DNA of 64,000 nucleotides from the NCBI RefSeq assembly GCF_000384475.1, contig NZ_ARWB01000001.1:1902176-1966175 (forward strand), written 5' to 3'. The notes under the pieces were generated by a model. That model did not search any database and had not been told where the DNA came from. It saw only the letters and a program-made list of their open reading frames with translations. This DNA is from Methylopila sp. M107. GTDB taxonomy: Bacteria; Pseudomonadota; Alphaproteobacteria; Rhizobiales; Methylopilaceae. A program made the translations under genes and the position numbers. Shown piece by piece: positions 1-64,000 of the stretch (within the stretch, counting starts at the first letter, position 1; each line of letters opens with the position of its first letter).

Positions 1-794
1 GGGAAGGCCGAGCGCGACAGCTTGGCAAGCGCGAAGTCGAGCACGAAGGCGATCAGCGTGATCCAGGCGACGTAAGGCAAAATGACGTCCATCGCGAGAT
101 AGCGGCGGACGAGGAAGATGCGGTAGCCGAGCCCTGAGTCGGAGGCGATCGCCTCGGCCGCGATCAGGAACAGGAAGGCCGGACCGATCTGCAGCCGCAC
201 GAGCTCGATCAGCCGCGGCATGACCTGCGGCAGCACCACGCGCACGATCGTGGTCCAGGTCGAGGCGCCGAGCGTCTGGGCTTTCACCAGTTGCTCGGTC
301 GGGATCGCCTGAACCGTCATGGCGATGTCGCGGATGATCGGCGGCGCGACACCGATGACGATGAGGATGACCTTCGACAGCTCGCCGAGGCCGAAGATGA
401 TGAACAGGATCGGCAGGATCGCCATCGGCGGGATCATCGAGATGACCGCGACCAGCGGCCCGCCGCCGGCGCCGACGACCGGCAGCACGCCGAGCGCGAC
501 CCCGAGGATCAGCCCGAGCAGGGTCGCGAAGCCGAGGCCCAGCGCGAGGCGCTGCAGGCTGGAAAGCGTGTCGGCGACGAGCGTGATCTCGCCGGTCCGT
601 TTGTCCGGCTCGAACGCCATGCGGGACGCCGTCGCCGACATCTCCGAGATCGGCGGCAGCAGCTTGTCGTTCGGGTTCGCGGCGCGCCGCTCGGCGGAGC
701 CGATGACGTAGACGAAGGCCAGGATCACGAACGGGATGATGGCGAGCAGCAGCCGCCCTCCCCTGCCCGGCTGGATGTTCATCGCGCGGCGCAT
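1..794 (-). CDS. ABC transporter permease, probable guanidine/urea importer (3' end outside window)
   Basis: Inner-membrane permease of the SsuC/TauC/NrtB type, reading leftward from ATG at 794 and running off the left edge after about 264 residues. Hydrophobic helices are visible throughout. The cytoplasmic coupling loop lies near residues 160-190, with the usual Ala-rich start, LGAS and a later VLPQVMP. It lies 154 bp downstream of its binding-protein gene, separated by a palindromic repeat, so the two should be one operon. The ATPase gene is presumably just beyond base 1. The family is historically linked to urea carboxylase. The guanidine riboswitch upstream of the operon suggests guanidine as substrate, which is inference. 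Confidence 0.85.
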   Translation of the reverse strand, partial: MRRAMNIQPGRGGRLLLAIIPFVILAFVYVIGSAERRAANPNDKLLPPISEMSATASRMAFEPDKRTGEITLVADTLSSLQRLALGLGFATLLGLILGVALGVLPVVGAGGGPLVAVISMIPPMAILPILFIIFGLGELSKVILIVIGVAPPIIRDIAMTVQAIPTEQLVKAQTLGASTWTTIVRVVLPQVMPRLIELVRLQIGPAFLFLIAAEAIASDSGLGYRIFLVRRYLAMDVILPYVAWITLIAFVLDFALAKLSRSAF

Positions 795-813
795 GAGTGA
801 CCCCTACTGGCCC

Positions 814-927
814 CGTCATCCCGGACGGCGGCGAAGCCGCCGAGCCGGGATCGTTCTCCGGAGATGAAGAAGCCGCGTTCCGTCCTGAGGACGATCCCGG
901 ATCGGCCTTCGGCCGTCCGGGATGACG
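814..927. repeat. Intergenic palindromic repeat (family B, long variant)
   Basis: The ends are inverted copies (CGTCATCCCGGACGG at the left, CCGTCCGGGATGACG at the right) and a second inner inverted pair carries GATCGTTCT/AGGACGATC-type sequence. It belongs to the CGTCAT...ATGACG family found at eight other sites in this window. It separates the binding-protein and permease genes. Confidence 0.75.
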
Positions 928-948
928 CTTTCCCCCTCACGAGAAGCC

Positions 949-2007
949 TCACAGCTTCCCGTCGGCCGCCAGCTTCATGTAGGTCGGATCGAAGCGCAGC
1001 TTGACGTTCGCGGCGTCGCCGAGCGTCTTGCCGCCCGCGAAGCCGATGCCGACCGCGTCCTTGGACTTCGCGCCCTCGCCCAGCAGGCCGTGGTCGAACG
1101 AGAAGGTGCGGACGAGGTCCATCGTCTTGATCAGGTCCGGGCTCTCGGTGAAGGCGACGGCGTCGGCCGCCTTGTCGAACAGCTTGGTGGCGGCGAGCTG
1201 GGACTCGAAGCCAGCAAGGTCGGTGCCGGACTGCTTGGCCATCGCCTCCTTGGCGGCCTTGTCCTTCATCGCGGCCATGGTCTCGTACCAGATGCCGGCG
1301 AGCGCCTTGCCGAAGTCCGGATTGTCCTTGAGCGTCTTGGTGTTGACGCCGAGCGTGTCGATGATCTCGCCCGGGATCTTCGATGAGTCGAACAGCAGCG
1401 TCGCGCCGGGCTCGGCCTTCACCTCGGCGAGCAGCGGGTTCCAGGTGACGACCTGTTCGACGTCCGGCGCCTTGAAGGCGGCGACGATGTCGGCGTCGGA
1501 GGTGTTCACGACCTTGACGTCCTTCTCGGCGAGGCCGTTCGCCTCGAGCCCGCGGGCGAGCAGGTAGTGCGAGACCGAGAGCTCGACGAGGTTGATGCTC
1601 TTGCCGGAAAGCTCCTTGATCGACTTCGCGGTCTTCGACACGACGCCGTCATTGCCGTTGGAGAAGTCGCCGACGATGACGGCCGTGGTGTCGACGCCGC
1701 CGGCGGCGGGGATCGTCAGCGCGTCCATGTTGGTCAGCGTCACGCCGTCGAACTTGCCGGCGGTGTACTGGTTGATCGACTCCACATAGTCGTTGATCTG
1801 CGTGACCTTGATCTCGATGCCGTATTTGTCGGCCCACTTCTTCACGATGCCGGCGTCGGCCGCGTAGGGCCACGGCATCCAGCCGACATAGATCGTCCAG
1901 GCGATCTCAAAACTCTTCTTCGGCGCGGCCTCGGCCGGGGTGAGCGCGGCGGGTCCCGTCAGGACTGCGGCCGCGAGGGCGAGGGCTGAGATCAGACGGC
2001 GCGACAT
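949..2007 (-). CDS. ABC transporter substrate-binding protein, riboswitch-controlled (probable guanidine; family labelled urea carboxylase-associated)
   Basis: Periplasmic binding protein of 352 residues in the NMT1/TauA superfamily. I chose ATG at 2007 rather than the upstream in-frame start at 2232. It has a GGGAG ribosome site, begins directly with a signal peptide (cleavage near AEA-AP, residue 28), and the upstream extension would translate riboswitch RNA. The mature start has the YVGWMPWPYAADAGI segment, which matches the periplasmic protein family associated with urea carboxylase loci (TIGR03427-like). The leader carries a guanidine-I riboswitch and a sigma-54 promoter, so the cell expresses it in response to guanidine, probably under nitrogen limitation. 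The substrate assignment is inferred from the riboswitch, not from the protein. Confidence 0.88.
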   Translation of the reverse strand: MSRRLISALALAAAVLTGPAALTPAEAAPKKSFEIAWTIYVGWMPWPYAADAGIVKKWADKYGIEIKVTQINDYVESINQYTAGKFDGVTLTNMDALTIPAAGGVDTTAVIVGDFSNGNDGVVSKTAKSIKELSGKSINLVELSVSHYLLARGLEANGLAEKDVKVVNTSDADIVAAFKAPDVEQVVTWNPLLAEVKAEPGATLLFDSSKIPGEIIDTLGVNTKTLKDNPDFGKALAGIWYETMAAMKDKAAKEAMAKQSGTDLAGFESQLAATKLFDKAADAVAFTESPDLIKTMDLVRTFSFDHGLLGEGAKSKDAVGIGFAGGKTLGDAANVKLRFDPTYMKLAADGKL

Positions 2008-2054
2008 GGAAACTCCCGGGTCCGTGCGGGCGCATCGCCCGCGTTTTCCGAAGA

Positions 2055-2094
2055 GTTCGCCGCGCACACAGGAGGTCGGTCCGCGGCGGCGAAC
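2055..2094 (-). promoter_or_regulatory. Candidate expression-platform hairpin of the guanidine riboswitch
   Basis: A perfect 9-bp stem (GTTCGCCGC with GCGGCGAAC) lies between the aptamer and the gene start. Its loop contains GACCTCC at 2071-2077, which is complementary to GGAGGTC at the 3' edge of the aptamer. Pairing of that loop with the aptamer edge would compete with ligand-bound folding. The switching mechanism is inference; there is no clear T tract, so translational or Rho-linked control is as likely as termination. Confidence 0.45.
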
Positions 2095-2095
2095 C

Positions 2096-2210
2096 CGTGC
2101 AGTGACCTCCCGGGCTTTTGCCCCGCCGTGTCTTCCGGATGTCCCCGGAAGCGCATCTCTCGGACCAGCGCCGCCAAACGAGGCGGCCGGAACCCTAGAC
2201 GCGCTGCACG
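2096..2210 (-). promoter_or_regulatory. Guanidine-I riboswitch (ykkC class) aptamer
   Basis: Read on the minus strand, the hallmark blocks of the guanidine-I class occur in order. CTAGGGTTCCG is at 2198-2188, GGTCCGAGAGA at about 2166-2156, and the ACACGG...GCAAAAGCCCGGGAG block at 2132-2107. An outer P1 stem CGTGCAG (2210-2204) pairs with CTGCACG (2102-2096). An internal helix is formed by CTTCCGG and CCGGAAG. The RNA starts essentially at the transcription start predicted from the sigma-54 promoter. It lies 89 nt upstream of the binding-protein start codon. This class binds guanidinium and turns on genes for its export, import or degradation. Confidence 0.95.
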
Positions 2211-2220
2211 CCCGGACCGG

Positions 2221-2236
2221 AGCAAGCGGCATGCCA
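2221..2236 (-). promoter_or_regulatory. Sigma-54 (RpoN) -24/-12 promoter driving the riboswitch operon
   Basis: The minus strand reads TGGCATGCCGCTTGCT. This has the invariant GG (2235-2234) and GC (2223-2222) with exactly 10 bases between, and an otherwise near-consensus TGGCAYG-N4-TTGCW. The expected start of transcription, about 12 bases on, falls at the first base of the riboswitch. Confidence 0.8.
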
Positions 2237-2273
2237 GCCGGCGCAATGGCGCGTTCCCGCGCAGGGCTGCGCC

Positions 2274-2291
2274 GGTCGTGGTGGAACGACC
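2274..2291. promoter_or_regulatory. Dyad between two divergent sigma-54 promoters, candidate activator site
   Basis: GGTCGT and ACGACC form a perfect 6-bp dyad with a 6-base spacer. It lies about 40 bp upstream of the leftward -24/-12 element and about 110 bp upstream of the rightward one. Sigma-54 promoters need an enhancer-bound activator such as NtrC. This site is a candidate, but it does not match the usual NtrC consensus well. Confidence 0.25.
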
Positions 2292-2402
2292 ATTCGGGCG
2301 TGATTATTTTTTAGGCATTTTGATGCGAATGCCCAGCATCGAGCCATCGCCGTCCTGCCCCCGACCCGGCGTTCGGGCGCCGTGCGCAAGCCCGTCATGG
2401 AC

Positions 2403-2418
2403 TGGCGCCGGCTTTGCT
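2403..2418 (+). promoter_or_regulatory. Sigma-54 (RpoN) -24/-12 promoter of urtA
   Basis: TGGCGCCGGCTTTGCT has GG at 2404-2405 and GC at 2416-2417 with the required 10-base spacing and a TTTGCT -12 block. It lies about 60 bp upstream of the urtA start codon. Nitrogen-regulated sigma-54 transcription is well established for urea uptake genes. The promoter call rests on sequence alone. Confidence 0.7.
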
Positions 2419-2476
2419 ACCCCGTCGCTTGCGGGCGCCCAGCGCCCCACGAGTTTTCGATCAGGGGGAGACGGAA

Positions 2477-3766
2477 ATGCTGAACCTCACACGGCGGGCG
2501 TTCGCCGCCGGAGCGCTCGCCGCCGCGACCGTCATGGGCGCAGGGGCCGCGCAGGCGCAGGAGACCATCAAGGTCGGCATCCTGCATTCGCTCTCGGGCA
2601 CCATGGCGATCAGCGAGACCACGCTGAAGGACGCCATGCTCATGCTCATCGAGGAGCAGAACAAGAAGGGCGGCGTGCTTGGCAAGAAGCTCGAGCCGGT
2701 CGTGGTCGACCCGGCCTCGAACTGGCCGCTGTTCGCCGAGAAGGCGCGCGAGCTGATCTCGAACCAGAAGGTCTCGGTCGTGTTCGGCTGCTGGACCTCG
2801 GTGTCGAGGAAGTCCGTGCTGCCGGTGTTCAAGGAGCTGGACTCGATCCTGTTCTACCCGGTCCAGTACGAGGGCGAGGAGAGCGAGCGGAACGTGTTCT
2901 ACACCGGCGCCGCGCCGAACCAGCAGGCGATCCCGGCCGTCGACTACCTGATGAAGGAAGAGAACGTGCAGCGCTGGGTGCTGGCCGGCACCGACTACGT
3001 CTATCCGCGCACGACCAACAAGATCCTCGAGGCCTACCTCAAGGACAAGGGCGTCGCGCAGGAGGACATCCTGATCAACTACACGCCGTTCGGCCATTCC
3101 GACTGGCAGACGATCGTCTCAGACATCAAGAAGTTCGGCGGCGCGGGCAAGAAGACGGCCGTCGTCTCGACCATCAACGGCGACGCCAACGTGCCGTTCT
3201 ACAAGGAGCTCGGCAACCAGGGCATCAAGGCGACCGACATCCCTGTGGTGGCGTTCTCGGTCGGCGAAGAGGAGCTCGCCGGCATCGACACCAAGCCGCT
3301 CGTCGGCCACCTCGCGGCGTGGAACTACTTCATGTCGGTCGACACGCCCGAGAACAAGGCGTTCATCGACCAGTGGCACGCCTTCACCAAGAACCCGAAG
3401 CGCGTCACCAACGACCCGATGGAGGCCCACTACATCGGCTTCAACATGTGGGTGAAGGCGGTCGAGAAGGCCGGTTCCGTCGACCCCGACAAGGTGATCG
3501 AAGCGCTGCCCGGCATCGAGCAGGCCAACCTCACCGGCGGGGTCTCGAAGATGCTGCCGAACCACCACATCACCAAGCCGGTGCTGATCGGCGAAATCAA
3601 GGACGACGGCCAGTTCGACGTCGTCGAGAAGACCGACAACCTGATCCCCGGCGACGCCTGGTCGGACTTCCTGCCGGGTTCGAAGGACCTCGAGGCCGAC
3701 TGGGTCGGCAAGAAGTGCGGCAACTTCAACACCAAGACCGGCAAGTGCGGCGGCCAGGGCAGCTGA
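2477..3766 (+). CDS. urtA: Urea ABC transporter substrate-binding protein UrtA
   Basis: Periplasmic urea receptor of 429 residues, the usual UrtA length. ATG at 2477 is preceded by GGGGGAG; an in-frame start 63 bases earlier lacks a good site and would place residues before the signal sequence. The N-terminus has a twin-arginine-like TRRAF motif (residues 5-9) and a hydrophobic stretch ending in AQA. The Leu/Ile/Val-type receptor fold begins with IKVGILHSLSGTMAISE, which is characteristic of UrtA. The protein delivers urea to UrtB/UrtC. A terminator and a repeat separate it from urtB, which fits the need for excess binding protein. Confidence 0.97.
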   Translation: MLNLTRRAFAAGALAAATVMGAGAAQAQETIKVGILHSLSGTMAISETTLKDAMLMLIEEQNKKGGVLGKKLEPVVVDPASNWPLFAEKARELISNQKVSVVFGCWTSVSRKSVLPVFKELDSILFYPVQYEGEESERNVFYTGAAPNQQAIPAVDYLMKEENVQRWVLAGTDYVYPRTTNKILEAYLKDKGVAQEDILINYTPFGHSDWQTIVSDIKKFGGAGKKTAVVSTINGDANVPFYKELGNQGIKATDIPVVAFSVGEEELAGIDTKPLVGHLAAWNYFMSVDTPENKAFIDQWHAFTKNPKRVTNDPMEAHYIGFNMWVKAVEKAGSVDPDKVIEALPGIEQANLTGGVSKMLPNHHITKPVLIGEIKDDGQFDVVEKTDNLIPGDAWSDFLPGSKDLEADWVGKKCGNFNTKTGKCGGQGS

Positions 3767-3809
3767 GTTCTCCCATCTGACCTGCTTATAGGCCCGCACA
3801 TGCCTGTAG

Positions 3810-3855
3810 CGAAGGGCGGCGTCCTCCTCCCCGCCGCCCTTCGCGCCCATTTTTC
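3810..3855 (+). terminator. Intrinsic terminator after urtA
   Basis: CGAAGGGCGGCG (3810-3821) pairs perfectly over 12 bp with CGCCGCCCTTCG (3832-3843), followed by ATTTTT at 3850-3854. Partial termination here would keep urtA transcript above urtBCDE. Confidence 0.75.
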
Positions 3856-3859
3856 CAGT

Positions 3860-3998
3860 CCCCCTCCCCCTTGCGGGGAGGGGTTAGGGGTGGGGTGGCT
3901 CCGAATTGGGCGCCACGGCCGAAGGCGCTCTATGCCGGAACTCCGCGCCTTGTCCTGAGGGACCCCCACCCCTAACCCCTCCCCGCAAGGGGGAGGGG
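3860..3998. repeat. Palindromic repeat family A, copy 1 (urtA-urtB)
   Basis: An element of about 139 bp has inverted ends of roughly 37 bp (CCCCTCCCCCTTGCGGGG and onward to TTAGGGGTGGGG at the left, the reverse complement at the right). The inner segment contains GCGCCACGGCCGAAGGCGC. Copies 2 (5674-5810) and 3 (8670-8809) share both ends and the inner segment, so this is a true mobile-like repeat and not chance GC skew. No protein is encoded. Confidence 0.85.
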
Positions 3999-4026
3999 AA
4001 CAGCGCCTCGTTTTAGGATCGACAGC

Positions 4027-5646
4027 TTGACCGCCTTCGGAACATCGCTGCGCCTGCTCCTCATGATCGTGACGCTCGCGCTCGGCGCGCAGGTTTCGCC
4101 ATCTCGCGCCGACCCCGTCGACGACGCCCTCGCGGGCTTCACGACCGACAAATATGACGACACCGAAAAGGCCATCCAGGGCGTGGTGCTGACCGCGCCG
4201 CCGACCGGCAAGGCGATCTTCGAGGCGCTGTCGGCGGGCCGCCTGATGGTCGAGCCCGAAAGCAAGACGGTGCTCATCAAGGAGGCCGACGGCAAGCTGA
4301 CGCTCGCGAAGTCCGGCGAAGCGGCGCCCGCCGAACTCGTCGCCAAGCCCCTCAAGGCCGTCCGCGCCAACAACCGCATCCGTCGCTCGCTCGAGGCCGC
4401 GTCCGGCGCGTTCGAGTTGATGGCGCCGAACCCGGCCGTGCGCATCGGCGCGGCGCGCGCGATCTTCAAGACCCGCGAGCCGACCGCGCTGAAGTCGATC
4501 GAGACCGCGCTCGGGGTGGAAAAGGATTCCAAGGTCAAGGCGGCGCTCGAACAGGCGCGCGCGGCGATCATCCTTGGCAAGGCCGACGCGCCGGAAGCGG
4601 AGCGCGTCGCGGCCGCCGACACGGTCGCGGACGTCGGCAACCAGGACGCCATGACGGCGCTGCGCGCGCTGCCGGCCGACGCGCCCGCGGCGGTCAAGAA
4701 GGCCGCCGACGCCGGGATCGCGTCGATCGAGCGCTGGCTCGGTTTCGCGAGCTTCTTCCAGAACATCACCTTCGGCGTCGCGCTCGGCTCCGTGCTGCTG
4801 CTCGCCGCCATTGGCCTCGCCATCACGTTCGGCGTCATGGGCGTCATCAACATGGCGCATGGCGAGATGGTGATGATCGGCGCCTATGCGACCTTCCTGA
4901 CGCAGTGGCTGATCCGCGACTACGTCCCGGCGCTGAACGGCGCCTCGCTGATCATCGCGATCCCGATCGCCTTCCTCGTCGCGGGCGCGATCGGCGTGCT
5001 GATCGAACGGTCGGTGATCCGCTTCCTCTACGGCCGGCCGCTTGAGACGCTGCTCGCGACCTGGGGCGTCTGCCTCATCCTGCAGCAGGCGATCCGCTCG
5101 ATCTTCGGCCCGACCAACCAGCCGGTGCAGGCGCCCGACTGGCTGCAGGGATCGGTCAGCCTGCTCGGCGTCTCGCTGAACTGGAACCGGATCGCGATCG
5201 TCGGCTTCGCGATGGCCGTGTTCTTCGCCCTGCTCCTGCTGCTGAAGCGCACCAGCCTTGGCCTTAAAGTTCGCGCGGTGACCCAGAACCGCCGGATGGC
5301 GGCCTCGATGGGCATCCGCACCCCCTGGGTCGACGCCATGACGTTCGGCCTCGGCTCCGGCGTCGCCGGCATCGCGGGCGTCGCGCTCAGCCAGATCGAC
5401 AACGTCAGCCCGAACCTCGGCCAGAGCTACATCATCGATAGTTTCCTCGTCGTGGTGTTCGGCGGCGTCGGGAACCTCTGGGGCACGCTGGTCGGCGCCA
5501 TGACGATCGGCGTCGCGAACAAGCTGCTGGAGCCCTTCGCGGGCGCAGTGCTCGGCAAGGTCATCCTGCTGATCGCGATCATCCTGTTCATCCAGAAGAA
5601 GCCCCGCGGCCTGTTCGCGCTCAAGGGAAGGTTCGTGGACGCATGA
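4027..5646 (+). CDS. urtB: Urea ABC transporter permease UrtB
   Basis: Inner-membrane permease of 539 residues in the LivH family. As in other UrtB proteins, about 230 residues of a secreted, Ala-rich helical domain precede the membrane core. The predicted start is TTG at 4027, with AGGA upstream, and gives a signal peptide ending near SRA-DP. ATG at 4063 is the alternative but truncates that signal. The membrane part starts near residue 240 and contains GVMGVINMAHGEMVMIGAY and, later, VVVFGGVGNLWGTLVGA, both hallmarks of branched-chain/urea permeases. It pairs with UrtC. Confidence 0.95.
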   Translation: MTAFGTSLRLLLMIVTLALGAQVSPSRADPVDDALAGFTTDKYDDTEKAIQGVVLTAPPTGKAIFEALSAGRLMVEPESKTVLIKEADGKLTLAKSGEAAPAELVAKPLKAVRANNRIRRSLEAASGAFELMAPNPAVRIGAARAIFKTREPTALKSIETALGVEKDSKVKAALEQARAAIILGKADAPEAERVAAADTVADVGNQDAMTALRALPADAPAAVKKAADAGIASIERWLGFASFFQNITFGVALGSVLLLAAIGLAITFGVMGVINMAHGEMVMIGAYATFLTQWLIRDYVPALNGASLIIAIPIAFLVAGAIGVLIERSVIRFLYGRPLETLLATWGVCLILQQAIRSIFGPTNQPVQAPDWLQGSVSLLGVSLNWNRIAIVGFAMAVFFALLLLLKRTSLGLKVRAVTQNRRMAASMGIRTPWVDAMTFGLGSGVAGIAGVALSQIDNVSPNLGQSYIIDSFLVVVFGGVGNLWGTLVGAMTIGVANKLLEPFAGAVLGKVILLIAIILFIQKKPRGLFALKGRFVDA

Positions 5647-5673
5647 CCGGGTTTTCGACGAGCGCGACGCTGT

Positions 5674-5810
5674 CCCCCTCCCCCTTGCGGGGAGGGGTTA
5701 GGGGTGGGGGTGGTTCAGGATTGAGCGCCACGGCCGAAGGCACTCTACGGTCAACCTTTCGCGCAGCTTTGAACCACCCCCACCCTTACCCTCCCCTCAA
5801 GGGGGAGGGG
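5674..5810. repeat. Palindromic repeat family A, copy 2 (urtB-urtC)
   Basis: Same ends and inner GCGCCACGGCCGAAGGCAC segment as copies 1 and 3. The right arm has a small change (CTCAAGGGGG in place of CCGCAAGGGGG). It fills most of the 199-bp gap between urtB and urtC. Confidence 0.85.
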
Positions 5811-5845
5811 TTCGGAAGCCGTTGCGGCTCGACGGAGGCCCGCCC

Positions 5846-6997
5846 ATGAGCCGCTATCGCTTCCTCGACGGCGCCGGAACGATCTTCCTCGCCGTGGTGC
5901 TCGCCATGGCGGTGCTGATCCCCGCCTCGAACCTGATGCTCACCCCCGACCATCCGCTGCACGTGCCGGACTATCTCGTTCCGCTGCTCGGCAAGTACCT
6001 CGCCTTCGCGATGCTCGCGCTCGCGCTCGACCTGGTGTGGGGCTATTGCGGCATACTCTCGCTCGGCCACGGCGCGTTCTTCGCGCTCGGCGGCTATGCG
6101 ATGGGCATGTACCTGATGCGCCAGATCGGCCCGCGCGGCGTCTATGGCAATCCGGTGCTGCCGGACTTCATGGTGTTCCTTCAGTACACCGAACTGCCGT
6201 GGTTCTGGCTCGGCTTCGACCATTTCTGGTTCGCCGCTCTCATGGTGCTGCTGGCGCCGGGCCTGCTCGCCTTCTGCTTCGGCTGGCTCGCCTTCCGCTC
6301 GCGCGTCACCGGCGTCTACCTCTCGATCATCACGCAGGCGATGACGTTTGCGCTGATGCTCGCCTTCTTCCGCAACGACATGGGGTTCGGCGGCAATAAC
6401 GGCCTCACCGACTTCAAGGACATCCTCGGCTTCCCCGTGCAGGCGCAGGGGACCCGCGCGACGCTGTTCGCGCTGACGGCGCTTTCGCTCTGCGGCGCCT
6501 ATCTGCTGTCGCGCTGGCTCGTGCTGTCGAAGCTCGGCAAGGTGGTGATCGCGGTGCGCGACGCCGAGAGCCGGACGCGGTTCATCGGCTACCGGGTCGA
6601 GAACTACAAGCTCGTGGTGTTCACGCTCTCCGCCATGCTGGCGGGCGTCGCGGGCGCGCTCTACGTGCCGCAGGTCGGCATCATCAACCCGTCGGAATTC
6701 GCGCCCGCGAACTCGATCGAGGCCGTGATCTGGGTCGCAGTCGGCGGCCGCGGCACGCTGGTCGGCGCGGCGCTCGGCGCCTTCCTCGTGAACGCGGGCA
6801 AGACCTGGTTCACGGGCGTCCTGCCCTCGATGTGGCTGTTCGCGCTCGGCGGCCTGTTCGTCGCGACCACGCTGCTGATCCCGAAGGGCATCATCGGCGC
6901 CGTCTCCGACCTGATGGGGTGGAAGCGCAAGAGCGAACTGCCCTCCGCCCCGCCGGCCGCGCCCGCGCCGCCGCCCGCAGCCGCGCCCGCGGAGTGA
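5846..6997 (+). CDS. urtC: Urea ABC transporter permease UrtC
   Basis: Second membrane subunit of the urea importer, 383 residues, LivM family. ATG at 5846 has GGAGG seven bases upstream; an in-frame TTG at 5822 is rejected because it lies before that site. About ten hydrophobic helices are visible. Family signatures include WGYCGILSLGHGAFFALGGY near residue 70 and EAVIWVAVGGRGTLVGA near residue 300. The C-terminus is an Ala/Pro-rich tail of about 20 residues, probably disordered and unusual in degree. The stop lies 4 bp before urtD. Confidence 0.95.
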   Translation: MSRYRFLDGAGTIFLAVVLAMAVLIPASNLMLTPDHPLHVPDYLVPLLGKYLAFAMLALALDLVWGYCGILSLGHGAFFALGGYAMGMYLMRQIGPRGVYGNPVLPDFMVFLQYTELPWFWLGFDHFWFAALMVLLAPGLLAFCFGWLAFRSRVTGVYLSIITQAMTFALMLAFFRNDMGFGGNNGLTDFKDILGFPVQAQGTRATLFALTALSLCGAYLLSRWLVLSKLGKVVIAVRDAESRTRFIGYRVENYKLVVFTLSAMLAGVAGALYVPQVGIINPSEFAPANSIEAVIWVAVGGRGTLVGAALGAFLVNAGKTWFTGVLPSMWLFALGGLFVATTLLIPKGIIGAVSDLMGWKRKSELPSAPPAAPAPPPAAAPAE

Positions 6998-7001
6998 GAC
7001 C

Positions 7002-7766
7002 ATGACGACACCGATCGGCGGCAAGCTCACCGAGGCGCTGCTTTATCTCGACAACATCTCCGTCACGTTCGACGGGTTTCGGGCGCTGAACGCGCTCTCG
7101 CTCTCGATCGACCAGAACGAGATGCGCGCCATCATCGGCCCGAACGGCGCCGGCAAGACCACGATGATGGACGTCATCACCGGCAAGACCCGGCCGAACG
7201 TCGGCGTCGCGGTGTTCGAGGGCGACAAGGACCTGACCAAGCTCGACGAGGCCGCGATCGCCCAGCTCGGCATCGGCAGAAAATTCCAGACCCCGACGGT
7301 GTTCGAGATGCACACCGTCGAGGACAACATCCTGCTGGCGCTGAAGACCGACCGGCGCCCGTTCCCGGTGCTGTTTTCCAAGCGCACGGCCCAGGAGAAG
7401 GAGCGCATCGACGCGCTGCTGGAGCGCGTCCGCCTCACCGGCTCCCGCCACCGCAAGGCCGGAGAGCTCAGCCATGGCCAGAAGCAGTGGCTGGAGATCG
7501 GCATGCTGCTGGCGCAGGAGCCGAAACTCCTCCTCGTGGACGAACCCGCCGCCGGCATGACCGACCAGGAGACCGCGGACACCGCAGACCTGTTGCGCGA
7601 GATCGCCAAGACGCGCTCGGTGGTGGTGATCGAGCACGACATGGTGTTCGTCCGCGACCTCGGGGTGAAGGTCACGTGCCTGCACGAAGGCTCGGTGCTG
7701 GCGGAAGGCTCGCTCGACGCGGTGTCCACTAATGAGCGCGTCGTCGAAGTGTATCTGGGGCGGTGA
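7002..7766 (+). CDS. urtD: Urea ABC transporter ATP-binding protein UrtD
   Basis: Cytoplasmic ATPase of 254 residues, LivG type, energising urea import with UrtE. Walker A is GPNGAGKT (residues 46-53), the signature is LSHGQ, and Walker B is LLLVDEPAAG. The switch histidine is in VVVIEHD. His in the signature loop is typical of UrtD. It begins 4 bp after urtC, consistent with coupled translation. Confidence 0.96.
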   Translation: MTTPIGGKLTEALLYLDNISVTFDGFRALNALSLSIDQNEMRAIIGPNGAGKTTMMDVITGKTRPNVGVAVFEGDKDLTKLDEAAIAQLGIGRKFQTPTVFEMHTVEDNILLALKTDRRPFPVLFSKRTAQEKERIDALLERVRLTGSRHRKAGELSHGQKQWLEIGMLLAQEPKLLLVDEPAAGMTDQETADTADLLREIAKTRSVVVIEHDMVFVRDLGVKVTCLHEGSVLAEGSLDAVSTNERVVEVYLGR

Positions 7767-7793
7767 GGATGGGCGTGGTCGAGCAAGAAGAGG

Positions 7794-7886
7794 CGTCATC
7801 CCCCGGCTTGTCCGGGGGATCCATGCCAGACGCCAAAACGCCGCGTAACGGAACCATGGGTCCCCCGGACAAGCCGGGGGATGACG
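7794..7886. repeat. Palindromic repeat family B (urtD-urtE)
   Basis: CGTCATCCCCCGGCTTGTCC at the left is mirrored at the right end by an inverted copy. A hairpin with a loop of about 40 bases results. The same subtype occurs at 14312-14400 and 22073-22166. Confidence 0.85.
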
Positions 7887-7917
7887 AGGTTTGTTCTGTC
7901 CTGGGAGTGAGAAAGAG

Positions 7918-8613
7918 ATGCTGAGCGTCGACGACATCTCGCTCTATTACGGCTCCTCCCGCGCGCTCCGCGGCGTTTCGGTGACGGCCGCCGCCGGCGA
8001 GGTCACCTGCGTGCTGGGGCGAAACGGCGTCGGAAAAAGCTCGCTGCTCCGCGCGATCTCCGGGCAGCGCCCGATCTCGGGCGGCGACATCACCTTCGAG
8101 GGCAAGTCGATCGCGGGCCTGAAGCCCTACGACCGCGCGAGCCTCGGCGTCGCCTATGTGCCGCAGGGCCGCGAGATCTTCCCGCTGCTGACCGTCAAGG
8201 AGAACCTCGAGACCGGCTTCGCGCCGCTGAAGCGCGGCCAGCGGACGATCCCCGACGACGTCTTCGACCTGTTCCCGGTGCTGAAATCCATGCTGCATCG
8301 GCGCGGCGGCGATCTGTCCGGCGGCCAGCAGCAGCAGCTCGCGATCGGCCGCGCGCTGACGACGCGGCCGAAGCTTCTGATCCTCGACGAACCGACCGAG
8401 GGCATCCAGCCGTCGATCATCAAGGACATCGGCCGCGCCATCAAATATCTTCGCTCCAAGGGCGGCATGGCGATCGTGCTGGTCGAGCAGTACTTTGATT
8501 TCGCGCAGGAGCTCGCCGACCGCTTCATCGTGATGGAACGCGGCGAGGTGATCGAACGCGGCGACGCCAAGGCGCTCGAGGGAGACGATGTCCGCCAGCG
8601 GCTTGCGTTCTGA
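7918..8613 (+). CDS. urtE: Urea ABC transporter ATP-binding protein UrtE
   Basis: Second ATPase of the importer, 231 residues, LivF type. ATG at 7918 follows GGGAG; an in-frame start at 7891 lies in repeat-adjacent sequence and is rejected. Walker A is GRNGVGKS (34-41), the signature is LSGGQQQQ, and Walker B is LLILDEPTEG with the family sequence EGIQPSII after it. The last 26 bases overlap the first possible ureD start, placing urea uptake and urease in one transcript. Confidence 0.96.
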   Translation: MLSVDDISLYYGSSRALRGVSVTAAAGEVTCVLGRNGVGKSSLLRAISGQRPISGGDITFEGKSIAGLKPYDRASLGVAYVPQGREIFPLLTVKENLETGFAPLKRGQRTIPDDVFDLFPVLKSMLHRRGGDLSGGQQQQLAIGRALTTRPKLLILDEPTEGIQPSIIKDIGRAIKYLRSKGGMAIVLVEQYFDFAQELADRFIVMERGEVIERGDAKALEGDDVRQRLAF

Positions 8614-9619
8614 GGAATTGGGGACGAAGGCGCTGGAAACTCAGCCGTCGCGCCCATCGGCCCACCTGTCCCCCTCCCCCTTGCGGGGAGGGGTTAGGGG
8701 TGGGGGTCGTCCAGAACATGGCGCCACGCCCGAAGCTGCTCTACGCCGAACTGCGATGCTTCATCGTGAGCCACCCCCACCCCTAACCCCTCCCCGCAAG
8801 GGGGAGGGGAACGGCGGCGCGCGGCGCCAGCGCGCGGAAGGCCGGATCGCGGTCGAGGTCGTGGCGCTCGGCGGGATCTCGCGCGTCGCCCGGGTCGCCG
8901 AAAGCGGCTCGTCGCGGCTGAGGCTGCCGCGCTCCGAGCACGGGCTCGACGGCGTCATGCTCAACATCGCGGGCGGCATCGCCTGCGGCGACCGGATGAG
9001 CGTCGAGGTCTCCGCCCGCCCCGGCGCGCGCCTGACGCTCTCGACGCCCGGCGCGGAGCGCATCTACCGCTCCGACGGCGCCGACGCCGAAATCTTTACG
9101 CGCCTCGTCGCGGAAAAGGGCGCCTCGATCGCATGGCTGCCGCAGGAGACCATCCTGTTCGACCGCGCGCGCCTGAAGCGCCGGCTCGACGCCGACCTCG
9201 CCCCCGACGCCACCCTGACCGCCTTTGAGGCGATCGGCTTCGGCCGGCAGGCGCGCGGCGAGACGGTGCTGGCCGGCCTCATCGAGGATCGCTGGCGCGT
9301 GCGGCGCGACGGAAAACTCGTCTTCGCCGAGACGCTGAGGCTCGACGGCGCGATCCACGACACGCTCGGCAAACGCACGGTCGCGAACGGAGCGACCTCG
9401 CTCGCGACGCTGCTCCACGTCGCGCCGGACGCCGAAGCGAAGCTCGAGGCTGTCCGCGAGGCGCTCGCGAGCCACGACGTCGAGGCCGGCGTCACCGCCT
9501 GGAACGGCATGCTGGTCGCGCGTATCCTGAGCGTCTCCGCCGAGCGCCTGCGCGACGCCGCCCGCGCCGCGCTGCCGACTCTCATCGGCCGCCCCCTCCC
9601 CCGCGTCTGGTCCTGTTGA
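8588..9619 (+). CDS. ureD: Urease accessory protein UreD with repeat-derived N-terminal insert
   Basis: UreD (UreH) forms the UreD-UreF-UreG complex that loads nickel into apo-urease. The conserved region begins at about residue 81 (QRAEGRI) and includes LNIAGGIACGDRM, the counterpart of the family LNTAGGLTGGD motif. Residues 28-74 are encoded by palindromic repeat copy 3 and read as Pro/Gly/Arg-rich low complexity. The start is uncertain. ATG at 8588 gives 343 residues; the only later in-frame ATG before the core (8756) is inside the repeat. Either way part of the protein comes from the repeat. Without it the length (about 285) is normal for the family. Confidence 0.88.
   Translation: MSASGLRSEELGTKALETQPSRPSAHLSPSPLRGGVRGGGRPEHGATPEAALRRTAMLHREPPPPLTPPRKGEGNGGARRQRAEGRIAVEVVALGGISRVARVAESGSSRLRLPRSEHGLDGVMLNIAGGIACGDRMSVEVSARPGARLTLSTPGAERIYRSDGADAEIFTRLVAEKGASIAWLPQETILFDRARLKRRLDADLAPDATLTAFEAIGFGRQARGETVLAGLIEDRWRVRRDGKLVFAETLRLDGAIHDTLGKRTVANGATSLATLLHVAPDAEAKLEAVREALASHDVEAGVTAWNGMLVARILSVSAERLRDAARAALPTLIGRPLPRVWSC
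8670..8809. repeat. Palindromic repeat family A, copy 3, inside ureD
   Basis: Both inverted ends (CCCCTCCCCCTTGCGGGG... and its reverse complement) and the inner GGCGCCACGCCCGAAG-type segment match copies 1 and 2. Here the element lies wholly within the ureD reading frame without a stop codon, joining the urtE end to the conserved UreD core. Confidence 0.85.
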
Positions 9620-9625
9620 GCGCCC

Positions 9626-10246
9626 ATGAACCTCACCCCCCGCGAAAAAGACAAGCTGCTGATCGCGATGGCCGCGATCGTCGCGAGGAACCGGCTCGCC
9701 CGCGGGGTGAAGCTCAACCACCCCGAATCGATTGCGCTGATCACCGATTTCGTCGTCGAGGGCGCTCGTGACGGGCGCTCGGTCGCCGAGCTGATGGAGG
9801 CCGGCGCCCATGTGCTGACGTCGGATCAGGTGATGGATGGGATCCCCGAGATGATCCACGACATCCAGGTCGAGGCGACCTTCCCGGACGGCACCAAGCT
9901 CGTGACGGTGCATCACCCGATCCGCGGGCCGGCCTCCGAGCTTTCGGCCGGCGAGGTCATCACGGCGGCGGGCGAGATCGAGCTCAACGCCGGCGCCGAG
10001 ACCGTGACGGTCACGGTCGCCAACACCGGCGACCGGCCGATTCAGGTCGGCAGCCATTACCATTTCTTCGAGACGAACCCGGCGCTCGACTTCGACCGCG
10101 CAGCCACACGCGGCATGCGGCTCGACATCGCCTCGGGAACCGCCGTGCGCTTCGAGCCGGGCCAGACGCGGACCGTGACGCTGGTTCCGCTCAGCGGCGC
10201 GCGCACGGTCTACGGGTTCCGCCAGGACGTGATGGGCGCGCTTTGA
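9626..10246 (+). CDS. ureAB: Urease gamma/beta fusion subunit
   Basis: Structural urease subunit of 206 residues. Residues 1-100 are a complete gamma subunit (begins [17 protein letters not shown]; contains [19 protein letters not shown] and VTVHHPI). Residues 105-206 are a beta subunit ([33 protein letters not shown]). Most bacteria encode these separately; a fusion is known in Helicobacter and in some alphaproteobacteria. It starts 6 bp after ureD and ends 29 bp before ureC. The lone fused gene plus ureC completes the enzyme. Confidence 0.95.
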
Positions 10247-10275
10247 GCCGCCGGCCCTCTCTGAGGATCAGCTGA

Positions 10276-11988
<1,713 letters not shown>

Positions 11989-12000
11989 GCGCCAAGCGTT

Positions 12001-12078
12001 CGTCATTGCCGGGCTTGACCCGGCAATCCATCGCCTTCGCGAAGCGGATGGATGCCCGGGTCAAGCCCGGGCATGACG
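12001..12078. repeat. Palindromic repeat family B (ureC-ureE)
   Basis: CGTCATTGCCGGGCTTGACC at the left, inverted copy ending CCCGGGCATGACG at the right, with an inner TCCATC/GATGGA pair. Same subtype as 57752-57829. Confidence 0.8.
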
Positions 12079-12112
12079 ATGTCAGGTGCGCCTCAACTTA
12101 CAGTCCGATCAA

Positions 12113-12559
12113 ATGACCCGAGCTGTGTCCGTCATCCGCCGCCCGGCCGTAAAACCGGCCCTCGTCACGGATCGCATCACGCTCGACCACGAGGCGCGCG
12201 GGCGGCGCCGGCTTGCGATGACGACCGACGGCGGGCTCGACTTCCTGCTCGACCTCGCCCGCCCCGCAAACCTCTTGGACGGCGACGCGCTCGCGCTCGA
12301 TGACGGGCGGGTTGTCGAAGTGCGGGCCGCCGAGGAAGAGCTGATCGAGATCACCGCATCGACGCCGCTCCGCCTCGCCAAGATCGCCTGGCATCTCGGC
12401 AATCGTCATACGCCCGCGGAGGTGACGGCGGAGGCGATCTATGTCGCGCCCGACCATGTGCTGGTCGAGATGGTGCGGGGACTTGGCGGCGCGGCGAATC
12501 CGGTCAAGCGGCCGTTCCGGCCAGAGCAGGGCGCTTATCACGGGCATGCCCATGAGTGA
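12113..12559 (+). CDS. ureE: Urease accessory protein UreE (nickel metallochaperone)
   Basis: Nickel-binding chaperone that delivers metal to the urease assembly complex, 148 residues from ATG at 12113. GTG at 12086 is an alternative but adds residues not typical of the family. The N-terminal half has RITLDHEARGRRRLAM; the C-terminal half has the metal-binding region AWHLGNRHTPAEV with the conserved HLGNRH. The tail ends YHGHAHE, a short His-rich extension. Its last 8 bases overlap ureF. Confidence 0.92.
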   Translation: MTRAVSVIRRPAVKPALVTDRITLDHEARGRRRLAMTTDGGLDFLLDLARPANLLDGDALALDDGRVVEVRAAEEELIEITASTPLRLAKIAWHLGNRHTPAEVTAEAIYVAPDHVLVEMVRGLGGAANPVKRPFRPEQGAYHGHAHE

Positions 12560-13652
12560 CGCTTTCGCACTGGAAACACCGCCGTCATGCCCGGCCGAAG
12601 GCCGGGTATCCACGACTTCGCCTGTCGAGGGCGCCGCCGTCGAAGTCGTGGATACCCGCGCTTCGCGCGGGCATGACGGCGAGGGTGGAACCGCTCCCAG
12701 CGCCTCGTCGGCCGCCGCCGTCACCACCCTCCTCGCCTGGCTTTCCCCCGCCTTCCCGGTCGGCGGCTACGCCTACAGCCACGGGCTCGAACAGGCGGTC
12801 GAGGACGGCGACGTCGTCGACGAGGCGTCCCTGGAGGGCTGGCTGACGGACGTGCTCAGCCTCGGCCTCGGGCGAAACGACGCCATCCTGCTGCAAGCGG
12901 CGCACCGGGCGGCCGACCTGTCCCCCTCCCCCTTGCGGAACCGTGGCGACGTCGGCGCTCCCGGTTCCTCCTCCGCGAAAGCGGGGGAGGGGGACCATGC
13001 GGAGCATGGTGGAGGGGGCGCGCTTCAGGATGAGGCCCGATCGTCGAACCCGTTGCCCTACGATCCGCCCCCTCCACCGCTTCGCGCTCCCCCTCCCCCG
13101 TGCGTCCCGCACGGAGGAGGATCAAGAAGCCTCGCCTCCGAAAGCGCATCGACGATCGGCGAAGTGCATCCGAACGCCGACCCCGCTGGCCCGTCGCCTT
13201 CCCTCTCCGAGATCAACGAACTGGCGCTGGCCTTCGCGCCGACGCGCGAGTTCCATCTCGAAACCAGCCAGCAGGGCCGCAGCTTTCTCGACGCCTTGCT
13301 CGCGGCATGGCCGAATGGGCGCCTGACGGAGATCGCGAGAGATCTCGACGGACAGGTCGCCTACCCCGTCGCGGTCGGCGCGGCGGCGGCGGCCCACGAC
13401 GTTCCGGCGACTGAGGCGGCCGCCGCCTTCCTGGTCGCGATCGCGCAGGCGCTGGTGTCGGCGGGGGTGCGGCTCGCGCCGATCGGGCAGACCTCCGGCG
13501 CGAAGATCGTCGCCCGAATCGCCCCCCTCGCCCGCGCGATCGCGGAGCAGACCGCCACGCTCACCATCGACGATCTCGCCAACGCGACCTTCAGGCTGGA
13601 CCTCAGCTCCGCCCGCCACGAGACTCAATACACAAGGCTTTTCCGCTCATGA
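12552..13652 (+). CDS. ureF: Urease accessory protein UreF with two repeat-derived insertions
   Basis: UreF bridges UreD and UreG during nickel insertion. Conserved core segments are [20 protein letters not shown] near residue 65, then [20 protein letters not shown] after residue 215, and [11 protein letters not shown] near residue 320. At 366 residues it is far longer than the usual 220-240. The excess is explained by two palindromic repeats read in frame: residues 11-42 (family B, 12583-12678) and about 124-193 (Pro/Gly-rich, 12921-13130). The second sits between two helices of the core. No stop or frameshift is seen, and the surrounding codons remain conserved. ATG at 12552 overlaps ureE; ATGA overlaps ureG. 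Confidence 0.88.
12583..12678. repeat. Palindromic repeat family B inside ureF (N-terminal)
   Basis: CGTCATGCCCGG...GTATCCACGACTTCG at the left is mirrored by CGAAGTCGTGGATACCCG...GCATGACG. The length is 96 bp, exactly 32 codons, so the frame is kept. Same subtype as the intergenic copies at 22767-22858 and 53730-53823. Confidence 0.85.
12921..13130. repeat. Repeat-derived insertion inside ureF (family A-like, diverged)
   Basis: The left end TCCCCCTCCCCCTTGCGG repeats the family A terminus. Internally there are inverted GGGGGAGGGGGACC and GGAGGGGGCG blocks, a small ATGCGGAGCAT palindrome, and CCCCTCCACC and CCCCCTCCCCC blocks on the right side. The span is about 210 bp (70 codons) without a stop in the ureF frame. 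Boundaries are approximate. Confidence 0.65.
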
Positions 13653-14266
13653 CTTCTCACAACGGCCCGCTTCGCGTCGGCGTCGGCGGCCCCGTCGGCT
13701 CGGGCAAGACCGCGCTGATGGAGGCGCTCTGCAAGCGGTTTCGCGAGACCTACGACATCTGCGCCATCACCAACGACATCTACACCAAGGAGGACGCGCG
13801 CATCCTTGTCGAGGCCGGCGCGCTGCCGGCGGAGCGCATCATGGGGGTCGAGACCGGCGGCTGCCCGCACACCGCGATCCGCGAGGACGCGTCGATCAAC
13901 CTCGCGGCGATCGCGGAAATGTCGAAGCGGTTTCCGCAGCTCGATCTCGTGCTGATCGAGAGCGGGGGCGACAATCTCGCGGCGACCTTCTCGCCGGAGC
14001 TCGCCGACATCACCGTCTATGTCATCGACGTCGCGGGCGGCGAGAAGATTCCTCGCAAGGGCGGGCCGGGCATCACGCGCTCGGATTTTCTGGTCGTGAA
14101 CAAGACCGACCTCGCGCCGCTGGTCGGGGCCAATCTCGAGATCATGGAGAGCGACACGATCCGCATGCGCAAGGGCGGCCCTTACGTGTTCGCCTGCGTG
14201 AAGAACGGCGACGGCGTCGAGGACGTCGCCCGCTTCATCGAGCGCGCGGGGGGATTGGGCGGGTGA
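13649..14266 (+). CDS. ureG: Urease accessory GTPase UreG
   Basis: SIMIBI-class GTPase of 205 residues that drives nickel transfer to urease. The P-loop GGPVGSGKT is at residues 13-21. The nickel-binding CPH motif is in [11 protein letters not shown], and [11 protein letters not shown] is the guanine-specificity NKxD. ATGA overlap with ureF shows translational coupling. It is the last gene of the urt-ure block; a palindromic repeat and two convergent stops follow. Confidence 0.97.
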
Positions 14267-14311
14267 ATTCTACCCTTCCTGATCTAGTCCAGCGCGTCCG
14301 TTGCAAAACCC

Positions 14312-14400
14312 CGTCATCCCCCCGGCTTGTCCGGGGGATCCAGCCCGGATGCGAGCGCCGCGTGGAACCCTGGATGCCCCGGACGAGCCGGGGCATGACG
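14312..14400. repeat. Palindromic repeat family B (after ureG)
   Basis: CGTCATCCCCCCGGCTTGTCC with an inverted partner ending GAGCCGGGGCATGACG. It lies between the convergent ureG and anti-sigma genes and may act as a bidirectional transcript end, although no T tract follows. Confidence 0.8.
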
Positions 14401-14456
14401 GCGAAAAGGCCTGGTGAAGAGCCTCCAGCACGATCAGCCGGTCTTCGAGCCGGCGC

Positions 14457-15206
14457 CTACTGCTCGCCGGGCGCGGCGAACTTCACGACGGCCGACTGTC
14501 CGCTCAGACGCTTCACGACGTCTTCGAGCTTGCCCTCCAGCAGCCGCACCACGAACACGCCGCCCGGCTTCGGGCCGCCGACGATCTCGACCTTGGCTTC
14601 CGTCAGCGCGGCCGTGATCTGCTCGGCCGTCGCGGTCGGCTGGAATGCGACCACCGCGGTCGCCGTCAAACGCCGCTGCGCGAGCGGGGGCTTCGCGGCC
14701 GAGCGCATGGCCCCGTCCGGCGCCGCCGGCGCGGGCGCCGGAGCGGACATCGGCGGCGGCTCGGTGGAGCTGTCCGAGGCCGTCTGGTAGGTCGTCTCGC
14801 CGCCGCCCAGAAAGGCGCTGGTGAGCAGACCCGCCTGCACCACGATGACGAGCGCCGCGGCCGTCGCGCCCCAGGCGAGAAGCTGAGGCGACGCGACGCT
14901 CAGCTTCGACGACAGCCAGCGGATGACGCCCGCGGTCTTCGGCGCGCGGGAGGCCTCCTCCGCCTCGATGCGCTGGAACAGCCGATCGAGCGAGGCGCGC
15001 GAGGGCGTCGGCAGCGTCTCGTTGAACGCGACCGTCTCGTCCCGCTCCTCGGCGGCGATGTCGAGCCGGCGCGCGAGCGACGGATCTTCCGCGAGCAGAC
15101 GATCAAGCGCCACGGCGTCCTCGGCGTCGAGCCGGTCGACCACGCGCCACGGCGCGAGCAGGTCGGCCTCGTGCGGCTCTTTCGGGTCAAGGGTCGAGGG
15201 GCTCAT
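14457..15206 (-). CDS. Membrane anti-sigma factor with prodomain-like outer domain
   Basis: Single-pass membrane protein of 249 residues, the probable inhibitor of the adjacent ECF sigma factor. The N-terminus (1-100) is acidic and charged, as expected of a cytoplasmic sigma-binding domain, though I see no zinc HxxxCxxC motif. A membrane helix spans 108-134. A Pro/Ala-rich linker leads to a domain at 181-247 with a beta-alpha-beta-beta-alpha-beta hydrophobic pattern. That domain resembles residues 230-305 of the neighbouring protease (a subtilisin prodomain/I9-like fold). ATG at 15206 overlaps the sigma stop as ATGA. The regulatory role is inferred from gene order and layout. Confidence 0.7.
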   Translation of the reverse strand: MSPSTLDPKEPHEADLLAPWRVVDRLDAEDAVALDRLLAEDPSLARRLDIAAEERDETVAFNETLPTPSRASLDRLFQRIEAEEASRAPKTAGVIRWLSSKLSVASPQLLAWGATAAALVIVVQAGLLTSAFLGGGETTYQTASDSSTEPPPMSAPAPAPAAPDGAMRSAAKPPLAQRRLTATAVVAFQPTATAEQITAALTEAKVEIVGGPKPGGVFVVRLLEGKLEDVVKRLSGQSAVVKFAAPGEQ

Positions 15207-15763
15207 GGCCACCCCCTGTCGATGCCTGCCGCGGACAGATGCTCGGCGAGCTTCTTGCGGGCGTAAAACATGCGGGTCTTCACGGTCGCGGCCGGGATGC
15301 CGATGATCTCGCTCGCCTCCTCCACGGATTTCTCGTGGTAGTAGACGAGGTCGACGATCTCGCGGTGCTCGGCCGAGAGCAGGTCGAGGCAGCGTCGCAT
15401 GGCCTGCGCCTTGCTCAGCTTCTGCGACGTGACCTCCGGATTGTCGGCGTCGTCCTCGACCGCTTCCGCGACCTCGGGCTCCAGCTCCTTCTCGGTGGTG
15501 CGGCGCATGGCCGACAGCGCCTTGAAGCGCGCGATCGAGAGGATCCAGGTCGAGACGCTGGATCGGCCCTCGAAGCGCGAGGCCTGTCGCCAGACATCGA
15601 AAAACGTGTCGTTCATCAGATCCTCCGCGCGGCCTTCGTCGCGCACGAGCCTGATGAGGAACCGGAATGCGCGCGTCGAATGGCGCGCATAGAGGGTTCG
15701 CATCGCGGTCCGGTCGCCGGCCGCGATGCGTCCGATGAGGGTCTCGTCGGAGACCTCCGTCAT
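15203..15763 (-). CDS. ECF-type RNA polymerase sigma factor
   Basis: Alternative sigma factor of 186 residues. Region 2 covers about residues 24-90 (FRFLIRLVRDEGRAEDLMNDTFFDVW, then STWILSIARFKAL). Region 4 covers about 122-175 (LSAEHREIVDLVYYHEKSVE, then a helix-turn-helix with PAATVKTRMFYARKKL). It lies 79 bp downstream of the protease gene, in the same direction, and overlaps the anti-sigma gene. This suggests an envelope-signal module in which the protease is a target or a signal component. Confidence 0.92.
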   Translation of the reverse strand: MTEVSDETLIGRIAAGDRTAMRTLYARHSTRAFRFLIRLVRDEGRAEDLMNDTFFDVWRQASRFEGRSSVSTWILSIARFKALSAMRRTTEKELEPEVAEAVEDDADNPEVTSQKLSKAQAMRRCLDLLSAEHREIVDLVYYHEKSVEEASEIIGIPAATVKTRMFYARKKLAEHLSAAGIDRGWP

Positions 15764-15842
15764 GACGCCGCTCGCGGCCCGTTGGTCATGGGTCGCGGCG
15801 GATCACGAAAAGGTTCAAGGCGCCGTGCGAAATCTCTCAGGC

Positions 15843-17735
15843 TCACGGCGCCTCGGCATCGGGAGGAACGTCGGAATCGGACACGGAGGCGGGCTGCGCC
15901 GAGGCCGAACGGGTCGAACTCACCGTGACCGGCGCCGGCGCCCTCTCCGCGACCGGGATCTGGGTCTCGACGCCGAGCGCCTGAAGCGCCCCCATGGCGT
16001 CCGCCGAGCCGGCGCCGAACTCGGGATCGGGTCCGGGCTCGCCCAAGTCGCGCGCCGACGAGGTGAGCGCCGCGCGGGCGCGCCATGCCGGCAGGCCGGG
16101 CTGCGCCTCGACCATCAACGCAATAAGCCCCGAGACCCCGGCCGACGCCATCGAGGTGCCGGACAGGAAGCCGACGCCGCCGCCGGGCGCGGCGACCAGC
16201 ACGTCGACGCCGGGCGCAGCGATGCTGAGATGCGGGCCGCGATTAGCGACCGGCAGCAACCGGTCCTCGGCGTCCGTCGCCGTGACGGCGATAACGTTCG
16301 GATCCGCCGCCGGGAAGAGCGGCGGGGATGCCGGGCCGGCGTTGCCGGCGGCCGCGACATAGATGATCCCCTTCGCGGAGCCCGCCGCGATCGCCTCGGC
16401 GATCTTGGCGTCCCGGGGACCGGCGAAGCTCATGTTGACGACCCGCACGTTGCGGCTCGCGGCCCAGTCGAGGCCGCGCAGAATCAGCATTGTCGTCCCT
16501 TGCGCGCCAGGCCGCGCCTTCTGCTCCGGCGCGAAGGCGCGCACCGCGTAGATTTCGGCGTTCGGCGCGGGGCTCGCGAGTTCGCCGCGGCCGGCCGCGA
16601 GGCTCGCGACGCCTGTGCCGTGCGGATGCGGCGTCACCCTGCCGCCGATCGGATCGAAGCTCTCGACGACCGCGCCCTTCAGCGCGGGATGCGACGGATC
16701 GATCGCGCTGTCGATCACCGCGATGCCGACGCCCTTGCCGGTCGCGGCGCCGTGCGCCTCGTCGAGCCGCATCTTGGCGACCGCATATTGGGTCGAGGCG
16801 AGATCGGCCGGCAGCGCTTCGCTCAGCTCGAAGATATGGTTTGGCTGGGCCGACAGGACATTCGGATCGGCGCGCAGCGCGTCGACCACCTGATCGATGT
16901 TCCGCCCGTCCGGGATCCGCCAGCGGAACACCGTCGTGTTGGTCAGTTCAAACTTGTACGACTCGATCCGCTCGAGCCGCTGGCGCGCCGCCAGCGCGTC
17001 GACATCCGCGGCGGTCAGGTTCGGCCCGACCTCGATGATCACCTCGCCCGGGACCTCGTCCGGACCGTTCGACGCCACCAGCGCGGGCGTCGGCTGGGGC
17101 CCGGGCGGCGCGACGACCGGCGCGACAGGCGGCGGCGCGGCCGGCGGCGCAGCGCGGGCGCTTTCGGTCACGGGCGCGGGCTTGGGTTCGGCCGTGTCCT
17201 TCGGCCTGACGGGCGCGACCTTGGCGACCTTCGGCTTCGGCTGCGCGGCGGGCCGCTTGCGCGTCGGACGCGCGTCCTCCGGCGCGTCGATGTCGACGAC
17301 GTCGACGCTCGGCCGGCGCGGCTTGGCGCGACGCGGCGGGCGCGGCTCCCCATAGCCGTCGTCCTCGACGACCTCCACGGGCGCGCGCCGAACCTTCGTT
17401 GGGCGACGGGCCGGGGCGACCTCGTATTCCTCGATGACGGTCTCTTCGCGGACGCGCCGGCGATTGGCCTGCGCTTCGCCGATCGCGAGGCCCGCGCCCA
17501 GTCCGATCAGTCCGCCCACGATTCCGGCGCCGACGGCGCGGCCCCCGCCGCCTCCGCCGCCATGACCGCGCCAGCGGGTGACCTTCCCGCCGCCCTCGCC
17601 ATTGCCGCGCGTGGCGTATTGCGCCTGCGCCTCCACGCTCGCCATCGCGAGCACGACGCCGAGCGGAGCCACGAATGCGACGCGCAAACGGCGCGAAAAC
17701 AGGCTGCGGGACTTCGGACCAACTGAAGAGCTCAT
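15843..17735 (-). CDS. Secreted subtilisin-like serine protease (S8 family)
   Basis: Protease of 630 residues. The catalytic residues are Asp342 (AVIDSAID), His372 (HPHGTGVAS), oxyanion Asn465 (AAAGNAGP) and Ser528 (SGTSMAS), so activity is expected. Order: signal peptide 1-39, glycine-rich stretch with a glycine-zipper-like hydrophobic run (56-90), a long basic/Pro-rich linker (95-225), prodomain (230-305), catalytic domain (320-600), Ser/Ala-rich tail. AGGAAA precedes the ATG. The glycine-zipper run could anchor the protein in an envelope membrane; no autotransporter barrel is present. It heads the protease-sigma-anti-sigma gene set. Confidence 0.92.
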   Translation of the reverse strand: MSSSVGPKSRSLFSRRLRVAFVAPLGVVLAMASVEAQAQYATRGNGEGGGKVTRWRGHGGGGGGGRAVGAGIVGGLIGLGAGLAIGEAQANRRRVREETVIEEYEVAPARRPTKVRRAPVEVVEDDGYGEPRPPRRAKPRRPSVDVVDIDAPEDARPTRKRPAAQPKPKVAKVAPVRPKDTAEPKPAPVTESARAAPPAAPPPVAPVVAPPGPQPTPALVASNGPDEVPGEVIIEVGPNLTAADVDALAARQRLERIESYKFELTNTTVFRWRIPDGRNIDQVVDALRADPNVLSAQPNHIFELSEALPADLASTQYAVAKMRLDEAHGAATGKGVGIAVIDSAIDPSHPALKGAVVESFDPIGGRVTPHPHGTGVASLAAGRGELASPAPNAEIYAVRAFAPEQKARPGAQGTTMLILRGLDWAASRNVRVVNMSFAGPRDAKIAEAIAAGSAKGIIYVAAAGNAGPASPPLFPAADPNVIAVTATDAEDRLLPVANRGPHLSIAAPGVDVLVAAPGGGVGFLSGTSMASAGVSGLIALMVEAQPGLPAWRARAALTSSARDLGEPGPDPEFGAGSADAMGALQALGVETQIPVAERAPAPVTVSSTRSASAQPASVSDSDVPPDAEAP

Positions 17736-18159
17736 GGCCGTTTCCTGTCAGGTCGTGTCGCGGAGCGTCGCCCGCGAAATCACCCAGAGAATAACCATCG
17801 GGCCGCCGGCCCCGATCTTGTCTCGACCCTCAATAGCCCGTCAACGCAAGGATTGGCGAGCATTTTGGATCGATGACGCTTCACGGATCGAGGACGCAGC
17901 CCAGCCGCTCCCGACGCGGGCGGCCAGTCTCGACGCCGGTCGAAGCCGAAGGTCGAGCCCTAAACCGTTCGGTCGCCGGCAGAACGCGGAAGGTTCATCG
18001 CCGGCGACGATTGTTTCCGGCCAGGGGATGGCGTCGCAAATCCGGCTCACCCGAGGTCCGAAGAGACCCAGATCTGGGGTGTATCCGCATTTTTCCGTAT
18101 AGCGCGTCGTTCAGGGCTCGTTAACCATAGGCGAATCGCTGCGATGGAGCGGACGCGCT
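17736..18159. other. Intergenic region between protease and small membrane protein genes
   Basis: This 424-bp gap separates divergent genes and must hold the promoter of the protease operon. I see no convincing -35/-10 pair, ECF promoter, RNA gene or conserved ORF in it. Confidence 0.5.
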
Positions 18160-18321
18160 ATGAATCTCGACGCTGATTTTCGTGCGGAAATAATGGCCGA
18201 ACGGGCCCGCGGACCGATCCGCGCCGCCTGCGCCTACCTTGCGCTCGCGGTGGGCGTGACCGGCACGCTCAGCGTCATCCCCACATTGATCGCGATCCTG
18301 GCGGCGCGCGGCTTCCAGTAA
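18160..18321 (+). CDS. Small single-pass membrane protein, 53 residues
   Basis: An ATG at 18160, preceded by GGAG at 18146-18149, opens a 53-codon frame ending at TAA 18319-18321. The product has a charged N-terminus (MNLDADFRAEIMAERARG) and then a run of about 28 hydrophobic residues (YLALAVGVTGTLSVIPTLIA and neighbours) ending AARGFQ. Codon use is ordinary for the window. I do not recognise a family. It could be a chance frame, but the clean membrane segment and ribosome site favour a real small protein. Confidence 0.42.
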   Translation: MNLDADFRAEIMAERARGPIRAACAYLALAVGVTGTLSVIPTLIAILAARGFQ

Positions 18322-18541
18322 AGCCCGCCACAGAGGAGCGTCCGGCCCGGTCTGGGAGAGGCTTTGCGCGGCCTTCGCCCACCATTCTGGCGCCGCCGCA
18401 TAAAACTTATGCACTGCACAAATAATAGTTCGCCGCGCTTGACGTCGCTATGTCTTTGGTGCGCCATTGACGAACCGGATGGATTGCCGCGAGCGGGGCG
18501 CGGGCATGTTCCGTCCTAGCGTCGCTTGAAGGAATTTAGCC

Positions 18542-19345
18542 ATGAGAAGACTAATCCTCGCCTCGGCCGCTCTGCTGATCGCGGGCGCCGCGCCAGCCGC
18601 GGCCGACGTGCTCTCCGACATCAAGTCCCGCGGCACGCTCGTCGTGGGCGTCAAGGCCGACTACAAGCCATTCGGCTTCCGCGACCCTTCGGGCAATATC
18701 GTCGGCATTGAGCCTGACCTCGCCGCCGACCTCGCCAAGCGCCTCGGCGTGAAGCTCGAGCTGGTGCCGGTCGTCGCTTCCAACCGCATCGAGTTCCTCA
18801 ACCAGGGCAAGATCGACATCGTGATCGCGACGATGTCGGACAAGCCGGAGCGCAGGAAGAGCGTGACGGCGATCGATCCGCAGTACTATTCGGACTCGGT
18901 CAACATCCTGATGAACCAGAAGGCCAAATACGCCGACTGGGAGTCGCTCAAGGGCAAGACGATCTGCGCCACCTCTGGCTCCTTCTACAACAAGGAAGTC
19001 GAGTCGAAGTACGGCGTGACCATCAAGGCGTTCGACGGCTCGGAAAAGCCGCTGTTCGCGCTGAAGCAGGGCGAGTGCCTCGGCTACCTGTACGACCAGA
19101 CCTTCGTGCAGGGTAAGCTGCTCGATGACGAGTGGAAGTCCGGATACTACATGCCGCTGCCGGGCATTCTCGAGACGCCGTGGATCATGGCCGTGAAGAC
19201 CGGCGAAGAGGGTCTCGCCAAATTCCTCTCCGACACCACCCAGGACTGGTTCAAGCAGGGCACGGTGATCGAGGAAGAGAAGAAGTGGGGCATCCAGTCG
19301 ACCGACTATTCGAAGCGGATGCACGAGAAAGCCAAGGGCAGCTGA
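18542..19345 (+). CDS. Polar amino acid ABC transporter substrate-binding protein
   Basis: Periplasmic receptor of 267 residues in the family 3 solute-binding group. The signal peptide ends near AAA-DV (residue 22). The family signature IEPDLAADLAKRLGVKLELV starts near residue 60, and the receptor lobes contain GKIDIVIATMSDKPERR. AAGGA lies 8 bases before the ATG. The gene is followed by a terminator-like hairpin and then two permeases and an ATPase, forming a complete importer. The ligand cannot be read from sequence; glutamate/aspartate/glutamine-type is likely. Confidence 0.92.
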   Translation: MRRLILASAALLIAGAAPAAADVLSDIKSRGTLVVGVKADYKPFGFRDPSGNIVGIEPDLAADLAKRLGVKLELVPVVASNRIEFLNQGKIDIVIATMSDKPERRKSVTAIDPQYYSDSVNILMNQKAKYADWESLKGKTICATSGSFYNKEVESKYGVTIKAFDGSEKPLFALKQGECLGYLYDQTFVQGKLLDDEWKSGYYMPLPGILETPWIMAVKTGEEGLAKFLSDTTQDWFKQGTVIEEEKKWGIQSTDYSKRMHEKAKGS

Positions 19346-19352
19346 TCTGATG

Positions 19353-19391
19353 CGGGCCGGTCGGGGTAAACCTCGTCCGGCCCGTTTCATT
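19353..19391 (+). terminator. Terminator-like hairpin after the amino acid binding protein
   Basis: CGGGCCGG (19353-19360) pairs with CCGGCCCG (19377-19384) and is followed by TTTCATTT. It probably reduces read-through into the permease genes. Confidence 0.6.
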
Positions 19392-19542
19392 TCCGGAAGT
19401 CGGCGGGCGTCGCCCGCCTGAACGGCTAAGGTTCAGAGTTCGAAGGACGCTCGGGGCAGATGGCGGCGTATCGGCGCGCAATGCGGAGCAACTCCGCTCC
19501 CACGAAAACGATGATCATGGCAGGTTCGGGGGCCGTTCGCTG

Positions 19543-20319
19543 ATGGAAGGCGCAGAGCACCTCGACGCGATCCAGACGTTCGGCGTCTGGCTGCGCGACA
19601 CGGCCGGGATCAACCTCACAATCCTCTACGACGCGGTCGATCGCTGGAAGTTCATCTCCGGCATCGGCATGACGATCTGGCTCAGCGTCGTCAGCCTGTT
19701 CTTCAGCGTCATTATCGGCGTCGTCGGCGCCTGGGCGCAGGGGTCGGACTACAAGTGGATCCGCTGGCTGATCAACGGCTTCATCGTGATCTTCCGCAAC
19801 ACGCCGCCGCTGGTGCAGATCTTCTTCTTCTATTTCGGCATCGCGAACCTGCTGCCCGGCATCGAAGACGCCGACGGCATGCGCGCGCCGCTGTTCACCA
19901 ACGTGCAGTGGGCGATCATCTCGCTGTCGCTGTTCGCCGGCGCCTTCAACATCGAGATCTTCCGCTCCGGCATCGAGGCGGTGCCGAACTCGACCAAGGA
20001 GGCGGCCGCCGCGCTCGGCTACACGCGGCTCGGCACCTATCGCCACATCGTGCTGCCGCTCGCGATCCGCGTCTGCCTGCCGGCGCTCAACAACAACCTC
20101 GTCAACCTGCTGAAGACCACCTCGCTCGCCTACGCCATCGCGGTGCCGGAGCTGCTCTACGCGTCGAAGAACATCTGGACCGACGCGCAGAACGTCCCGA
20201 CCATGATGGTCGTGCTGCTGTTCACCTATGTGGCGCTGGTCGGCGTGCTGGTCTGGGCGATGAACCGCTGGGAGCGCTCCATGGCCGTGCCCGGCTACGG
20301 ACAGGGAGGCGGCCGATGA
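19543..20319 (+). CDS. Amino acid ABC transporter permease (HisM/GlnP family), subunit 1
   Basis: Membrane permease of 258 residues. It has several hydrophobic helices, the N-terminal family segment FRNTPPLVQIFFFYFGI near residue 85, and the coupling loop EAVPNSTKEAAAALGYTRLGTY followed by IVLPLAIR. The stop overlaps the next permease start as ATGA, so the two subunits are made together and should form a heterodimeric channel. Confidence 0.93.
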   Translation: MEGAEHLDAIQTFGVWLRDTAGINLTILYDAVDRWKFISGIGMTIWLSVVSLFFSVIIGVVGAWAQGSDYKWIRWLINGFIVIFRNTPPLVQIFFFYFGIANLLPGIEDADGMRAPLFTNVQWAIISLSLFAGAFNIEIFRSGIEAVPNSTKEAAAALGYTRLGTYRHIVLPLAIRVCLPALNNNLVNLLKTTSLAYAIAVPELLYASKNIWTDAQNVPTMMVVLLFTYVALVGVLVWAMNRWERSMAVPGYGQGGGR

Positions 20320-21227
20320 GCGCGACGATGTTCGCCCGCGACGCCCGCTTCGAGCAGGCTCCGACCACGGACCTCCCGGTGCTGCTGCCGCCACGGCCGC
20401 GCGAGCCGGTCGGCTGGCCGGTCCTGACCACGCGCCACGCGCTGTTCTTCGCAGGCGTCGTGCTGATCTGCGCGGGCGCGGCCTTCGCCCAGGCGCCCGA
20501 CGCCCCGCCCGCCTCGGCCTCCGAGGCGCTGATCTCGGCCCCCGCCACGCCGCTCTCGGTCGTGATCAAATGGGCGCCGGTTCTCTTGAAGGGCTTTCTG
20601 TTCAACATCGTGATCTCGGTCGCCGCGATGGCGCTCGGCACGTTTCTCGGCCTGCTGCTCGGCCTCGGCCAGATCAGCCTGAAGCCATGGATCAAGAAGA
20701 CCGCGTGGTTCGTCACGCAGTTCTTCCGCAACTCGCCGTGGCTGGTGCTGCTGTTCTTCGCGATGTTCATGATCCCGTTCGAGTTCAACCTGTTCGGGCT
20801 GCGCATCCCGCTGCCGGACTGGTTCAAGGCGATCATCGGTTTCTCCCTGCCCGTCATGGCCAACGTCTCGGAGCTTTTGCGCGGCGCCATCCGCTCGCTG
20901 CCGAGCGGGCAGTGGGAGGCGTCGGAGTCGCTCGCCTTCACCCGCACCCAGACGATCTGGAAGATCATCCTGCCGCAATGCGTGAAGCGCATGCTGCCGC
21001 CGTGGATGAATCTCTACTCGCTGATCACCATGGCGACGGTGCTGGCCTCGATCGTCGGTGTCGGCGAGATGCTGACGCTGACCGCGCAGGTCCACGCCGC
21101 CGAGGGCGGACGGCCGGAGCTGTTCGCGCCGCTCTACGGCTTCGCGGGCCTCTGCTTCTTCGCCTACTGCTATCCGATTTCGAAGTTCACGCAGCGGCTC
21201 GAACGCCGCTTCAACGTCAAGACCTGA
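20316..21227 (+). CDS. Amino acid ABC transporter permease, subunit 2
   Basis: Permease of 303 residues. A long N-terminal section (first 85 residues) includes one helix and an Ala/Pro-rich loop that is larger than usual. The core has FFRNSPWLVLLFFAMFMI and the coupling loop RSLPSGQWEASESLAFTRTQ followed by IILPQCVKRMLPP. It starts inside the stop of the first permease and ends 15 bp before the ATPase gene. Confidence 0.92.
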   Translation: MSATMFARDARFEQAPTTDLPVLLPPRPREPVGWPVLTTRHALFFAGVVLICAGAAFAQAPDAPPASASEALISAPATPLSVVIKWAPVLLKGFLFNIVISVAAMALGTFLGLLLGLGQISLKPWIKKTAWFVTQFFRNSPWLVLLFFAMFMIPFEFNLFGLRIPLPDWFKAIIGFSLPVMANVSELLRGAIRSLPSGQWEASESLAFTRTQTIWKIILPQCVKRMLPPWMNLYSLITMATVLASIVGVGEMLTLTAQVHAAEGGRPELFAPLYGFAGLCFFAYCYPISKFTQRLERRFNVKT

Positions 21228-21242
21228 CGAGGAGACGCCCAG

Positions 21243-22013
21243 TTGGCCACCGCTCCCGCGCCCGCCCCGGCCTGGACTCCGGACGAACCCATCATTCGCG
21301 TGAGGGACGTCCACAAGTCCTTCGGCTCCTTCGAGGTGCTGAAGGGTATGTCGATGGACGTGAAGAAGGGCGAGGCGATCTGCATCATCGGCCCGTCCGG
21401 CTCCGGCAAGTCGACGCTGATCCGTTGCATGAACGCGCTCGTCGACATCACCAAGGGCTCGATCACGGTCGAGAACCAGGAGGTCAACGACCCGAACCTC
21501 GACAAGCTGAAGCTGCGCCGCAAGGTCGGCATGGTGTTCCAGCAGTACAACCTGTTCCCGCACAAGACCGCGCTGCAGAACGTCATGATGGCGCCCATCA
21601 ACGTGCTGAAGCAGGACAAGCGCGAGGTCGAGGAGCGGGCGAGAAAGCTGATCGCCAAGGTGAGGCTGACCGGCAAGGAGAACAACTATCCGGGCGAGCT
21701 TTCCGGCGGCCAGCAGCAGCGCGTCGCGATCGCCCGCTCGCTCGCCATGCGGCCCGACATCATGCTGTTCGACGAGGTGACCGCGGCGCTCGACCCGGAG
21801 ACCGTGAAGGAGGTGCTGGTCACCATCCGCGATCTCGCGGAAGAGGGCATGACCTGCCTGCTCGTGACCCACGAGATGAAGTTCGCGCGCGACGTCGCCG
21901 ACCACATCTACTTCACCGACAAGGGCGTCATCGTCGAGCACGCGCGGCCTGCCGAGTTCTTCGACAACCCGAAGGACGAACGGACGAAGACGTTTCTGGG
22001 ACAGATTCTGTAA
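21243..22013 (+). CDS. Amino acid ABC transporter ATP-binding protein (GlnQ/HisP family)
   Basis: ATPase of 256 residues that powers the preceding permease pair. The start is TTG at 21243 with GAGGAG 8 bases upstream; no in-frame ATG precedes the core. Walker A is GPSGSGKS, the Q-loop is MVFQQYNLFPH, the signature is LSGGQQQRVAIARSLA, Walker B is IMLFDEVTAALDPE, and the switch His is in LLVTHEM. All are intact. Confidence 0.95.
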   Translation: MATAPAPAPAWTPDEPIIRVRDVHKSFGSFEVLKGMSMDVKKGEAICIIGPSGSGKSTLIRCMNALVDITKGSITVENQEVNDPNLDKLKLRRKVGMVFQQYNLFPHKTALQNVMMAPINVLKQDKREVEERARKLIAKVRLTGKENNYPGELSGGQQQRVAIARSLAMRPDIMLFDEVTAALDPETVKEVLVTIRDLAEEGMTCLLVTHEMKFARDVADHIYFTDKGVIVEHARPAEFFDNPKDERTKTFLGQIL

Positions 22014-22072
22014 CCCGGCGACCCCTGCGGCCGCATTACATGTTCGAGGCTGAGGCCTCGCAGGATTGAACC

Positions 22073-22166
22073 CGTCATCCCCCGGCTTGTCCGGGGGATC
22101 CACGCCGGATCGTCGAACGCCGCGCATCGGAAAGCCTGGATGCCCCGGACAAGCCGGGGCACGACG
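22073..22166. repeat. Palindromic repeat family B (after amino acid transporter)
   Basis: CGTCATCCCCCGGCTTGTCC with an inverted right end GCCGGGGCACGACG. One base of the right terminus differs from the usual ATGACG. Confidence 0.8.
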
Positions 22167-22238
22167 AAGCTGGTCGCTCGGACGTTGCTCTCTCGCCTTC
22201 CGCCTTCAATCCGCCGCCGATGAGCGCGACGACGATTC

Positions 22239-22736
22239 ATGCCCGACCTCGTGAAGCGCCTCGCGTCCTTTCCGCTCGCCGCCGTCCTCCTCGCCTATGA
22301 AGCGCTCGACGCCGTGTTCGGCCCTGTCGTCCGGCCGGCGCTCGCCTGGCTTGGTTCGCTCCGTATCTTCGCAGCCATCGGGCGCGCCATCGCGGCGTGC
22401 CCGCCTTACGCGGTGCTGGCGATGCTCGCCGTTCCGTTCGCGATCATCGAGCCGCTCAAGGTTTTGGCGCTGTGGTGGATGGCCTCGGGCCACCTCGTGA
22501 CCGGGTTGTTCGCGCTCGCGGCGGCCCACCTCGCCTCGATCTTCATCTGCGAGCGCATCTTCCACGCCGGCAAGGCGAAGCTGCTCACGATCGGCTGGTT
22601 CGCGCGCGGCTACGGCGTCGTGGCGCGGGTCCGCGATCGGGCGCTCGCCTGGGTCAAGGCCACGGCCGCCTGGCGCTCCTGCGCGGGCCTCGCCGCGAAA
22701 ATCCACGCCGGCTTCGCGAGACGTCTCGGAGCCTGA
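22239..22736 (+). CDS. Hypothetical membrane protein, 165 residues
   Basis: Hydrophobic protein with about three membrane segments, including LASFPLAAVLLAYEALDAVF near the start, YAVLAMLAVPFAIIEPLKVL near residue 60, and HLVTGLFALAAAHLASIFIC near 90. A basic, amphipathic C-terminus (RVRDRALAWVKATAAWRS) follows. Similar small proteins are common in Hyphomicrobiales, but I know of no defined function. It lies alone between two palindromic repeats. Confidence 0.7.
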   Translation: MPDLVKRLASFPLAAVLLAYEALDAVFGPVVRPALAWLGSLRIFAAIGRAIAACPPYAVLAMLAVPFAIIEPLKVLALWWMASGHLVTGLFALAAAHLASIFICERIFHAGKAKLLTIGWFARGYGVVARVRDRALAWVKATAAWRSCAGLAAKIHAGFARRLGA

Positions 22737-22766
22737 AGCGCTATCGCACCGGTCACTCTATGAGGC

Positions 22767-22858
22767 CGTCATGACCGGCGGAGCCGGGCATCCACGACTT
22801 AATGAGATCGTCGGGCTATACGCCAAAGTCGTGGATACCCGCGAAGGCGGGCATGACG
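22767..22858. repeat. Palindromic repeat family B (before YhaN-like gene)
   Basis: Subtype with ATCCACGACTT and AAGTCGTGGAT inner arms and CGTCATG/CATGACG ends, as at 12583-12678 (inside ureF) and 53730-53823. Confidence 0.8.
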
Positions 22859-22892
22859 GTCGAGACGACCCCCGCTCTAACTGAAAAATTCT

Positions 22893-25800
22893 CTACGGCG
22901 CGATCTCGATCACGTCGACGGCCGGCCCGAGCGTCGACCGCGCGGTCTCGACCACCGCGCGGTGATGGGTGAACAGGATTGGCTGAACGTTCGCGCCGAT
23001 CTCGGCGAGCGCCTTAAGACCGTTCGCCGTGCGGGCGTCGTCGAAGCTCGCGAACAGGTCGTCGCCGATGAATGGCGCGGGCTCCGCGCGCGCGGCGTAG
23101 TCTTCCAGCGCCGCGAGGCGAAGCGCGAGGTAGAACTGGTCGCGCGTGCCTTCGCTCATGCCGCGCGTGTGGACGTTCTCGCCCGTGGCGCGGCGGCCGA
23201 ACAGCACGATGGCGTCGTTCTCGTAGTCCTCCGCAAATCCCGAAAAGGCGCCGCCCGTCAGCGTCGCGAACAGTCGGCCAGCGCGCTCCAGCGTCGGGCT
23301 CCTGTCCTGCGTCCGCGCACGGTCGATCGCGGCGCCGAGCAGCAGGCTCGCGAGCTTCGCCACCGACCATTCGCGCGCCATCTCGTAGAGCGCGGCGCCG
23401 GCGGCGCGGCCCTCGGCCGCCGCCCGCTCGGCCCCCGCGCCGCCGAGCGCGTCGCGGTTCGCGCGGGCGGCGTGCAGCTCGGCCCAGGCCTGCTGCGCCT
23501 CGCGGTCCGCCCTCTCCTCGGCGAGCCGCGCGGTTTCCGCCTCGGCGAGCGCGGCGTCCGGATCGAACCCGTCGAGTTCGGCGAGAAGCGCCGCCTCGTC
23601 GATCGCGCCGCCGAGCCGTAGCAGCTGGTCGCGCCGTTCCACCGCGACGCCGTAGAGCCGCGAACGCTCGGCGATGCGCGGCAGCAGCGCACGTAGCTCG
23701 GAGGCGGGCGCGATCGGCGCGGACGCCAGATCCAGCGCGGACGCCGCTTCCACGGCGGCGCGCTCGGCGGTCGCCAGTCCCCTCCCCGCCTCGTCGCGGC
23801 GCTGGCATGCGTCCTCGAAGCGCGCCTCGGCCGCGCGCGCCGCGATCAGCCTCTTGCCGAGCCGCTCGGCGGCGGACTGCGGCGGCAAATCGGCGAGTTC
23901 GGCCGCGAAGGCGCTCACCAGCTTCTCGACGCGGTCGCGAAATTCCGTCGCGTCGCGCTCCATGCCGCGGATGCGGCGGGCGAGCGTCTGGCGCTGGTCG
24001 ACGAGACCGGGCGCCTCGCGCCAGGCGGCCAGCGCCGCCTCTGCGGCGTTGAACGACACGTCGGGTCCAAGGCCGAGGCGGGGCAGCGCCGCGATCCAAC
24101 CGGCGCGCCAGCCTTCTTCACGCGCCGCGATCTCGACCACGTCGCGCTCGCACTCGCCGAGACGCCGCTCCGCCTCGCCGATCTGCGCCTCGAGCGCGCT
24201 CTGCTGCTGCCATCGGTCGGCGAGCGCGTTGAGGCGCCGCTCGACGCCCTGCCCGAGCGCGACCGTATCGGGGCGATCCGCGACGTCGATCCCGACAGCG
24301 CTGGCGAGCGCCTCGAGCGCCGGACGCAGATCGCGCTCGACCGCGTCGAGCCGCGCGAGCGCCGCCCCGCGCCGATCGACCGTCTCGCGCTTCTCGAACA
24401 GCCCCGAGAGCTCCTTGCGCCAGCCCTCCATCTCGTCCGGAGCGCCGGGCGACACGCCGAACTCACGCCAGGCCGAGGCCCAATCTTCGGCGAATGCCGC
24501 CGCGCGCGCGTCGACCGCGGCGCGCTCTGCCGTGACGTCTTCGCGTTCGACGCCAAGCTCGACCCGGCGGCGTTCGAGCTCGGCGAGCCGGACGGCGCGA
24601 CGCGCGTCCTCGGCGACGCGGTCGGCCAGCCGGTCGGCCTCCGCGACGGCGGCCTCATAGTCTGCGACGTCAACTGCGCGGGCGCCGCTGCGTGCATCGG
24701 TCGACAGAGCGAGCCGAAGTCGCGCCCACAGCCCGTCGCGCGCGTCGCGGGCGGCGCGGATGGTTTCGGGCGAAGCGATCGGCCCGACGGCCCCGAGCCG
24801 CGTGAGCTCCGCCGAAATCTTGCGGTCCTCCGTCGAGCGCGCCGCCGCCAGTTCGTCGACCCGCGCGCGGTCGAGCCCGATACGGTCGTGGTCCCGGCGC
24901 ATCCGCGCGATCCACTCAGCCGAGGGCGTCGGCAGGGACGCCAACCGCTCCAGATCGTCGACCGGCGGCGAGAGCCGCGCCGCGGCCCCGGTCAATGCAT
25001 CTACGTCGCGCGCATGCTCCTCGGTCAGCTCCGCGCGCCGGTCGACGCTTCGAAGCTGCGGGCCGAGAGCCGAAAAGGCCTCGCGCAACGGCTTCGGGTC
25101 TTGGACGCGGTCGGCGCCGCGCTGCGCCGCGAGCGCGTCGAGCCTTGCGCGCTCCACTCCGCGCTGACGCGCCGCGACATCGCGCGCATGGGCGATCTCG
25201 CGCCCTTGGAGCAGCAGTCCCGCAAGCTCGCTCCGCGCCGCGTCGGTCGGCAGCATTGTCTCGATCGAGACGTCGGCTTCAAGGCCGAGACGGCGCGCGA
25301 GGCGCGCGAGCCCCTCGTCGATCTCCTCCGCTTCGCGGCGGACGCGCGGCAGGTCCGTCCCGCTCTTGGCGAAGGCGCCGGAGTCGCGCACCAGCGCCTC
25401 AATCTCGCCGGCGGCCGCAAGCGCCGCTTCGTCGAGGCGGACGCGCGCGAGGTCTTCCTCGGCCAGCCGCAGGGCATCCGCCGCCCGCGCCCGCACCTTG
25501 TCGGCGTCCTCGGCGTGATCGAGCCTTGCGCCGAGAGTGCGGACGGTCTCGGCGGAAAGCTCCGGCGCGTCGCCGAACTCGTCGAGCGCGCGGCGCGCCT
25601 GCGACAAGTCCAGCGCCGCGCCATGCGCGCGAGACAGCCGTTCCAGCCGCGCGCGCTCGGTGCGGAACCGGCTCCGCTCCGCTTCGAGCGCCCTGTGGCG
25701 CTCCTCCAGCGCCCCGATCTCGTCGTTCAGGCGCTTCCATTGCGTCGCGCCGAGCTCGTTGTCGCGCAGCGCCTTCTGGGCGTCCTTTAGGCGGTTCGAC

Positions 25801-26351
25801 AGGACGTTGAACGGCCGCTTGCTCGCCTGCGGACTGAACAGGCCGTCGGCCTCCGCGTCGAAGGCGCGGCGGAGCGTCTCGACGCCGCGCAGGCCCGACG
25901 CCGCGGCGAACAGGCTCGCGGCCCCGTCGCCCTCGCTCGACAGGAGATCCTCGGCGCCCTGGCGCAGACTGTCGGAAGCGAGCCCGAAGGCGCGCTCAAA
26001 GGTCTCTCGGGTGAGCTGGCCGACGAACGGGGCGAGCAGGTCGTCGCGCAGCGGCTGTTCGTCGGCGCCGATCAGCGTCGCCTTGTTGCCCTTGCGGCGC
26101 CGAAAGGAGAGCGCCTCGCCCCTCGACGAAGCGATCTCCGCCCCGAGCCGTAGCTCCGTCGTCGCGTGGCGGAAGGCGAAGTCCGTGCGGGCCGCGAAGC
26201 CGAACAGCAGGTCGCCGACGGCCGACAGCGCCGAGCTCTTGCCGGCCTCGTTTGGCCCATAGACCACATGCACTTTGGCGTCCGGTCGGAAGGCCAGCGA
26301 GCGGCCTTCGAACGCGCCGTATTTTTCGAGATCGAGCCGCAGCAGCCGCAT
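22893..26351 (-). CDS. SMC-like ATPase, YhaN family (DNA repair)
   Basis: Large ATPase of 1152 residues with the layout of SbcC/Rad50-like proteins. The N-terminal nucleotide site has YGPNEAGKSSALSAVGDLLFG (Walker A around residues 31-38), preceded by the AAA23-type MRLLRLDLEKYGAFEG. Long Ala/Glu/Arg-rich helical coiled coils run from about 200 to 970. The C-terminal half-site has SEGTRDQFYLALRLAALE (signature) and PFIGDDLFASFDD (Walker B). It pairs with the nuclease gene 4 bp upstream. The presumed role is processing of DNA ends, by analogy with SbcCD. YhaN itself is less well characterised. Confidence 0.88.
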   Translation of the reverse strand: MRLLRLDLEKYGAFEGRSLAFRPDAKVHVVYGPNEAGKSSALSAVGDLLFGFAARTDFAFRHATTELRLGAEIASSRGEALSFRRRKGNKATLIGADEQPLRDDLLAPFVGQLTRETFERAFGLASDSLRQGAEDLLSSEGDGAASLFAAASGLRGVETLRRAFDAEADGLFSPQASKRPFNVLSNRLKDAQKALRDNELGATQWKRLNDEIGALEERHRALEAERSRFRTERARLERLSRAHGAALDLSQARRALDEFGDAPELSAETVRTLGARLDHAEDADKVRARAADALRLAEEDLARVRLDEAALAAAGEIEALVRDSGAFAKSGTDLPRVRREAEEIDEGLARLARRLGLEADVSIETMLPTDAARSELAGLLLQGREIAHARDVAARQRGVERARLDALAAQRGADRVQDPKPLREAFSALGPQLRSVDRRAELTEEHARDVDALTGAAARLSPPVDDLERLASLPTPSAEWIARMRRDHDRIGLDRARVDELAAARSTEDRKISAELTRLGAVGPIASPETIRAARDARDGLWARLRLALSTDARSGARAVDVADYEAAVAEADRLADRVAEDARRAVRLAELERRRVELGVEREDVTAERAAVDARAAAFAEDWASAWREFGVSPGAPDEMEGWRKELSGLFEKRETVDRRGAALARLDAVERDLRPALEALASAVGIDVADRPDTVALGQGVERRLNALADRWQQQSALEAQIGEAERRLGECERDVVEIAAREEGWRAGWIAALPRLGLGPDVSFNAAEAALAAWREAPGLVDQRQTLARRIRGMERDATEFRDRVEKLVSAFAAELADLPPQSAAERLGKRLIAARAAEARFEDACQRRDEAGRGLATAERAAVEAASALDLASAPIAPASELRALLPRIAERSRLYGVAVERRDQLLRLGGAIDEAALLAELDGFDPDAALAEAETARLAEERADREAQQAWAELHAARANRDALGGAGAERAAAEGRAAGAALYEMAREWSVAKLASLLLGAAIDRARTQDRSPTLERAGRLFATLTGGAFSGFAEDYENDAIVLFGRRATGENVHTRGMSEGTRDQFYLALRLAALEDYAARAEPAPFIGDDLFASFDDARTANGLKALAEIGANVQPILFTHHRAVVETARSTLGPAVDVIEIAP

Positions 26352-26355
26352 CGGT

Positions 26356-27594
26356 TCAGGCGCCGAGCCGGCCGAGCGCGAGCGCCCGCGCGTCGGCGAG
26401 CAAGGATGCGATGTCGCCGTCGAGCGCGCCTTCTTCGGAACCCGCCTGCGGCGGCAGCTTCGCCGCGATCGCGCCGACCAGTTCGCGGGCTCGGGCGACC
26501 ACGTCCGGATCGCCGTCGAGGCCGTCGACGAGCGCCGCGAGGTCGAGCGACTTTAGTTCCGGGGCGACGTCCCCCGCTGCGGCCGGCGGGCTGGTGGCGA
26601 GCTTCAGCTTCTCGAGCCAGACGTCCGCGTCGACGCGCTGGGCCGCGGCCTGGACCTCGTCGGCGAGCCGGCGCTGGTCCGCCGCAAAAGCGCCGTGCAG
26701 CCGGGTCGCTCCGGAGAGCGTCAGCCTCAATGCGACGAGCCTCCCCTCCGCCTCGTGGGCGACGGGCGCGACCGCCTGCTCGACCAGCCTCAGCGCCGCG
26801 GCCTCGTCGGCGGCCCCCGTGACGTCGACGGTCAGGCTAGCCCAGCGCGCGCGGTCGACGATGACCCGCTCGACCGAGACGACACGGCCGTCCTCGACTT
26901 CGACGATCGCGGCGCCCTTCTCCCCGCATTCGCGCACGCTGCGCCCCTGCAGGTTGCCGGGAAACACGATCCACGGATCGCGGCCGAGCACCTCGAAGTC
27001 ATGCACATGGCCGAGCGCCCAGTAGTCGTAGCCCTTGAGCCTGAGTTCCTCGGGCGCGCAAGGCGCATAGCGCTCGTGCGCCGCATAGCCGCCGCACGAG
27101 GTGTGCAGCACGCCGATGTTGAACCAGCCGTCCACGGGCGGCGGATAGGCGGCTGCGAGATTGTCGGGCGCCGCGCGGTCGGCGAAGCTCTGGCCGTGCA
27201 GCGCGACCTTCAGCGCGCCGAGGCGGAGCGTGCCGGGCTTGCGCGAGGGAAACTCGAGCGTGCTTTCGGGAAGTCTTATGGTCTTGGTGACGACGCTCGC
27301 CGCGTCGTGATTGCCCTTGAGCAGGACGACGGACACGCCCGCCCGCTCGAGCCGCGCGAGCTCGCGCGCGAAGAACAGGCCGATCGAATTGTCGCGCCAT
27401 TCGCCGTCATAAACGTCGCCGGCGATGACCATGAAGGCGGCTTCGGCCTCGATCGTCCGGCGGACGAGCTCGGAGAACGCGTCGCGGCTCGCCGTCGCGA
27501 AGCGCTCGGCGACCGTCGCGTCGGCGCGCGCGAGGCCCGCGAAGGGGCTCCCGAGGTGCAGGTCGGCCGCATGGACGAAGCGGAAGGCGGTCAA
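26356..27594 (-). CDS. Metallophosphoesterase, YhaO family exonuclease subunit
   Basis: SbcD/Mre11-type phosphoesterase of 412 residues. The metal-binding motifs appear in order: HAADLHLGSPF (residues 9-19), VIAGDVYDGEW, LLKGNHDAAS, VLHTSCGG, and YWALGHVHDFE. The start is TTG at 27594 with GAGGAG nine bases upstream. It lies directly upstream of the YhaN-like ATPase, so the two are almost certainly one complex. Confidence 0.92.
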   Translation of the reverse strand: MTAFRFVHAADLHLGSPFAGLARADATVAERFATASRDAFSELVRRTIEAEAAFMVIAGDVYDGEWRDNSIGLFFARELARLERAGVSVVLLKGNHDAASVVTKTIRLPESTLEFPSRKPGTLRLGALKVALHGQSFADRAAPDNLAAAYPPPVDGWFNIGVLHTSCGGYAAHERYAPCAPEELRLKGYDYWALGHVHDFEVLGRDPWIVFPGNLQGRSVRECGEKGAAIVEVEDGRVVSVERVIVDRARWASLTVDVTGAADEAAALRLVEQAVAPVAHEAEGRLVALRLTLSGATRLHGAFAADQRRLADEVQAAAQRVDADVWLEKLKLATSPPAAAGDVAPELKSLDLAALVDGLDGDPDVVARARELVGAIAAKLPPQAGSEEGALDGDIASLLADARALALGRLGA

Positions 27595-27684
27595 TGAGCT
27601 TGCTCCTCAAGCGGCCCGGACCATCGCAAGCCGCCGCGCGATTCGCGAATCTCCAGGGCGTTCGGTCAAAGCAGCAGCGCGGTT

Positions 27685-27714
27685 CTTCACCTCTCCCCTC
27701 CGGGGAGAGGTGAA
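27685..27714. repeat. Short palindrome (family C)
   Basis: CTTCACCTCTCCCC and its inverted copy GGGGAGAGGTGAAG, separated by two bases. The same CCTCTCCCC/GGGGAGAGG arms recur twice at 58508-58575. It lies between divergent genes, so it is not a terminator for both. Confidence 0.7.
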
Positions 27715-27842
27715 GGAAGGCATCCCGTCGTTCATCCAACGTCTCAAGGAGGGGCGTGAACCAGCTCGTCGAGATTGACAGGCGAGGCTTCGCCCGGCGA
27801 CTTCTGGAGCCTCGGCATTCAAGGAAAAAGGTCCGCCGTCCG

Positions 27843-28256
27843 ATGAACGATTCGTCGACCGCAGCGCCGGCTGGCTGGGACCTGTTCGACGGCAAGGGGT
27901 TCGTCGATCTGGTCGGGCCGCTCTACTGGCGCCGGACGCCGGAGGGCCTGCGCGCCTTCGCGTTCACGGCGGGCGACAAGCACGCCAACCTGATCGGCCT
28001 CGTCCATGGCGGCATGCTGATGACGCTGGCCGACCGGGCGCTCGGCGTCGGCGCTTGGGATTCCGCCGGCCGCCCGTGCGTCACCGTGCAGATGGACATG
28101 CAGTTCCTGTCGGCGGTGAAGATGGGCGAGTTCGCGGAGATCGCGCCGCAACTCGTTCGGCTGACGCGATCGCTCGTTTTCATGCGCGGCGACCTCAAGG
28201 TCGGCGACCGGGTCGCGGCGACGGCGACGGGCGTGTGGAAGATACTCGACGATTGA
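27843..28256 (+). CDS. Hotdog-fold thioesterase, PaaI family
   Basis: Probable acyl-CoA thioesterase of 137 residues. ATG at 27843 is favoured over a start at 27756 because the hotdog domain begins soon after it. The family motif LVHGGMLMTLADRALG (residues 51-66) includes the catalytic-loop HGG followed by an acidic residue in the helix. QMDMQFLSAVKMGEF and the terminal ATATGVWKI complete the fold. The physiological substrate is unknown. The next gene is an Rrf2 regulator. Confidence 0.82.
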   Translation: MNDSSTAAPAGWDLFDGKGFVDLVGPLYWRRTPEGLRAFAFTAGDKHANLIGLVHGGMLMTLADRALGVGAWDSAGRPCVTVQMDMQFLSAVKMGEFAEIAPQLVRLTRSLVFMRGDLKVGDRVAATATGVWKILDD

Positions 28257-28282
28257 AGTTCCTGTGACTATCTCACTGGTAC

Positions 28283-28293
28283 GAACAAGGTTC
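28283..28293. promoter_or_regulatory. Small dyad upstream of the Rrf2 gene
   Basis: GAAC-AAG-GTTC is a perfect dyad 57 bp before the regulator's start. Rrf2 proteins often repress their own gene, so it is a weak candidate operator. Confidence 0.25.
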
Positions 28294-28349
28294 TATTGTC
28301 CGAGGGAAGCGTCTCGCATAACGCTCGTCCTGGAGCGTGCGCCGATCAG

Positions 28350-28799
28350 ATGCTGACGAAAAAAGCGAAATACGGCCTCAAGGCCATGGTCGATCTTGCA
28401 AGCTTGGAGCCGGGCAAGTCGACCTTCGTGGCCGACGTCGCGGAGCGCAACGCGATCCCGAAGAAGTTTCTCGACGCGATCCTGGGCGAGTTGCGCAACG
28501 CCGGGCTCCTGTCCAGCAAGAAGGGCAAAGCCGGCGGCTACATGCTGGCGCGGCCGCCCGAGCAGATCACCGTCGGCATGATCATCCGCACGCTCGACGG
28601 CCCGCTCGCGCCGATCGCCTGCGCCAGCCGCTCTGCCTATGTGCCGTGCGACGACTGCAGGGACGTGCGCTCCTGCCAGGTCCGCCTGATGATGCTCGAC
28701 GTCCGGGACGCCATGTCCCGCATCCTCGACGAGCACAACCTCGCCCAGATGCGCGACGCCGGCGCGAACGACATGGCGAGCTTCGTCTACCAGATCTGA
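28350..28799 (+). CDS. Rrf2 family transcriptional regulator, likely Fe-S
   Basis: DNA-binding regulator of 149 residues. ATG at 28350 gives the standard Rrf2 beginning MLTKKAKYGLKAMVDLA; a start at 28296 would add 18 unrelated residues. The winged helix includes IPKKFLDAILGELRNAGLLSS, then the wing KKGKAGGYMLARPPEQIT. Four cysteines (91, 100, 103, 109) lie in the sensor region, where IscR/NsrR-type members bind an iron-sulphur cluster. The target genes are not evident from the neighbours. Confidence 0.92.
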   Translation: MLTKKAKYGLKAMVDLASLEPGKSTFVADVAERNAIPKKFLDAILGELRNAGLLSSKKGKAGGYMLARPPEQITVGMIIRTLDGPLAPIACASRSAYVPCDDCRDVRSCQVRLMMLDVRDAMSRILDEHNLAQMRDAGANDMASFVYQI

Positions 28800-28811
28800 C
28801 GGGCGCCCTAC

Positions 28812-30176
28812 TTATTTCCGCTTCTCGACCATCATCTGCAGGCCGCCCTTCGGCTGCAGCGAGATTCCGCCGAACGGCACGATCGGGGCGGTCGTCGCGA
28901 GCCGGAAGCGGAACTGCCGCGCGAGGGTGATGATCGAGAACATCAGGTTCGCGGTCGAGGCGCTCGCGCCCGGGCAGACGCGCGGGCCCGCCGCGAACGG
29001 GATGTAGGCGAAGCGCTGCACCTTGCGGCGGTTTTCGTCCTCGAAGCGGTCGGGGTCGAACACGTCCGGCCGCTCCCAGAGCTGCTTGTGGCGATGGATC
29101 AGGAAGGGCGCGACGGTGACGATCGCGCCGCGCGGCACCTTCCGCCCGCAGACGACGTCGGCCTTCACGGCCTTGCGCACGATCACCGGGATCGGCGGAT
29201 AGAGCCGCATCACCTCGTCGAGCACGCGCTTGGTGTAGGGAAGCAGCGCGACGTCCTCGGGCTTCAGTTTCCTGTCGCCCAGCACCTCGTCGAGTTCGGC
29301 GTGCATGCGCGCCTCGACGTGCCGGTGGAGGTCGAGCAGGTACCAGATCCAAGTCAGCGCCCGGATGGTGGCGTCGCCCGCCGCGATGATGGAGGCCGCC
29401 TCGTCGCGGGTCTCCTCGGGGCTTAAGGGTTCGCCGGTCTGGCGGTCGCGCGCGTGGGCGAGGCGCCACAGCAGATCCTGTCCGCCGGCCCAGTCCGGCT
29501 CGCGCCGCGCCGCCAGCAGGCTGCGGAGCTTCTGGTCGGCTTCCGCCTTCCAGTCTTCCATACGCCGGCGCACCAGCAGCTTCGAGGCCCATTCGGGCTT
29601 CGGCACCATGTCGATCGAGCGCGGCTTGCGCGGCACGGTGGAGAGCCAGCGCAGCATCGGCAGCGCGCTGTCGTCGCCCCCGGTCGAGATCTGGTTCAGC
29701 ATGCGGGCGAGCATGTCGCCGGCGACCCGCTCCATGTCGATCGGCTTGCCGGCGGCCGCGCGGCGCGCGAGATCGTTGGCGCGGCGCTCGCTCACGCGGA
29801 TCAGCGCCGGCGCGTCGGGCTCGACCGAACGGCGGTCGATCGCGGGCGTCGCGATCCGGCGATGGCGGCGCCAGGTCTCGCCCTCGCTCGCGAGCGTCCC
29901 GGTGCCGATCTCGGCCTCGAACAGGCGGCGGATGGTGGGCACGCGCGGATAGTTGTCGAAATTGTCGACCAGCACCTGCTTCACGCCCGCCGGGTCGCTG
30001 ATGAAGCAGGCTGTGACGAAGCTGTAGCGCCGGGTGACGAACAGCTCGTCGTAGAGTTCGTCGTCGAACACGCCGAGCGAGTTATCGGGAATCGTCCTGA
30101 GCAGTTCGAGCGCTGAGAGCGGCCGGGGCGGCCGCGTCGGCATGGCGAGGCGGGGCGGCTCGCCGGGCGGGGGCAT
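28812..30176 (-). CDS. Cytochrome P450
   Basis: Haem monooxygenase-like protein of 454 residues from ATG at 30176. A TTG at 30224 would extend it and overlap the upstream gene. The K-helix ExxR is EVMR, and the haem loop is FAAGPRVCPGAS with the cysteine ligand. The I-helix reads AAGDATIRALTW: the usual AGx(D/E)T has Ala in the acidic position and Asp one place earlier, which may change oxygen activation. There are no membrane anchor and no adjacent ferredoxin or reductase. The substrate is unknown. Confidence 0.9.
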   Translation of the reverse strand: MPPPGEPPRLAMPTRPPRPLSALELLRTIPDNSLGVFDDELYDELFVTRRYSFVTACFISDPAGVKQVLVDNFDNYPRVPTIRRLFEAEIGTGTLASEGETWRRHRRIATPAIDRRSVEPDAPALIRVSERRANDLARRAAAGKPIDMERVAGDMLARMLNQISTGGDDSALPMLRWLSTVPRKPRSIDMVPKPEWASKLLVRRRMEDWKAEADQKLRSLLAARREPDWAGGQDLLWRLAHARDRQTGEPLSPEETRDEAASIIAAGDATIRALTWIWYLLDLHRHVEARMHAELDEVLGDRKLKPEDVALLPYTKRVLDEVMRLYPPIPVIVRKAVKADVVCGRKVPRGAIVTVAPFLIHRHKQLWERPDVFDPDRFEDENRRKVQRFAYIPFAAGPRVCPGASASTANLMFSIITLARQFRFRLATTAPIVPFGGISLQPKGGLQMMVEKRK

Positions 30177-30196
30177 GAAACGCGCGTCCAAGCCGA

Positions 30197-30562
30197 TCAG
30201 TCCTGCGACGGCAGGTTCGTGCAATCGAGCACGCCGCCGCTAGCGGCGATCTGGATCACGCCGTCGACCGGTCGGCCCCTGAGCCTCGTCGCGACGGAAA
30301 AGGTCCAGGCGCCCACGCCGTTCTCGGCGCAGAGCGGTTTGTCTCGGGCCTCCACGAAGCGTCCCGGCGACAATGCGCGAGCGGATTCTTCGGCCGTCAG
30401 GCCATACGGCGGCTCGAGCAGAACCTTGATCGCCGCCTTGCGCGCGGACTCTTCGGAAATGATCGGCGTCACGGCCAGCGACGCCGCAGCCAGGCAGCCG
30501 AGCGCCAGCGCCCGTCCGAGGACGGCGGCGGGTCGCATGATCGGGAGGTTCGGAAGGGGCAA
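30197..30562 (-). CDS. Hypothetical exported protein, 121 residues
   Basis: The N-terminal hydrophobic segment (RALALGCLAAASLAVTPI) looks like a signal peptide. The mature part has one central hydrophobic-polar region and two cysteines (in KPLCAEN and VLDCTNLP) that could form a disulphide. I recognise no family. It lies between tRNA-Pro and the P450 gene, both on the same strand. Confidence 0.6.
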   Translation of the reverse strand: MPLPNLPIMRPAAVLGRALALGCLAAASLAVTPIISEESARKAAIKVLLEPPYGLTAEESARALSPGRFVEARDKPLCAENGVGAWTFSVATRLRGRPVDGVIQIAASGGVLDCTNLPSQD

Positions 30563-30625
30563 GGTCCTCTCCCGCGTGTTCGCGGCTGCGCGCGGCGGCG
30601 GCCGGATGGACCTGACCAGGTCGGC

Positions 30626-30702
30626 TGGTCGGAGTGGCAGGATTCGAACCTGCGACCCCCTCGTCCCGAACGAGGTGCGCTACCAGGCTGCGCCACACTC
30701 CG
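30626..30702 (-). tRNA. tRNA-Pro (anticodon CGG)
   Basis: The minus strand folds as a 77-nt tRNA with acceptor CGGAGTG/CACTCCG and anticodon loop TTCGGGA within a CCTCG/CGAGG stem, giving anticodon CGG. The T arm has GGTTCGAATCC and the 3' CCA is encoded. Confidence 0.97.
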
Positions 30703-30847
30703 AAGCCGACCGGCGCCTTATAGGGGGCGCGAATGCGCTCCGCAAGCGGCGTCAGCGGAATACGGAACCCCTTCATTCCGAGAACGTTGACGCGTCGAGC
30801 CCGCCGCACGGCGCGGGCCGCGTCGAATCATTTCGGGACGGAGACTC

Positions 30848-31156
30848 ATGGCGACCAGCAAAGCGACCGAGACCGCGGACGAACTGGCTGATGCAGCCTC
30901 GTCGGCAGGGCGGCGGGCAGGCGCGCGAGCGCGGCAGGCGGGCGACGATATCGGCGATTCGATCGAGCGAACCACGGATGCGGGCGCGCGCGGCGCGCGA
31001 CGCGCGGCCCGCCGAAGCGTCGAAGCCTTTGACGACGCCGCCGACGAGGTCGACGAGCGCGTCGCCACTCTGGAAGAGACGATACGACGCAATCCTATCG
31101 CGGCCGCAGGCGCGGCGCTTCTGATCGGCGTCGTTCTCGGGCGCTTCTTTCTCTGA
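30848..31156 (+). CDS. DUF883 (ElaB/YqjD-like) membrane-anchored protein
   Basis: Small protein of 102 residues with an Ala/Arg/Asp-rich helical N-terminal two-thirds and one C-terminal membrane helix (RNPIAAAGAALLIGVVLGRFF). This is the typical ElaB/YqjD layout of inner-membrane proteins that bind ribosomes in stationary phase in E. coli. It lies 60 bp upstream of a CsbD gene, another stress-associated family. Confidence 0.82.
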   Translation: MATSKATETADELADAASSAGRRAGARARQAGDDIGDSIERTTDAGARGARRAARRSVEAFDDAADEVDERVATLEETIRRNPIAAAGAALLIGVVLGRFFL

Positions 31157-31216
31157 ACGGTGGAATCGGTCGGCAGTCGCCGATTCAAAATTTCTGACTC
31201 GCTGGAGGACTTTGAG

Positions 31217-31399
31217 ATGGTTGAGAAGAACACGATCAAGGGCGCCGTGAAGGAAGTCGCCGGCAAAACCAAAGCCGCCGTCGGCAAGGCGACCGGGAAC
31301 AAGTCGCTCGAAGCTCGCGGCAACGCCGAAGCGACTGCCGGCAAGGTCCAGAAGGGCGTCGGCGACGCCACGGCGAAGGTCAAGTCGGCGCTCCGCTGA
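31217..31399 (+). CDS. CsbD family stress-response protein
   Basis: Small soluble protein of 60 residues with the CsbD pattern: MVEKNTIKGAVKEVAGKTK, then a Lys/Ala/Gly-rich repeat (KAAVGKATGNKSLEARGNAE). GGAGGA precedes ATG 31217; an in-frame start at 31160 is rejected. CsbD proteins are induced by general stress but have no defined biochemical role. Confidence 0.9.
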   Translation: MVEKNTIKGAVKEVAGKTKAAVGKATGNKSLEARGNAEATAGKVQKGVGDATAKVKSALR

Positions 31400-31481
31400 C
31401 GACGATCCGGTGGATTGAACTGACGCCGAATCGGTGGCTGGTTCGCGCGGAATGTCGCCGCGCGTTCTCGACGCGACGCGG

Positions 31482-34400
31482 TCAGGCCGTGTCTTCCGGC
31501 AGGAGGCTCGCGGCGCGGGATAAGTCGGGCCCGAGCTTCTGCCGCACGATGTTGGCGAGGCGCACCGTGTCCACGGGCTTCTCGAGCCACGCCGCGATGT
31601 CGAGGGCCGGCGCGCGCTGGTCCTTGCGGCCCTGCTCCGCGTCGGCCGACACGACGATGACGGGAAGCCCGGCGCCCTTCGGGGTCGCCCGCAGATCCTG
31701 CACGAAGCCGAGGCCGTCGCCGTCCGGCAGCTGAAGATCGACCAGCACCGCGTCTACGTCGTGGGTTTCGAGCAGTTTGAGCGCCGACCGGACGGTCCCC
31801 GCCGTCAGCGCCTCGAACCCCGCTTCCCGCATCTGCTCGGCGAAGATCGCGGCCATCAGCGCGTCGTCCTCGCAGATCAACACTTTCGGCCGTACGGGCT
31901 CCTCAAACGCTGCCGGCTGCGCGGTCGGCTTGCGGGGCTGGTGGCGCGGCAGCCTGACCTCGAACTCGGTGCCCTGCCCGATCTGCGTGCGATAGGTGAT
32001 CGCGCCGGCATGCCGCTCGACGATCTCGCGGACGATGGCGAGGCCGAGCCCCGTGCCGCCCTTGCGCCGGCTGTCGGACCCGTCCGCCTGGGCGAACTTC
32101 GAGAAGATGCGAGAGCGGAAGGCCTCCGGGATGCCCGGTCCCCGGTCCTTGACGATGATCGCGACCGCCTCGCCCGCCTCTTCGATCGACACCGTCACGG
32201 GCGCGTCCCGAGGCGAGAACTTGACGGCGTTCGACAGCAGGTTGGTGATGACCTGGGTCAGGCGGTCGTCGTCGCCATAGACCATCACGCCAACGCCGCC
32301 CGGCGAGAGTTCGATCGGTACGCCGAATTCGTCCGCATAGGCGCGCAGGCCGCCGACGGCGTGGATGACGACGTCCCGAATCGCAAGCGTCCGCAGATCG
32401 AACGTCATCCGCCCCGCCTCGATCTTCTCGATATCGAGGATGTCGTTGATCAGCCGGACGAGGCGCAGGCTGTTCGAATGGGCGATCCCGACGAGCTGGC
32501 GCGCCCTGTCGCTCAAATGCCCCGCCGCGCCGCCCGACAGAAGACCGAGCGAGCCCGCGATCGAAGTCAGCGGCGTCCGCAGTTCATGGCTGACGGTCGA
32601 CACGAACTCGTTCTTCAGCCGCTCGACGCGCTTGCGCTCGCTGATGTCGTGCGCGCTGAGGAAAATGCGCTCGATCCGCCCGTCCGGCCCTTTCAGAGGC
32701 ACCTGCACGATCTCGTAGACGCTCGTCTGACCCTTGATGTTCGGTCGGCGCTCGGCCGTCGAGATGCGCCCGAGGCTCAGCGTGCGCCTGAGGTCGGATT
32801 CCAAGGTTTCGCCCCGCCCGCCCGAAAACACCTCGCGCGGCGACCGGCCGACGACCTGCGCGGCCTGCAGCCCCGTGGCCTCTGCGGCGGCCGGGTTCCA
32901 GGTCTCGATCGAGAAGCGGTTCTCCGGATCGACCCTGACGACCGCCTTGGCGTTGGGCGAGTGGTCGAACAAGCCGCGGAACAACGCTTCGGCCTCGACG
33001 AGCCGCCGCTCCCGATCCGCGATCGCGGCGGCGCTGACGGACAGCGCCTGGCCGAGCGCGCCGAGCTCGGCCGTGCCGCGGAGGTTCGGCGGCGCGGCGA
33101 AGTCGCCTGCCTCGATCCGTCCGGCGTAGGCGATCAGGCGCTTTAGCGGGCGCACGATCAACGTCTCGCTGCCGGCCACACCGAGGGCGAGCGAGCAGAA
33201 CAGAATGGCGGCGATCAGCTGAAGCTGTCGGTTCAGCCGGACGTCGACCGGACCGACCACGCCCCGCTTCGGGGCGCCCACGATCAAGGTGGCCGATCCC
33301 TCCAGAACGCGGCGCGACTGGAACAGGGAGGCGCGCCCGTCGACGTCCGCCGCCTCGTAGGTGCGGCCTGGGTCCGCAAGAGCCTCCGATACGAATGTCG
33401 CGTCGCCGAGAGCCGCGCCCGCGCCGACCCGGTGCTTCGGGCGTCGCACGATGACGACGCCGTTCGTGTCCACGAGGGTCACGGTCTCGCCGCGCGCGAG
33501 GTCGCGGTCGAACCCCTCGACCGATCCGGCCAGGGCTTCGACGTCCACGGACGCGACGACAAGCATTCTGACGCCCGAGTCCATGATCGGCTGGGCGATG
33601 GCGATGCGCGGCTCGCCGCTGACGCGCGCGATGATGAAGCCGCTGATGGTGAAGTGCTTCGAGGCGAACGCCTGCTTCACGTAGTCCCGGTCGCCGACAT
33701 ACATCGAGACGCTTGGCGGCCTGTCGGCGCAGCGGATGACGCCGTTGCCGTCGACCGTGTAGAGCGCCTTCACCCAGGAGTTCACGGGCGCGTATTCGGC
33801 GAGTTCCCATTCGCAGGCGCCGGACGCCGTCCGCACGGCCTCCGAGCGCGCGAGGAAGTTCAGCATCTGCCGCGTCTGCTGGATGACAGAATCCTGCCGC
33901 TCCGCGACGAGCCGGACGACGGTGGCGAGACGTTCGCCGGCGGCCGTCATCGCGGTCTCGCGCTCGTCGCTCGCGAAGCGGACCGTCAGTGCGACGAGCG
34001 GCGCCATCACGAGCACGCCGATGAAGGCGACGTTCCAGCGCAGGCTCGCCGACCGCCTGTCGGACCCGATGGCGACGAGGAGCAGAGCGAGCGCCACCGC
34101 GGTCTCGATAGGCGTCGGCTCGAAGCCGTCGACGACGGAAAGCGCGCGCGGATCGAATAGGTGGAGCGCGATCGCAAAGAGCGGGATCGCAAGTCCGCCG
34201 AGCCGGGCGAATTGGCGGAGGTCCTCGGCCCTGTCCGCCTTCGCGCGGGTGAGCGCGATCGCGATCGCGCCCAGCAGCAGGGCGACGCAGACCGCGGGGC
34301 TGGCGCGGCCCGGATGGCCAGTCACCTGATAGGACGACGCGTCGGCGGCGACCAGCGTGTCGATCCTGAGGTCGACGCCCGCGACATGCTGCAAGAGCGT

Positions 34401-34682
34401 CGCGCCCGCGATCAGCGCCATAACGAGCGCGCAGAGATAACCCAGCGCCGCGGCGACGCCGCCCCGGCGCTGCAGCAGCGCCCAGCCGCAGCAGCCCGCC
34501 AGCAGCGCCAGCGCCACATTGGCCTTCATGTATTGCGGCTGAGCCGAACCGCCGGAGACCGCGCTCCAGTGGAAAACCTGACTGAGGAGGCACCAGAGCG
34601 CGAGCGCAGCGACGAGCGCCGCCAGGCAAAGCCCGAGGATCGGTCCGGCGGCTTTCAGGTCCCGGAAAGGCTTCAGCGGCAT
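31482..34682 (-). CDS. Hybrid sensor histidine kinase/response regulator
   Basis: Inner-membrane sensor of 1066 residues. Order: about seven N-terminal hydrophobic helices (15-240), a Cache-like extracellular sensor (about 265-480), another membrane helix and HAMP (490-550), a PAS domain (565-690), HisKA with the phospho-His in VSHELRTPLTS (near 700), HATPase with NLLSNAVKFS, DRGPGIPE and GGTGLGLAI, and a C-terminal receiver with ICEDD and the acceptor Asp in VDLQLPDGDG. The seven-helix front end plus Cache is an unusually elaborate input. No cognate regulator gene lies nearby. The signal is unknown. Confidence 0.93.
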   Translation of the reverse strand: MPLKPFRDLKAAGPILGLCLAALVAALALWCLLSQVFHWSAVSGGSAQPQYMKANVALALLAGCCGWALLQRRGGVAAALGYLCALVMALIAGATLLQHVAGVDLRIDTLVAADASSYQVTGHPGRASPAVCVALLLGAIAIALTRAKADRAEDLRQFARLGGLAIPLFAIALHLFDPRALSVVDGFEPTPIETAVALALLLVAIGSDRRSASLRWNVAFIGVLVMAPLVALTVRFASDERETAMTAAGERLATVVRLVAERQDSVIQQTRQMLNFLARSEAVRTASGACEWELAEYAPVNSWVKALYTVDGNGVIRCADRPPSVSMYVGDRDYVKQAFASKHFTISGFIIARVSGEPRIAIAQPIMDSGVRMLVVASVDVEALAGSVEGFDRDLARGETVTLVDTNGVVIVRRPKHRVGAGAALGDATFVSEALADPGRTYEAADVDGRASLFQSRRVLEGSATLIVGAPKRGVVGPVDVRLNRQLQLIAAILFCSLALGVAGSETLIVRPLKRLIAYAGRIEAGDFAAPPNLRGTAELGALGQALSVSAAAIADRERRLVEAEALFRGLFDHSPNAKAVVRVDPENRFSIETWNPAAAEATGLQAAQVVGRSPREVFSGGRGETLESDLRRTLSLGRISTAERRPNIKGQTSVYEIVQVPLKGPDGRIERIFLSAHDISERKRVERLKNEFVSTVSHELRTPLTSIAGSLGLLSGGAAGHLSDRARQLVGIAHSNSLRLVRLINDILDIEKIEAGRMTFDLRTLAIRDVVIHAVGGLRAYADEFGVPIELSPGGVGVMVYGDDDRLTQVITNLLSNAVKFSPRDAPVTVSIEEAGEAVAIIVKDRGPGIPEAFRSRIFSKFAQADGSDSRRKGGTGLGLAIVREIVERHAGAITYRTQIGQGTEFEVRLPRHQPRKPTAQPAAFEEPVRPKVLICEDDALMAAIFAEQMREAGFEALTAGTVRSALKLLETHDVDAVLVDLQLPDGDGLGFVQDLRATPKGAGLPVIVVSADAEQGRKDQRAPALDIAAWLEKPVDTVRLANIVRQKLGPDLSRAASLLPEDTA

Positions 34683-34780
34683 GCGCGGCGATGTCCCGGC
34701 GGAGCGTCGCCGACGATAGACGTCCTTGCAGCGAGCCGAAAGAGCGCGGCTTTACGCGGAAACCGCGCCCGGACCGGAGG

Positions 34781-35311
34781 TCACTCGTCGTCCTTGTCTT
34801 CGTCGCCGTCCGTCGCGTCGGCGTCGGCCGGCTTGGGCTTCTTGGCCTCGGCCGGCTCCTTCTGGCGACGCTTGGCGGCGAGCTCTTCGATCTCGGCCTT
34901 GGTGACCTTTCCGTCCTTGTCCTTGTCGGCGCGGTCGAACCAGCCGGGTCGGGTGAGCGCTTCCCTCTCGGTGATCCGTCCGTCGCCGTCGGTGTCGAGC
35001 TTCTTGAATTTCTTGTCGAAGTTCTCGGCCTGCTTGCCGCCCTTCTTGGCGATCTTCTCCCTCAGGGCCTTGACCTCGTCGGCGTCGACGACGCCGTCGC
35101 CATTCGCGTCGGCGCGCTTCATGAACTTCTCGAGCCGCTGCTTGACCTCTTCGGCGTCCACGACCCCGTCATCGTTCTGGTCGAAGCGCTCGAACTGCTT
35201 GACGGGCCCGCTCTTGGCCTTTCCTTCCGCCTTGTCGCCGGCCGCGAACGCGGGCGACGCGAGCGCCAGCGTGGCCGCCGCGATCGCGAGCGTCGAAAAC
35301 TGCTTGATCAT
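34781..35311 (-). CDS. Secreted EF-hand calcium-binding protein
   Basis: Exported protein of 176 residues. ATG at 35311 begins a signal peptide (IKQFSTLAIAAATLALASPA) cleaved near AFA; the longer frame to 35377 is rejected. Four canonical EF-hand loops are visible: DQNDDGVVDAEE, DANGDGVVDADE, DTDGDGRITERE and DKDKDGKVTKAE. Linkers are Lys-rich and the tail is acidic. It probably binds calcium in the periplasm. No partner is evident. Confidence 0.92.
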   Translation of the reverse strand: MIKQFSTLAIAAATLALASPAFAAGDKAEGKAKSGPVKQFERFDQNDDGVVDAEEVKQRLEKFMKRADANGDGVVDADEVKALREKIAKKGGKQAENFDKKFKKLDTDGDGRITEREALTRPGWFDRADKDKDGKVTKAEIEELAAKRRQKEPAEAKKPKPADADATDGDEDKDDE

Positions 35312-35553
35312 CTGACTGTGTCGCCTTCTCTCTTGCCGGATGCGGCGTCTTGCGCGCCTGCGCCCGGCGAACCGCATGACGCGTCTTCGCCGACGCTCAC
35401 ATGATGCGGTAAGGCCTGAAAGGAAGGGAGCGGCCTTCGGCGACGCGCCCCGGACGAGCGTAGCTCAGCGCCACAAGCGCTTTGGCGACGGGCGTCAGGA
35501 GACGGAATTTCGAAGTGGCGTCCTGGTCAGGGACAAGTTCACCAAGGAAACCT

Positions 35554-35629
<76 letters not shown>

Positions 35630-35817
35630 GGAAACCGATGAGGTTTCGGCCCGCAGCGGCCATGGCCGCCGGGGAGGCGCGGGATGTAACAAAGCCACGG
35701 ACGGCTGTCCAGCCGGCTTATGCGATCCGCGCGAGCTTTTTTGCGAGAAGCGCTTCGATCCTGCAGCGGCGCGCGAAGATTTCCGCGCGCCGCATTGGAA
35801 AGACGACGGTTTTCCGC

Positions 35818-37344
35818 TCAGCCTTCCTCGACGAAGACCTCGTCGCGCTTCTTCCTCACCGAGGGCAGGAACACGACGACGAGCACCGCGGCGGACATCA
35901 GCAGCAGCGTCAGGCTGAGCGGTCGGGTCACAAACACCGTCGGATCGCCGCGCGAGATCGTCATGGCGCGGCGGAGATTCTCCTCCAGCAGCGGGCCGAG
36001 CACGAAGCCGAGCAGCAGCGGCGCCGGTTCGCATTCGAGCTTGACCAGCAGGTAGCCGAGGAAGCCGAAGAACGCGACCGCGTAGAGGTCGAAGGCGTTT
36101 GAGTTCACCGAGTACACGCCGATGCAGCAGAACGCGATGATGGCCGGGAACAGCACCGTGTAGGGCACCGTCAGCAGGCGGACCCACAGCCCGATCAGCG
36201 GCAGGTTGAGCAGCACCAGCATCAGGTTGCCGATCCACATCGAGGCGATCAGGCCCCAGAACAGCTCGGGCTTCTCGGAGGCGACGTTCGGACCGGGCTG
36301 AATGCCCTGGATGATCATCGCGCCGAGCATCAGCGCCATCACCGGATTGGCCGGGATGCCGAGGGTCAGCATCGGGATGAACGAGGTCTGCGCGCCGGCG
36401 TTATTGGCCGACTCCGGCGCCGCGACGCCCTCGATCGCGCCCTTTCCGAAGCGCTCCGGCGTCGACGAGAGCTTCTTCTCGAGCGAATAGGCGGCGAAGG
36501 ACGACAGCAGCGCGCCGTTGCCGGGCAGGATGCCGAGAGCCGAGCCAAGACCGGTGCCGCGCAGGACAGGCCCGACGATGGCCCGCATGTCCTCCTTAGA
36601 GGGCCACAGGTTGGTGACCTTCTTGACCATCACCTCGCGGTCGGTTTCGTCCTCGAGGTTGCGAAGGATTTCGGCGACGCCGAAGACGCCGACCGCGACC
36701 GCGACGAAGTTCAAGCCGTCGGCGAGTTCCAGGAAGCCAAGCGTGTAGCGCTGGGCGCCGGTGTTGACGTCCGATCCGATCAGACCGAGCAGCAGGCCGA
36801 GGACGACCATGGCGAGCGCCTTGTCGACGGAGCCGGAGGCCAGCGCGACCGAGGCCACGAGACCGAGCACCATCAGCGAGAAATACTCCGCCGGTCCGAA
36901 TTTCAGCGCGAGCTCCGTGAGCGGCGGCGCGAACAGCGCGATCAGCACCGTGGCGACCGAGCCTGCGAAGAACGATCCGAGCGCTGCGGTCGCGAGCGCC
37001 GGACCCGCCCTGCCCTGCTTCGCCATCTGGTAGCCGTCGATGGCGGTGACGGCCGACGAGCTTTCGCCCGGCAGGTTGATCAGGATGGCCGTGGTCGAGC
37101 CGCCATACTGGGCGCCGTAATAAATGCCGGCCAGCATGATCAGCGACGTCGTGGGCTCGAAGTTGAACGTGATCGGCAGAAGCATCGCGATCGTCGCGGT
37201 CGGGCCGATGCCCGGAAGCACGCCGATCAGCGTGCCGAGCAGAACGCCGACGAAACAGAAGGCGAGGTTGACGGGAAGGCCCGCGGTCGCGAAGCCGAGC
37301 CCCAGATTGTGGATCAGGTCGGTGAAGGTCGCGAAGATGTCCAT
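35818..37344 (-). CDS. tctA: Tripartite tricarboxylate transporter large permease TctA
   Basis: Large membrane subunit of 508 residues. ATG at 37344 follows GGGAGA; the upstream frame is rejected because it overlaps tctB. About twelve hydrophobic helices are present, with family signatures GVLPGIGPTATIAMLLPITF, YYGAQYGGSTTAILINLPGE and ESANNAGAQTSFIPMLTLGIP. It works with TctB and the binding protein TctC to import tri- or dicarboxylates using an ion gradient. The substrate cannot be fixed from sequence. Confidence 0.95.
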   Translation of the reverse strand: MDIFATFTDLIHNLGLGFATAGLPVNLAFCFVGVLLGTLIGVLPGIGPTATIAMLLPITFNFEPTTSLIMLAGIYYGAQYGGSTTAILINLPGESSSAVTAIDGYQMAKQGRAGPALATAALGSFFAGSVATVLIALFAPPLTELALKFGPAEYFSLMVLGLVASVALASGSVDKALAMVVLGLLLGLIGSDVNTGAQRYTLGFLELADGLNFVAVAVGVFGVAEILRNLEDETDREVMVKKVTNLWPSKEDMRAIVGPVLRGTGLGSALGILPGNGALLSSFAAYSLEKKLSSTPERFGKGAIEGVAAPESANNAGAQTSFIPMLTLGIPANPVMALMLGAMIIQGIQPGPNVASEKPELFWGLIASMWIGNLMLVLLNLPLIGLWVRLLTVPYTVLFPAIIAFCCIGVYSVNSNAFDLYAVAFFGFLGYLLVKLECEPAPLLLGFVLGPLLEENLRRAMTISRGDPTVFVTRPLSLTLLLMSAAVLVVVFLPSVRKKRDEVFVEEG

Positions 37345-37357
37345 CTGATCGTCTCCC

Positions 37358-37906
37358 TCAACCGCCGAACAGGCTCTTGAACGCCGCGAAGGCGGCGCCG
37401 AACGGCGCGAACGCCGCGTCGACATAGGGGTTCAGAAACTCGAGCGGTCCCCCGAAAGGCGGGACCGGCAGGCCGAGCATCCGCTGGAACACGACGAGGC
37501 AGAAGATCGTCAGCACGACCGTCATCGTCAGCGCCATGGCGACCGTGGTCCTCCGGCTGGCGAAAGACGCGATCAGGATCGCGAGCGCGACCGAGGGCAC
37601 GAGCCCGAGCGGCGGGATGACGCCGCCGAAGCCGCGCACCGTCATCCCGAACACGATCGGCGCGGTCAGGATGAACAGGCCGCCGCGCCATGGAATCGTG
37701 CCGAGGTCGGACGGAGACTTCGCGAAGCCCTTCAGGAGGATGATGACCCCGAGAAAGGCCAGCACGCCCGCGAGAAGAAGCGGGAAGAAGCCCGGCCCCA
37801 TCCGCAGCGGCGTGCCGATGGTGAGCTCCATCGTGCCGAGCGCGAACAACGCCGCGATCAGGATGAAAATGCCGCCCGCGGCGACGTTCTTGATATCGAT
37901 CTGCAT
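37358..37906 (-). CDS. tctB: Tripartite tricarboxylate transporter small permease TctB
   Basis: Small membrane subunit of 182 residues with four helices. ATG at 37906 begins MQIDIKN. Visible segments include GIFILIAALFALGTMELTIG and RMGPGFFPLLLAGVLAFLG, the latter typical of the family. It sits between tctC and tctA in the usual C-B-A order, 13 bp before tctA. Confidence 0.92.
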   Translation of the reverse strand: MQIDIKNVAAGGIFILIAALFALGTMELTIGTPLRMGPGFFPLLLAGVLAFLGVIILLKGFAKSPSDLGTIPWRGGLFILTAPIVFGMTVRGFGGVIPPLGLVPSVALAILIASFASRRTTVAMALTMTVVLTIFCLVVFQRMLGLPVPPFGGPLEFLNPYVDAAFAPFGAAFAAFKSLFGG

Positions 37907-38019
37907 CAGCGTTTCCCCGAAGACCCTGACCGGGACGCGTTCTTGAACGACGCGACGTCCGGCGTTGAGCAAAGCCTGCTCGCACGGGGAGCGTCAGCCC
38001 CCCGCGCGCGAAGGGTCTC

Positions 38020-38997
38020 TCAGTCCGCGTAGACGCCCGCGGCCTTGATCACGGGCGACCACCGATCGATCTCGGAGGTCAGCTTGGTCTTCAGCCCTTC
38101 GGGCGTGGCCTCGGCCTCGCTCGAAGGGGTGGTGCCGAGATCCGCGAAACGCTTGATCACGGTTGGGTCCTTCAGCGCCTTCTGCAGCGATACGGAAAGC
38201 TTCTTGACGATCTCCGGCGAGGTGCCCTTCGGGGCGTAAATCCCGTGCCAGATGCCGACCTCGAAGCCCGGCAGCCCGGCCTCGTCGGCGGTCGGAATGT
38301 CGGGAAGCGACGGCACCCGCGCCTTGGTCGTGGTGGCGTAGGCCTTGATTTTCCCGGCCTTCAGCTGATTCGTGGTGTTGGTGGTCTGGTCGCACATCAG
38401 GTCGACTTGCTTGCCGACCAGATCGGTCATCGCCGGGCCCGTGCCCTTGTAGGGCACCGTCGTCAACGGCGTCTCGATCTTGGACATGAACAGCATGCCG
38501 CAGAGATGGCTCGCCGCGCCGACGCCGGCGTTGGCGTAGGTCACCTTGTCCTTGTTCGCCTTGACGTAGTCGATCAGGCCCTTGAGGTCGGTCGGCTCGA
38601 AGTCGGAGCGGGCGACCAGCGTCATCGGCACCTCGGTGACGAGGCCGACATAGTCGAACGCGTTCAGCGTGTCGTAGGGAAGCTTGCGGTACAGCACCGC
38701 GCTGGTCGCCATGCCGATGTGATGCAGCAGCAACGTGTAGCCGTCCTTGTCGGCCTTCGCGACGCGGCCCGCGCCGAGCGTGCCGCCGGCGCCGCCGACG
38801 TTCTCGACCACGATCTGCTGGCCGAGGTCCTTGCCCATCGCTTCCGCGACGAGACGCGTGACCGTATCGGTCGGGCCGCCCGCCGCAAACGGCACGACCA
38901 TAGTGATCGGACGAGTAGGATAGTCTTGCGCTTGTGCGAGGCCGAAGCCGGACGCGACAATCAACGCCGCAGCTGCGGCGGCGAACGACTTCAGCAT
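38020..38997 (-). CDS. tctC: Tripartite tricarboxylate transporter substrate-binding protein TctC (Bug family)
   Basis: Periplasmic receptor of 325 residues. The signal peptide ends near AQA-QD (residue 23). Bug-family signatures are YPTRPITMVVPFAAGGPTD at the mature N-terminus, VVENVGGAGGTLGAGRVAKA, and YKGTGPAMTDLVGKQVDLM. First gene of the tctCBA operon. Confidence 0.95.
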   Translation of the reverse strand: MLKSFAAAAAALIVASGFGLAQAQDYPTRPITMVVPFAAGGPTDTVTRLVAEAMGKDLGQQIVVENVGGAGGTLGAGRVAKADKDGYTLLLHHIGMATSAVLYRKLPYDTLNAFDYVGLVTEVPMTLVARSDFEPTDLKGLIDYVKANKDKVTYANAGVGAASHLCGMLFMSKIETPLTTVPYKGTGPAMTDLVGKQVDLMCDQTTNTTNQLKAGKIKAYATTTKARVPSLPDIPTADEAGLPGFEVGIWHGIYAPKGTSPEIVKKLSVSLQKALKDPTVIKRFADLGTTPSSEAEATPEGLKTKLTSEIDRWSPVIKAAGVYAD

Positions 38998-39225
38998 TCG
39001 AGTCCTCCCTGACGTCGGCCGGCGAGGCGGTTGTTTCGCGTCGAGGCGAATATGACTTTCCGCCGGCCCAACTTCACGCCGCGATTGAGTTCGCGGACCT
39101 TGTTAGTCGCTTATCTTTCATCGTCCGGGCGAGCGCAACAGTAAGGAGGGCCTTTGTGCGCCGAAAGGATGTGCATATGGATCACTACTTATCGCGCCCA
39201 AGTCGTGATGGCCTTGGGCGAGGGC

Positions 39226-39253
39226 GCGCGGCGGCGTGAGGACGCCGCCGCGC
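39226..39253. terminator. Perfect GC hairpin, possible transcript end
   Basis: GCGCGGCGGCGT and ACGCCGCCGCGC form a 12-bp stem with a four-base loop, 22 bp beyond the stop of the leftward transglutaminase-like gene. It lacks a T tract, so it may only stabilise the 3' end. Confidence 0.45.
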
Positions 39254-39274
39254 ACGTCTGCGCGATGAGCCGGC

Positions 39275-40135
39275 TCAGAGCGCGCCGCCGGACGCCGCGG
39301 GATCTTCGGTGCTGATCGCCTCTGTGGTGCGCGGCTCGGGCTCCGGCTGTCCGTCCGCCCGTTCGATCCGGATCGCGATCGGTCCGGGCTCCATATTGCC
39401 GAACGGCGTGGCGAAGGCGATCTCGGCCGCGTCGCGCCCGACCCCGATGCGAACGAGCCCGTCGAGCGCGGCCTGCCGCGTCCCGTCGAACAGCCACCAG
39501 CGGCCGTCGAGATAGGCCTCGAACACGGCGTGGAAGTCGGCCGGATGCAGGCCGAACGCATAGCAGCTCACCAGCCGGGCCGGGATGCCGAGCGCCCGGC
39601 AGAAGGCGATGCCGAGATGCGCGAAATCCCGGCAGACGCCGGCGCGCTGGATCAGGATTTCGGTCGCGGTGGTCTCCGAGTCGCTGCTGCCGCGGACATA
39701 GTCGATGTTCTGGTAGATCCAGCTGCAGATCGCACTCACCCGCATGTGGCCGCGGGGAAAGTCGCCGAACTCCTTTAGCGCGAAATCCGCCAGCCGGTCC
39801 GATGGCACGAACCGGCTCGGCAGCAGATAGGGCAGCGCGTCGAGCGGCAGGTCCCGGATGTCCGTCTCGCGCACGGTCGTCGGATCGGCGCGATAGACGT
39901 CGAGGTCGACCTCGGCCGAGTAGCTGAGCGAGAACGGACCCGGCGAGGCGAGGTATCGCAGGTACCGGTTGCCGTTGCCCGGCGCGACGTAGCGCAGCGG
40001 CTCGATAGAGGGCGAGACCGACAGGGTCTCGGTCAGCCCGATATGCCGCGGCAGCTTTGCGACCTCGACGTTGAAGATGAAGACCGTCTCCTCGGTCACC
40101 TGATAGGCGAGATCGCATCCCAGCCTGAACTTCAT
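39275..40135 (-). CDS. Transglutaminase-like family protein
   Basis: Cytoplasmic protein of 286 residues from ATG at 40135; the longer open frame to 40660 covers another gene antisense and is rejected. The thiol-protease triad of the family is visible: Cys in AGVCRDFAHL, His in DFHAVFEAYL, and Asp in WWLFDGTR. The N-terminal 120 residues are a beta-rich domain commonly paired with this catalytic domain in bacteria. It may act as a peptidase or amidase. It does not share an operon with its neighbour. Confidence 0.88.
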   Translation of the reverse strand: MKFRLGCDLAYQVTEETVFIFNVEVAKLPRHIGLTETLSVSPSIEPLRYVAPGNGNRYLRYLASPGPFSLSYSAEVDLDVYRADPTTVRETDIRDLPLDALPYLLPSRFVPSDRLADFALKEFGDFPRGHMRVSAICSWIYQNIDYVRGSSDSETTATEILIQRAGVCRDFAHLGIAFCRALGIPARLVSCYAFGLHPADFHAVFEAYLDGRWWLFDGTRQAALDGLVRIGVGRDAAEIAFATPFGNMEPGPIAIRIERADGQPEPEPRTTEAISTEDPAASGGAL

Positions 40136-40317
40136 GAAACGGCTCCGAATTTTTTGAGGGGCGGCGCTACGTCCGCGGCGGCGCGGCGCGTGCGGGCCTC
40201 GGGAACGCGGCTCTTCCCCCGCCGTTCCATGGTCGCCGAGGAATATTATCGGGCGAACGGCAGTTTCGGCGCAGACGCCCCCGGCACGAGCGGCCGCCGC
40301 GACGGCGATCCCGGCCG

Positions 40318-41244
40318 CTACTTCGCGAACTGCGTCGCGTTGCGCGAGGTCGAGACCATCATGTTGTAATCGTTGACGAGCCACGTCAGATCGCGGCCCG
40401 CGCCCTTCCGCGCGTCGCCCTTCGATTTCTGCAGCTTGTCGCGGAACTCGCGCAGCTTGCCGAGGAAGGAGCGCGGCTGCGATTCGAACACGAAGAAGGA
40501 GTTGGGGTTCTGGGCGCCGTAGGCGTCCATCTCCTTGACGGCCGCCGCATAGGACAGAACCGCGGCCTCGAAGCCCGGCATCGCGACCACGGGCTTTTCC
40601 ATGCTCGGAAACAGGTCGACGACCTGGCGGGCGCGGATCATCACGTTCGAGACGTGCCAACGCGCCTTCTTGCCCTCGGCCTGCTCGATCATGCCAAGTT
40701 CCGCGAGGTCGGCCTTCGACTTCTCGACCGAAAACAGCGCGTCGACCTTGGCCCGCTCGGCGAGGAACGCGGCCCCGGCCGGCGCGAGCCGCGCGTGCAG
40801 CGTCTTGGCTTCTGCGAACTTGTCGTCCTTGTAGTCCTGTCGCTCGTAATAGCCGTCCGCCTCGGCCACGATCGGCGCGAGCGCCTCGTAGGCTGCGATA
40901 TAGGCCGGCATCGCGGCGTCGAGTTCAGGCATGGCGGGCGCGGCCGGTATGGCCGTCTTCGCCTTCGCGATCTCGTCGCGGACGTCGTAGAGCGAATAGA
41001 GCCCGTAGACGAGGCGCTCCTTGCCGGTCGGGCCGGACTTCATGTTCACCCAGCTTGCATAGCGCGAAAGCGATTCGGACGCCCTGAGCGTGCGGTTCAA
41101 CAGCTCCACATAGGCGTTGAGCTTGGAGATCGTCGCCTCGGTGGCGGCGCGGTCGGCGGCGGGCGGCGCCGCAGGCGCCTGGGCGCAGACCGGCGTGGCG
41201 AACGCCCATGCGAAGACGACGAACGCTGTGCCGAGACGCTTCAC
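40318..41244 (-). CDS. Exported DUF3829-like protein
   Basis: Protein of 308 residues with a signal peptide (TAFVVFAWAFATPVCAQA). The mature chain is mostly helical and rich in Ala/Glu/Lys, with conserved-looking stretches KLNAYVELLNRTLRASESLS near 40 and NDYNMMV near the end. This matches the DUF3829 (YiiG-like) pattern. YiiG itself is a lipoprotein, but no lipobox cysteine is convincing here. Function unknown. Confidence 0.65.
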   Translation of the reverse strand: MKRLGTAFVVFAWAFATPVCAQAPAAPPAADRAATEATISKLNAYVELLNRTLRASESLSRYASWVNMKSGPTGKERLVYGLYSLYDVRDEIAKAKTAIPAAPAMPELDAAMPAYIAAYEALAPIVAEADGYYERQDYKDDKFAEAKTLHARLAPAGAAFLAERAKVDALFSVEKSKADLAELGMIEQAEGKKARWHVSNVMIRARQVVDLFPSMEKPVVAMPGFEAAVLSYAAAVKEMDAYGAQNPNSFFVFESQPRSFLGKLREFRDKLQKSKGDARKGAGRDLTWLVNDYNMMVSTSRNATQFAK

Positions 41245-41446
41245 GGCGCCCTCCCCCCGAAGTTCGAAACGCTTCGGCCCGCAATGCGGTCGCGAGCCTC
41301 CGCCTGCCTATCAGCCGCGCGCGTCAGCCGCGATCCCGACCCCCACGCTCAGCGCATTGTGATCATCTCGCAGGCGCAATCGATATGCGGCCAAGGACGG
41401 ATCATTCTACGCCGTCTTCTCGGGCGGGAATCGGAAAGCGGGACAT

Positions 41447-43258
41447 ATGGCGGCCTCGGGTCAGAGCGAACTCGTGCAGGTGGTGGCGCTGCTCGGCGCG
41501 GGCGTGATCGCCGTGCCGATCTTTCGGCGTCTCGGGCTCGGCTCGGTGCTCGGCTACTTCGCCGCCGGGATCGCGATCGGTCCGTTCGGCTTCGGCCTGT
41601 TCTCCGATCCGGCCACCATCCTTCACGTCGCCGAGTTCGGCGTGATCATGCTGCTGTTCGTGATCGGGCTCGAAATGCAGCCCTCCCGGCTCTGGGCCCT
41701 GAAACGCGAAATCTTCGGACTGGGACTGGCGCAGGTGGTCGCCTGCGGCGCGCTGCTCACCCTCGCGGGCGCGCTCGCGGGGCTCGACCCAAGCGCGGCC
41801 TTCGTGGCTGGCATGGGCTTCGTGCTGTCGTCGACGGCCGTCGTCATGCAGATGCTCGACGAGCGCGGCGAGACCTCGACCCCGCAGGGCCAGAAGGCGG
41901 TCTCGATCCTGCTGCTCGAAGATCTTGCGATCGTGCCGCTGCTCGCGATCGTGGCGTTCCTCGCGCCGGCCGGCGCCGGCGAGACCTCATCCGACCGGTG
42001 GCGCGAGATCGGGATCGCGATCGCCGCCGTGGCGGCGCTGATCGTGGCGGGCCGCTACCTGCTCAACCCGATGTTCCACATCCTGGCGCGCTCGAAGGCC
42101 CGCGAGGTCATGACGGCGGCGGCGCTGCTCGTCGTTTTGGGCTCGGCGCTCCTCATGGATTTCGGCGGGCTTTCGATGGCGATGGGCGCCTTCCTCGCCG
42201 GCGTGTTGCTGTCGGAATCGACCTTCCGCCACCAGCTCGAGGCGGACATCGAGCCGTTCCGCGGAATCCTGCTCGGCCTGTTCTTCCTCGCCGTCGGCAT
42301 GTCGCTCGACATCAACGGGATCGCGCAGCACTGGCCGACCATCCTGGCCTTCACCGCATTGTTCATCGCCGTGAAGGGCGTGGCGATCTTCGGCGTCGCG
42401 CGGGCGTTCGGCTCGTCGAGCCGCGAGGCGGTCGACCGGGTGGCGCTGTTCGCGCAGGGCGGCGAATTCGCCTTCGTCCTCTATTCCGCCGCGGTGGCGG
42501 TCGGCATTCTCGACGCCGCCGCCAACTCGATCTTCACCGCCGTCGTCATCCTGTCGATGGCGCTGACGCCGCTCACCGCGCTCGCCCTGAAGCGCCTCAT
42601 GCCGAAGCCGGAGCAGTCGCTCGACGGCGTCGACGAGGCCGACGGCCTGACTGGCCAGGTGCTCATCATCGGCTTCGGCCGGTTCGCGCAGGTGGTCAGC
42701 CAGTCGCTGCTCGCGCGCGGCTACGACATCTCGATCATCGAGAACGACGTCGAGATGATCGACGCGGCCGCAACCTTTGGGTTCAAGGTCTATTACGGCG
42801 ACGGCTCGCGCCTCGACACGCTGCGGACGTCCGGCGCCGGCGAGGCGCGCGCGGTGCTGGTGTGCATCGACAAGCGCGAGACGACGGAAAAGATCGTCGA
42901 ACTCGTGAAGGCCGAGTTCCCGCTGACCAAGCTGTTCGTGCGCGCCTTCGACCGCGGCCATGCGATGGACCTCGTCCGGGCCGGCGTCGACTACCAGATC
43001 CGCGAGACCTTCGAATCCGCGATGGCGTTCGGCGAGGCCGCGCTGGTCGCGCTCGGCACTCCGGAGGAGGAAGCCGCGGAGATCGCCGCCGACGTCCGGC
43101 GCCGCGACGACGAGCGCTTCGACCTGCAGGTGGCCGGCGACATCTATTCCGGCGCCGACCTGATGCGGGGGAATGCGCCGGTTCCCGGGCCGCTCACGCG
43201 ACCCCGCCGACAGGGGCGGATCATCGACGAACTCAGGCAGGAAACTAGCGCGCCCTGA
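41447..43258 (+). CDS. Monovalent cation:proton antiporter, KefB/KefC (CPA2) family
   Basis: Inner-membrane transporter of 603 residues. About twelve helices occupy residues 8-395, with CPA2 motifs GYFAAGIAIGPFGFGLF and MQPSRLWALKREIFGLGLAQ and the QGGEFAFVL segment. A cytoplasmic RCK/TrkA-N domain starts near 400 (GQVLIIGFGRFAQVV, a Rossmann GxGxxA-type loop) and ends near 520. It is probably potassium efflux, gated by NAD(H) or glutathione adducts as in Kef proteins. No KefF/KefG partner is adjacent. Confidence 0.92.
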   Translation: MAASGQSELVQVVALLGAGVIAVPIFRRLGLGSVLGYFAAGIAIGPFGFGLFSDPATILHVAEFGVIMLLFVIGLEMQPSRLWALKREIFGLGLAQVVACGALLTLAGALAGLDPSAAFVAGMGFVLSSTAVVMQMLDERGETSTPQGQKAVSILLLEDLAIVPLLAIVAFLAPAGAGETSSDRWREIGIAIAAVAALIVAGRYLLNPMFHILARSKAREVMTAAALLVVLGSALLMDFGGLSMAMGAFLAGVLLSESTFRHQLEADIEPFRGILLGLFFLAVGMSLDINGIAQHWPTILAFTALFIAVKGVAIFGVARAFGSSSREAVDRVALFAQGGEFAFVLYSAAVAVGILDAAANSIFTAVVILSMALTPLTALALKRLMPKPEQSLDGVDEADGLTGQVLIIGFGRFAQVVSQSLLARGYDISIIENDVEMIDAAATFGFKVYYGDGSRLDTLRTSGAGEARAVLVCIDKRETTEKIVELVKAEFPLTKLFVRAFDRGHAMDLVRAGVDYQIRETFESAMAFGEAALVALGTPEEEAAEIAADVRRRDDERFDLQVAGDIYSGADLMRGNAPVPGPLTRPRRQGRIIDELRQETSAP

Positions 43259-43385
43259 GGCGAATGGACCTCGGCTGCGCGTCGCCGCGCGCGCGTTCCG
43301 TCTCGCTGGCCCCAATGGCTTCCGAAAGGAAGCGACATCGTGCAATATCGCTCGTCAATTCCAGATCTCTTGGGGAGAGATTCAG

Positions 43386-43676
43386 GTGAACGCCGTATTG
43401 GAGCCCGGAAAACCCGACGTCGAGGCGATCCTTCCCGACCTTGTCGACATCATCCGGCCCTACGCAAAGAGTTACGCGGGCGAATTGAACGCCGACACCA
43501 AAATCGAAAAAATCGGCATCGACTCGTTTGATTTCGTGGAGATCATTTTCAACGTGGAAGAAAAATACGGCGTCGATGTCGACTACAACGTGAACTCGAC
43601 GTTCTCGAAGCTTTCGACAATCGGCGATTTCGCCGCCGAAATTTCGAAACTGGTCGCCGCCAAGACGGGCGCATGA
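43386..43676 (+). CDS. Acyl carrier protein (NodF-like, specialised)
   Basis: Acyl carrier protein of 96 residues starting at GTG 43386, with GGGGAGA upstream. The phosphopantetheine-bearing serine is in IGIDSFDFVEIIF (about residue 46). The rest is the usual acidic four-helix pattern, ending LVAAKTGA. It is not the housekeeping AcpP (which has DSLD and lies in a fab cluster). The last bases overlap the ketosynthase start as ATGA, so the two work together on a special acyl chain. Confidence 0.85.
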   Translation: MNAVLEPGKPDVEAILPDLVDIIRPYAKSYAGELNADTKIEKIGIDSFDFVEIIFNVEEKYGVDVDYNVNSTFSKLSTIGDFAAEISKLVAAKTGA

Positions 43677-44872
43677 AGCGCGTTCTGGTTTCAGGCCTCG
43701 GCGTGTTCTGCGCCGCGGGCGACGCGGTCGACCCCTTCTGGAACGCGCTGCTGGCCGCGCGTCCCACCTTCTCCGAGGCGACATTGGCGCCCGGGACCGG
43801 CATCCTCGCAGCGGAAGTCCGCGACGTCTCGGCATTCGATACGCTCGGCGTCAAGACCTCGTCCTGCGACCGCAGCGCGATGTTCGCCGTCGCGGCCGCG
43901 CGGCAGGCGCTCAACGACGCCGGCTTCGACGGCCCGTTCGAAAATCCGGAGCGCGTCGCCGTCGTCATCGGCAACGGCGCGGGCGGCGTCTGCAGCATCG
44001 AGGAGCAGTACGACCGGGTCCATCAGAACAGCAACGCCCGCGTCCACCCCATGACGGTGGCGCGCGCGATGGTGAGCTCCACGGCGAGCTGGGTGTCGAT
44101 GGCGACGGGCGCGCGCGGCCCCTGCTTCGTGACGTCGAGCGCCTGCGCCTCCGCGGCCCATGCGATCGGCTCGGCGCTGCAGCTGCTGCGCTCGGGCGCG
44201 GCGGACGTCGCGATCGCGGGCGGCGCGGAGGCGCCTCTGTCGAACGGCGTGCTCAAGGCTTGGGACGCGATGAAGATCATGTCCTCGACGGTGTGCCGGC
44301 CGTTCGCGCGCGGGCGGGACGGGCTGATCCTCTCCGAGGGCGCCGGCATGCTCGTGCTCGAAACGGCCGAGCACGCCGCGAGGCGCGGCCGGAGCGCGTC
44401 GGTCGAACTCGCCGGCTTCGGTTCGAGCGCCGACGCCGGGAACCTGTTCACCCCGGACCCGGAGGGCATGGCGCGCGCTATGCGGCTTGGCCTCGCCGAC
44501 GCCCGCCTCGGGACGGCGGCGATCGCCTACGTCAACGCCCACGGCACGGGCACGGCCGCGAACGACAAGCTGGAGACCGAGGCGATGAAGTCGGTGTTCG
44601 GCATTGGCAGCTGCCCGCCGATCTCTTCGATCAAGGGGGTCACGGGCCATTCGCTCGGCGCCGCCGGCGCGATCGAGGCGATCGCGACAGTGCTCGCGAT
44701 CAGTCGGAACGTCGCGCCCCCGACGGCGAATTACGACGAGCCCGACCCCGACTGCGACCTCGACTACGTGCCGAACGCGCCGCGCGAAATGCCGATTGCG
44801 GCCGCGATGTCGAACTCGTTCGCGTTCGGGGGATTGAACGCGTCGCTGGTTTTCGCGAAGGCGGGCGATTGA
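43673..44872 (+). CDS. Beta-ketoacyl-ACP synthase family protein (NodE/FabF-like)
   Basis: Condensing enzyme of 399 residues. The active-site cysteine is in TSSACASAAHAIG (near 158), with His in NAHGTGTAANDK (near 290) and in KGVTGHSLGAAGA (near 325), so it is catalytically complete. Its size and dedicated ACP resemble the NodE/NodF pair that makes unusual fatty acids, but no other nod genes are present. The likely role is elongating or initiating a specialised lipid. It ends facing leuA across a bidirectional terminator. Confidence 0.85.
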   Translation: MKRVLVSGLGVFCAAGDAVDPFWNALLAARPTFSEATLAPGTGILAAEVRDVSAFDTLGVKTSSCDRSAMFAVAAARQALNDAGFDGPFENPERVAVVIGNGAGGVCSIEEQYDRVHQNSNARVHPMTVARAMVSSTASWVSMATGARGPCFVTSSACASAAHAIGSALQLLRSGAADVAIAGGAEAPLSNGVLKAWDAMKIMSSTVCRPFARGRDGLILSEGAGMLVLETAEHAARRGRSASVELAGFGSSADAGNLFTPDPEGMARAMRLGLADARLGTAAIAYVNAHGTGTAANDKLETEAMKSVFGIGSCPPISSIKGVTGHSLGAAGAIEAIATVLAISRNVAPPTANYDEPDPDCDLDYVPNAPREMPIAAAMSNSFAFGGLNASLVFAKAGD

Positions 44873-44881
44873 GAAAACAGG

Positions 44882-44907
44882 CGTCCCGGCGGCGAACCGC
44901 CGGGACG
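44882..44907. terminator. Bidirectional hairpin between ketosynthase and leuA
   Basis: CGTCCCGGCGG and CCGCCGGGACG form an 11-bp perfect stem with a CGAA loop between convergent stops. There is no T run, but the stability and position fit a shared transcript end. Confidence 0.65.
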
Positions 44908-44914
44908 CGCAGGC

Positions 44915-46465
44915 TCACGCGCTGATCGCGGCCTGCGGGTTGAGTTGGCCGCGCTTGGCCGCGAGCTTGTTGATCGCCGCCACATAGGCCCTCGCGGAGG
45001 CCACCAGCGTGTCGGGGTCGGCGGCGCGGGCGGTCGCGATCTTGTCGCCCTCCTCCAGCCGGATCGAGACCTCCGCCTGCGCGTCGGTGCCTTCCGTGAC
45101 GGCGTGGACCTGATAGAGCGCGAGCCGCGCCTGATGCGGCATCACCTTGCAGACCGCGTTGAAGATCGCGTCCACCGGGCCGTTGCCGGTCGACTGGACC
45201 GTCGTGTGCACGCCGTCGATGTCGAGGGTGAGCGTCGCCGACTGCGGCCCCGTCGTGCCGGCGATCACGGTCAGCGACAGCACCTTGGCGCGGTCGTGCG
45301 CGGACGCGATCTGGCCGTCGACCAGCGCCTCGATGTCCTCGTCGTAAACGTGCTTCTTGCGGTCCGCGAGATCCTTGAAGCGCGTGAAGGCGTCCAGCAG
45401 CGCGTTCTCGCCGAGCTCGTAGCCAAGCGCCTTCAGCTTGTCCTTGAAGGCGGCGCGGCCCGAATGCTTGCCCATGACGAGCGAGGTCTTGGTGACGCCG
45501 ACGGAAGCCGGCGTCATTATCTCGTAGGTCTCGTTGTGCTTCAGCATGCCGTCCTGGTGGATGCCGCTCTCATGCGCGAAGGCGTTCTTGCCGACGATCG
45601 CCTTGTTGTACTGGACCGGGAACGAGGTCGCGGCGGAGACCAGCCGCGAGGCGCGGGTCAGCATCGTCGACTCGACGCCTGTCTCGTAGGGCAGCGCGTC
45701 GCGCCGAACCTTGAGCGCCATGACGATCTCTTCCAGCGCCGCGTTGCCCGCGCGCTCGCCGAGGCCGTTGATGGTGCATTCGATCTGCCGCGCGCCGCCG
45801 TCGACGCCGGCCAGCGAGTTCGCGACCGCGAGGCCGAGGTCGTCATGGCAGTGGGTCGAGAAGATCACCCTGTCGGCTCCCGGCACGCGCTCGCGCACCT
45901 GGCGGAACATGTTTCCGTAGTCGACCGGCGTCGCGTAGCCGACGGTGTCGGGCAGGTTGATCGTGGTCGCGCCCGCCCTGATCGCGGTCTCGACCGCGCG
46001 GCACAGATAGTCGATCGGGGTTCGGGTAGCGTCCATCGCGGACCACTCGACATCCTCGACGAGGTTGCGGGCCTGCGTGACGGTCGCCTGAATGATTTCG
46101 ATCACCTGGTCCTCCGTCTTGCGCATCTGGTGCGCGAGATGGATCGGCGAGGTCGAGACGAAAGTGTGGATGCGCCCCTTGCGGGCGTGGCGGACGGCTT
46201 CGCCCGCGCGGGCGATGTCGGCCGGAATGGCGCGAGCGAGCCCTGCAACCGTGGCGTTCTCGGTGCGGCGGGCGATCTCGGCGACGGCCTCGAAGTCGCC
46301 GTTCGAGGCGATCGGGAAGCCGGCTTCGATAATATCGACGCCCATACGGTCGAGCAGGCTCGCGACTTCGAGTTTCTCCTCGAACGTCATGGTGGCGCCG
46401 GGGCACTGCTCGCCGTCGCGCAGCGTCGTGTCGAAGATCACGACGCGATCGGTGGATGCGGTCAT
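44915..46465 (-). CDS. leuA: 2-isopropylmalate synthase
   Basis: First committed enzyme of leucine synthesis, 516 residues. It condenses acetyl-CoA with 2-oxoisovalerate. The metal and substrate motifs are DTTLRDGEQCPG (residues 11-22), STHCHDDLGLAVANS with HCHDD, and GIHQDGMLK. A C-terminal leucine-binding regulatory domain (about 390-510) is complete, so end-product inhibition is expected. A leader peptide and attenuator lie upstream (46539-46693). Confidence 0.97.
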   Translation of the reverse strand: MTASTDRVVIFDTTLRDGEQCPGATMTFEEKLEVASLLDRMGVDIIEAGFPIASNGDFEAVAEIARRTENATVAGLARAIPADIARAGEAVRHARKGRIHTFVSTSPIHLAHQMRKTEDQVIEIIQATVTQARNLVEDVEWSAMDATRTPIDYLCRAVETAIRAGATTINLPDTVGYATPVDYGNMFRQVRERVPGADRVIFSTHCHDDLGLAVANSLAGVDGGARQIECTINGLGERAGNAALEEIVMALKVRRDALPYETGVESTMLTRASRLVSAATSFPVQYNKAIVGKNAFAHESGIHQDGMLKHNETYEIMTPASVGVTKTSLVMGKHSGRAAFKDKLKALGYELGENALLDAFTRFKDLADRKKHVYDEDIEALVDGQIASAHDRAKVLSLTVIAGTTGPQSATLTLDIDGVHTTVQSTGNGPVDAIFNAVCKVMPHQARLALYQVHAVTEGTDAQAEVSIRLEEGDKIATARAADPDTLVASARAYVAAINKLAAKRGQLNPQAAISA

Positions 46466-46538
46466 TTCGAAAAGTCCTTGGGTCGGGCGCTTCGCCGCCT
46501 TCAGGCTCTTTGGCGTAACGCGGACACTGAAATCAAAC

Positions 46539-46563
46539 GGGGTTCTTCGCGGCTCGTCACCCC
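46539..46563 (-). terminator. leuA attenuator terminator hairpin
   Basis: On the minus strand GGGGT pairs with ACCCC and is followed by GTTTGATTT. Its 5' GGGG is the same segment used by the antiterminator stem, making the two structures mutually exclusive. Confidence 0.6.
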
Positions 46564-46601
46564 TGAGCGCCAGGGCGAAACGCCCGGACGGCCCTCAGGG
46601 G
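46560..46601 (-). promoter_or_regulatory. leuA antiterminator hairpin
   Basis: CCCCTGAG (46601-46594) pairs perfectly with CTCAGGGG (46567-46560), and inner GGGCG pairs with CGCCC. The 5' strand includes the leader-peptide stop codon. A ribosome that finishes the peptide would therefore cover it and allow the terminator; one stalled at the leucine codons would leave it free. Confidence 0.7.
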
Positions 46602-46693
46602 CGCGTAAGGCGAAGCGTAAGCAGCGCGCGCGCGATCGCGCCGGCCCGGAAGGCCGAAGGCAGATCGATCGTGCGGCGAGCGGCTGCGCGCAT
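46595..46693 (-). CDS. leuA leader peptide (leucine attenuation)
   Basis: A 32-residue frame from ATG 46693 to TGA 46595. It ends ALLTLRLTRP, with four leucine codons (CTG CTT, CTT, CTT) within six codons just before the stop. The position between a promoter and paired alternative hairpins is the classic layout of ribosome-mediated attenuation. The ribosome site is weak. No biochemical function is expected for the peptide. Confidence 0.75.
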   Translation of the reverse strand: MRAAARRTIDLPSAFRAGAIARALLTLRLTRP

Positions 46694-46742
46694 GAAACCC
46701 GTGATCCGAAGGCGCGCCGCCGACGCGGCGCGTGCAGGCCGG

Positions 46743-46771
46743 AATGTACGTCGAAGCCGGCGTATTATCAA
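46743..46771 (-). promoter_or_regulatory. Sigma-70 promoter of leuA leader
   Basis: The minus strand has TTGATA (46771-46766), a 17-base spacer and TACATT (46748-46743). The leader ATG follows about 50 bases later. Confidence 0.55.
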
Positions 46772-46795
46772 CGGATGAGTCCGCGCGGCGTCGCG

Positions 46796-47500
46796 TCAGG
46801 CCTCGAGCAGCGCGTCGAGCGCGACCTTGGCGTAATCCGGCGCTTCCGGGCCGAGTTCGGCAGCGGAGCGCGCCATGACGATGCGGTCGAGCTCCGGCTC
46901 GCGCTCGGCCGCGAGATAAACCTTGGCGCGCGACGCGATCTCCGACGCGTCGAGGTCGCTTTCCAGCCGCCGGATCACTCCGACCAGCCGGCCGTCGAAA
47001 ACCACGACGGCGCGTTTCGTCGGCCGAACGACCGGCGCCGACAGGCCGGTCTCTTCAGAGAGCTCGCGCAGGATCGACCCCTCGATGTCGACCGTGTCGC
47101 CGCCGACGTCGCCGAGGTCGGGCGTGCCGCACGGAAAATAGACCTGGCCGGCGTTCGCGGTGTGGGGCGCCATGCGGCCGAGCAGCGCGACGCCGTCGCG
47201 CGAAACCACGGCCGCCGCGCCGAACACGTTGAACAGCCGCGTCTCGAAGGCCCCCTCGCCGCGCAGCCAGATCAGCGCCGCGAAGGCGACCTCGCGAAAA
47301 TCGACGAGCAGGATGTCGTCCTCGAGCGTCACGCGCTCGCCGAGCAGGATACGGCCGTTGAACATGCGCGGCCGCGCGGCGAGCGCCGCCCGCCAGACGC
47401 GGTCGATCGCTTCGGCGTGCTCGGTCTCGACCGCAGACGGCCCAGACAGCCGTCGGCCGACGACGCTCGCGACCGGCCGCGCGACCAGGCCTCCGCTCAT
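46796..47500 (-). CDS. NUDIX hydrolase domain protein
   Basis: Protein of 234 residues from ATG 47500, which overlaps the preceding glycosyltransferase stop as ATGA. The core of the Nudix box is present (RELSEETGL, with GGDTVDIEG before it). The spacing between the first Gly/Glu and the REL part does not fit the exact consensus, so it may be a divergent member. The N-terminal 90 residues resemble the extra domain found in some NUDIX proteins (FNGRILLGERVTLEDDILLVD). Its coupling to a glycosyltransferase operon hints at hydrolysis of a nucleotide-sugar or polyprenyl-linked by-product. That is inference. Confidence 0.72.
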   Translation of the reverse strand: MSGGLVARPVASVVGRRLSGPSAVETEHAEAIDRVWRAALAARPRMFNGRILLGERVTLEDDILLVDFREVAFAALIWLRGEGAFETRLFNVFGAAAVVSRDGVALLGRMAPHTANAGQVYFPCGTPDLGDVGGDTVDIEGSILRELSEETGLSAPVVRPTKRAVVVFDGRLVGVIRRLESDLDASEIASRAKVYLAAEREPELDRIVMARSAAELGPEAPDYAKVALDALLEA

Positions 47501-49143
47501 CGGGCGCCCGCCGCGACGAGCGAGGGTCGGAGCTGCAGCTCCGCGAAGCTTTTCGGAACGAGGATCTCGACCTTGAACTCGCCGTCCTCGACCGTCCCGT
47601 AGGAGCGGTAGGCGTCGAGCAGGCTGGCGGTCTCCTCGTCTTCGCGCGCAAAGGCGAGCCAGTCGCGACCGTGCTTCGCCGCCAGCACCACGTCGGGCGG
47701 GTTGCGCTTGAGGTCCTCGCGCAGCATGGCGCGTTCGTCGGCGATCGCGCGGTCGCACTTCGTCTTGGCCGCGTCGCTCTTGTCCTTGGCGCAGAGACGG
47801 AACGCGTTGCCGGCCATCCAGAGGCTCGGACCGCGATTGATCAGCGTCGCCCCGATCATCCGGTGGAACGGGCTCCCGACGGTGATGTCCTCGGAGATCA
47901 GCGCGATCTTCGGATGCGGGCCGAGCGGCTCCAGCGCGGCCGCGAGCTTTTCGAGAAACGGCAGTTCGTCCCGCTCGCGCTCAACGACGTTCATCACGGT
48001 CATGAGCGCCAGCAGCCCAGCGGCGACGATGGCGAGCGACGACGCCAGCACCCGGCGCGGCAAGGCGTGCGCACGGCCCCTTTCGGCGTCGAAAACTGCG
48101 AGGCCGAACCCGATCGTCCCAAGCACGCCGGCAGGGAGCAGGTGATAGGTCCAGCCCCGGCCCTGAACCAGATAGGCGACGAAGAAGCCGACCGTCGCTG
48201 CAAGCAGGATTTTCGGGAACGGCGTGTCGCCGAGGCCGTCTTTCGCCAGCCATGCGCCGAGAGAGAGGTAGAGCAGGATCGGAAGCGGAAGCTGCAGCAG
48301 CGTCGCCAGCGGAACCCGATTCGGCACGTAGATGGCGCCGGCGATCGGCAGCATTTCGGTGAAATATTCGGGGTGCAGCAGGACGACGAGGCCGGCATAG
48401 AGCGCGAAGACGGCGCCGGCGAGCAGGTTTTCGGGCGCGAAGACCGGGCGCAGCGAGCGGCGGGCCGCCACGGCGCACATCACCGCGAGCAGGATCGCGA
48501 GGCCGAAATGCGGCTTGACCGCCATCGTCAGCCCGCCGCAGAGGCCCGCGACGAGCAGAAGCCCGGTCGAAAGCGGGCGACCGCCCGCGCGCGCGGCGAT
48601 CGCGGCCAGCATCGGGAGCGCGAAGGCGACGGCGAAATGTTCGCGCTGCGAGAAGGTCAGCACCGGCGCCACCAAGAGCGCGAAGATAGCGACGAGGCGC
48701 CAGACCTCGCGGCTGCGGATCAGTCCCGCGGCGGTCAGGATGCGCTCGGAGAGCGCGGTCGCGACGAGGCAGACGCCGATGGTCGCGAGCACCGCCAGAA
48801 TGTCCGCCGGCACGCCGATCTTCGGCGCGAGCCACACCCACGGCATGTAGAGCCAGGGCGACATCGGCGGGTTGAGTTCGGTGATGTCGGCGTAGAGCGT
48901 CTGGCCGGCGAGCATGCGCTCGCACACGGTGAGCAGCCATGAGGTGTCGGCCGGCAGCGGCCAGACGAGATGAAGCGCGGTCGCGGCCACGACCATCACG
49001 GCGGCGAGCGCCGCGAGGACAGAATTGGATGCGTCAGTCCGGGTCCGGCTTGGCGCGCTCGACGCGGCTGTGCTCTCCTTCGCCGCCTCAAGAAGTTGCG
49101 CGCGCTCCGCCAGGATGGCGCTGAGCTGAAATGGCTGGCTCAC
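47497..49143 (-). CDS. Membrane glycosyltransferase-like protein, paralogue 2
   Basis: Polytopic protein of 548 residues resembling GT39/ArnT-type (GT-C) glycosyltransferases. The predicted start is GTG 49143 (GTGA overlap with the upstream stop). The first 50 residues are cytoplasmic, then a membrane domain of about ten helices begins with LHLVWPLPADTSWLLTVCER and has ITELNPPMSPWLYMPWVW in the first large loop, including acidic residues typical of the GT-C active site. A soluble C-terminal domain (about 400-548) contains RERDELPFLEKLAAALEPLG and ISEDITVGSPFHR. Paralogue 1 lies immediately upstream. Confidence 0.75.
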   Translation of the reverse strand: MSQPFQLSAILAERAQLLEAAKESTAASSAPSRTRTDASNSVLAALAAVMVVAATALHLVWPLPADTSWLLTVCERMLAGQTLYADITELNPPMSPWLYMPWVWLAPKIGVPADILAVLATIGVCLVATALSERILTAAGLIRSREVWRLVAIFALLVAPVLTFSQREHFAVAFALPMLAAIAARAGGRPLSTGLLLVAGLCGGLTMAVKPHFGLAILLAVMCAVAARRSLRPVFAPENLLAGAVFALYAGLVVLLHPEYFTEMLPIAGAIYVPNRVPLATLLQLPLPILLYLSLGAWLAKDGLGDTPFPKILLAATVGFFVAYLVQGRGWTYHLLPAGVLGTIGFGLAVFDAERGRAHALPRRVLASSLAIVAAGLLALMTVMNVVERERDELPFLEKLAAALEPLGPHPKIALISEDITVGSPFHRMIGATLINRGPSLWMAGNAFRLCAKDKSDAAKTKCDRAIADERAMLREDLKRNPPDVVLAAKHGRDWLAFAREDEETASLLDAYRSYGTVEDGEFKVEILVPKSFAELQLRPSLVAAGAR

Positions 49144-50696
49144 GGCCTCGGCCCCGAGTTGAGAGGGGGAACGTTCGGCGATGCTGAACCGTCGCGCGCC
49201 AGAATCTCGACCTTGAGATTGGCGTGGTCGATGATCGCGCGGGGACGGTATGCAGCGAGGATTTTCGCCGTCTCGGGGTCCTCGCGCGCCCAGGCCAACC
49301 AGTCGCGCGCCTTCTTGTCCGCGATCACTATGTCCGGCGGGTCGCGGCGGAGGTCGTCGAGCAGCGTCGCGCGTTCGCGGGCGATCGCCCGGTCGCAGGC
49401 CTGTCTCGCCTCGTCGCCGGGATGTGTCGCGCAGAACGCGTAGGCGTTGCCGGCGATCCAGAGCGCGGGGCCGCTGTTCACGAGCCTTGCGCCGGCGACG
49501 CGGTGCAACGGGCTGCCGACCGCGATCTCGTCGGAGAGCACCGCAACCTTGAGGTCCGCGCCGAGCCCTCGCAGCGTCTCTGCCGTCTGACGGATGAACG
49601 GCAACTCGTCGCGCTCGCGCTCGATGACGTTCGCAGCCGCCGTGAGCGCGAGCAGGCCGCTCGCGAGGCTCGCGAACACGGAGGTGGAGGTCCGCTTCGC
49701 CGCGCGATCGGCGTCTTTCCAAAACGGCGAAAGTCCGAAGCCGATCGTCGCCAGGGTGGCGGCGGGCAACGCGTGATAGGTCCAGCCGCGCCCCTGAACC
49801 AGATAGGCGGCGAGGAAGCCGATCGTCGCCGCCAGCAGGACATTGGAGAACGGCGTCGCGCGAAATCCGGCGCGCAGATGCCACGCGACGAGGCAGAGAT
49901 AGGTTAGCACCGCGAACGGCCGTGTCAGCACGACATCGAGCGGATTGCGGTTCGGGACATAGATCGCGGCGGCGATCGGCAGCATGTCGCTGAAATATTC
50001 AGGGTGCAGCGCCAGCGCGGCCGCGAGGTAGGCCGCGAATGTCGCGCCGGCGGCGAGGCATTCCGTGCCGAACAGTGGCCAAAGCGAACGTCGCATGGCG
50101 GCGGCATAGAAGGCCGGCAGCAGGATCGCGAGCGCGAAGTGGGGCTTCACCGCCATCGCCAGTCCGCCGCAGACGCCCGCGACGACGAGCGCCCATGTCG
50201 GGACGGAACGTCCGGCCGCGCGCGCCGCGACGGCGGCCAGCATCGGCAGCGCAAAGGCGACCGCGAAATGTTCGCGCTGGGCGAAGGTCAGCACCGGCGT
50301 GACCAACAGCGCGATCGACGCGACGATCCAGAAGGCGGCGCGGTCCGGAAAGAGCCGCGACGCGACCAGAATGCGGGCCGCAAGCGCGATCGACCCGAGG
50401 CAGACCGCGATGGTCCCGAGCGCCGTCAGGACATCGGCCGACATGCCGAGCTTCGGCGCGAGCCAGACCCACGGGAGGAACAGCCATGCCGACATCGGCG
50501 GGTTGAGTTCCAGTATGTCCGTGTAAAGCGTTCGCCCCGCGAGCATCCGCTGCCCGACCGTCAGCAGCCACGACGTATCCTCCTGCAGCGGCCAGACGAG
50601 GTGAAGCGCGACCGAAGCGGCGACCAGAAGCGCGACGATCAGCGGAGCGCCGATCGCGAACCGTGCGGACGACGGTTCGGCGGCGACGAGGCTCAC
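49140..50696 (-). CDS. Membrane glycosyltransferase-like protein, paralogue 1
   Basis: Polytopic protein of 518 residues, clearly homologous over its length to the next gene (shared LHLVWPL.EDTSWLLTV, TLYTDILELNPPMSAWLFLPW, RERDELPF, GRGWTYH). It lacks the extra N-terminal segment of paralogue 2. The start is GTG 50696, overlapping the GtrA stop. The tandem copies suggest duplication and divergence, perhaps adding two different or successive sugars. Donor and acceptor are unknown; a polyprenyl-phosphate sugar made by the GT2 enzyme upstream is the natural donor. Confidence 0.78.
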   Translation of the reverse strand: MSLVAAEPSSARFAIGAPLIVALLVAASVALHLVWPLQEDTSWLLTVGQRMLAGRTLYTDILELNPPMSAWLFLPWVWLAPKLGMSADVLTALGTIAVCLGSIALAARILVASRLFPDRAAFWIVASIALLVTPVLTFAQREHFAVAFALPMLAAVAARAAGRSVPTWALVVAGVCGGLAMAVKPHFALAILLPAFYAAAMRRSLWPLFGTECLAAGATFAAYLAAALALHPEYFSDMLPIAAAIYVPNRNPLDVVLTRPFAVLTYLCLVAWHLRAGFRATPFSNVLLAATIGFLAAYLVQGRGWTYHALPAATLATIGFGLSPFWKDADRAAKRTSTSVFASLASGLLALTAAANVIERERDELPFIRQTAETLRGLGADLKVAVLSDEIAVGSPLHRVAGARLVNSGPALWIAGNAYAFCATHPGDEARQACDRAIARERATLLDDLRRDPPDIVIADKKARDWLAWAREDPETAKILAAYRPRAIIDHANLKVEILARDGSASPNVPPLNSGPRP

Positions 50697-51124
50697 GGGG
50701 CTCCGCCCCCGACCGCCGGACGGGCGAACACGATCCGGTCGAGCACCAGGAAGCTAAAGACGGGCACGGCGACACAAGTCGCGGCGATCGCGAATTCATA
50801 GCGCAGGCCAAGCCGTTCGCCGAGAATCGTGAGACCGGACGCGAGCGCCATGCCGCAGAGCGTGGTCAGCGCGAAGCGCGGGACCGCGGCCGCATGCGCC
50901 CTGCCGCTCCGGAAGGTGATGCTGCGATGGGCGAGATAGGACCAGCAGGACGCGCCCGCATAGGCGACCACGGAAGCGACGAGCGGCGCGGCGCCCGCGA
51001 AGGCGACCAGCAGCCAGGCGAGCACGGCGTAGAGCGCAGTCGCGGCGATCCCGACGAGCGCGAAGCGTCCGAGCTTGAGATGGACCCGGTCCGTCACCGG
51101 TTCAGGCGGCTCCGATCGCCGCAT
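50693..51124 (-). CDS. GtrA-like flippase family protein
   Basis: Small membrane protein of 143 residues with four helices (LKLGRFALVGIAATALYAVL, PLVASVVAYAGASCWSYLAH, RFALTTLCGMALASGLTI, FAIAATCVAVPVFSFLVLDR). The motif HRSITFRSG is typical of GtrA/DPMS-associated proteins, which are thought to flip polyprenyl-linked sugars. ATG 51124 overlaps the methyltransferase by 23 bases; GTG 51097 is an alternative start. Confidence 0.85.
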   Translation of the reverse strand: MRRSEPPEPVTDRVHLKLGRFALVGIAATALYAVLAWLLVAFAGAAPLVASVVAYAGASCWSYLAHRSITFRSGRAHAAAVPRFALTTLCGMALASGLTILGERLGLRYEFAIAATCVAVPVFSFLVLDRIVFARPAVGGGAP

Positions 51125-51791
51125 ACTGGGCGCCCAAAGGCGCGCTCGAAAACAGGCGCTCGATTTTGCGAGCCAAGGGCCGCGCGCTCGGGACCAGCAG
51201 GAAGTGGCAAGCGGAGGTTTCCGAGAACCCCGCGCCGGCCAGCAGCCGCTTCGTCGTTCCGGCGGCGAGCAGCACCGCGTCCTTGTCGAACGGGCAGCGC
51301 GCCACCGCGAGCCGCGTCAGCGGGTTCCACGGATTGTGCTCGATCACGACCGCGAGGCCGCCGGGCCGCGTGACGCGCCGCAGCTCGGCGGCGAAGGCCG
51401 GCCATTCCGCCGGCGGCACGTGATGCATGACGCAGGACGCGGTCGCGATGTCGAAGGCGCCGTCGTCGTAAGGAAGGCGGCCGGCTTCGCTCACAGCATA
51501 AGACAGGTCCGGGTTCTCGATCCGCGCGCGGTCGATCGACTCCGCCGAGACGTCGCAGCCTGCGATCGAGCGGAACCGGCCGCGCAGATGGGGATGGAGA
51601 CGCCCGACGCCGCAGCCGACGTCGAGCACGCGCGCGGCGCGCGCGCCCGTCAGGCGCTCCGCCGCGATCTCCTCGAGCAAATCGGCCTTTGCGGCGAGGA
51701 AGAAGTCGTGGCGAAGGCCCGAAAAGCTGATCGACTGGTCGACCGCCTGCTCGTAGCCGTCGCGCCAGGCGTCGAATTCGGCCGCGCTCAC
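51102..51791 (-). CDS. Class I SAM-dependent methyltransferase
   Basis: Methyltransferase of 229 residues. GTG 51791 overlaps the GT2 stop as GTGA. Motif I is VLDVGCGVGRLHPHL (near residue 53), followed by SIAGCDVSAESIDRA, LPYDDGAFDIATAS and VMHHVP, so the SAM-binding fold is complete. Placement within the glycosylation operon suggests methylation of a sugar or lipid-linked glycan. The substrate is unknown. Confidence 0.85.
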   Translation of the reverse strand: MSAAEFDAWRDGYEQAVDQSISFSGLRHDFFLAAKADLLEEIAAERLTGARAARVLDVGCGVGRLHPHLRGRFRSIAGCDVSAESIDRARIENPDLSYAVSEAGRLPYDDGAFDIATASCVMHHVPPAEWPAFAAELRRVTRPGGLAVVIEHNPWNPLTRLAVARCPFDKDAVLLAAGTTKRLLAGAGFSETSACHFLLVPSARPLARKIERLFSSAPLGAQYAAIGAA

Positions 51792-52765
51792 GAGGCGACG
51801 CTCCGCACCGGCGCGACGCGCTCTTCCGCGTCGAAGCCGATCTTGCGCGAGACGAGATAGAGCGGGCGGCGCTTCGCCTCGGAATAGATGCGCCCGACAT
51901 AGACGCCGACGATTCCCGTCATCAGCAGGTTGATGCCCGACAGGAACGAAGTGATGAGGATGGTGGAGGCCCAACCCTCGACCAGCCCGTCGCTCCAGAA
52001 CAGCGCGCGGACGAGCACATAGGCGCCGTAGCCCATGGCGCCGAGCGAGACGAGCGTACCGAACCAGAGCGCCAGCCGCAGCGGCGCGTCGGAGAAGCTG
52101 ACGATCGCGCTGCCGGCGAGCGACAGCATCTTGCGCAGCGGATAGTGCGTGACGCCCGCCGCCCGCGCCTCGCGGCGGTAGAGCACCTCCGCCTGGCGGA
52201 AGCCGACCCAGGCGAACATGCCGCGCACGAAGCGGTTCTGCTCCGGCATCTTGAGGAAGGCGTCGAGCGCCGCCCGGTCGACGAGCCGGAAATCGCCGAC
52301 GTCGCGCGGGATCTCGACGCGCGAGAGTTTCGCGACCACGCGGTAGAAGGCGCTCGCGGTCCAGCGTTTGAAGACGGTCTCGCCCTCGCGGCGCTCGCGG
52401 CGCGCATAGACGATCTCGTAGCCTTCGCGCCATTTGGCGACGAGTTCGAGCGCGACCTCCGGCGGGTCCTGCAGGTCCGCGTCCATCACGATGACGGCGT
52501 CGCCGGTCGCGGCTTCCATGCCGGCCGTGATCGCGACCTGGTGGCCAAAATTGCGCGACAGCGCGATATAGCGGTAGCGCGGATCGTTTCGCGCAAGTTC
52601 CGCGAGGTAGACGCCGCCGGCGTCCTTGCCGCCGTCGTCGACGAAGATCACCTCGGCCGGCGCGTCGAGCTTGGCGAGCAGCAGGCCGAGCCGTCGGATG
52701 AGGATCGGGAGCACCGCCTCCTCGTTGTAGACCGGGATAACGAAGCTGATCTTCTTGCCGCTCAT
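51788..52765 (-). CDS. Polyprenyl-phosphate glycosyltransferase, GT2 (GtrB/DPM1-like)
   Basis: Enzyme of 325 residues. The GT2 catalytic domain (1-230) has SFVIPVYNEEAVLP, VIFVDDGGKD, VIVMDADLQDPPE (the metal-binding DxD) and GDFRLVDRAALD. Two C-terminal membrane helices (about 230-300) follow, as in GtrB and ArnC. It probably transfers a sugar from a nucleotide donor to undecaprenyl phosphate. First gene of the coupled six-gene set down to 46796. Confidence 0.92.
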   Translation of the reverse strand: MSGKKISFVIPVYNEEAVLPILIRRLGLLLAKLDAPAEVIFVDDGGKDAGGVYLAELARNDPRYRYIALSRNFGHQVAITAGMEAATGDAVIVMDADLQDPPEVALELVAKWREGYEIVYARRERREGETVFKRWTASAFYRVVAKLSRVEIPRDVGDFRLVDRAALDAFLKMPEQNRFVRGMFAWVGFRQAEVLYRREARAAGVTHYPLRKMLSLAGSAIVSFSDAPLRLALWFGTLVSLGAMGYGAYVLVRALFWSDGLVEGWASTILITSFLSGINLLMTGIVGVYVGRIYSEAKRRPLYLVSRKIGFDAEERVAPVRSVAS

Positions 52766-52842
52766 GGATCGGTCCGCCGATGTTCAGGGGACCATGGGCC
52801 GCGAGCCGTTAAGTTCGGCCTAACCAGAACTCTCGAAGCGTC

Positions 52843-53691
52843 TCAGAGCGGAGAGGCCTCGAAGCGACGGCTCGGCGACACGAACTCCTGCTGCGCCGCG
52901 ACGGTGAGGATTTCGCGCGAGCCCGCCTCAGCGGTCGCCTTCAGCACCCCGTAAACCGACGATGCGGCCTTTGAAAGGGCTTCCGCCGGCGAGCGGGTTT
53001 CGAGGTAATGCGCGAAGAACAGCGCCGCGATCGCGTCGCCGGCGCCGTTGACCGAGACCGGGAGCAGCGGGGTCCGAAGCGACCAGGCGCCGTCTTCCGA
53101 GACCACGAGCATGTCGATCACGTCGGCGGGCGTCTCGGGCGTGATGAGGCTGGTGACGAGCGCGACCCGCGGACCGCGATCGAGCAGCGACCTCGCCGCC
53201 GCCATCGCCGCGCGGAAATCCTCGACCCGCGCGCCCGTGAGGAACTCCAGCTCGAACTGATTTGGGGTGACGACATCGGCCGCCGGCAGCGCGCGGTCGC
53301 GCATGAATTCGGGCACGCCCGGACGCACGAACACGCCGCGCCCGACGTCGCCGATCACCGGGTCGCAGCAATAGAGGGCGCCTGCATTGGCGCGCTTCGC
53401 GCGCGCGACGGCGTCGAGGATCGCCTCGCCGATCGCGGCCTCGCCCATATATCCGGACAGGACGCCGTCGCATTTCGGAAAGACGCCGCGGTCTTGGATC
53501 CCCTCGACGACCTCGCGGATCGCGGCGGCGGAAAACACCTCGCCGCGCCACGCGCCGTAGCCGGTGTGGTTGGAGAACTGGACGGTGTTGACCGCCCAGA
53601 CCTCGTGGCCGAGGCGCTGCAGCGGAAACGCGGCGGAGGCGTTGCCGACATGGCCATAGGCCACATGGGACTGGATCGAGAGGATGTTCAT
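52843..53691 (-). CDS. pdxY: Pyridoxal kinase PdxY
   Basis: Cytoplasmic kinase of 282 residues in the ribokinase superfamily, phosphorylating pyridoxal for vitamin B6 salvage. Diagnostic segments are [20 protein letters not shown] at the start, [20 protein letters not shown], the LSGYMG loop, [19 protein letters not shown], and the anion-hole [12 protein letters not shown] with the catalytic Asp. Single gene, followed downstream by an intergenic gap to the GT2 operon. Confidence 0.95.
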
Positions 53692-53729
53692 CGCGCGTCC
53701 GGTCGTGACCGCTGCTTCGGCACGTTGGC

Positions 53730-53823
53730 CGTCATGCCCGCGTCTTCGCGGGTATCCACGACTTGATCGTAAAGCTCTACGATCTCAGAAAGTCGTGGAT
53801 ACCCGGCTCCGCCGGGCATGACG
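53730..53823. repeat. Palindromic repeat family B (upstream of pdxY)
   Basis: CGTCATGCCCGCG...GTATCCACGACTT paired with AAGTCGTGGATACC...GGGCATGACG. Same subtype as the copy inside ureF. Confidence 0.8.
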
Positions 53824-53914
53824 GCGATCCTGATTTGGTCAGGCCGCGAACTGCACCCTACTCGCTACGCGCAGGACGTCGCCGCGCGAACAGGAAACGA
53901 GTCGCCTCTTCAGC

Positions 53915-54229
53915 TTAGGCGAACTGGTCGAGCTTCCCGTAATGCTCGGCGAGCAGATAGTAGAAGGTGAGGCGCGACTTGGTGCGGTCGGCCTTCATGG
54001 CCGCGCAGGTCGCCTCGATGGACGCGTCGAGATCGTCGCCCGACAGGCCGAGCTTCTTCTTGAGGAAGTTCTCGCGAACGCGCTCGCGCTCCTTCGGGTC
54101 GGAACAGGCGACGTATTGCGTGTCGGCCTTGCTCAGCACGAGGCGATAGGTCTTGGCGAGCCCGGCGACGGCGGCTTCGTTGACGGGTCCCTTGGCGAAT
54201 TTCTTCACGTCCGCGAGATGATCGGCCAT
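53915..54229 (-). CDS. DUF2853 family protein
   Basis: Small soluble helical protein of 104 residues. The family pattern is clear: MADHLADVKKF at the start, VARLAKTYRLVLSKADTQYV-like central sequence (here VAGLAKTYRLVLSKADTQ), SDPKERERVRENFLKKKLGL, and TFYYLLAEHYGKLDQFA at the end. GGGGAAG precedes the ATG. Function unknown. Confidence 0.9.
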   Translation of the reverse strand: MADHLADVKKFAKGPVNEAAVAGLAKTYRLVLSKADTQYVACSDPKERERVRENFLKKKLGLSGDDLDASIEATCAAMKADRTKSRLTFYYLLAEHYGKLDQFA

Positions 54230-54391
54230 CTGGCTTCCCCTTGAGCGGGGGTCCGTCTCGCGGAGGCCCCGACGTTTCCGTGGCGCGGTCCGTTCATCGG
54301 CGCCGCTTGCCGCGCGAATCTATGCCGCTCCGCTGCAACTTCACAAGCGCCCGGAGCGCTGCGATCGCGCGTCATTCACAGCCGATACGTG

Positions 54392-54916
54392 TCATCCGAC
54401 ATAGTCGCGCACGAGCTTGGCGCCGGGCGCAAGCAGCACATAGGCCCAGAGGAGCGCGGAACTGAGATTGGCGATCTGGAACAGCCAGAACGGCATCTGG
54501 AACATGCCGGCGACAAACGGCACGAAGGAGCGGATCGGGCTGATGAAGCGCCCGCCGAACACCGCCGCCATGCCCCATTTCTGAACGATGCCCTGCGTGC
54601 GCTCGATGAGCTGGGGCTTCGCCTTCACGGCCTTCCACTCCATCACCCTGTCCTTGAGGTGGAAGCCGAGCCAGTAGGACGCCCAGTCGCCCAGAAACCC
54701 GCCGAGCGCGACGCCGGCGAAGATCGGCCAGAACGCGATGTTGCTCGCCCCGATCAGCGCCCCGACGCCGACGAACAGCGGCGTCGACGGCACCGCGAGC
54801 GATAGCCCGACGATCGACTCGAGGAACGCCAGCACGAACACGATGACGGGCGCCCACGCCTCGTGCTCGCGCACGAATTCGAGGAAGGGCGGGATGATGT
54901 CGGAGAGGAAGGACAT
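54392..54916 (-). CDS. DedA family membrane protein
   Basis: Inner-membrane protein of 174 residues from ATG 54916. The longer frame to 55015 adds a polar stretch and is less likely. Family features are GVALGGFLGDWASYWLGFH near residue 65 and GRFISPIRSFVPFVAGMFQM near 125. DedA/VTT proteins contribute to polyprenyl-phosphate recycling and membrane homeostasis. It has no operon partners here. Confidence 0.92.
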   Translation of the reverse strand: MSFLSDIIPPFLEFVREHEAWAPVIVFVLAFLESIVGLSLAVPSTPLFVGVGALIGASNIAFWPIFAGVALGGFLGDWASYWLGFHLKDRVMEWKAVKAKPQLIERTQGIVQKWGMAAVFGGRFISPIRSFVPFVAGMFQMPFWLFQIANLSSALLWAYVLLAPGAKLVRDYVG

Positions 54917-55071
54917 GGGGCGTTCCGGAGCGGGTTCCGGCTCCTCCGCCGCCGCTTGATTCGACGCAAGCGAAGTTGTCGTGATGGCGCCGATTTTGAA
55001 GGATTGGCGTCGCAATTCAGCGTACGATAACGAAACGCATTCCAGCAGGCTCGCATTGCGGTGCGTCGAGA

Positions 55072-55854
55072 ATGGGAACTCTTCATATCGCTCCGACCGA
55101 CTCGGCGGGCGGGTCGTTGCGCAAAGCGGTCCGTGACGCGGGACGAGACGACGAAGTGCTGGCGTTTCGCGACAGTCTGAACTGCGGACCGATCGACTCC
55201 GACGATCCCGCCTCGCGTGCGATGTGGTGGGCTCCGTCTTACGATGCGGCCGAGACCGAGCGGGTGCTGCGGCAATTCTGGGATCGCGTGACGACGACGA
55301 CCGATCGCCTGGTCGTCTGGTTTGGGCGTCATCATGCCGGCGAGCTGGCGTTCTTCCACGCGCTGGCTGAGCGTCTGGGCCGCCGACCTTACGAGATCGT
55401 CGACGTCACAGGACTGGAACTGCCGTTCGTCCGGCGGGATGGCACGCCCGCGCTCAGCTATCCGAAGCAATCCGTGGGAACAATCTCGGATGCTGACCTG
55501 CGGCGGCTGCTAGGCAGCGAGCGCCCCATCGGCGCCGATGAGGCGAGGCAATATGCGGATCGTTGGCGGCAGCTGAAGCAAGAGAATGCGTATTTTCGCG
55601 TGGTCGAAGCGACCGGACTCTCGTCCGCTCCGATCGATTATTTTGACCGACTGATCCTTGAGCAGGCGACAGTCGTTTGGAACCGGTCCATTTCGGTTAT
55701 CTCCGATACGATCGGCTACAATTCGGAACCATACGTGCAAACTGGCGACGTCATGTTGCTGACGCGGATCGTAGCTTTGGTCGAGCAGGGAAAACTGCTC
55801 GCGGACGGGGATCCCCGAGATATGCTGGCTTGTCGTATTCGACTACCGGTCTGA
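55072..55854 (+). CDS. DUF1835/DUF3658 domain protein
   Basis: Soluble protein of 260 residues. The N-terminal DUF1835 domain has TLHIAPTDSAGGSLRKAV, DEVLAFRDSLNCGPI, and later RLVVWFGRHHAGELAFFHAL; the C-terminal part (about 140-260) is DUF3658-like with ADRWRQLKQENAYFRVV and a winged-helix-like end. Function unknown. It is the only rightward gene between leftward neighbours, and its codon use is less GC-rich (TAT, TTT, ATT, AAT codons are frequent). This suggests it arrived by transfer. Confidence 0.82.
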   Translation: MGTLHIAPTDSAGGSLRKAVRDAGRDDEVLAFRDSLNCGPIDSDDPASRAMWWAPSYDAAETERVLRQFWDRVTTTTDRLVVWFGRHHAGELAFFHALAERLGRRPYEIVDVTGLELPFVRRDGTPALSYPKQSVGTISDADLRRLLGSERPIGADEARQYADRWRQLKQENAYFRVVEATGLSSAPIDYFDRLILEQATVVWNRSISVISDTIGYNSEPYVQTGDVMLLTRIVALVEQGKLLADGDPRDMLACRIRLPV

Positions 55855-55892
55855 ACGAGACTTGATCTCGATCCTGGATCGTTGGGCAAATG

Positions 55893-55925
55893 AAAAAAGG
55901 GCCGGCGCCAGGCGCCGACCCTTTC
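55893..55925 (-). terminator. Intrinsic terminator of ilvC
   Basis: On the minus strand AAAGGGTCGGCGCC pairs with GGCGCCGGCCCTTT around a very short loop, followed by six T residues. It lies 20 bp past the ilvC stop. Confidence 0.93.
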
Positions 55926-55944
55926 GAACTAGTAGTCCGAACGC

Positions 55945-57650
<1,706 letters not shown>

Positions 57651-57660
57651 TTTCGTCCGT

Positions 57661-57675
57661 ACCGTACGTTACGGT
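57661..57675. promoter_or_regulatory. Candidate TetR operator
   Basis: ACCGTA-CGT-TACGGT is a perfect 6-bp dyad immediately upstream of the TetR gene start, of the size bound by TetR dimers. The flanking CGTACCGT bases extend partial symmetry. Confidence 0.6.
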
Positions 57676-57751
57676 TCGGTCGTATGGCGCATGTGGGGAG
57701 CGGTTGCAAGGGTGGAATGGGCTTGGAACTTGAAGGCGGGTTTCCCCGCCA

Positions 57752-57829
57752 CGTCATGCCCGGACTTGATCCGGGCATCCATCCACTTCGCTCAAGGGAT
57801 GGATTGCCGGGTCAAGCCCGGCAATGACG
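57752..57829. repeat. Palindromic repeat family B (after ilvN)
   Basis: CGTCATGCCCGGACTTGATCC with an inverted right end GGTCAAGCCCGGCAATGACG and inner TCCATC/GATGGA arms. Same subtype as 12001-12078. Confidence 0.8.
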
Positions 57830-57857
57830 GCTGCGCAGCGACAACGCCTTCGGAGCC

Positions 57858-58409
57858 CTACCCGTCCATGCCTTCCGGCCCGCGCGCGATCGCGGCGACG
57901 CCGGTGCGGGCGACCTCGACGAGGCCGAGCGGGGTCATCAGAAGGATGAACTGGTCGAGCTTGTCCGGCTTGCCGGTGATCTCGAACACGAAGCTCTCGA
58001 TGGTCGCGTCGATCACCCGCGCGCGGAAAGCGTCCGCAAGGCTGAGCGCCTCGGTGCGGTTTTCGCCCTTGCCCCGCACCTTGACGAGCAGCAGCTCGCG
58101 CTCGAGCGCGCGGCCCGTGAGCGTCAGGTCGACGACCGAATGCACGGGCACCAGCCGGTCGAGCTGGGTCTTGATCTGGTCGATGACGTCGGCCGGTCCG
58201 GTCGTCACCACCGTGATGCGCGACAGGTTGGTCTCGTGGCTGACTTCGGAGACCGTCAGGCTGTCGATGTTGTAGCCGCGGCCCGAGAACAGACCGATGA
58301 CGCGCGCGAGAACGCCCGGCTCGTTGTCGACCAAGATCGCGAGCGTGTGCCGCGCGGTCGCGTCGTGGTGCTCTTCCATGAAGTAGGCGGAGCCGGTGGG
58401 TTGGCGCAT
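57858..58409 (-). CDS. ilvN: Acetolactate synthase regulatory (small) subunit
   Basis: Regulatory subunit of 183 residues that confers valine feedback inhibition on IlvB. ATG 58409 follows GGAAAG; longer frames are rejected. The ACT domain begins HTLAILVDNEPGVLARVIGLFSGRGYNI (residues 20-47) and the second ACT-like half contains ELLLVKVRG and AFRARVIDAT. It lies 205 bp after ilvB, separated by short palindromes. Confidence 0.95.
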   Translation of the reverse strand: MRQPTGSAYFMEEHHDATARHTLAILVDNEPGVLARVIGLFSGRGYNIDSLTVSEVSHETNLSRITVVTTGPADVIDQIKTQLDRLVPVHSVVDLTLTGRALERELLLVKVRGKGENRTEALSLADAFRARVIDATIESFVFEITGKPDKLDQFILLMTPLGLVEVARTGVAAIARGPEGMDG

Positions 58410-58507
58410 GGGAACTTTCCAGATGGATGGCGTCATCCCGGCGGCAAGCCAGGACGCTTGAAATCTGAAGCCGGGAAGCCCCCTCACCCGCTCGGCTTCG
58501 CCTCACG

Positions 58508-58575
58508 ACCTCTCCCCGCCGGGGAGAGGTGAAGAACGGCGCCGCTTGTCACCTCTCCCCGGTGGGGAGAGGTCG
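58508..58575. repeat. Short palindromes (family C) between ilvB and ilvN
   Basis: Two adjacent hairpins: CCTCTCCCC-GCC-GGGGAGAGG and CCTCTCCCC-GGT-GGGGAGAGG. The arms match 27685-27714. They probably form mRNA hairpins between the two coding regions. Confidence 0.7.
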
Positions 58576-58614
58576 GCCCGCAGGGCCGGGTGAGGGGGCG
58601 GACGGCCGGACGAA

Positions 58615-60402
<1,788 letters not shown>

Positions 60403-60484
60403 GTGGGCGGTTCCTTTCGCCTTATGCGACCTTGGATCCTTTGGGACCCTCTTCGCCCTGCGCCTTACCCCGACGCCGAGCAAC

Positions 60485-60510
60485 AAAAAAGGGCCCCGCG
60501 GGGACCCTTT
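60485..60510 (-). terminator. ilvB attenuator terminator
   Basis: On the minus strand AAAGGGTCCCC-GC-GGGGCCCTTT (one bulged T) is followed by a T run. It lies between the leader peptide and ilvB, about 80 bp before the ilvB start. Transcription of ilvB must read through it. Confidence 0.85.
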
Positions 60511-60516
60511 GGACTA

Positions 60517-60568
60517 GGCGTCATCGTATGAGCGCGAACCTTATGCGGTCCGCACCTGCGATGACGCC
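60517..60568 (-). promoter_or_regulatory. ilvB leader hairpin (pause/antiterminator candidate)
   Basis: GGCGTCATCG (60568-60559, inside the leader peptide) pairs perfectly over 10 bp with CGATGACGCC (60526-60517), just before the terminator. Also GCGGACC within the leader peptide is partly complementary to the terminator 5' arm. Ribosome position would decide which forms. Confidence 0.55.
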
Positions 60569-60594
60569 GATCGTACGAGAATGCTGCGCGACAC
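60541..60594 (-). CDS. ilvB leader peptide (branched-chain attenuation)
   Basis: A 17-residue frame starting at GTG 60594 with AAGGAG (60606-60601) six bases upstream, ending at TAA 60541. The sequence MSRSILVRSASSQVRTA has consecutive isoleucine, leucine and valine codons (ATT CTC GTA), exactly the amino acids made by the pathway. This is the expected design of an ilv attenuator. Confidence 0.82.
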   Translation of the reverse strand: MSRSILVRSASSQVRTA

Positions 60595-60621
60595 GGGCCG
60601 CTCCTTCGAGAATTCGCGCGG

Positions 60622-60650
60622 AACCTACGCGCGGCGCGCAATGGCGTCAA
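60622..60650 (-). promoter_or_regulatory. Sigma-70 promoter of ilvB leader
   Basis: TTGACG (60650-60645), a 17-base spacer, and TAGGTT (60627-60622) on the minus strand. The leader ribosome site follows about 16 bases downstream of the -10 box. Confidence 0.6.
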
Positions 60651-60670
60651 GACCGGGCGACCGACCCACT

Positions 60671-62167
60671 TTAGTCCAGAAACACGGTCTCGAAGGCGGG
60701 CTGCCCGTCGATCGTCGGCCGCCACAGCGGGATGGTCTCCGCGTCGCCGGTCGAGCTAGAGAACCGCCAGCAGTTGCGGCCTGCGGCCTTGGCGGCGTAG
60801 AGCGCCTCGTCGGCCAGCAGCATCAGCCGCTGCGCGTCGCCTTCGCTGTCGGGAGACAGCACGCCGCCGAGCGTAATGCTCGGGTGGAACGCGACCCCAT
60901 CGATCTCGCAGCGCTGGTTGACGTTCTCCACCAGCCGCTTCGCGAGCTTCATGGCGTCGTCGACCGTCGAAAGCGGCGCCACCACCGCGAACTCGTCGCC
61001 GCCGATCCGGGCCACGACGTCGGTCGCGCGGACCGAGTTCCGCAATCTGGCCGCGACCTCGATGAGCAGCGCGTCGCCGCGCTGGTGCCCAAAGCCGTCA
61101 TTGACGGATTTGAAGTGGTCGAGGTCGATCAGAAACAGCCCGAACCGCTTGTTCCTGGCGTGCGCCGAGGCGGTCGCGGCCTGCAGAACGTCCTGGAAAC
61201 GCGTGCGATTGACGAGCTTGGTCAGCCCGTCATGCATGGCGCGATAGGCGAACACCCGCTGCAGCCGTTTCTGGTCGTGCACATAGGCCGCCACTAGCAC
61301 GCTCGGCCCCGCGAGCATCGCAAGGGCGAGGTAACGCAGGATCTCGGCCTCGACCGGATCGGCGGCGTTGAAGAAGGCGGGCCACCAGCCTTCGGACACG
61401 CAGGCGAGCAGCGCCGCCGAAAAGCAGAGCGCCGCGAGCCAGGTCGCGAACAGCCCCAGTCTCAGCGCGAACCAGAGCATCGCGACAGAGGCCGCGAGCG
61501 CGACTTCCGGCTGGCTGCCGCTGACGGAAGCGAGCACGAGGGCGCCGACCAGACAGGCCGCCGCGGGCCCCTCCCAGAGAGCCGGCTTCGGCTCGTCGGC
61601 GTCGAACTCATCCGCAAGCGACGCGTCCCGGCGGGCGCGCGTCAGGACGACGCCGAGCAGCAGCGTCGTGCCGGTCCAGGCCGCCGCCCAGTGCGTCAGC
61701 AGCTCCGACAGCGCTGCGGCGTCGCCGAACCGCGCCATGGCCCCGACCGCGGCGGCCGCGGCGGCGCCGGCGGCGGCCGCCATCGCGACCGCGGCCGCGA
61801 CCCGCACCTCCGAGGCGATGAAGCCTCGCGCCCGAAGGCGCAGGAACATCGTCGTCACGCAGGCGATGACGGTGAGGTTCTCGACGAGCTTCACGGCGAG
61901 CACCGACCCGTCGTCGCCAAGGCAGGAGGCCAGGACGATATGCACGGCGCCGAGCCGAAGCGCGTCGATCGACGACAGCCCGACACCGCGGCGGATAAGG
62001 ACGCCGGCGACGAGCGGCGCCGCGAGGTTGAGAAGCGGCTGGCCCGCGGCGCCCTCCCCCATCATCCGGGTGGCGGCGAGTCCTATGGCGTAGCAGATCA
62101 TGAGCGCCGCTTCCGGCGGCAGGACCAACGCACGAAGGCGCGCCCAAACAGAGCGAACTGCGGTCAT
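60671..62167 (-). CDS. Diguanylate cyclase with membrane sensor domain
   Basis: Protein of 498 residues that makes the second messenger c-di-GMP. The N-terminal 310 residues contain about eight hydrophobic helices resembling MASE1-type sensors. The catalytic domain (about 325-480) has IDLDHFKSVNDGFGHQRGD and the active GGDEF motif in ARIGGDEFAVVAP. An RATD inhibitory (I) site lies exactly five residues before it, so product inhibition is expected. No EAL domain is present. It stands alone upstream of the ilvB region. Confidence 0.93.
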   Translation of the reverse strand: MTAVRSVWARLRALVLPPEAALMICYAIGLAATRMMGEGAAGQPLLNLAAPLVAGVLIRRGVGLSSIDALRLGAVHIVLASCLGDDGSVLAVKLVENLTVIACVTTMFLRLRARGFIASEVRVAAAVAMAAAAGAAAAAAVGAMARFGDAAALSELLTHWAAAWTGTTLLLGVVLTRARRDASLADEFDADEPKPALWEGPAAACLVGALVLASVSGSQPEVALAASVAMLWFALRLGLFATWLAALCFSAALLACVSEGWWPAFFNAADPVEAEILRYLALAMLAGPSVLVAAYVHDQKRLQRVFAYRAMHDGLTKLVNRTRFQDVLQAATASAHARNKRFGLFLIDLDHFKSVNDGFGHQRGDALLIEVAARLRNSVRATDVVARIGGDEFAVVAPLSTVDDAMKLAKRLVENVNQRCEIDGVAFHPSITLGGVLSPDSEGDAQRLMLLADEALYAAKAAGRNCWRFSSSTGDAETIPLWRPTIDGQPAFETVFLD

Positions 62168-62399
62168 TTCGCATCCAGGCGGGAGATGAAGTTCCCCGTG
62201 ATCGAGCTTGTATCCCAGTACGCTCTAAGCCTGCGTTTGCGCGCGGGCCTCAATTTTACGGAAATTCTAAGTAGATGATCCGGTGACGGCCTCGTGAGCG
62301 TTAAGCCACGTAACCGCGGGCGGCTAACGCGCGTAGTGTCGACAGGAACCCGCGGTCTGCGCAGGTACCGCCTCGTCTTTTTCCGCACGAAAGCCCTTC

Positions 62400-63425
62400 A
62401 TGGCCCTGCTTCACGACCGGACCGGCCGCTTCTCCCCGCTGCTGGCCTTGACCCTCGTCGGGCTCTGCCTGCCGGCGGCTTGGCTGCTGATGCGCGCGCT
62501 GAACGGCGATTTCGCCGGCGCGGCGTCCGCCGGGCCCGGCCTGCCTCCGGGTTTCGGCGACGCGCCGGGGATCGGCGGGCCCGGCGGCGGGAGTTCGTCG
62601 CCCTTCGGCTCCGGCGCCGCGCCGACGTTTGGGGGGCCAGATCGCGGCCCGGGCTCGGACAGCGCGCGGCCGATCTACGCCGCCATCCACTTTTCCGGCG
62701 ACTGGGCGATCCGCTTCCTGCTGCTGTCTCTGATGATCACGCCGTTCCGAAAGGTCTGGCACTGGCCGCGTCTGGTCCTGACGCGCAGGCGCGTCGGGCT
62801 CGCGGCGCTCGCCTACGCGGCCGGACATTTCCTGCTTTATGCGCTCGACCAAGAGTTCGTGGTCTCGAAGATCGCGAGCGAGATCGCGCTTCGGATCTAT
62901 CTCGCGATCGGGCTCGTCGGACTGATCGGCCTGATCGCTCTCGGCGCGACCTCGTGGGACGGCGCTGTGAAGCGGATGGGCGCGCAGAACTGGAACCGGC
63001 TGCACAGCTCCGCCTACCTGATCGCAGGCCTCGCGACGCTGCACTTCTTCATGCAGTCCAAGCTCGACGTCACCGAGCCGACGCTGATGTGGGGCCTGTT
63101 CGGCTGGGCGATGGGCTGGCGATGGCTGCAGCGCAGCGGCGATCGCGCGGTGAGCCTCCTTTGGCTGCTCGGACTTGCGGTAGCGGCGGCGCTGTTCACG
63201 GCGCTGTCGGAGGCGCTCTGGTACGGGCTCGCGACCGGCGTCGACCCGCTGCGCGTGCTGAAGGCGAATTTCACGATCGTGCTGGGGCTGCGGCCCTGCT
63301 GGCAGGTGCTGATCTTCGGACTGATCGCCGCCGCGTCTAGCCTGATCGGGGCGAGTCGGCGGGGGCCTGAGCGGCAGCGCGCTGGACGCGACTCCCGGCT
63401 GGCGCCGGGCGGCGCATCGTCCTAA
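62400..63425 (+). CDS. Ferric reductase-like haem membrane protein (MsrQ-like)
   Basis: Membrane protein of 341 residues in the ferric-reductase-like superfamily. Segments resemble MsrQ: SGDWAIRFLLLSLMITPFRK, RRVGLAALAYAAGHFLLYAL and NWNRLHSSAYLIAGLATLHFF, with His residues in positions to bind haem. A Gly/Pro/Ser-rich loop of about 50 residues (38-90) between helices 1 and 2 is unusual. The partner MsrP (periplasmic methionine sulphoxide reductase) is not adjacent, so the electron acceptor is unclear. Confidence 0.78.
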   Translation: MALLHDRTGRFSPLLALTLVGLCLPAAWLLMRALNGDFAGAASAGPGLPPGFGDAPGIGGPGGGSSSPFGSGAAPTFGGPDRGPGSDSARPIYAAIHFSGDWAIRFLLLSLMITPFRKVWHWPRLVLTRRRVGLAALAYAAGHFLLYALDQEFVVSKIASEIALRIYLAIGLVGLIGLIALGATSWDGAVKRMGAQNWNRLHSSAYLIAGLATLHFFMQSKLDVTEPTLMWGLFGWAMGWRWLQRSGDRAVSLLWLLGLAVAAALFTALSEALWYGLATGVDPLRVLKANFTIVLGLRPCWQVLIFGLIAAASSLIGASRRGPERQRAGRDSRLAPGGASS

Positions 63426-63464
63426 AACGATCGCCTTGCAACTTTCGTTTCAGGACGCCTCGCC

Positions 63465-64000
63465 GTGCTCGCCGATCTTTCGCCCGCAGACCTCGACGCC
63501 TTCATCGCCGCCGCCCGCGCCGACTTCGACGCGTTCAAGGCGCGCGGCCTCAAGCTCGACATGACGCGCGGCAAACCGTCGCCTGAACAGCTCGACTTCT
63601 CCGAGGGCATGCTGGCGCTGCCCGGCAATCGCGACCACACCACCGAGGCCGGCGAGGACGCCCGCAACTATGGCGGCCTGCAGGGCATTCTGGAGGTGCG
63701 GAAGCTGTTCGCCGGCCCGCTCGGCGTCGGTGCCGAAAACGTCGTGGTTGGCGGCAACGCAAGCCTCGCCATGATGCATGACGTCATCGTCTGGGCGCTG
63801 CTGAAAGGCGTGCCGGGCTCGGAGCGGCCGTGGAGCAAGGAGAGCGAGATCGCGTTCCTGTGCCCCGCCCCCGGCTACGATCGCCACTTCGCGATTCTCG
63901 AGGAATACGGGATCAAGATGATCCCCGTGCGCCTCACCGGCGAGGGTCCCGATATGGACGAGGTCGAGCGCCTCGTGCGCGACCCGGCCGTGAAGGGCAT
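63465..64000 (+). CDS. Aspartate aminotransferase, class Ic family (3' end outside window)
   Basis: Partial coding region starting at GTG 63465 and open to the window end (about 178 residues). The N-terminal family sequence MTRGKPSPEQLDFSEGML near residue 30 and DARNYGGLQGILEVRKLF then PAPGYDRHFAIL are typical of the PLP-dependent aminotransferase group that includes the corynebacterial aspartate aminotransferase (PF12897-like). The lysine that binds PLP is beyond the edge. No ribosome site is obvious; 39 bp separate it from the MsrQ-like gene. Confidence 0.85.
   Translation, partial: MLADLSPADLDAFIAAARADFDAFKARGLKLDMTRGKPSPEQLDFSEGMLALPGNRDHTTEAGEDARNYGGLQGILEVRKLFAGPLGVGAENVVVGGNASLAMMHDVIVWALLKGVPGSERPWSKESEIAFLCPAPGYDRHFAILEEYGIKMIPVRLTGEGPDMDEVERLVRDPAVKG

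Follow-up and report, generated by a model that had tools for sequence, protein, structure and literature searches.

A window of 64,000 nucleotides from Methylopila sp. M107 (the whole stretch analysed here, contig C1 1902176-1966175 of the genome) very probably holds the start of a pathway that takes up and degrades guanidine. A guanidine-I riboswitch would turn on a leftward operon, whose binding protein, permease and ATPase would import guanidine; the guanidinase GdmH, helped to its nickel by a histidine-rich protein termed HisR, would hydrolyse guanidine to urea and ammonia, and the urease of the divergent urt-ure cluster would then split the urea. The riboswitch, the gene order, the residue signature of GdmH and the conservation of the set are direct observations, and co-transcription of the whole set is presumed. 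The operon continues outside the window (genome C1 1897880-1902175) with the genes for the ATPase, GdmH, HisR and a HupE/UreJ protein, all on the same strand. This left flank was fetched as locus L002, where a window position equals the L002 position minus 17176.

949..2007, minus strand: substrate-binding protein of family TIGR03427, ATG at 2007, GGGAG ribosome site at 2013-2017
1..794, minus strand: ABC permease, cut by the window edge
L002:16379-17158, operon strand: ATPase, left of the window
L002:14512-15717, operon strand: GdmH, a 401-aa arginase-family protein labelled agmatinase
L002:13510-14058, operon strand: HisR, His-rich protein (174-182 aa), after gdmH
L002:12881-13513, operon strand: HupE/UreJ protein, PF04955 at 186 bits
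2477..3766, plus strand: urtA, urea-binding protein, TIGR03407 at 566.6 bits (cut-off 492.75), the divergent neighbour
4027..8613, plus strand: urtB, urtC, urtD and urtE, each over its own cut-off
9626..14266, plus strand: ureAB fusion, ureC, ureE-like gene, ureF (by position) and ureG

When the whole window was scanned with cmscan, four Rfam matches exceeded their cut-offs, among them Guanidine-I (RF00442) at 2209-2105 on the minus strand, with 88.6 bits against a gathering score of 63 bits (E 1.5e-14). The match covers model positions 1-107 of 107, and thus the full length, and the genome (4,453,493 bases, one contig) contains no second copy. The preliminary description had placed a guanidine-I aptamer with a closing P1 stem upstream of the leftward ABC operon and had called for covariance-model scoring; that scoring has now confirmed the aptamer, and the described span, 2096-2210, is correct in taking in the P1 stem, which has seven pairs in the window: CGUGCAG (2210-2204) with CUGCACG (2102-2096).

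2105..2209, minus strand: Guanidine-I riboswitch aptamer (RF00442), covariance-model match
2204..2210, minus strand: 5' strand of closing stem P1, CGTGCAG, pairing with 2096-2102
2096..2102, minus strand: 3' strand of closing stem P1, CTGCACG, pairing with 2204-2210
2104..2112, minus strand: 5' strand of competing hairpin T, CGGGAGGTC, occupying the aptamer 3' strand
2069..2077, minus strand: 3' strand of competing hairpin T, GACCTCCTG, with no T-run after it in this genome
2086..2096, minus strand: 5' strand of alternative hairpin B, GGGTTCGCCGC, overlapping P1 by one base and excluding T
2053..2063, minus strand: 3' strand of alternative hairpin B, GCGGCGAACTC

The leader can form three mutually competing helices, P1, T and B, and in T the aptamer 3' strand pairs with GACCTCCTG. 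These were followed in 58 leaders found by pattern in 121 sequences, 52 of them distinct. Counts over leaders are not independent, since the leaders are related: helices of at least seven pairs occur for P1 in 40 of the 52 distinct leaders (15% of shuffles), for T in 46 (22% of shuffles) and for B also in 46, against 64% of shuffles, so that the length of B hardly exceeds that of shuffles. P1 also shows compensatory variants among the leaders, for example GTGCAG/CTGCAC and GTGCGG/CCGCAC. When each helix was forced in turn, the folding energy came to -86.0 kcal/mol for P1, -87.1 for B and -79.6 for T. The guanidine-I class is described as selective for guanidine and usually as a transcriptional ON switch (PMC12186494), and an ON direction is expected from the class in this genome as well. 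With guanidine present, P1 would close the aptamer and hold its 3' strand; with guanidine absent, that strand would pair with the downstream GACCTCC to form hairpin T, the presumptive OFF state.

The window sequence has no T-run after hairpin T, and a T helix of at least seven pairs followed by at least five T in the next 10 bases is found in only eight of the 52 distinct leaders, among them L093 with seven T, a relative in which hairpin T is followed by a terminator-like CTTTTCTTTC. Regulation through translation or Rho instead of an intrinsic terminator is therefore a serious possibility, if somewhat short of even. It sits poorly with the usual transcriptional mode of the class (PMC12186494) and with the position of hairpin T, which leaves the ribosome site uncovered, its end lying about 60 bases short of the start codon.

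The best PDB matches of GdmH are 7esr/7oi1 (548 bits) and 9fek (527 bits), and the next enzyme, a guanidinobutyrase, follows at 171 bits. These entries are named 'probable agmatinase 2' and 'putative agmatinase 2' in the PDB; we take them to be the Synechocystis and N. inopinata guanidinases, and their residue numbering agrees with that identity (with an offset of two for 9fek). A guanidinase call is said to require Thr, His and Trp (T105, H222 and W313 of N. inopinata), and the metal ligands are given in the same source (PMC11410670). With E344 (N. inopinata), these published residues make up a ten-residue signature, and GdmH has all ten: T119, H196, D220, H222, D224, H235, D312, D314, W326 and E356. 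By its residues, the 'agmatinase' is thus most likely a guanidinase, predicted to hydrolyse guanidine in a nickel-dependent manner. One may argue that it hydrolyses another guanidino compound (agmatine, methylguanidine or guanidinobutyrate) and that the operon does not serve free guanidine, as the annotated agmatinase family and matches to NCBIfam agmatinase models, which lie below their cut-offs, would have it. The complete signature, the roughly 550 bits to guanidinase structures as opposed to 171 to the next enzyme, and the selectivity of the riboswitch class (PMC12186494) make this very unlikely.

To follow the operon across genomes, named loci were taken as the best 80 of 542 GdmH relatives in a contig scan, the remaining 462 standing outside the counts. 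By title, 79 of these 80 are alphaproteobacterial, and L171 is labelled just Pseudomonadota. All ten signature residues are present in 82 of 82 GdmH proteins, that is, in the best 80 of the 542 relatives and in two plasmid loci. A riboswitch is found at 77 of the best 80 loci, the exceptions being L153, L171 and L172 (the last ends at the contig end), and all three ABC genes are present at 70 and none at nine. HupE/UreJ, a nickel permease family, is encoded at 20 of the best 80, 16 times after HisR and four times upstream of the switch. Within 199 genomes of the same order, a riboswitch match occurs in 46 (36 over the cut-off) and a GdmH-like protein (E up to 1e-60) in 26; in 20 the riboswitch precedes gdmH by no more than 5 kb and shares its strand.

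Several loci depart from this arrangement. In eight loci from Ancylobacter, Hansschlegelia and two Xanthobacteraceae MAGs (L133, L134-L138, L143, L152) the switch directly precedes gdmH, with no ABC genes. Two loci of the same genus carry the riboswitch and ABC genes without gdmH: L102 (genome G193) has the same ABC genes, with MSMEG_0572-family and Nit6803-family nitrilase genes downstream, and L104 (G034) has HupE, with a convergent urtABCDE adjoining. The GdmH-like proteins of L053, L055, L056 and L057 have Thr or Ser at the guanidinase Trp and perhaps act on another guanidino substrate. On a Rubrobacter indicoceani plasmid (L213), a Guanidine-I match (70.5 bits, own model) and a guanidinase occur without HisR, together with genes for a sodium:solute symporter, formamidase and urease. 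GdmH proteins of HisR loci (L131-L212 and others) are extended at the N-terminus by a stretch that carries a His-His-Pro motif, detected by a strict pattern in 49 of 88 GdmH (some of the 88 being duplicates) and by eye in all but L044 among the 39 rows listed; it is absent in L055-L057. In the window genome, the gap between the ATPase gene and gdmH measures about 660 bases; in it a 177-nt repeat that contains long palindromes occurs twice (94%; L002:15809-16375), and this repeat-bearing gap could uncouple gdmH from the switch. A GGVRGGG/PPRKGEG translation resembling the repeat also occurs in the ureD frame near window 8650-8800.

The TauA-like binding protein matches TIGR03427 (ABC_peri_uca) at 547.3 bits, against a cut-off of 333.9, and this family is named 'putative urea ABC transporter substrate-binding protein' by NCBI. 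The preliminary description had nevertheless proposed, on the strength of the riboswitch alone, that binding protein and permease import guanidine, and several independent observations support it. A guanidinase is encoded in the same-strand gene set downstream, outside the window, and binding protein, permease and ATPase accompany 70, and the riboswitch 77, of the best 80 guanidinase loci. The same riboswitch and TIGR03427 family also stand ahead of 'urea carboxylase' operons, at nine loci by gene order; four of these were scanned and matched TIGR02712 at 1791-1858 bits (cut-off 1303.85). Among substrates that carboxylase and guanidinase operons could have in common, guanidine is the simplest. 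Moreover, a second urea importer would be redundant because a complete urtABCDE adjoins the operon. A urea importer as annotated, with the switch responding since urea and guanidine nutrition are linked, would fit the NCBIfam name and the fact that the guanidinase product is urea; given the dedicated urtABCDE alongside, the guanidine riboswitch at so many guanidinase loci and the recurrence of the family ahead of carboxylase operons, it is extremely unlikely. We therefore infer that the leftward transporter imports guanidine. The idea itself is not new, as a review describes ABC transporters of related operons as guanidine importers (PMC12186494).

The divergent cluster would complete the pathway. 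Its ureE match reaches 133.7 bits, just under the cut-off of 144. In the window, in a Methylopila MAG (L131) and in Hansschlegelia (L133), urtA adjoins the switch and reads away from it; in close relatives (L081, L082/L132, L083, L104) ureE-ureF-ureG takes the position of urtA, divergent and about 0.2-0.4 kb from the riboswitch. In four example genomes urease is described as lying outside guanidine riboswitch control (PMC11410670), and the same holds for the urease genes here, which are divergent from the switch. Arranged head to head, the two gene sets suggest a common locus for nitrogen scavenging. An RF02514 (5' ureB sRNA) match of 100 bits at window 10428-10717, antisense to ureC, probably reflects conserved urease coding sequence and not an RNA gene. 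Further along the left flank, amidotransferase-like and glutamate-synthase-like frames (L002:2764-7238) adjoin a gene for type III glutamine synthetase (TIGR03105, 647 bits); the group is reminiscent of N-methylglutamate pathway genes.

HisR is tied to GdmH more tightly than the transporter is. In a search with a profile built from an alignment of 21 members, HisR was found no more than about 0.5 kb after gdmH, in the same orientation, at all of the best 80 loci of the 542 relatives, and is thus more constant than the ABC transporter (70 of 80). In the order sample, HisR matches 23 of 199 genomes and 22 of the 26 with a GdmH-like protein; the four without it (G038, G079, G081, G140) have Thr or Ser for the guanidinase Trp, a replacement seen in no other GdmH examined of that sample, and the sole HisR match without GdmH (G124) covers a His-rich stretch only. 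In a phylum sample of 299 genomes, GdmH (E up to 1e-100) occurs in five, and the same five have an adjacent HisR. The two samples together give 25 guanidinase genomes, all 25 with HisR (G000 and G077 are in both samples, and nine recur among the 80 loci). Among plasmid records, 11 match GdmH and seven of them, all alphaproteobacterial, are also the seven that match HisR; two label it 'hypothetical protein'.

The 21 HisR members belong to no Pfam or NCBIfam family, with single members matching at chance level. At E up to 0.1 they match neither HypA (PF01155) nor the Pfam or NCBIfam models of HypB and UreE, and the sole Pfam match at this level is DUF1236 in one member (E 0.097). Structure prediction (mean pLDDT 75.6) leaves the His-rich tail disordered, with values below 50 for residues 23-34 and 36-51, and folds the C-terminal part confidently into an alpha/beta domain (86-96 for blocks in 61-160). 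For this domain, structural alignment returned nothing above background. Five sequences compared in ten pairs, leaving out the first 40 codons, gave dN/dS values of 0.12-0.29, which puts HisR under evolutionary constraint. Our literature search found no description of a His-rich protein after gdmH; Funck et al. 2022, reportedly the guanidinase discovery paper, could mention one. The word 'histidine-rich' is absent from the main text of PMC11410670.

What HisR does can be approached through nickel. Guanidinase and related ureohydrolases are described as nickel enzymes; co-expressed HypA and HypB activate those for metformin and dimethylguanidine, GdmH is reportedly also activated by nickel chaperones, and HupE is part of the metformin operon (PMC11399263). 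In addition, hypA and hypB are often found in operons with guanidinase genes (PMC8390497). We searched for both in 29 genomes, among them all 25 that have HisR along with guanidinase. Of these 25, 20 lack HypA and five match it (G077, G010, G015, G058, G024), and HypB exceeds its cut-off in four. None of these matches is at the gdmH locus: each lies on a different contig or at a distance of over 250 kb. Sub-cut-off HypB-model matches occur in 28 of the 29 genomes; ureG accounts for the one in the window genome (C1:1915863) and, in G170, G142 and G076, for those close to the switch. Its His-rich tail, the usual absence of HypA and the HupE genes found at 20 of 80 loci make HisR a probable nickel-delivery factor for GdmH: it would most likely bind nickel in the disordered tail and help load the di-nickel site of the enzyme. 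Counting against such a role, three guanidinases of Actinomycetota (L213, L214, L215) have all ten signature residues, yet the stretches fetched for them contain no HisR. Outside Pseudomonadota, the search for HisR extended to four actinobacterial plasmid loci.

Whether HisR represents a new nickel metallochaperone family, dedicated to guanidinase in Alphaproteobacteria, replacing HypA/HypB and docking on the alphaproteobacterial GdmH, perhaps at the His-His-Pro extension, we regard as evenly balanced. HisR could instead store or buffer nickel, act as a metal-responsive regulator or be built into guanidinase as a structural subunit, in which case UreE/UreG could deliver the nickel; we hold this possible but on the doubtful side. 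A long disordered His-rich tail fits storage, a conserved and confident C-terminal domain without a resolved relative fits many roles, the related metformin hydrolase is a two-subunit enzyme (PMC11399263), and ureE and ureG adjoin the operon and might serve GdmH. Such roles are harder to reconcile with the place of HisR in the operon, which is that of HypA/HypB with related enzymes, and with the lack of HypA from most guanidinase and HisR genomes.

Known systems share parts of this arrangement. The Synechocystis operon (gdmH/sll1077, hypA, hypB and an SsuA-like ABC transporter) likewise places a guanidinase under riboswitch control and pairs it with an ABC importer that has a binding protein (PMC8390497, PMC12186494), whereas the Methylopila operon lacks hypA and hypB, has HisR after gdmH and lies alongside a divergent urt-ure cluster. 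The guanidine carboxylase operons of enterobacteria carry guanidine-I and -II riboswitches and also place guanidine-I before a guanidine importer (PMC12186494), but carboxylase, carboxyguanidine deaminase and allophanate hydrolase replace guanidinase and urease. Comammox Nitrospira have a guanidine-I riboswitch and a GdmH-type enzyme with the same residues as well, but with an APC permease in place of an ABC transporter, and neither ABC transporters nor nickel chaperones lie near the riboswitch (PMC11410670). Finally, the metformin hydrolase operon (hypA, hypB, two ureohydrolases and hupE) also joins a nickel ureohydrolase to nickel helpers and HupE, but acts on another substrate and has HypA/HypB where Methylopila has HisR (PMC11399263).

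A pathway in which a guanidine riboswitch governs import and breakdown is thus of a type already known. The analysis corrects three misleading labels, namely urea transporter, agmatinase and hypothetical protein. Loci of Mesorhizobium, Sinorhizobium and Bradyrhizobium are among the GdmH relatives; the gene set spans Alphaproteobacteria including rhizobia, where free guanidine could serve as a nitrogen source. Nickel loading of the comammox guanidinase has been called unclear in print (PMC11410670), and the guanidinase-linked His-rich family makes the nickel-loading question directly testable.
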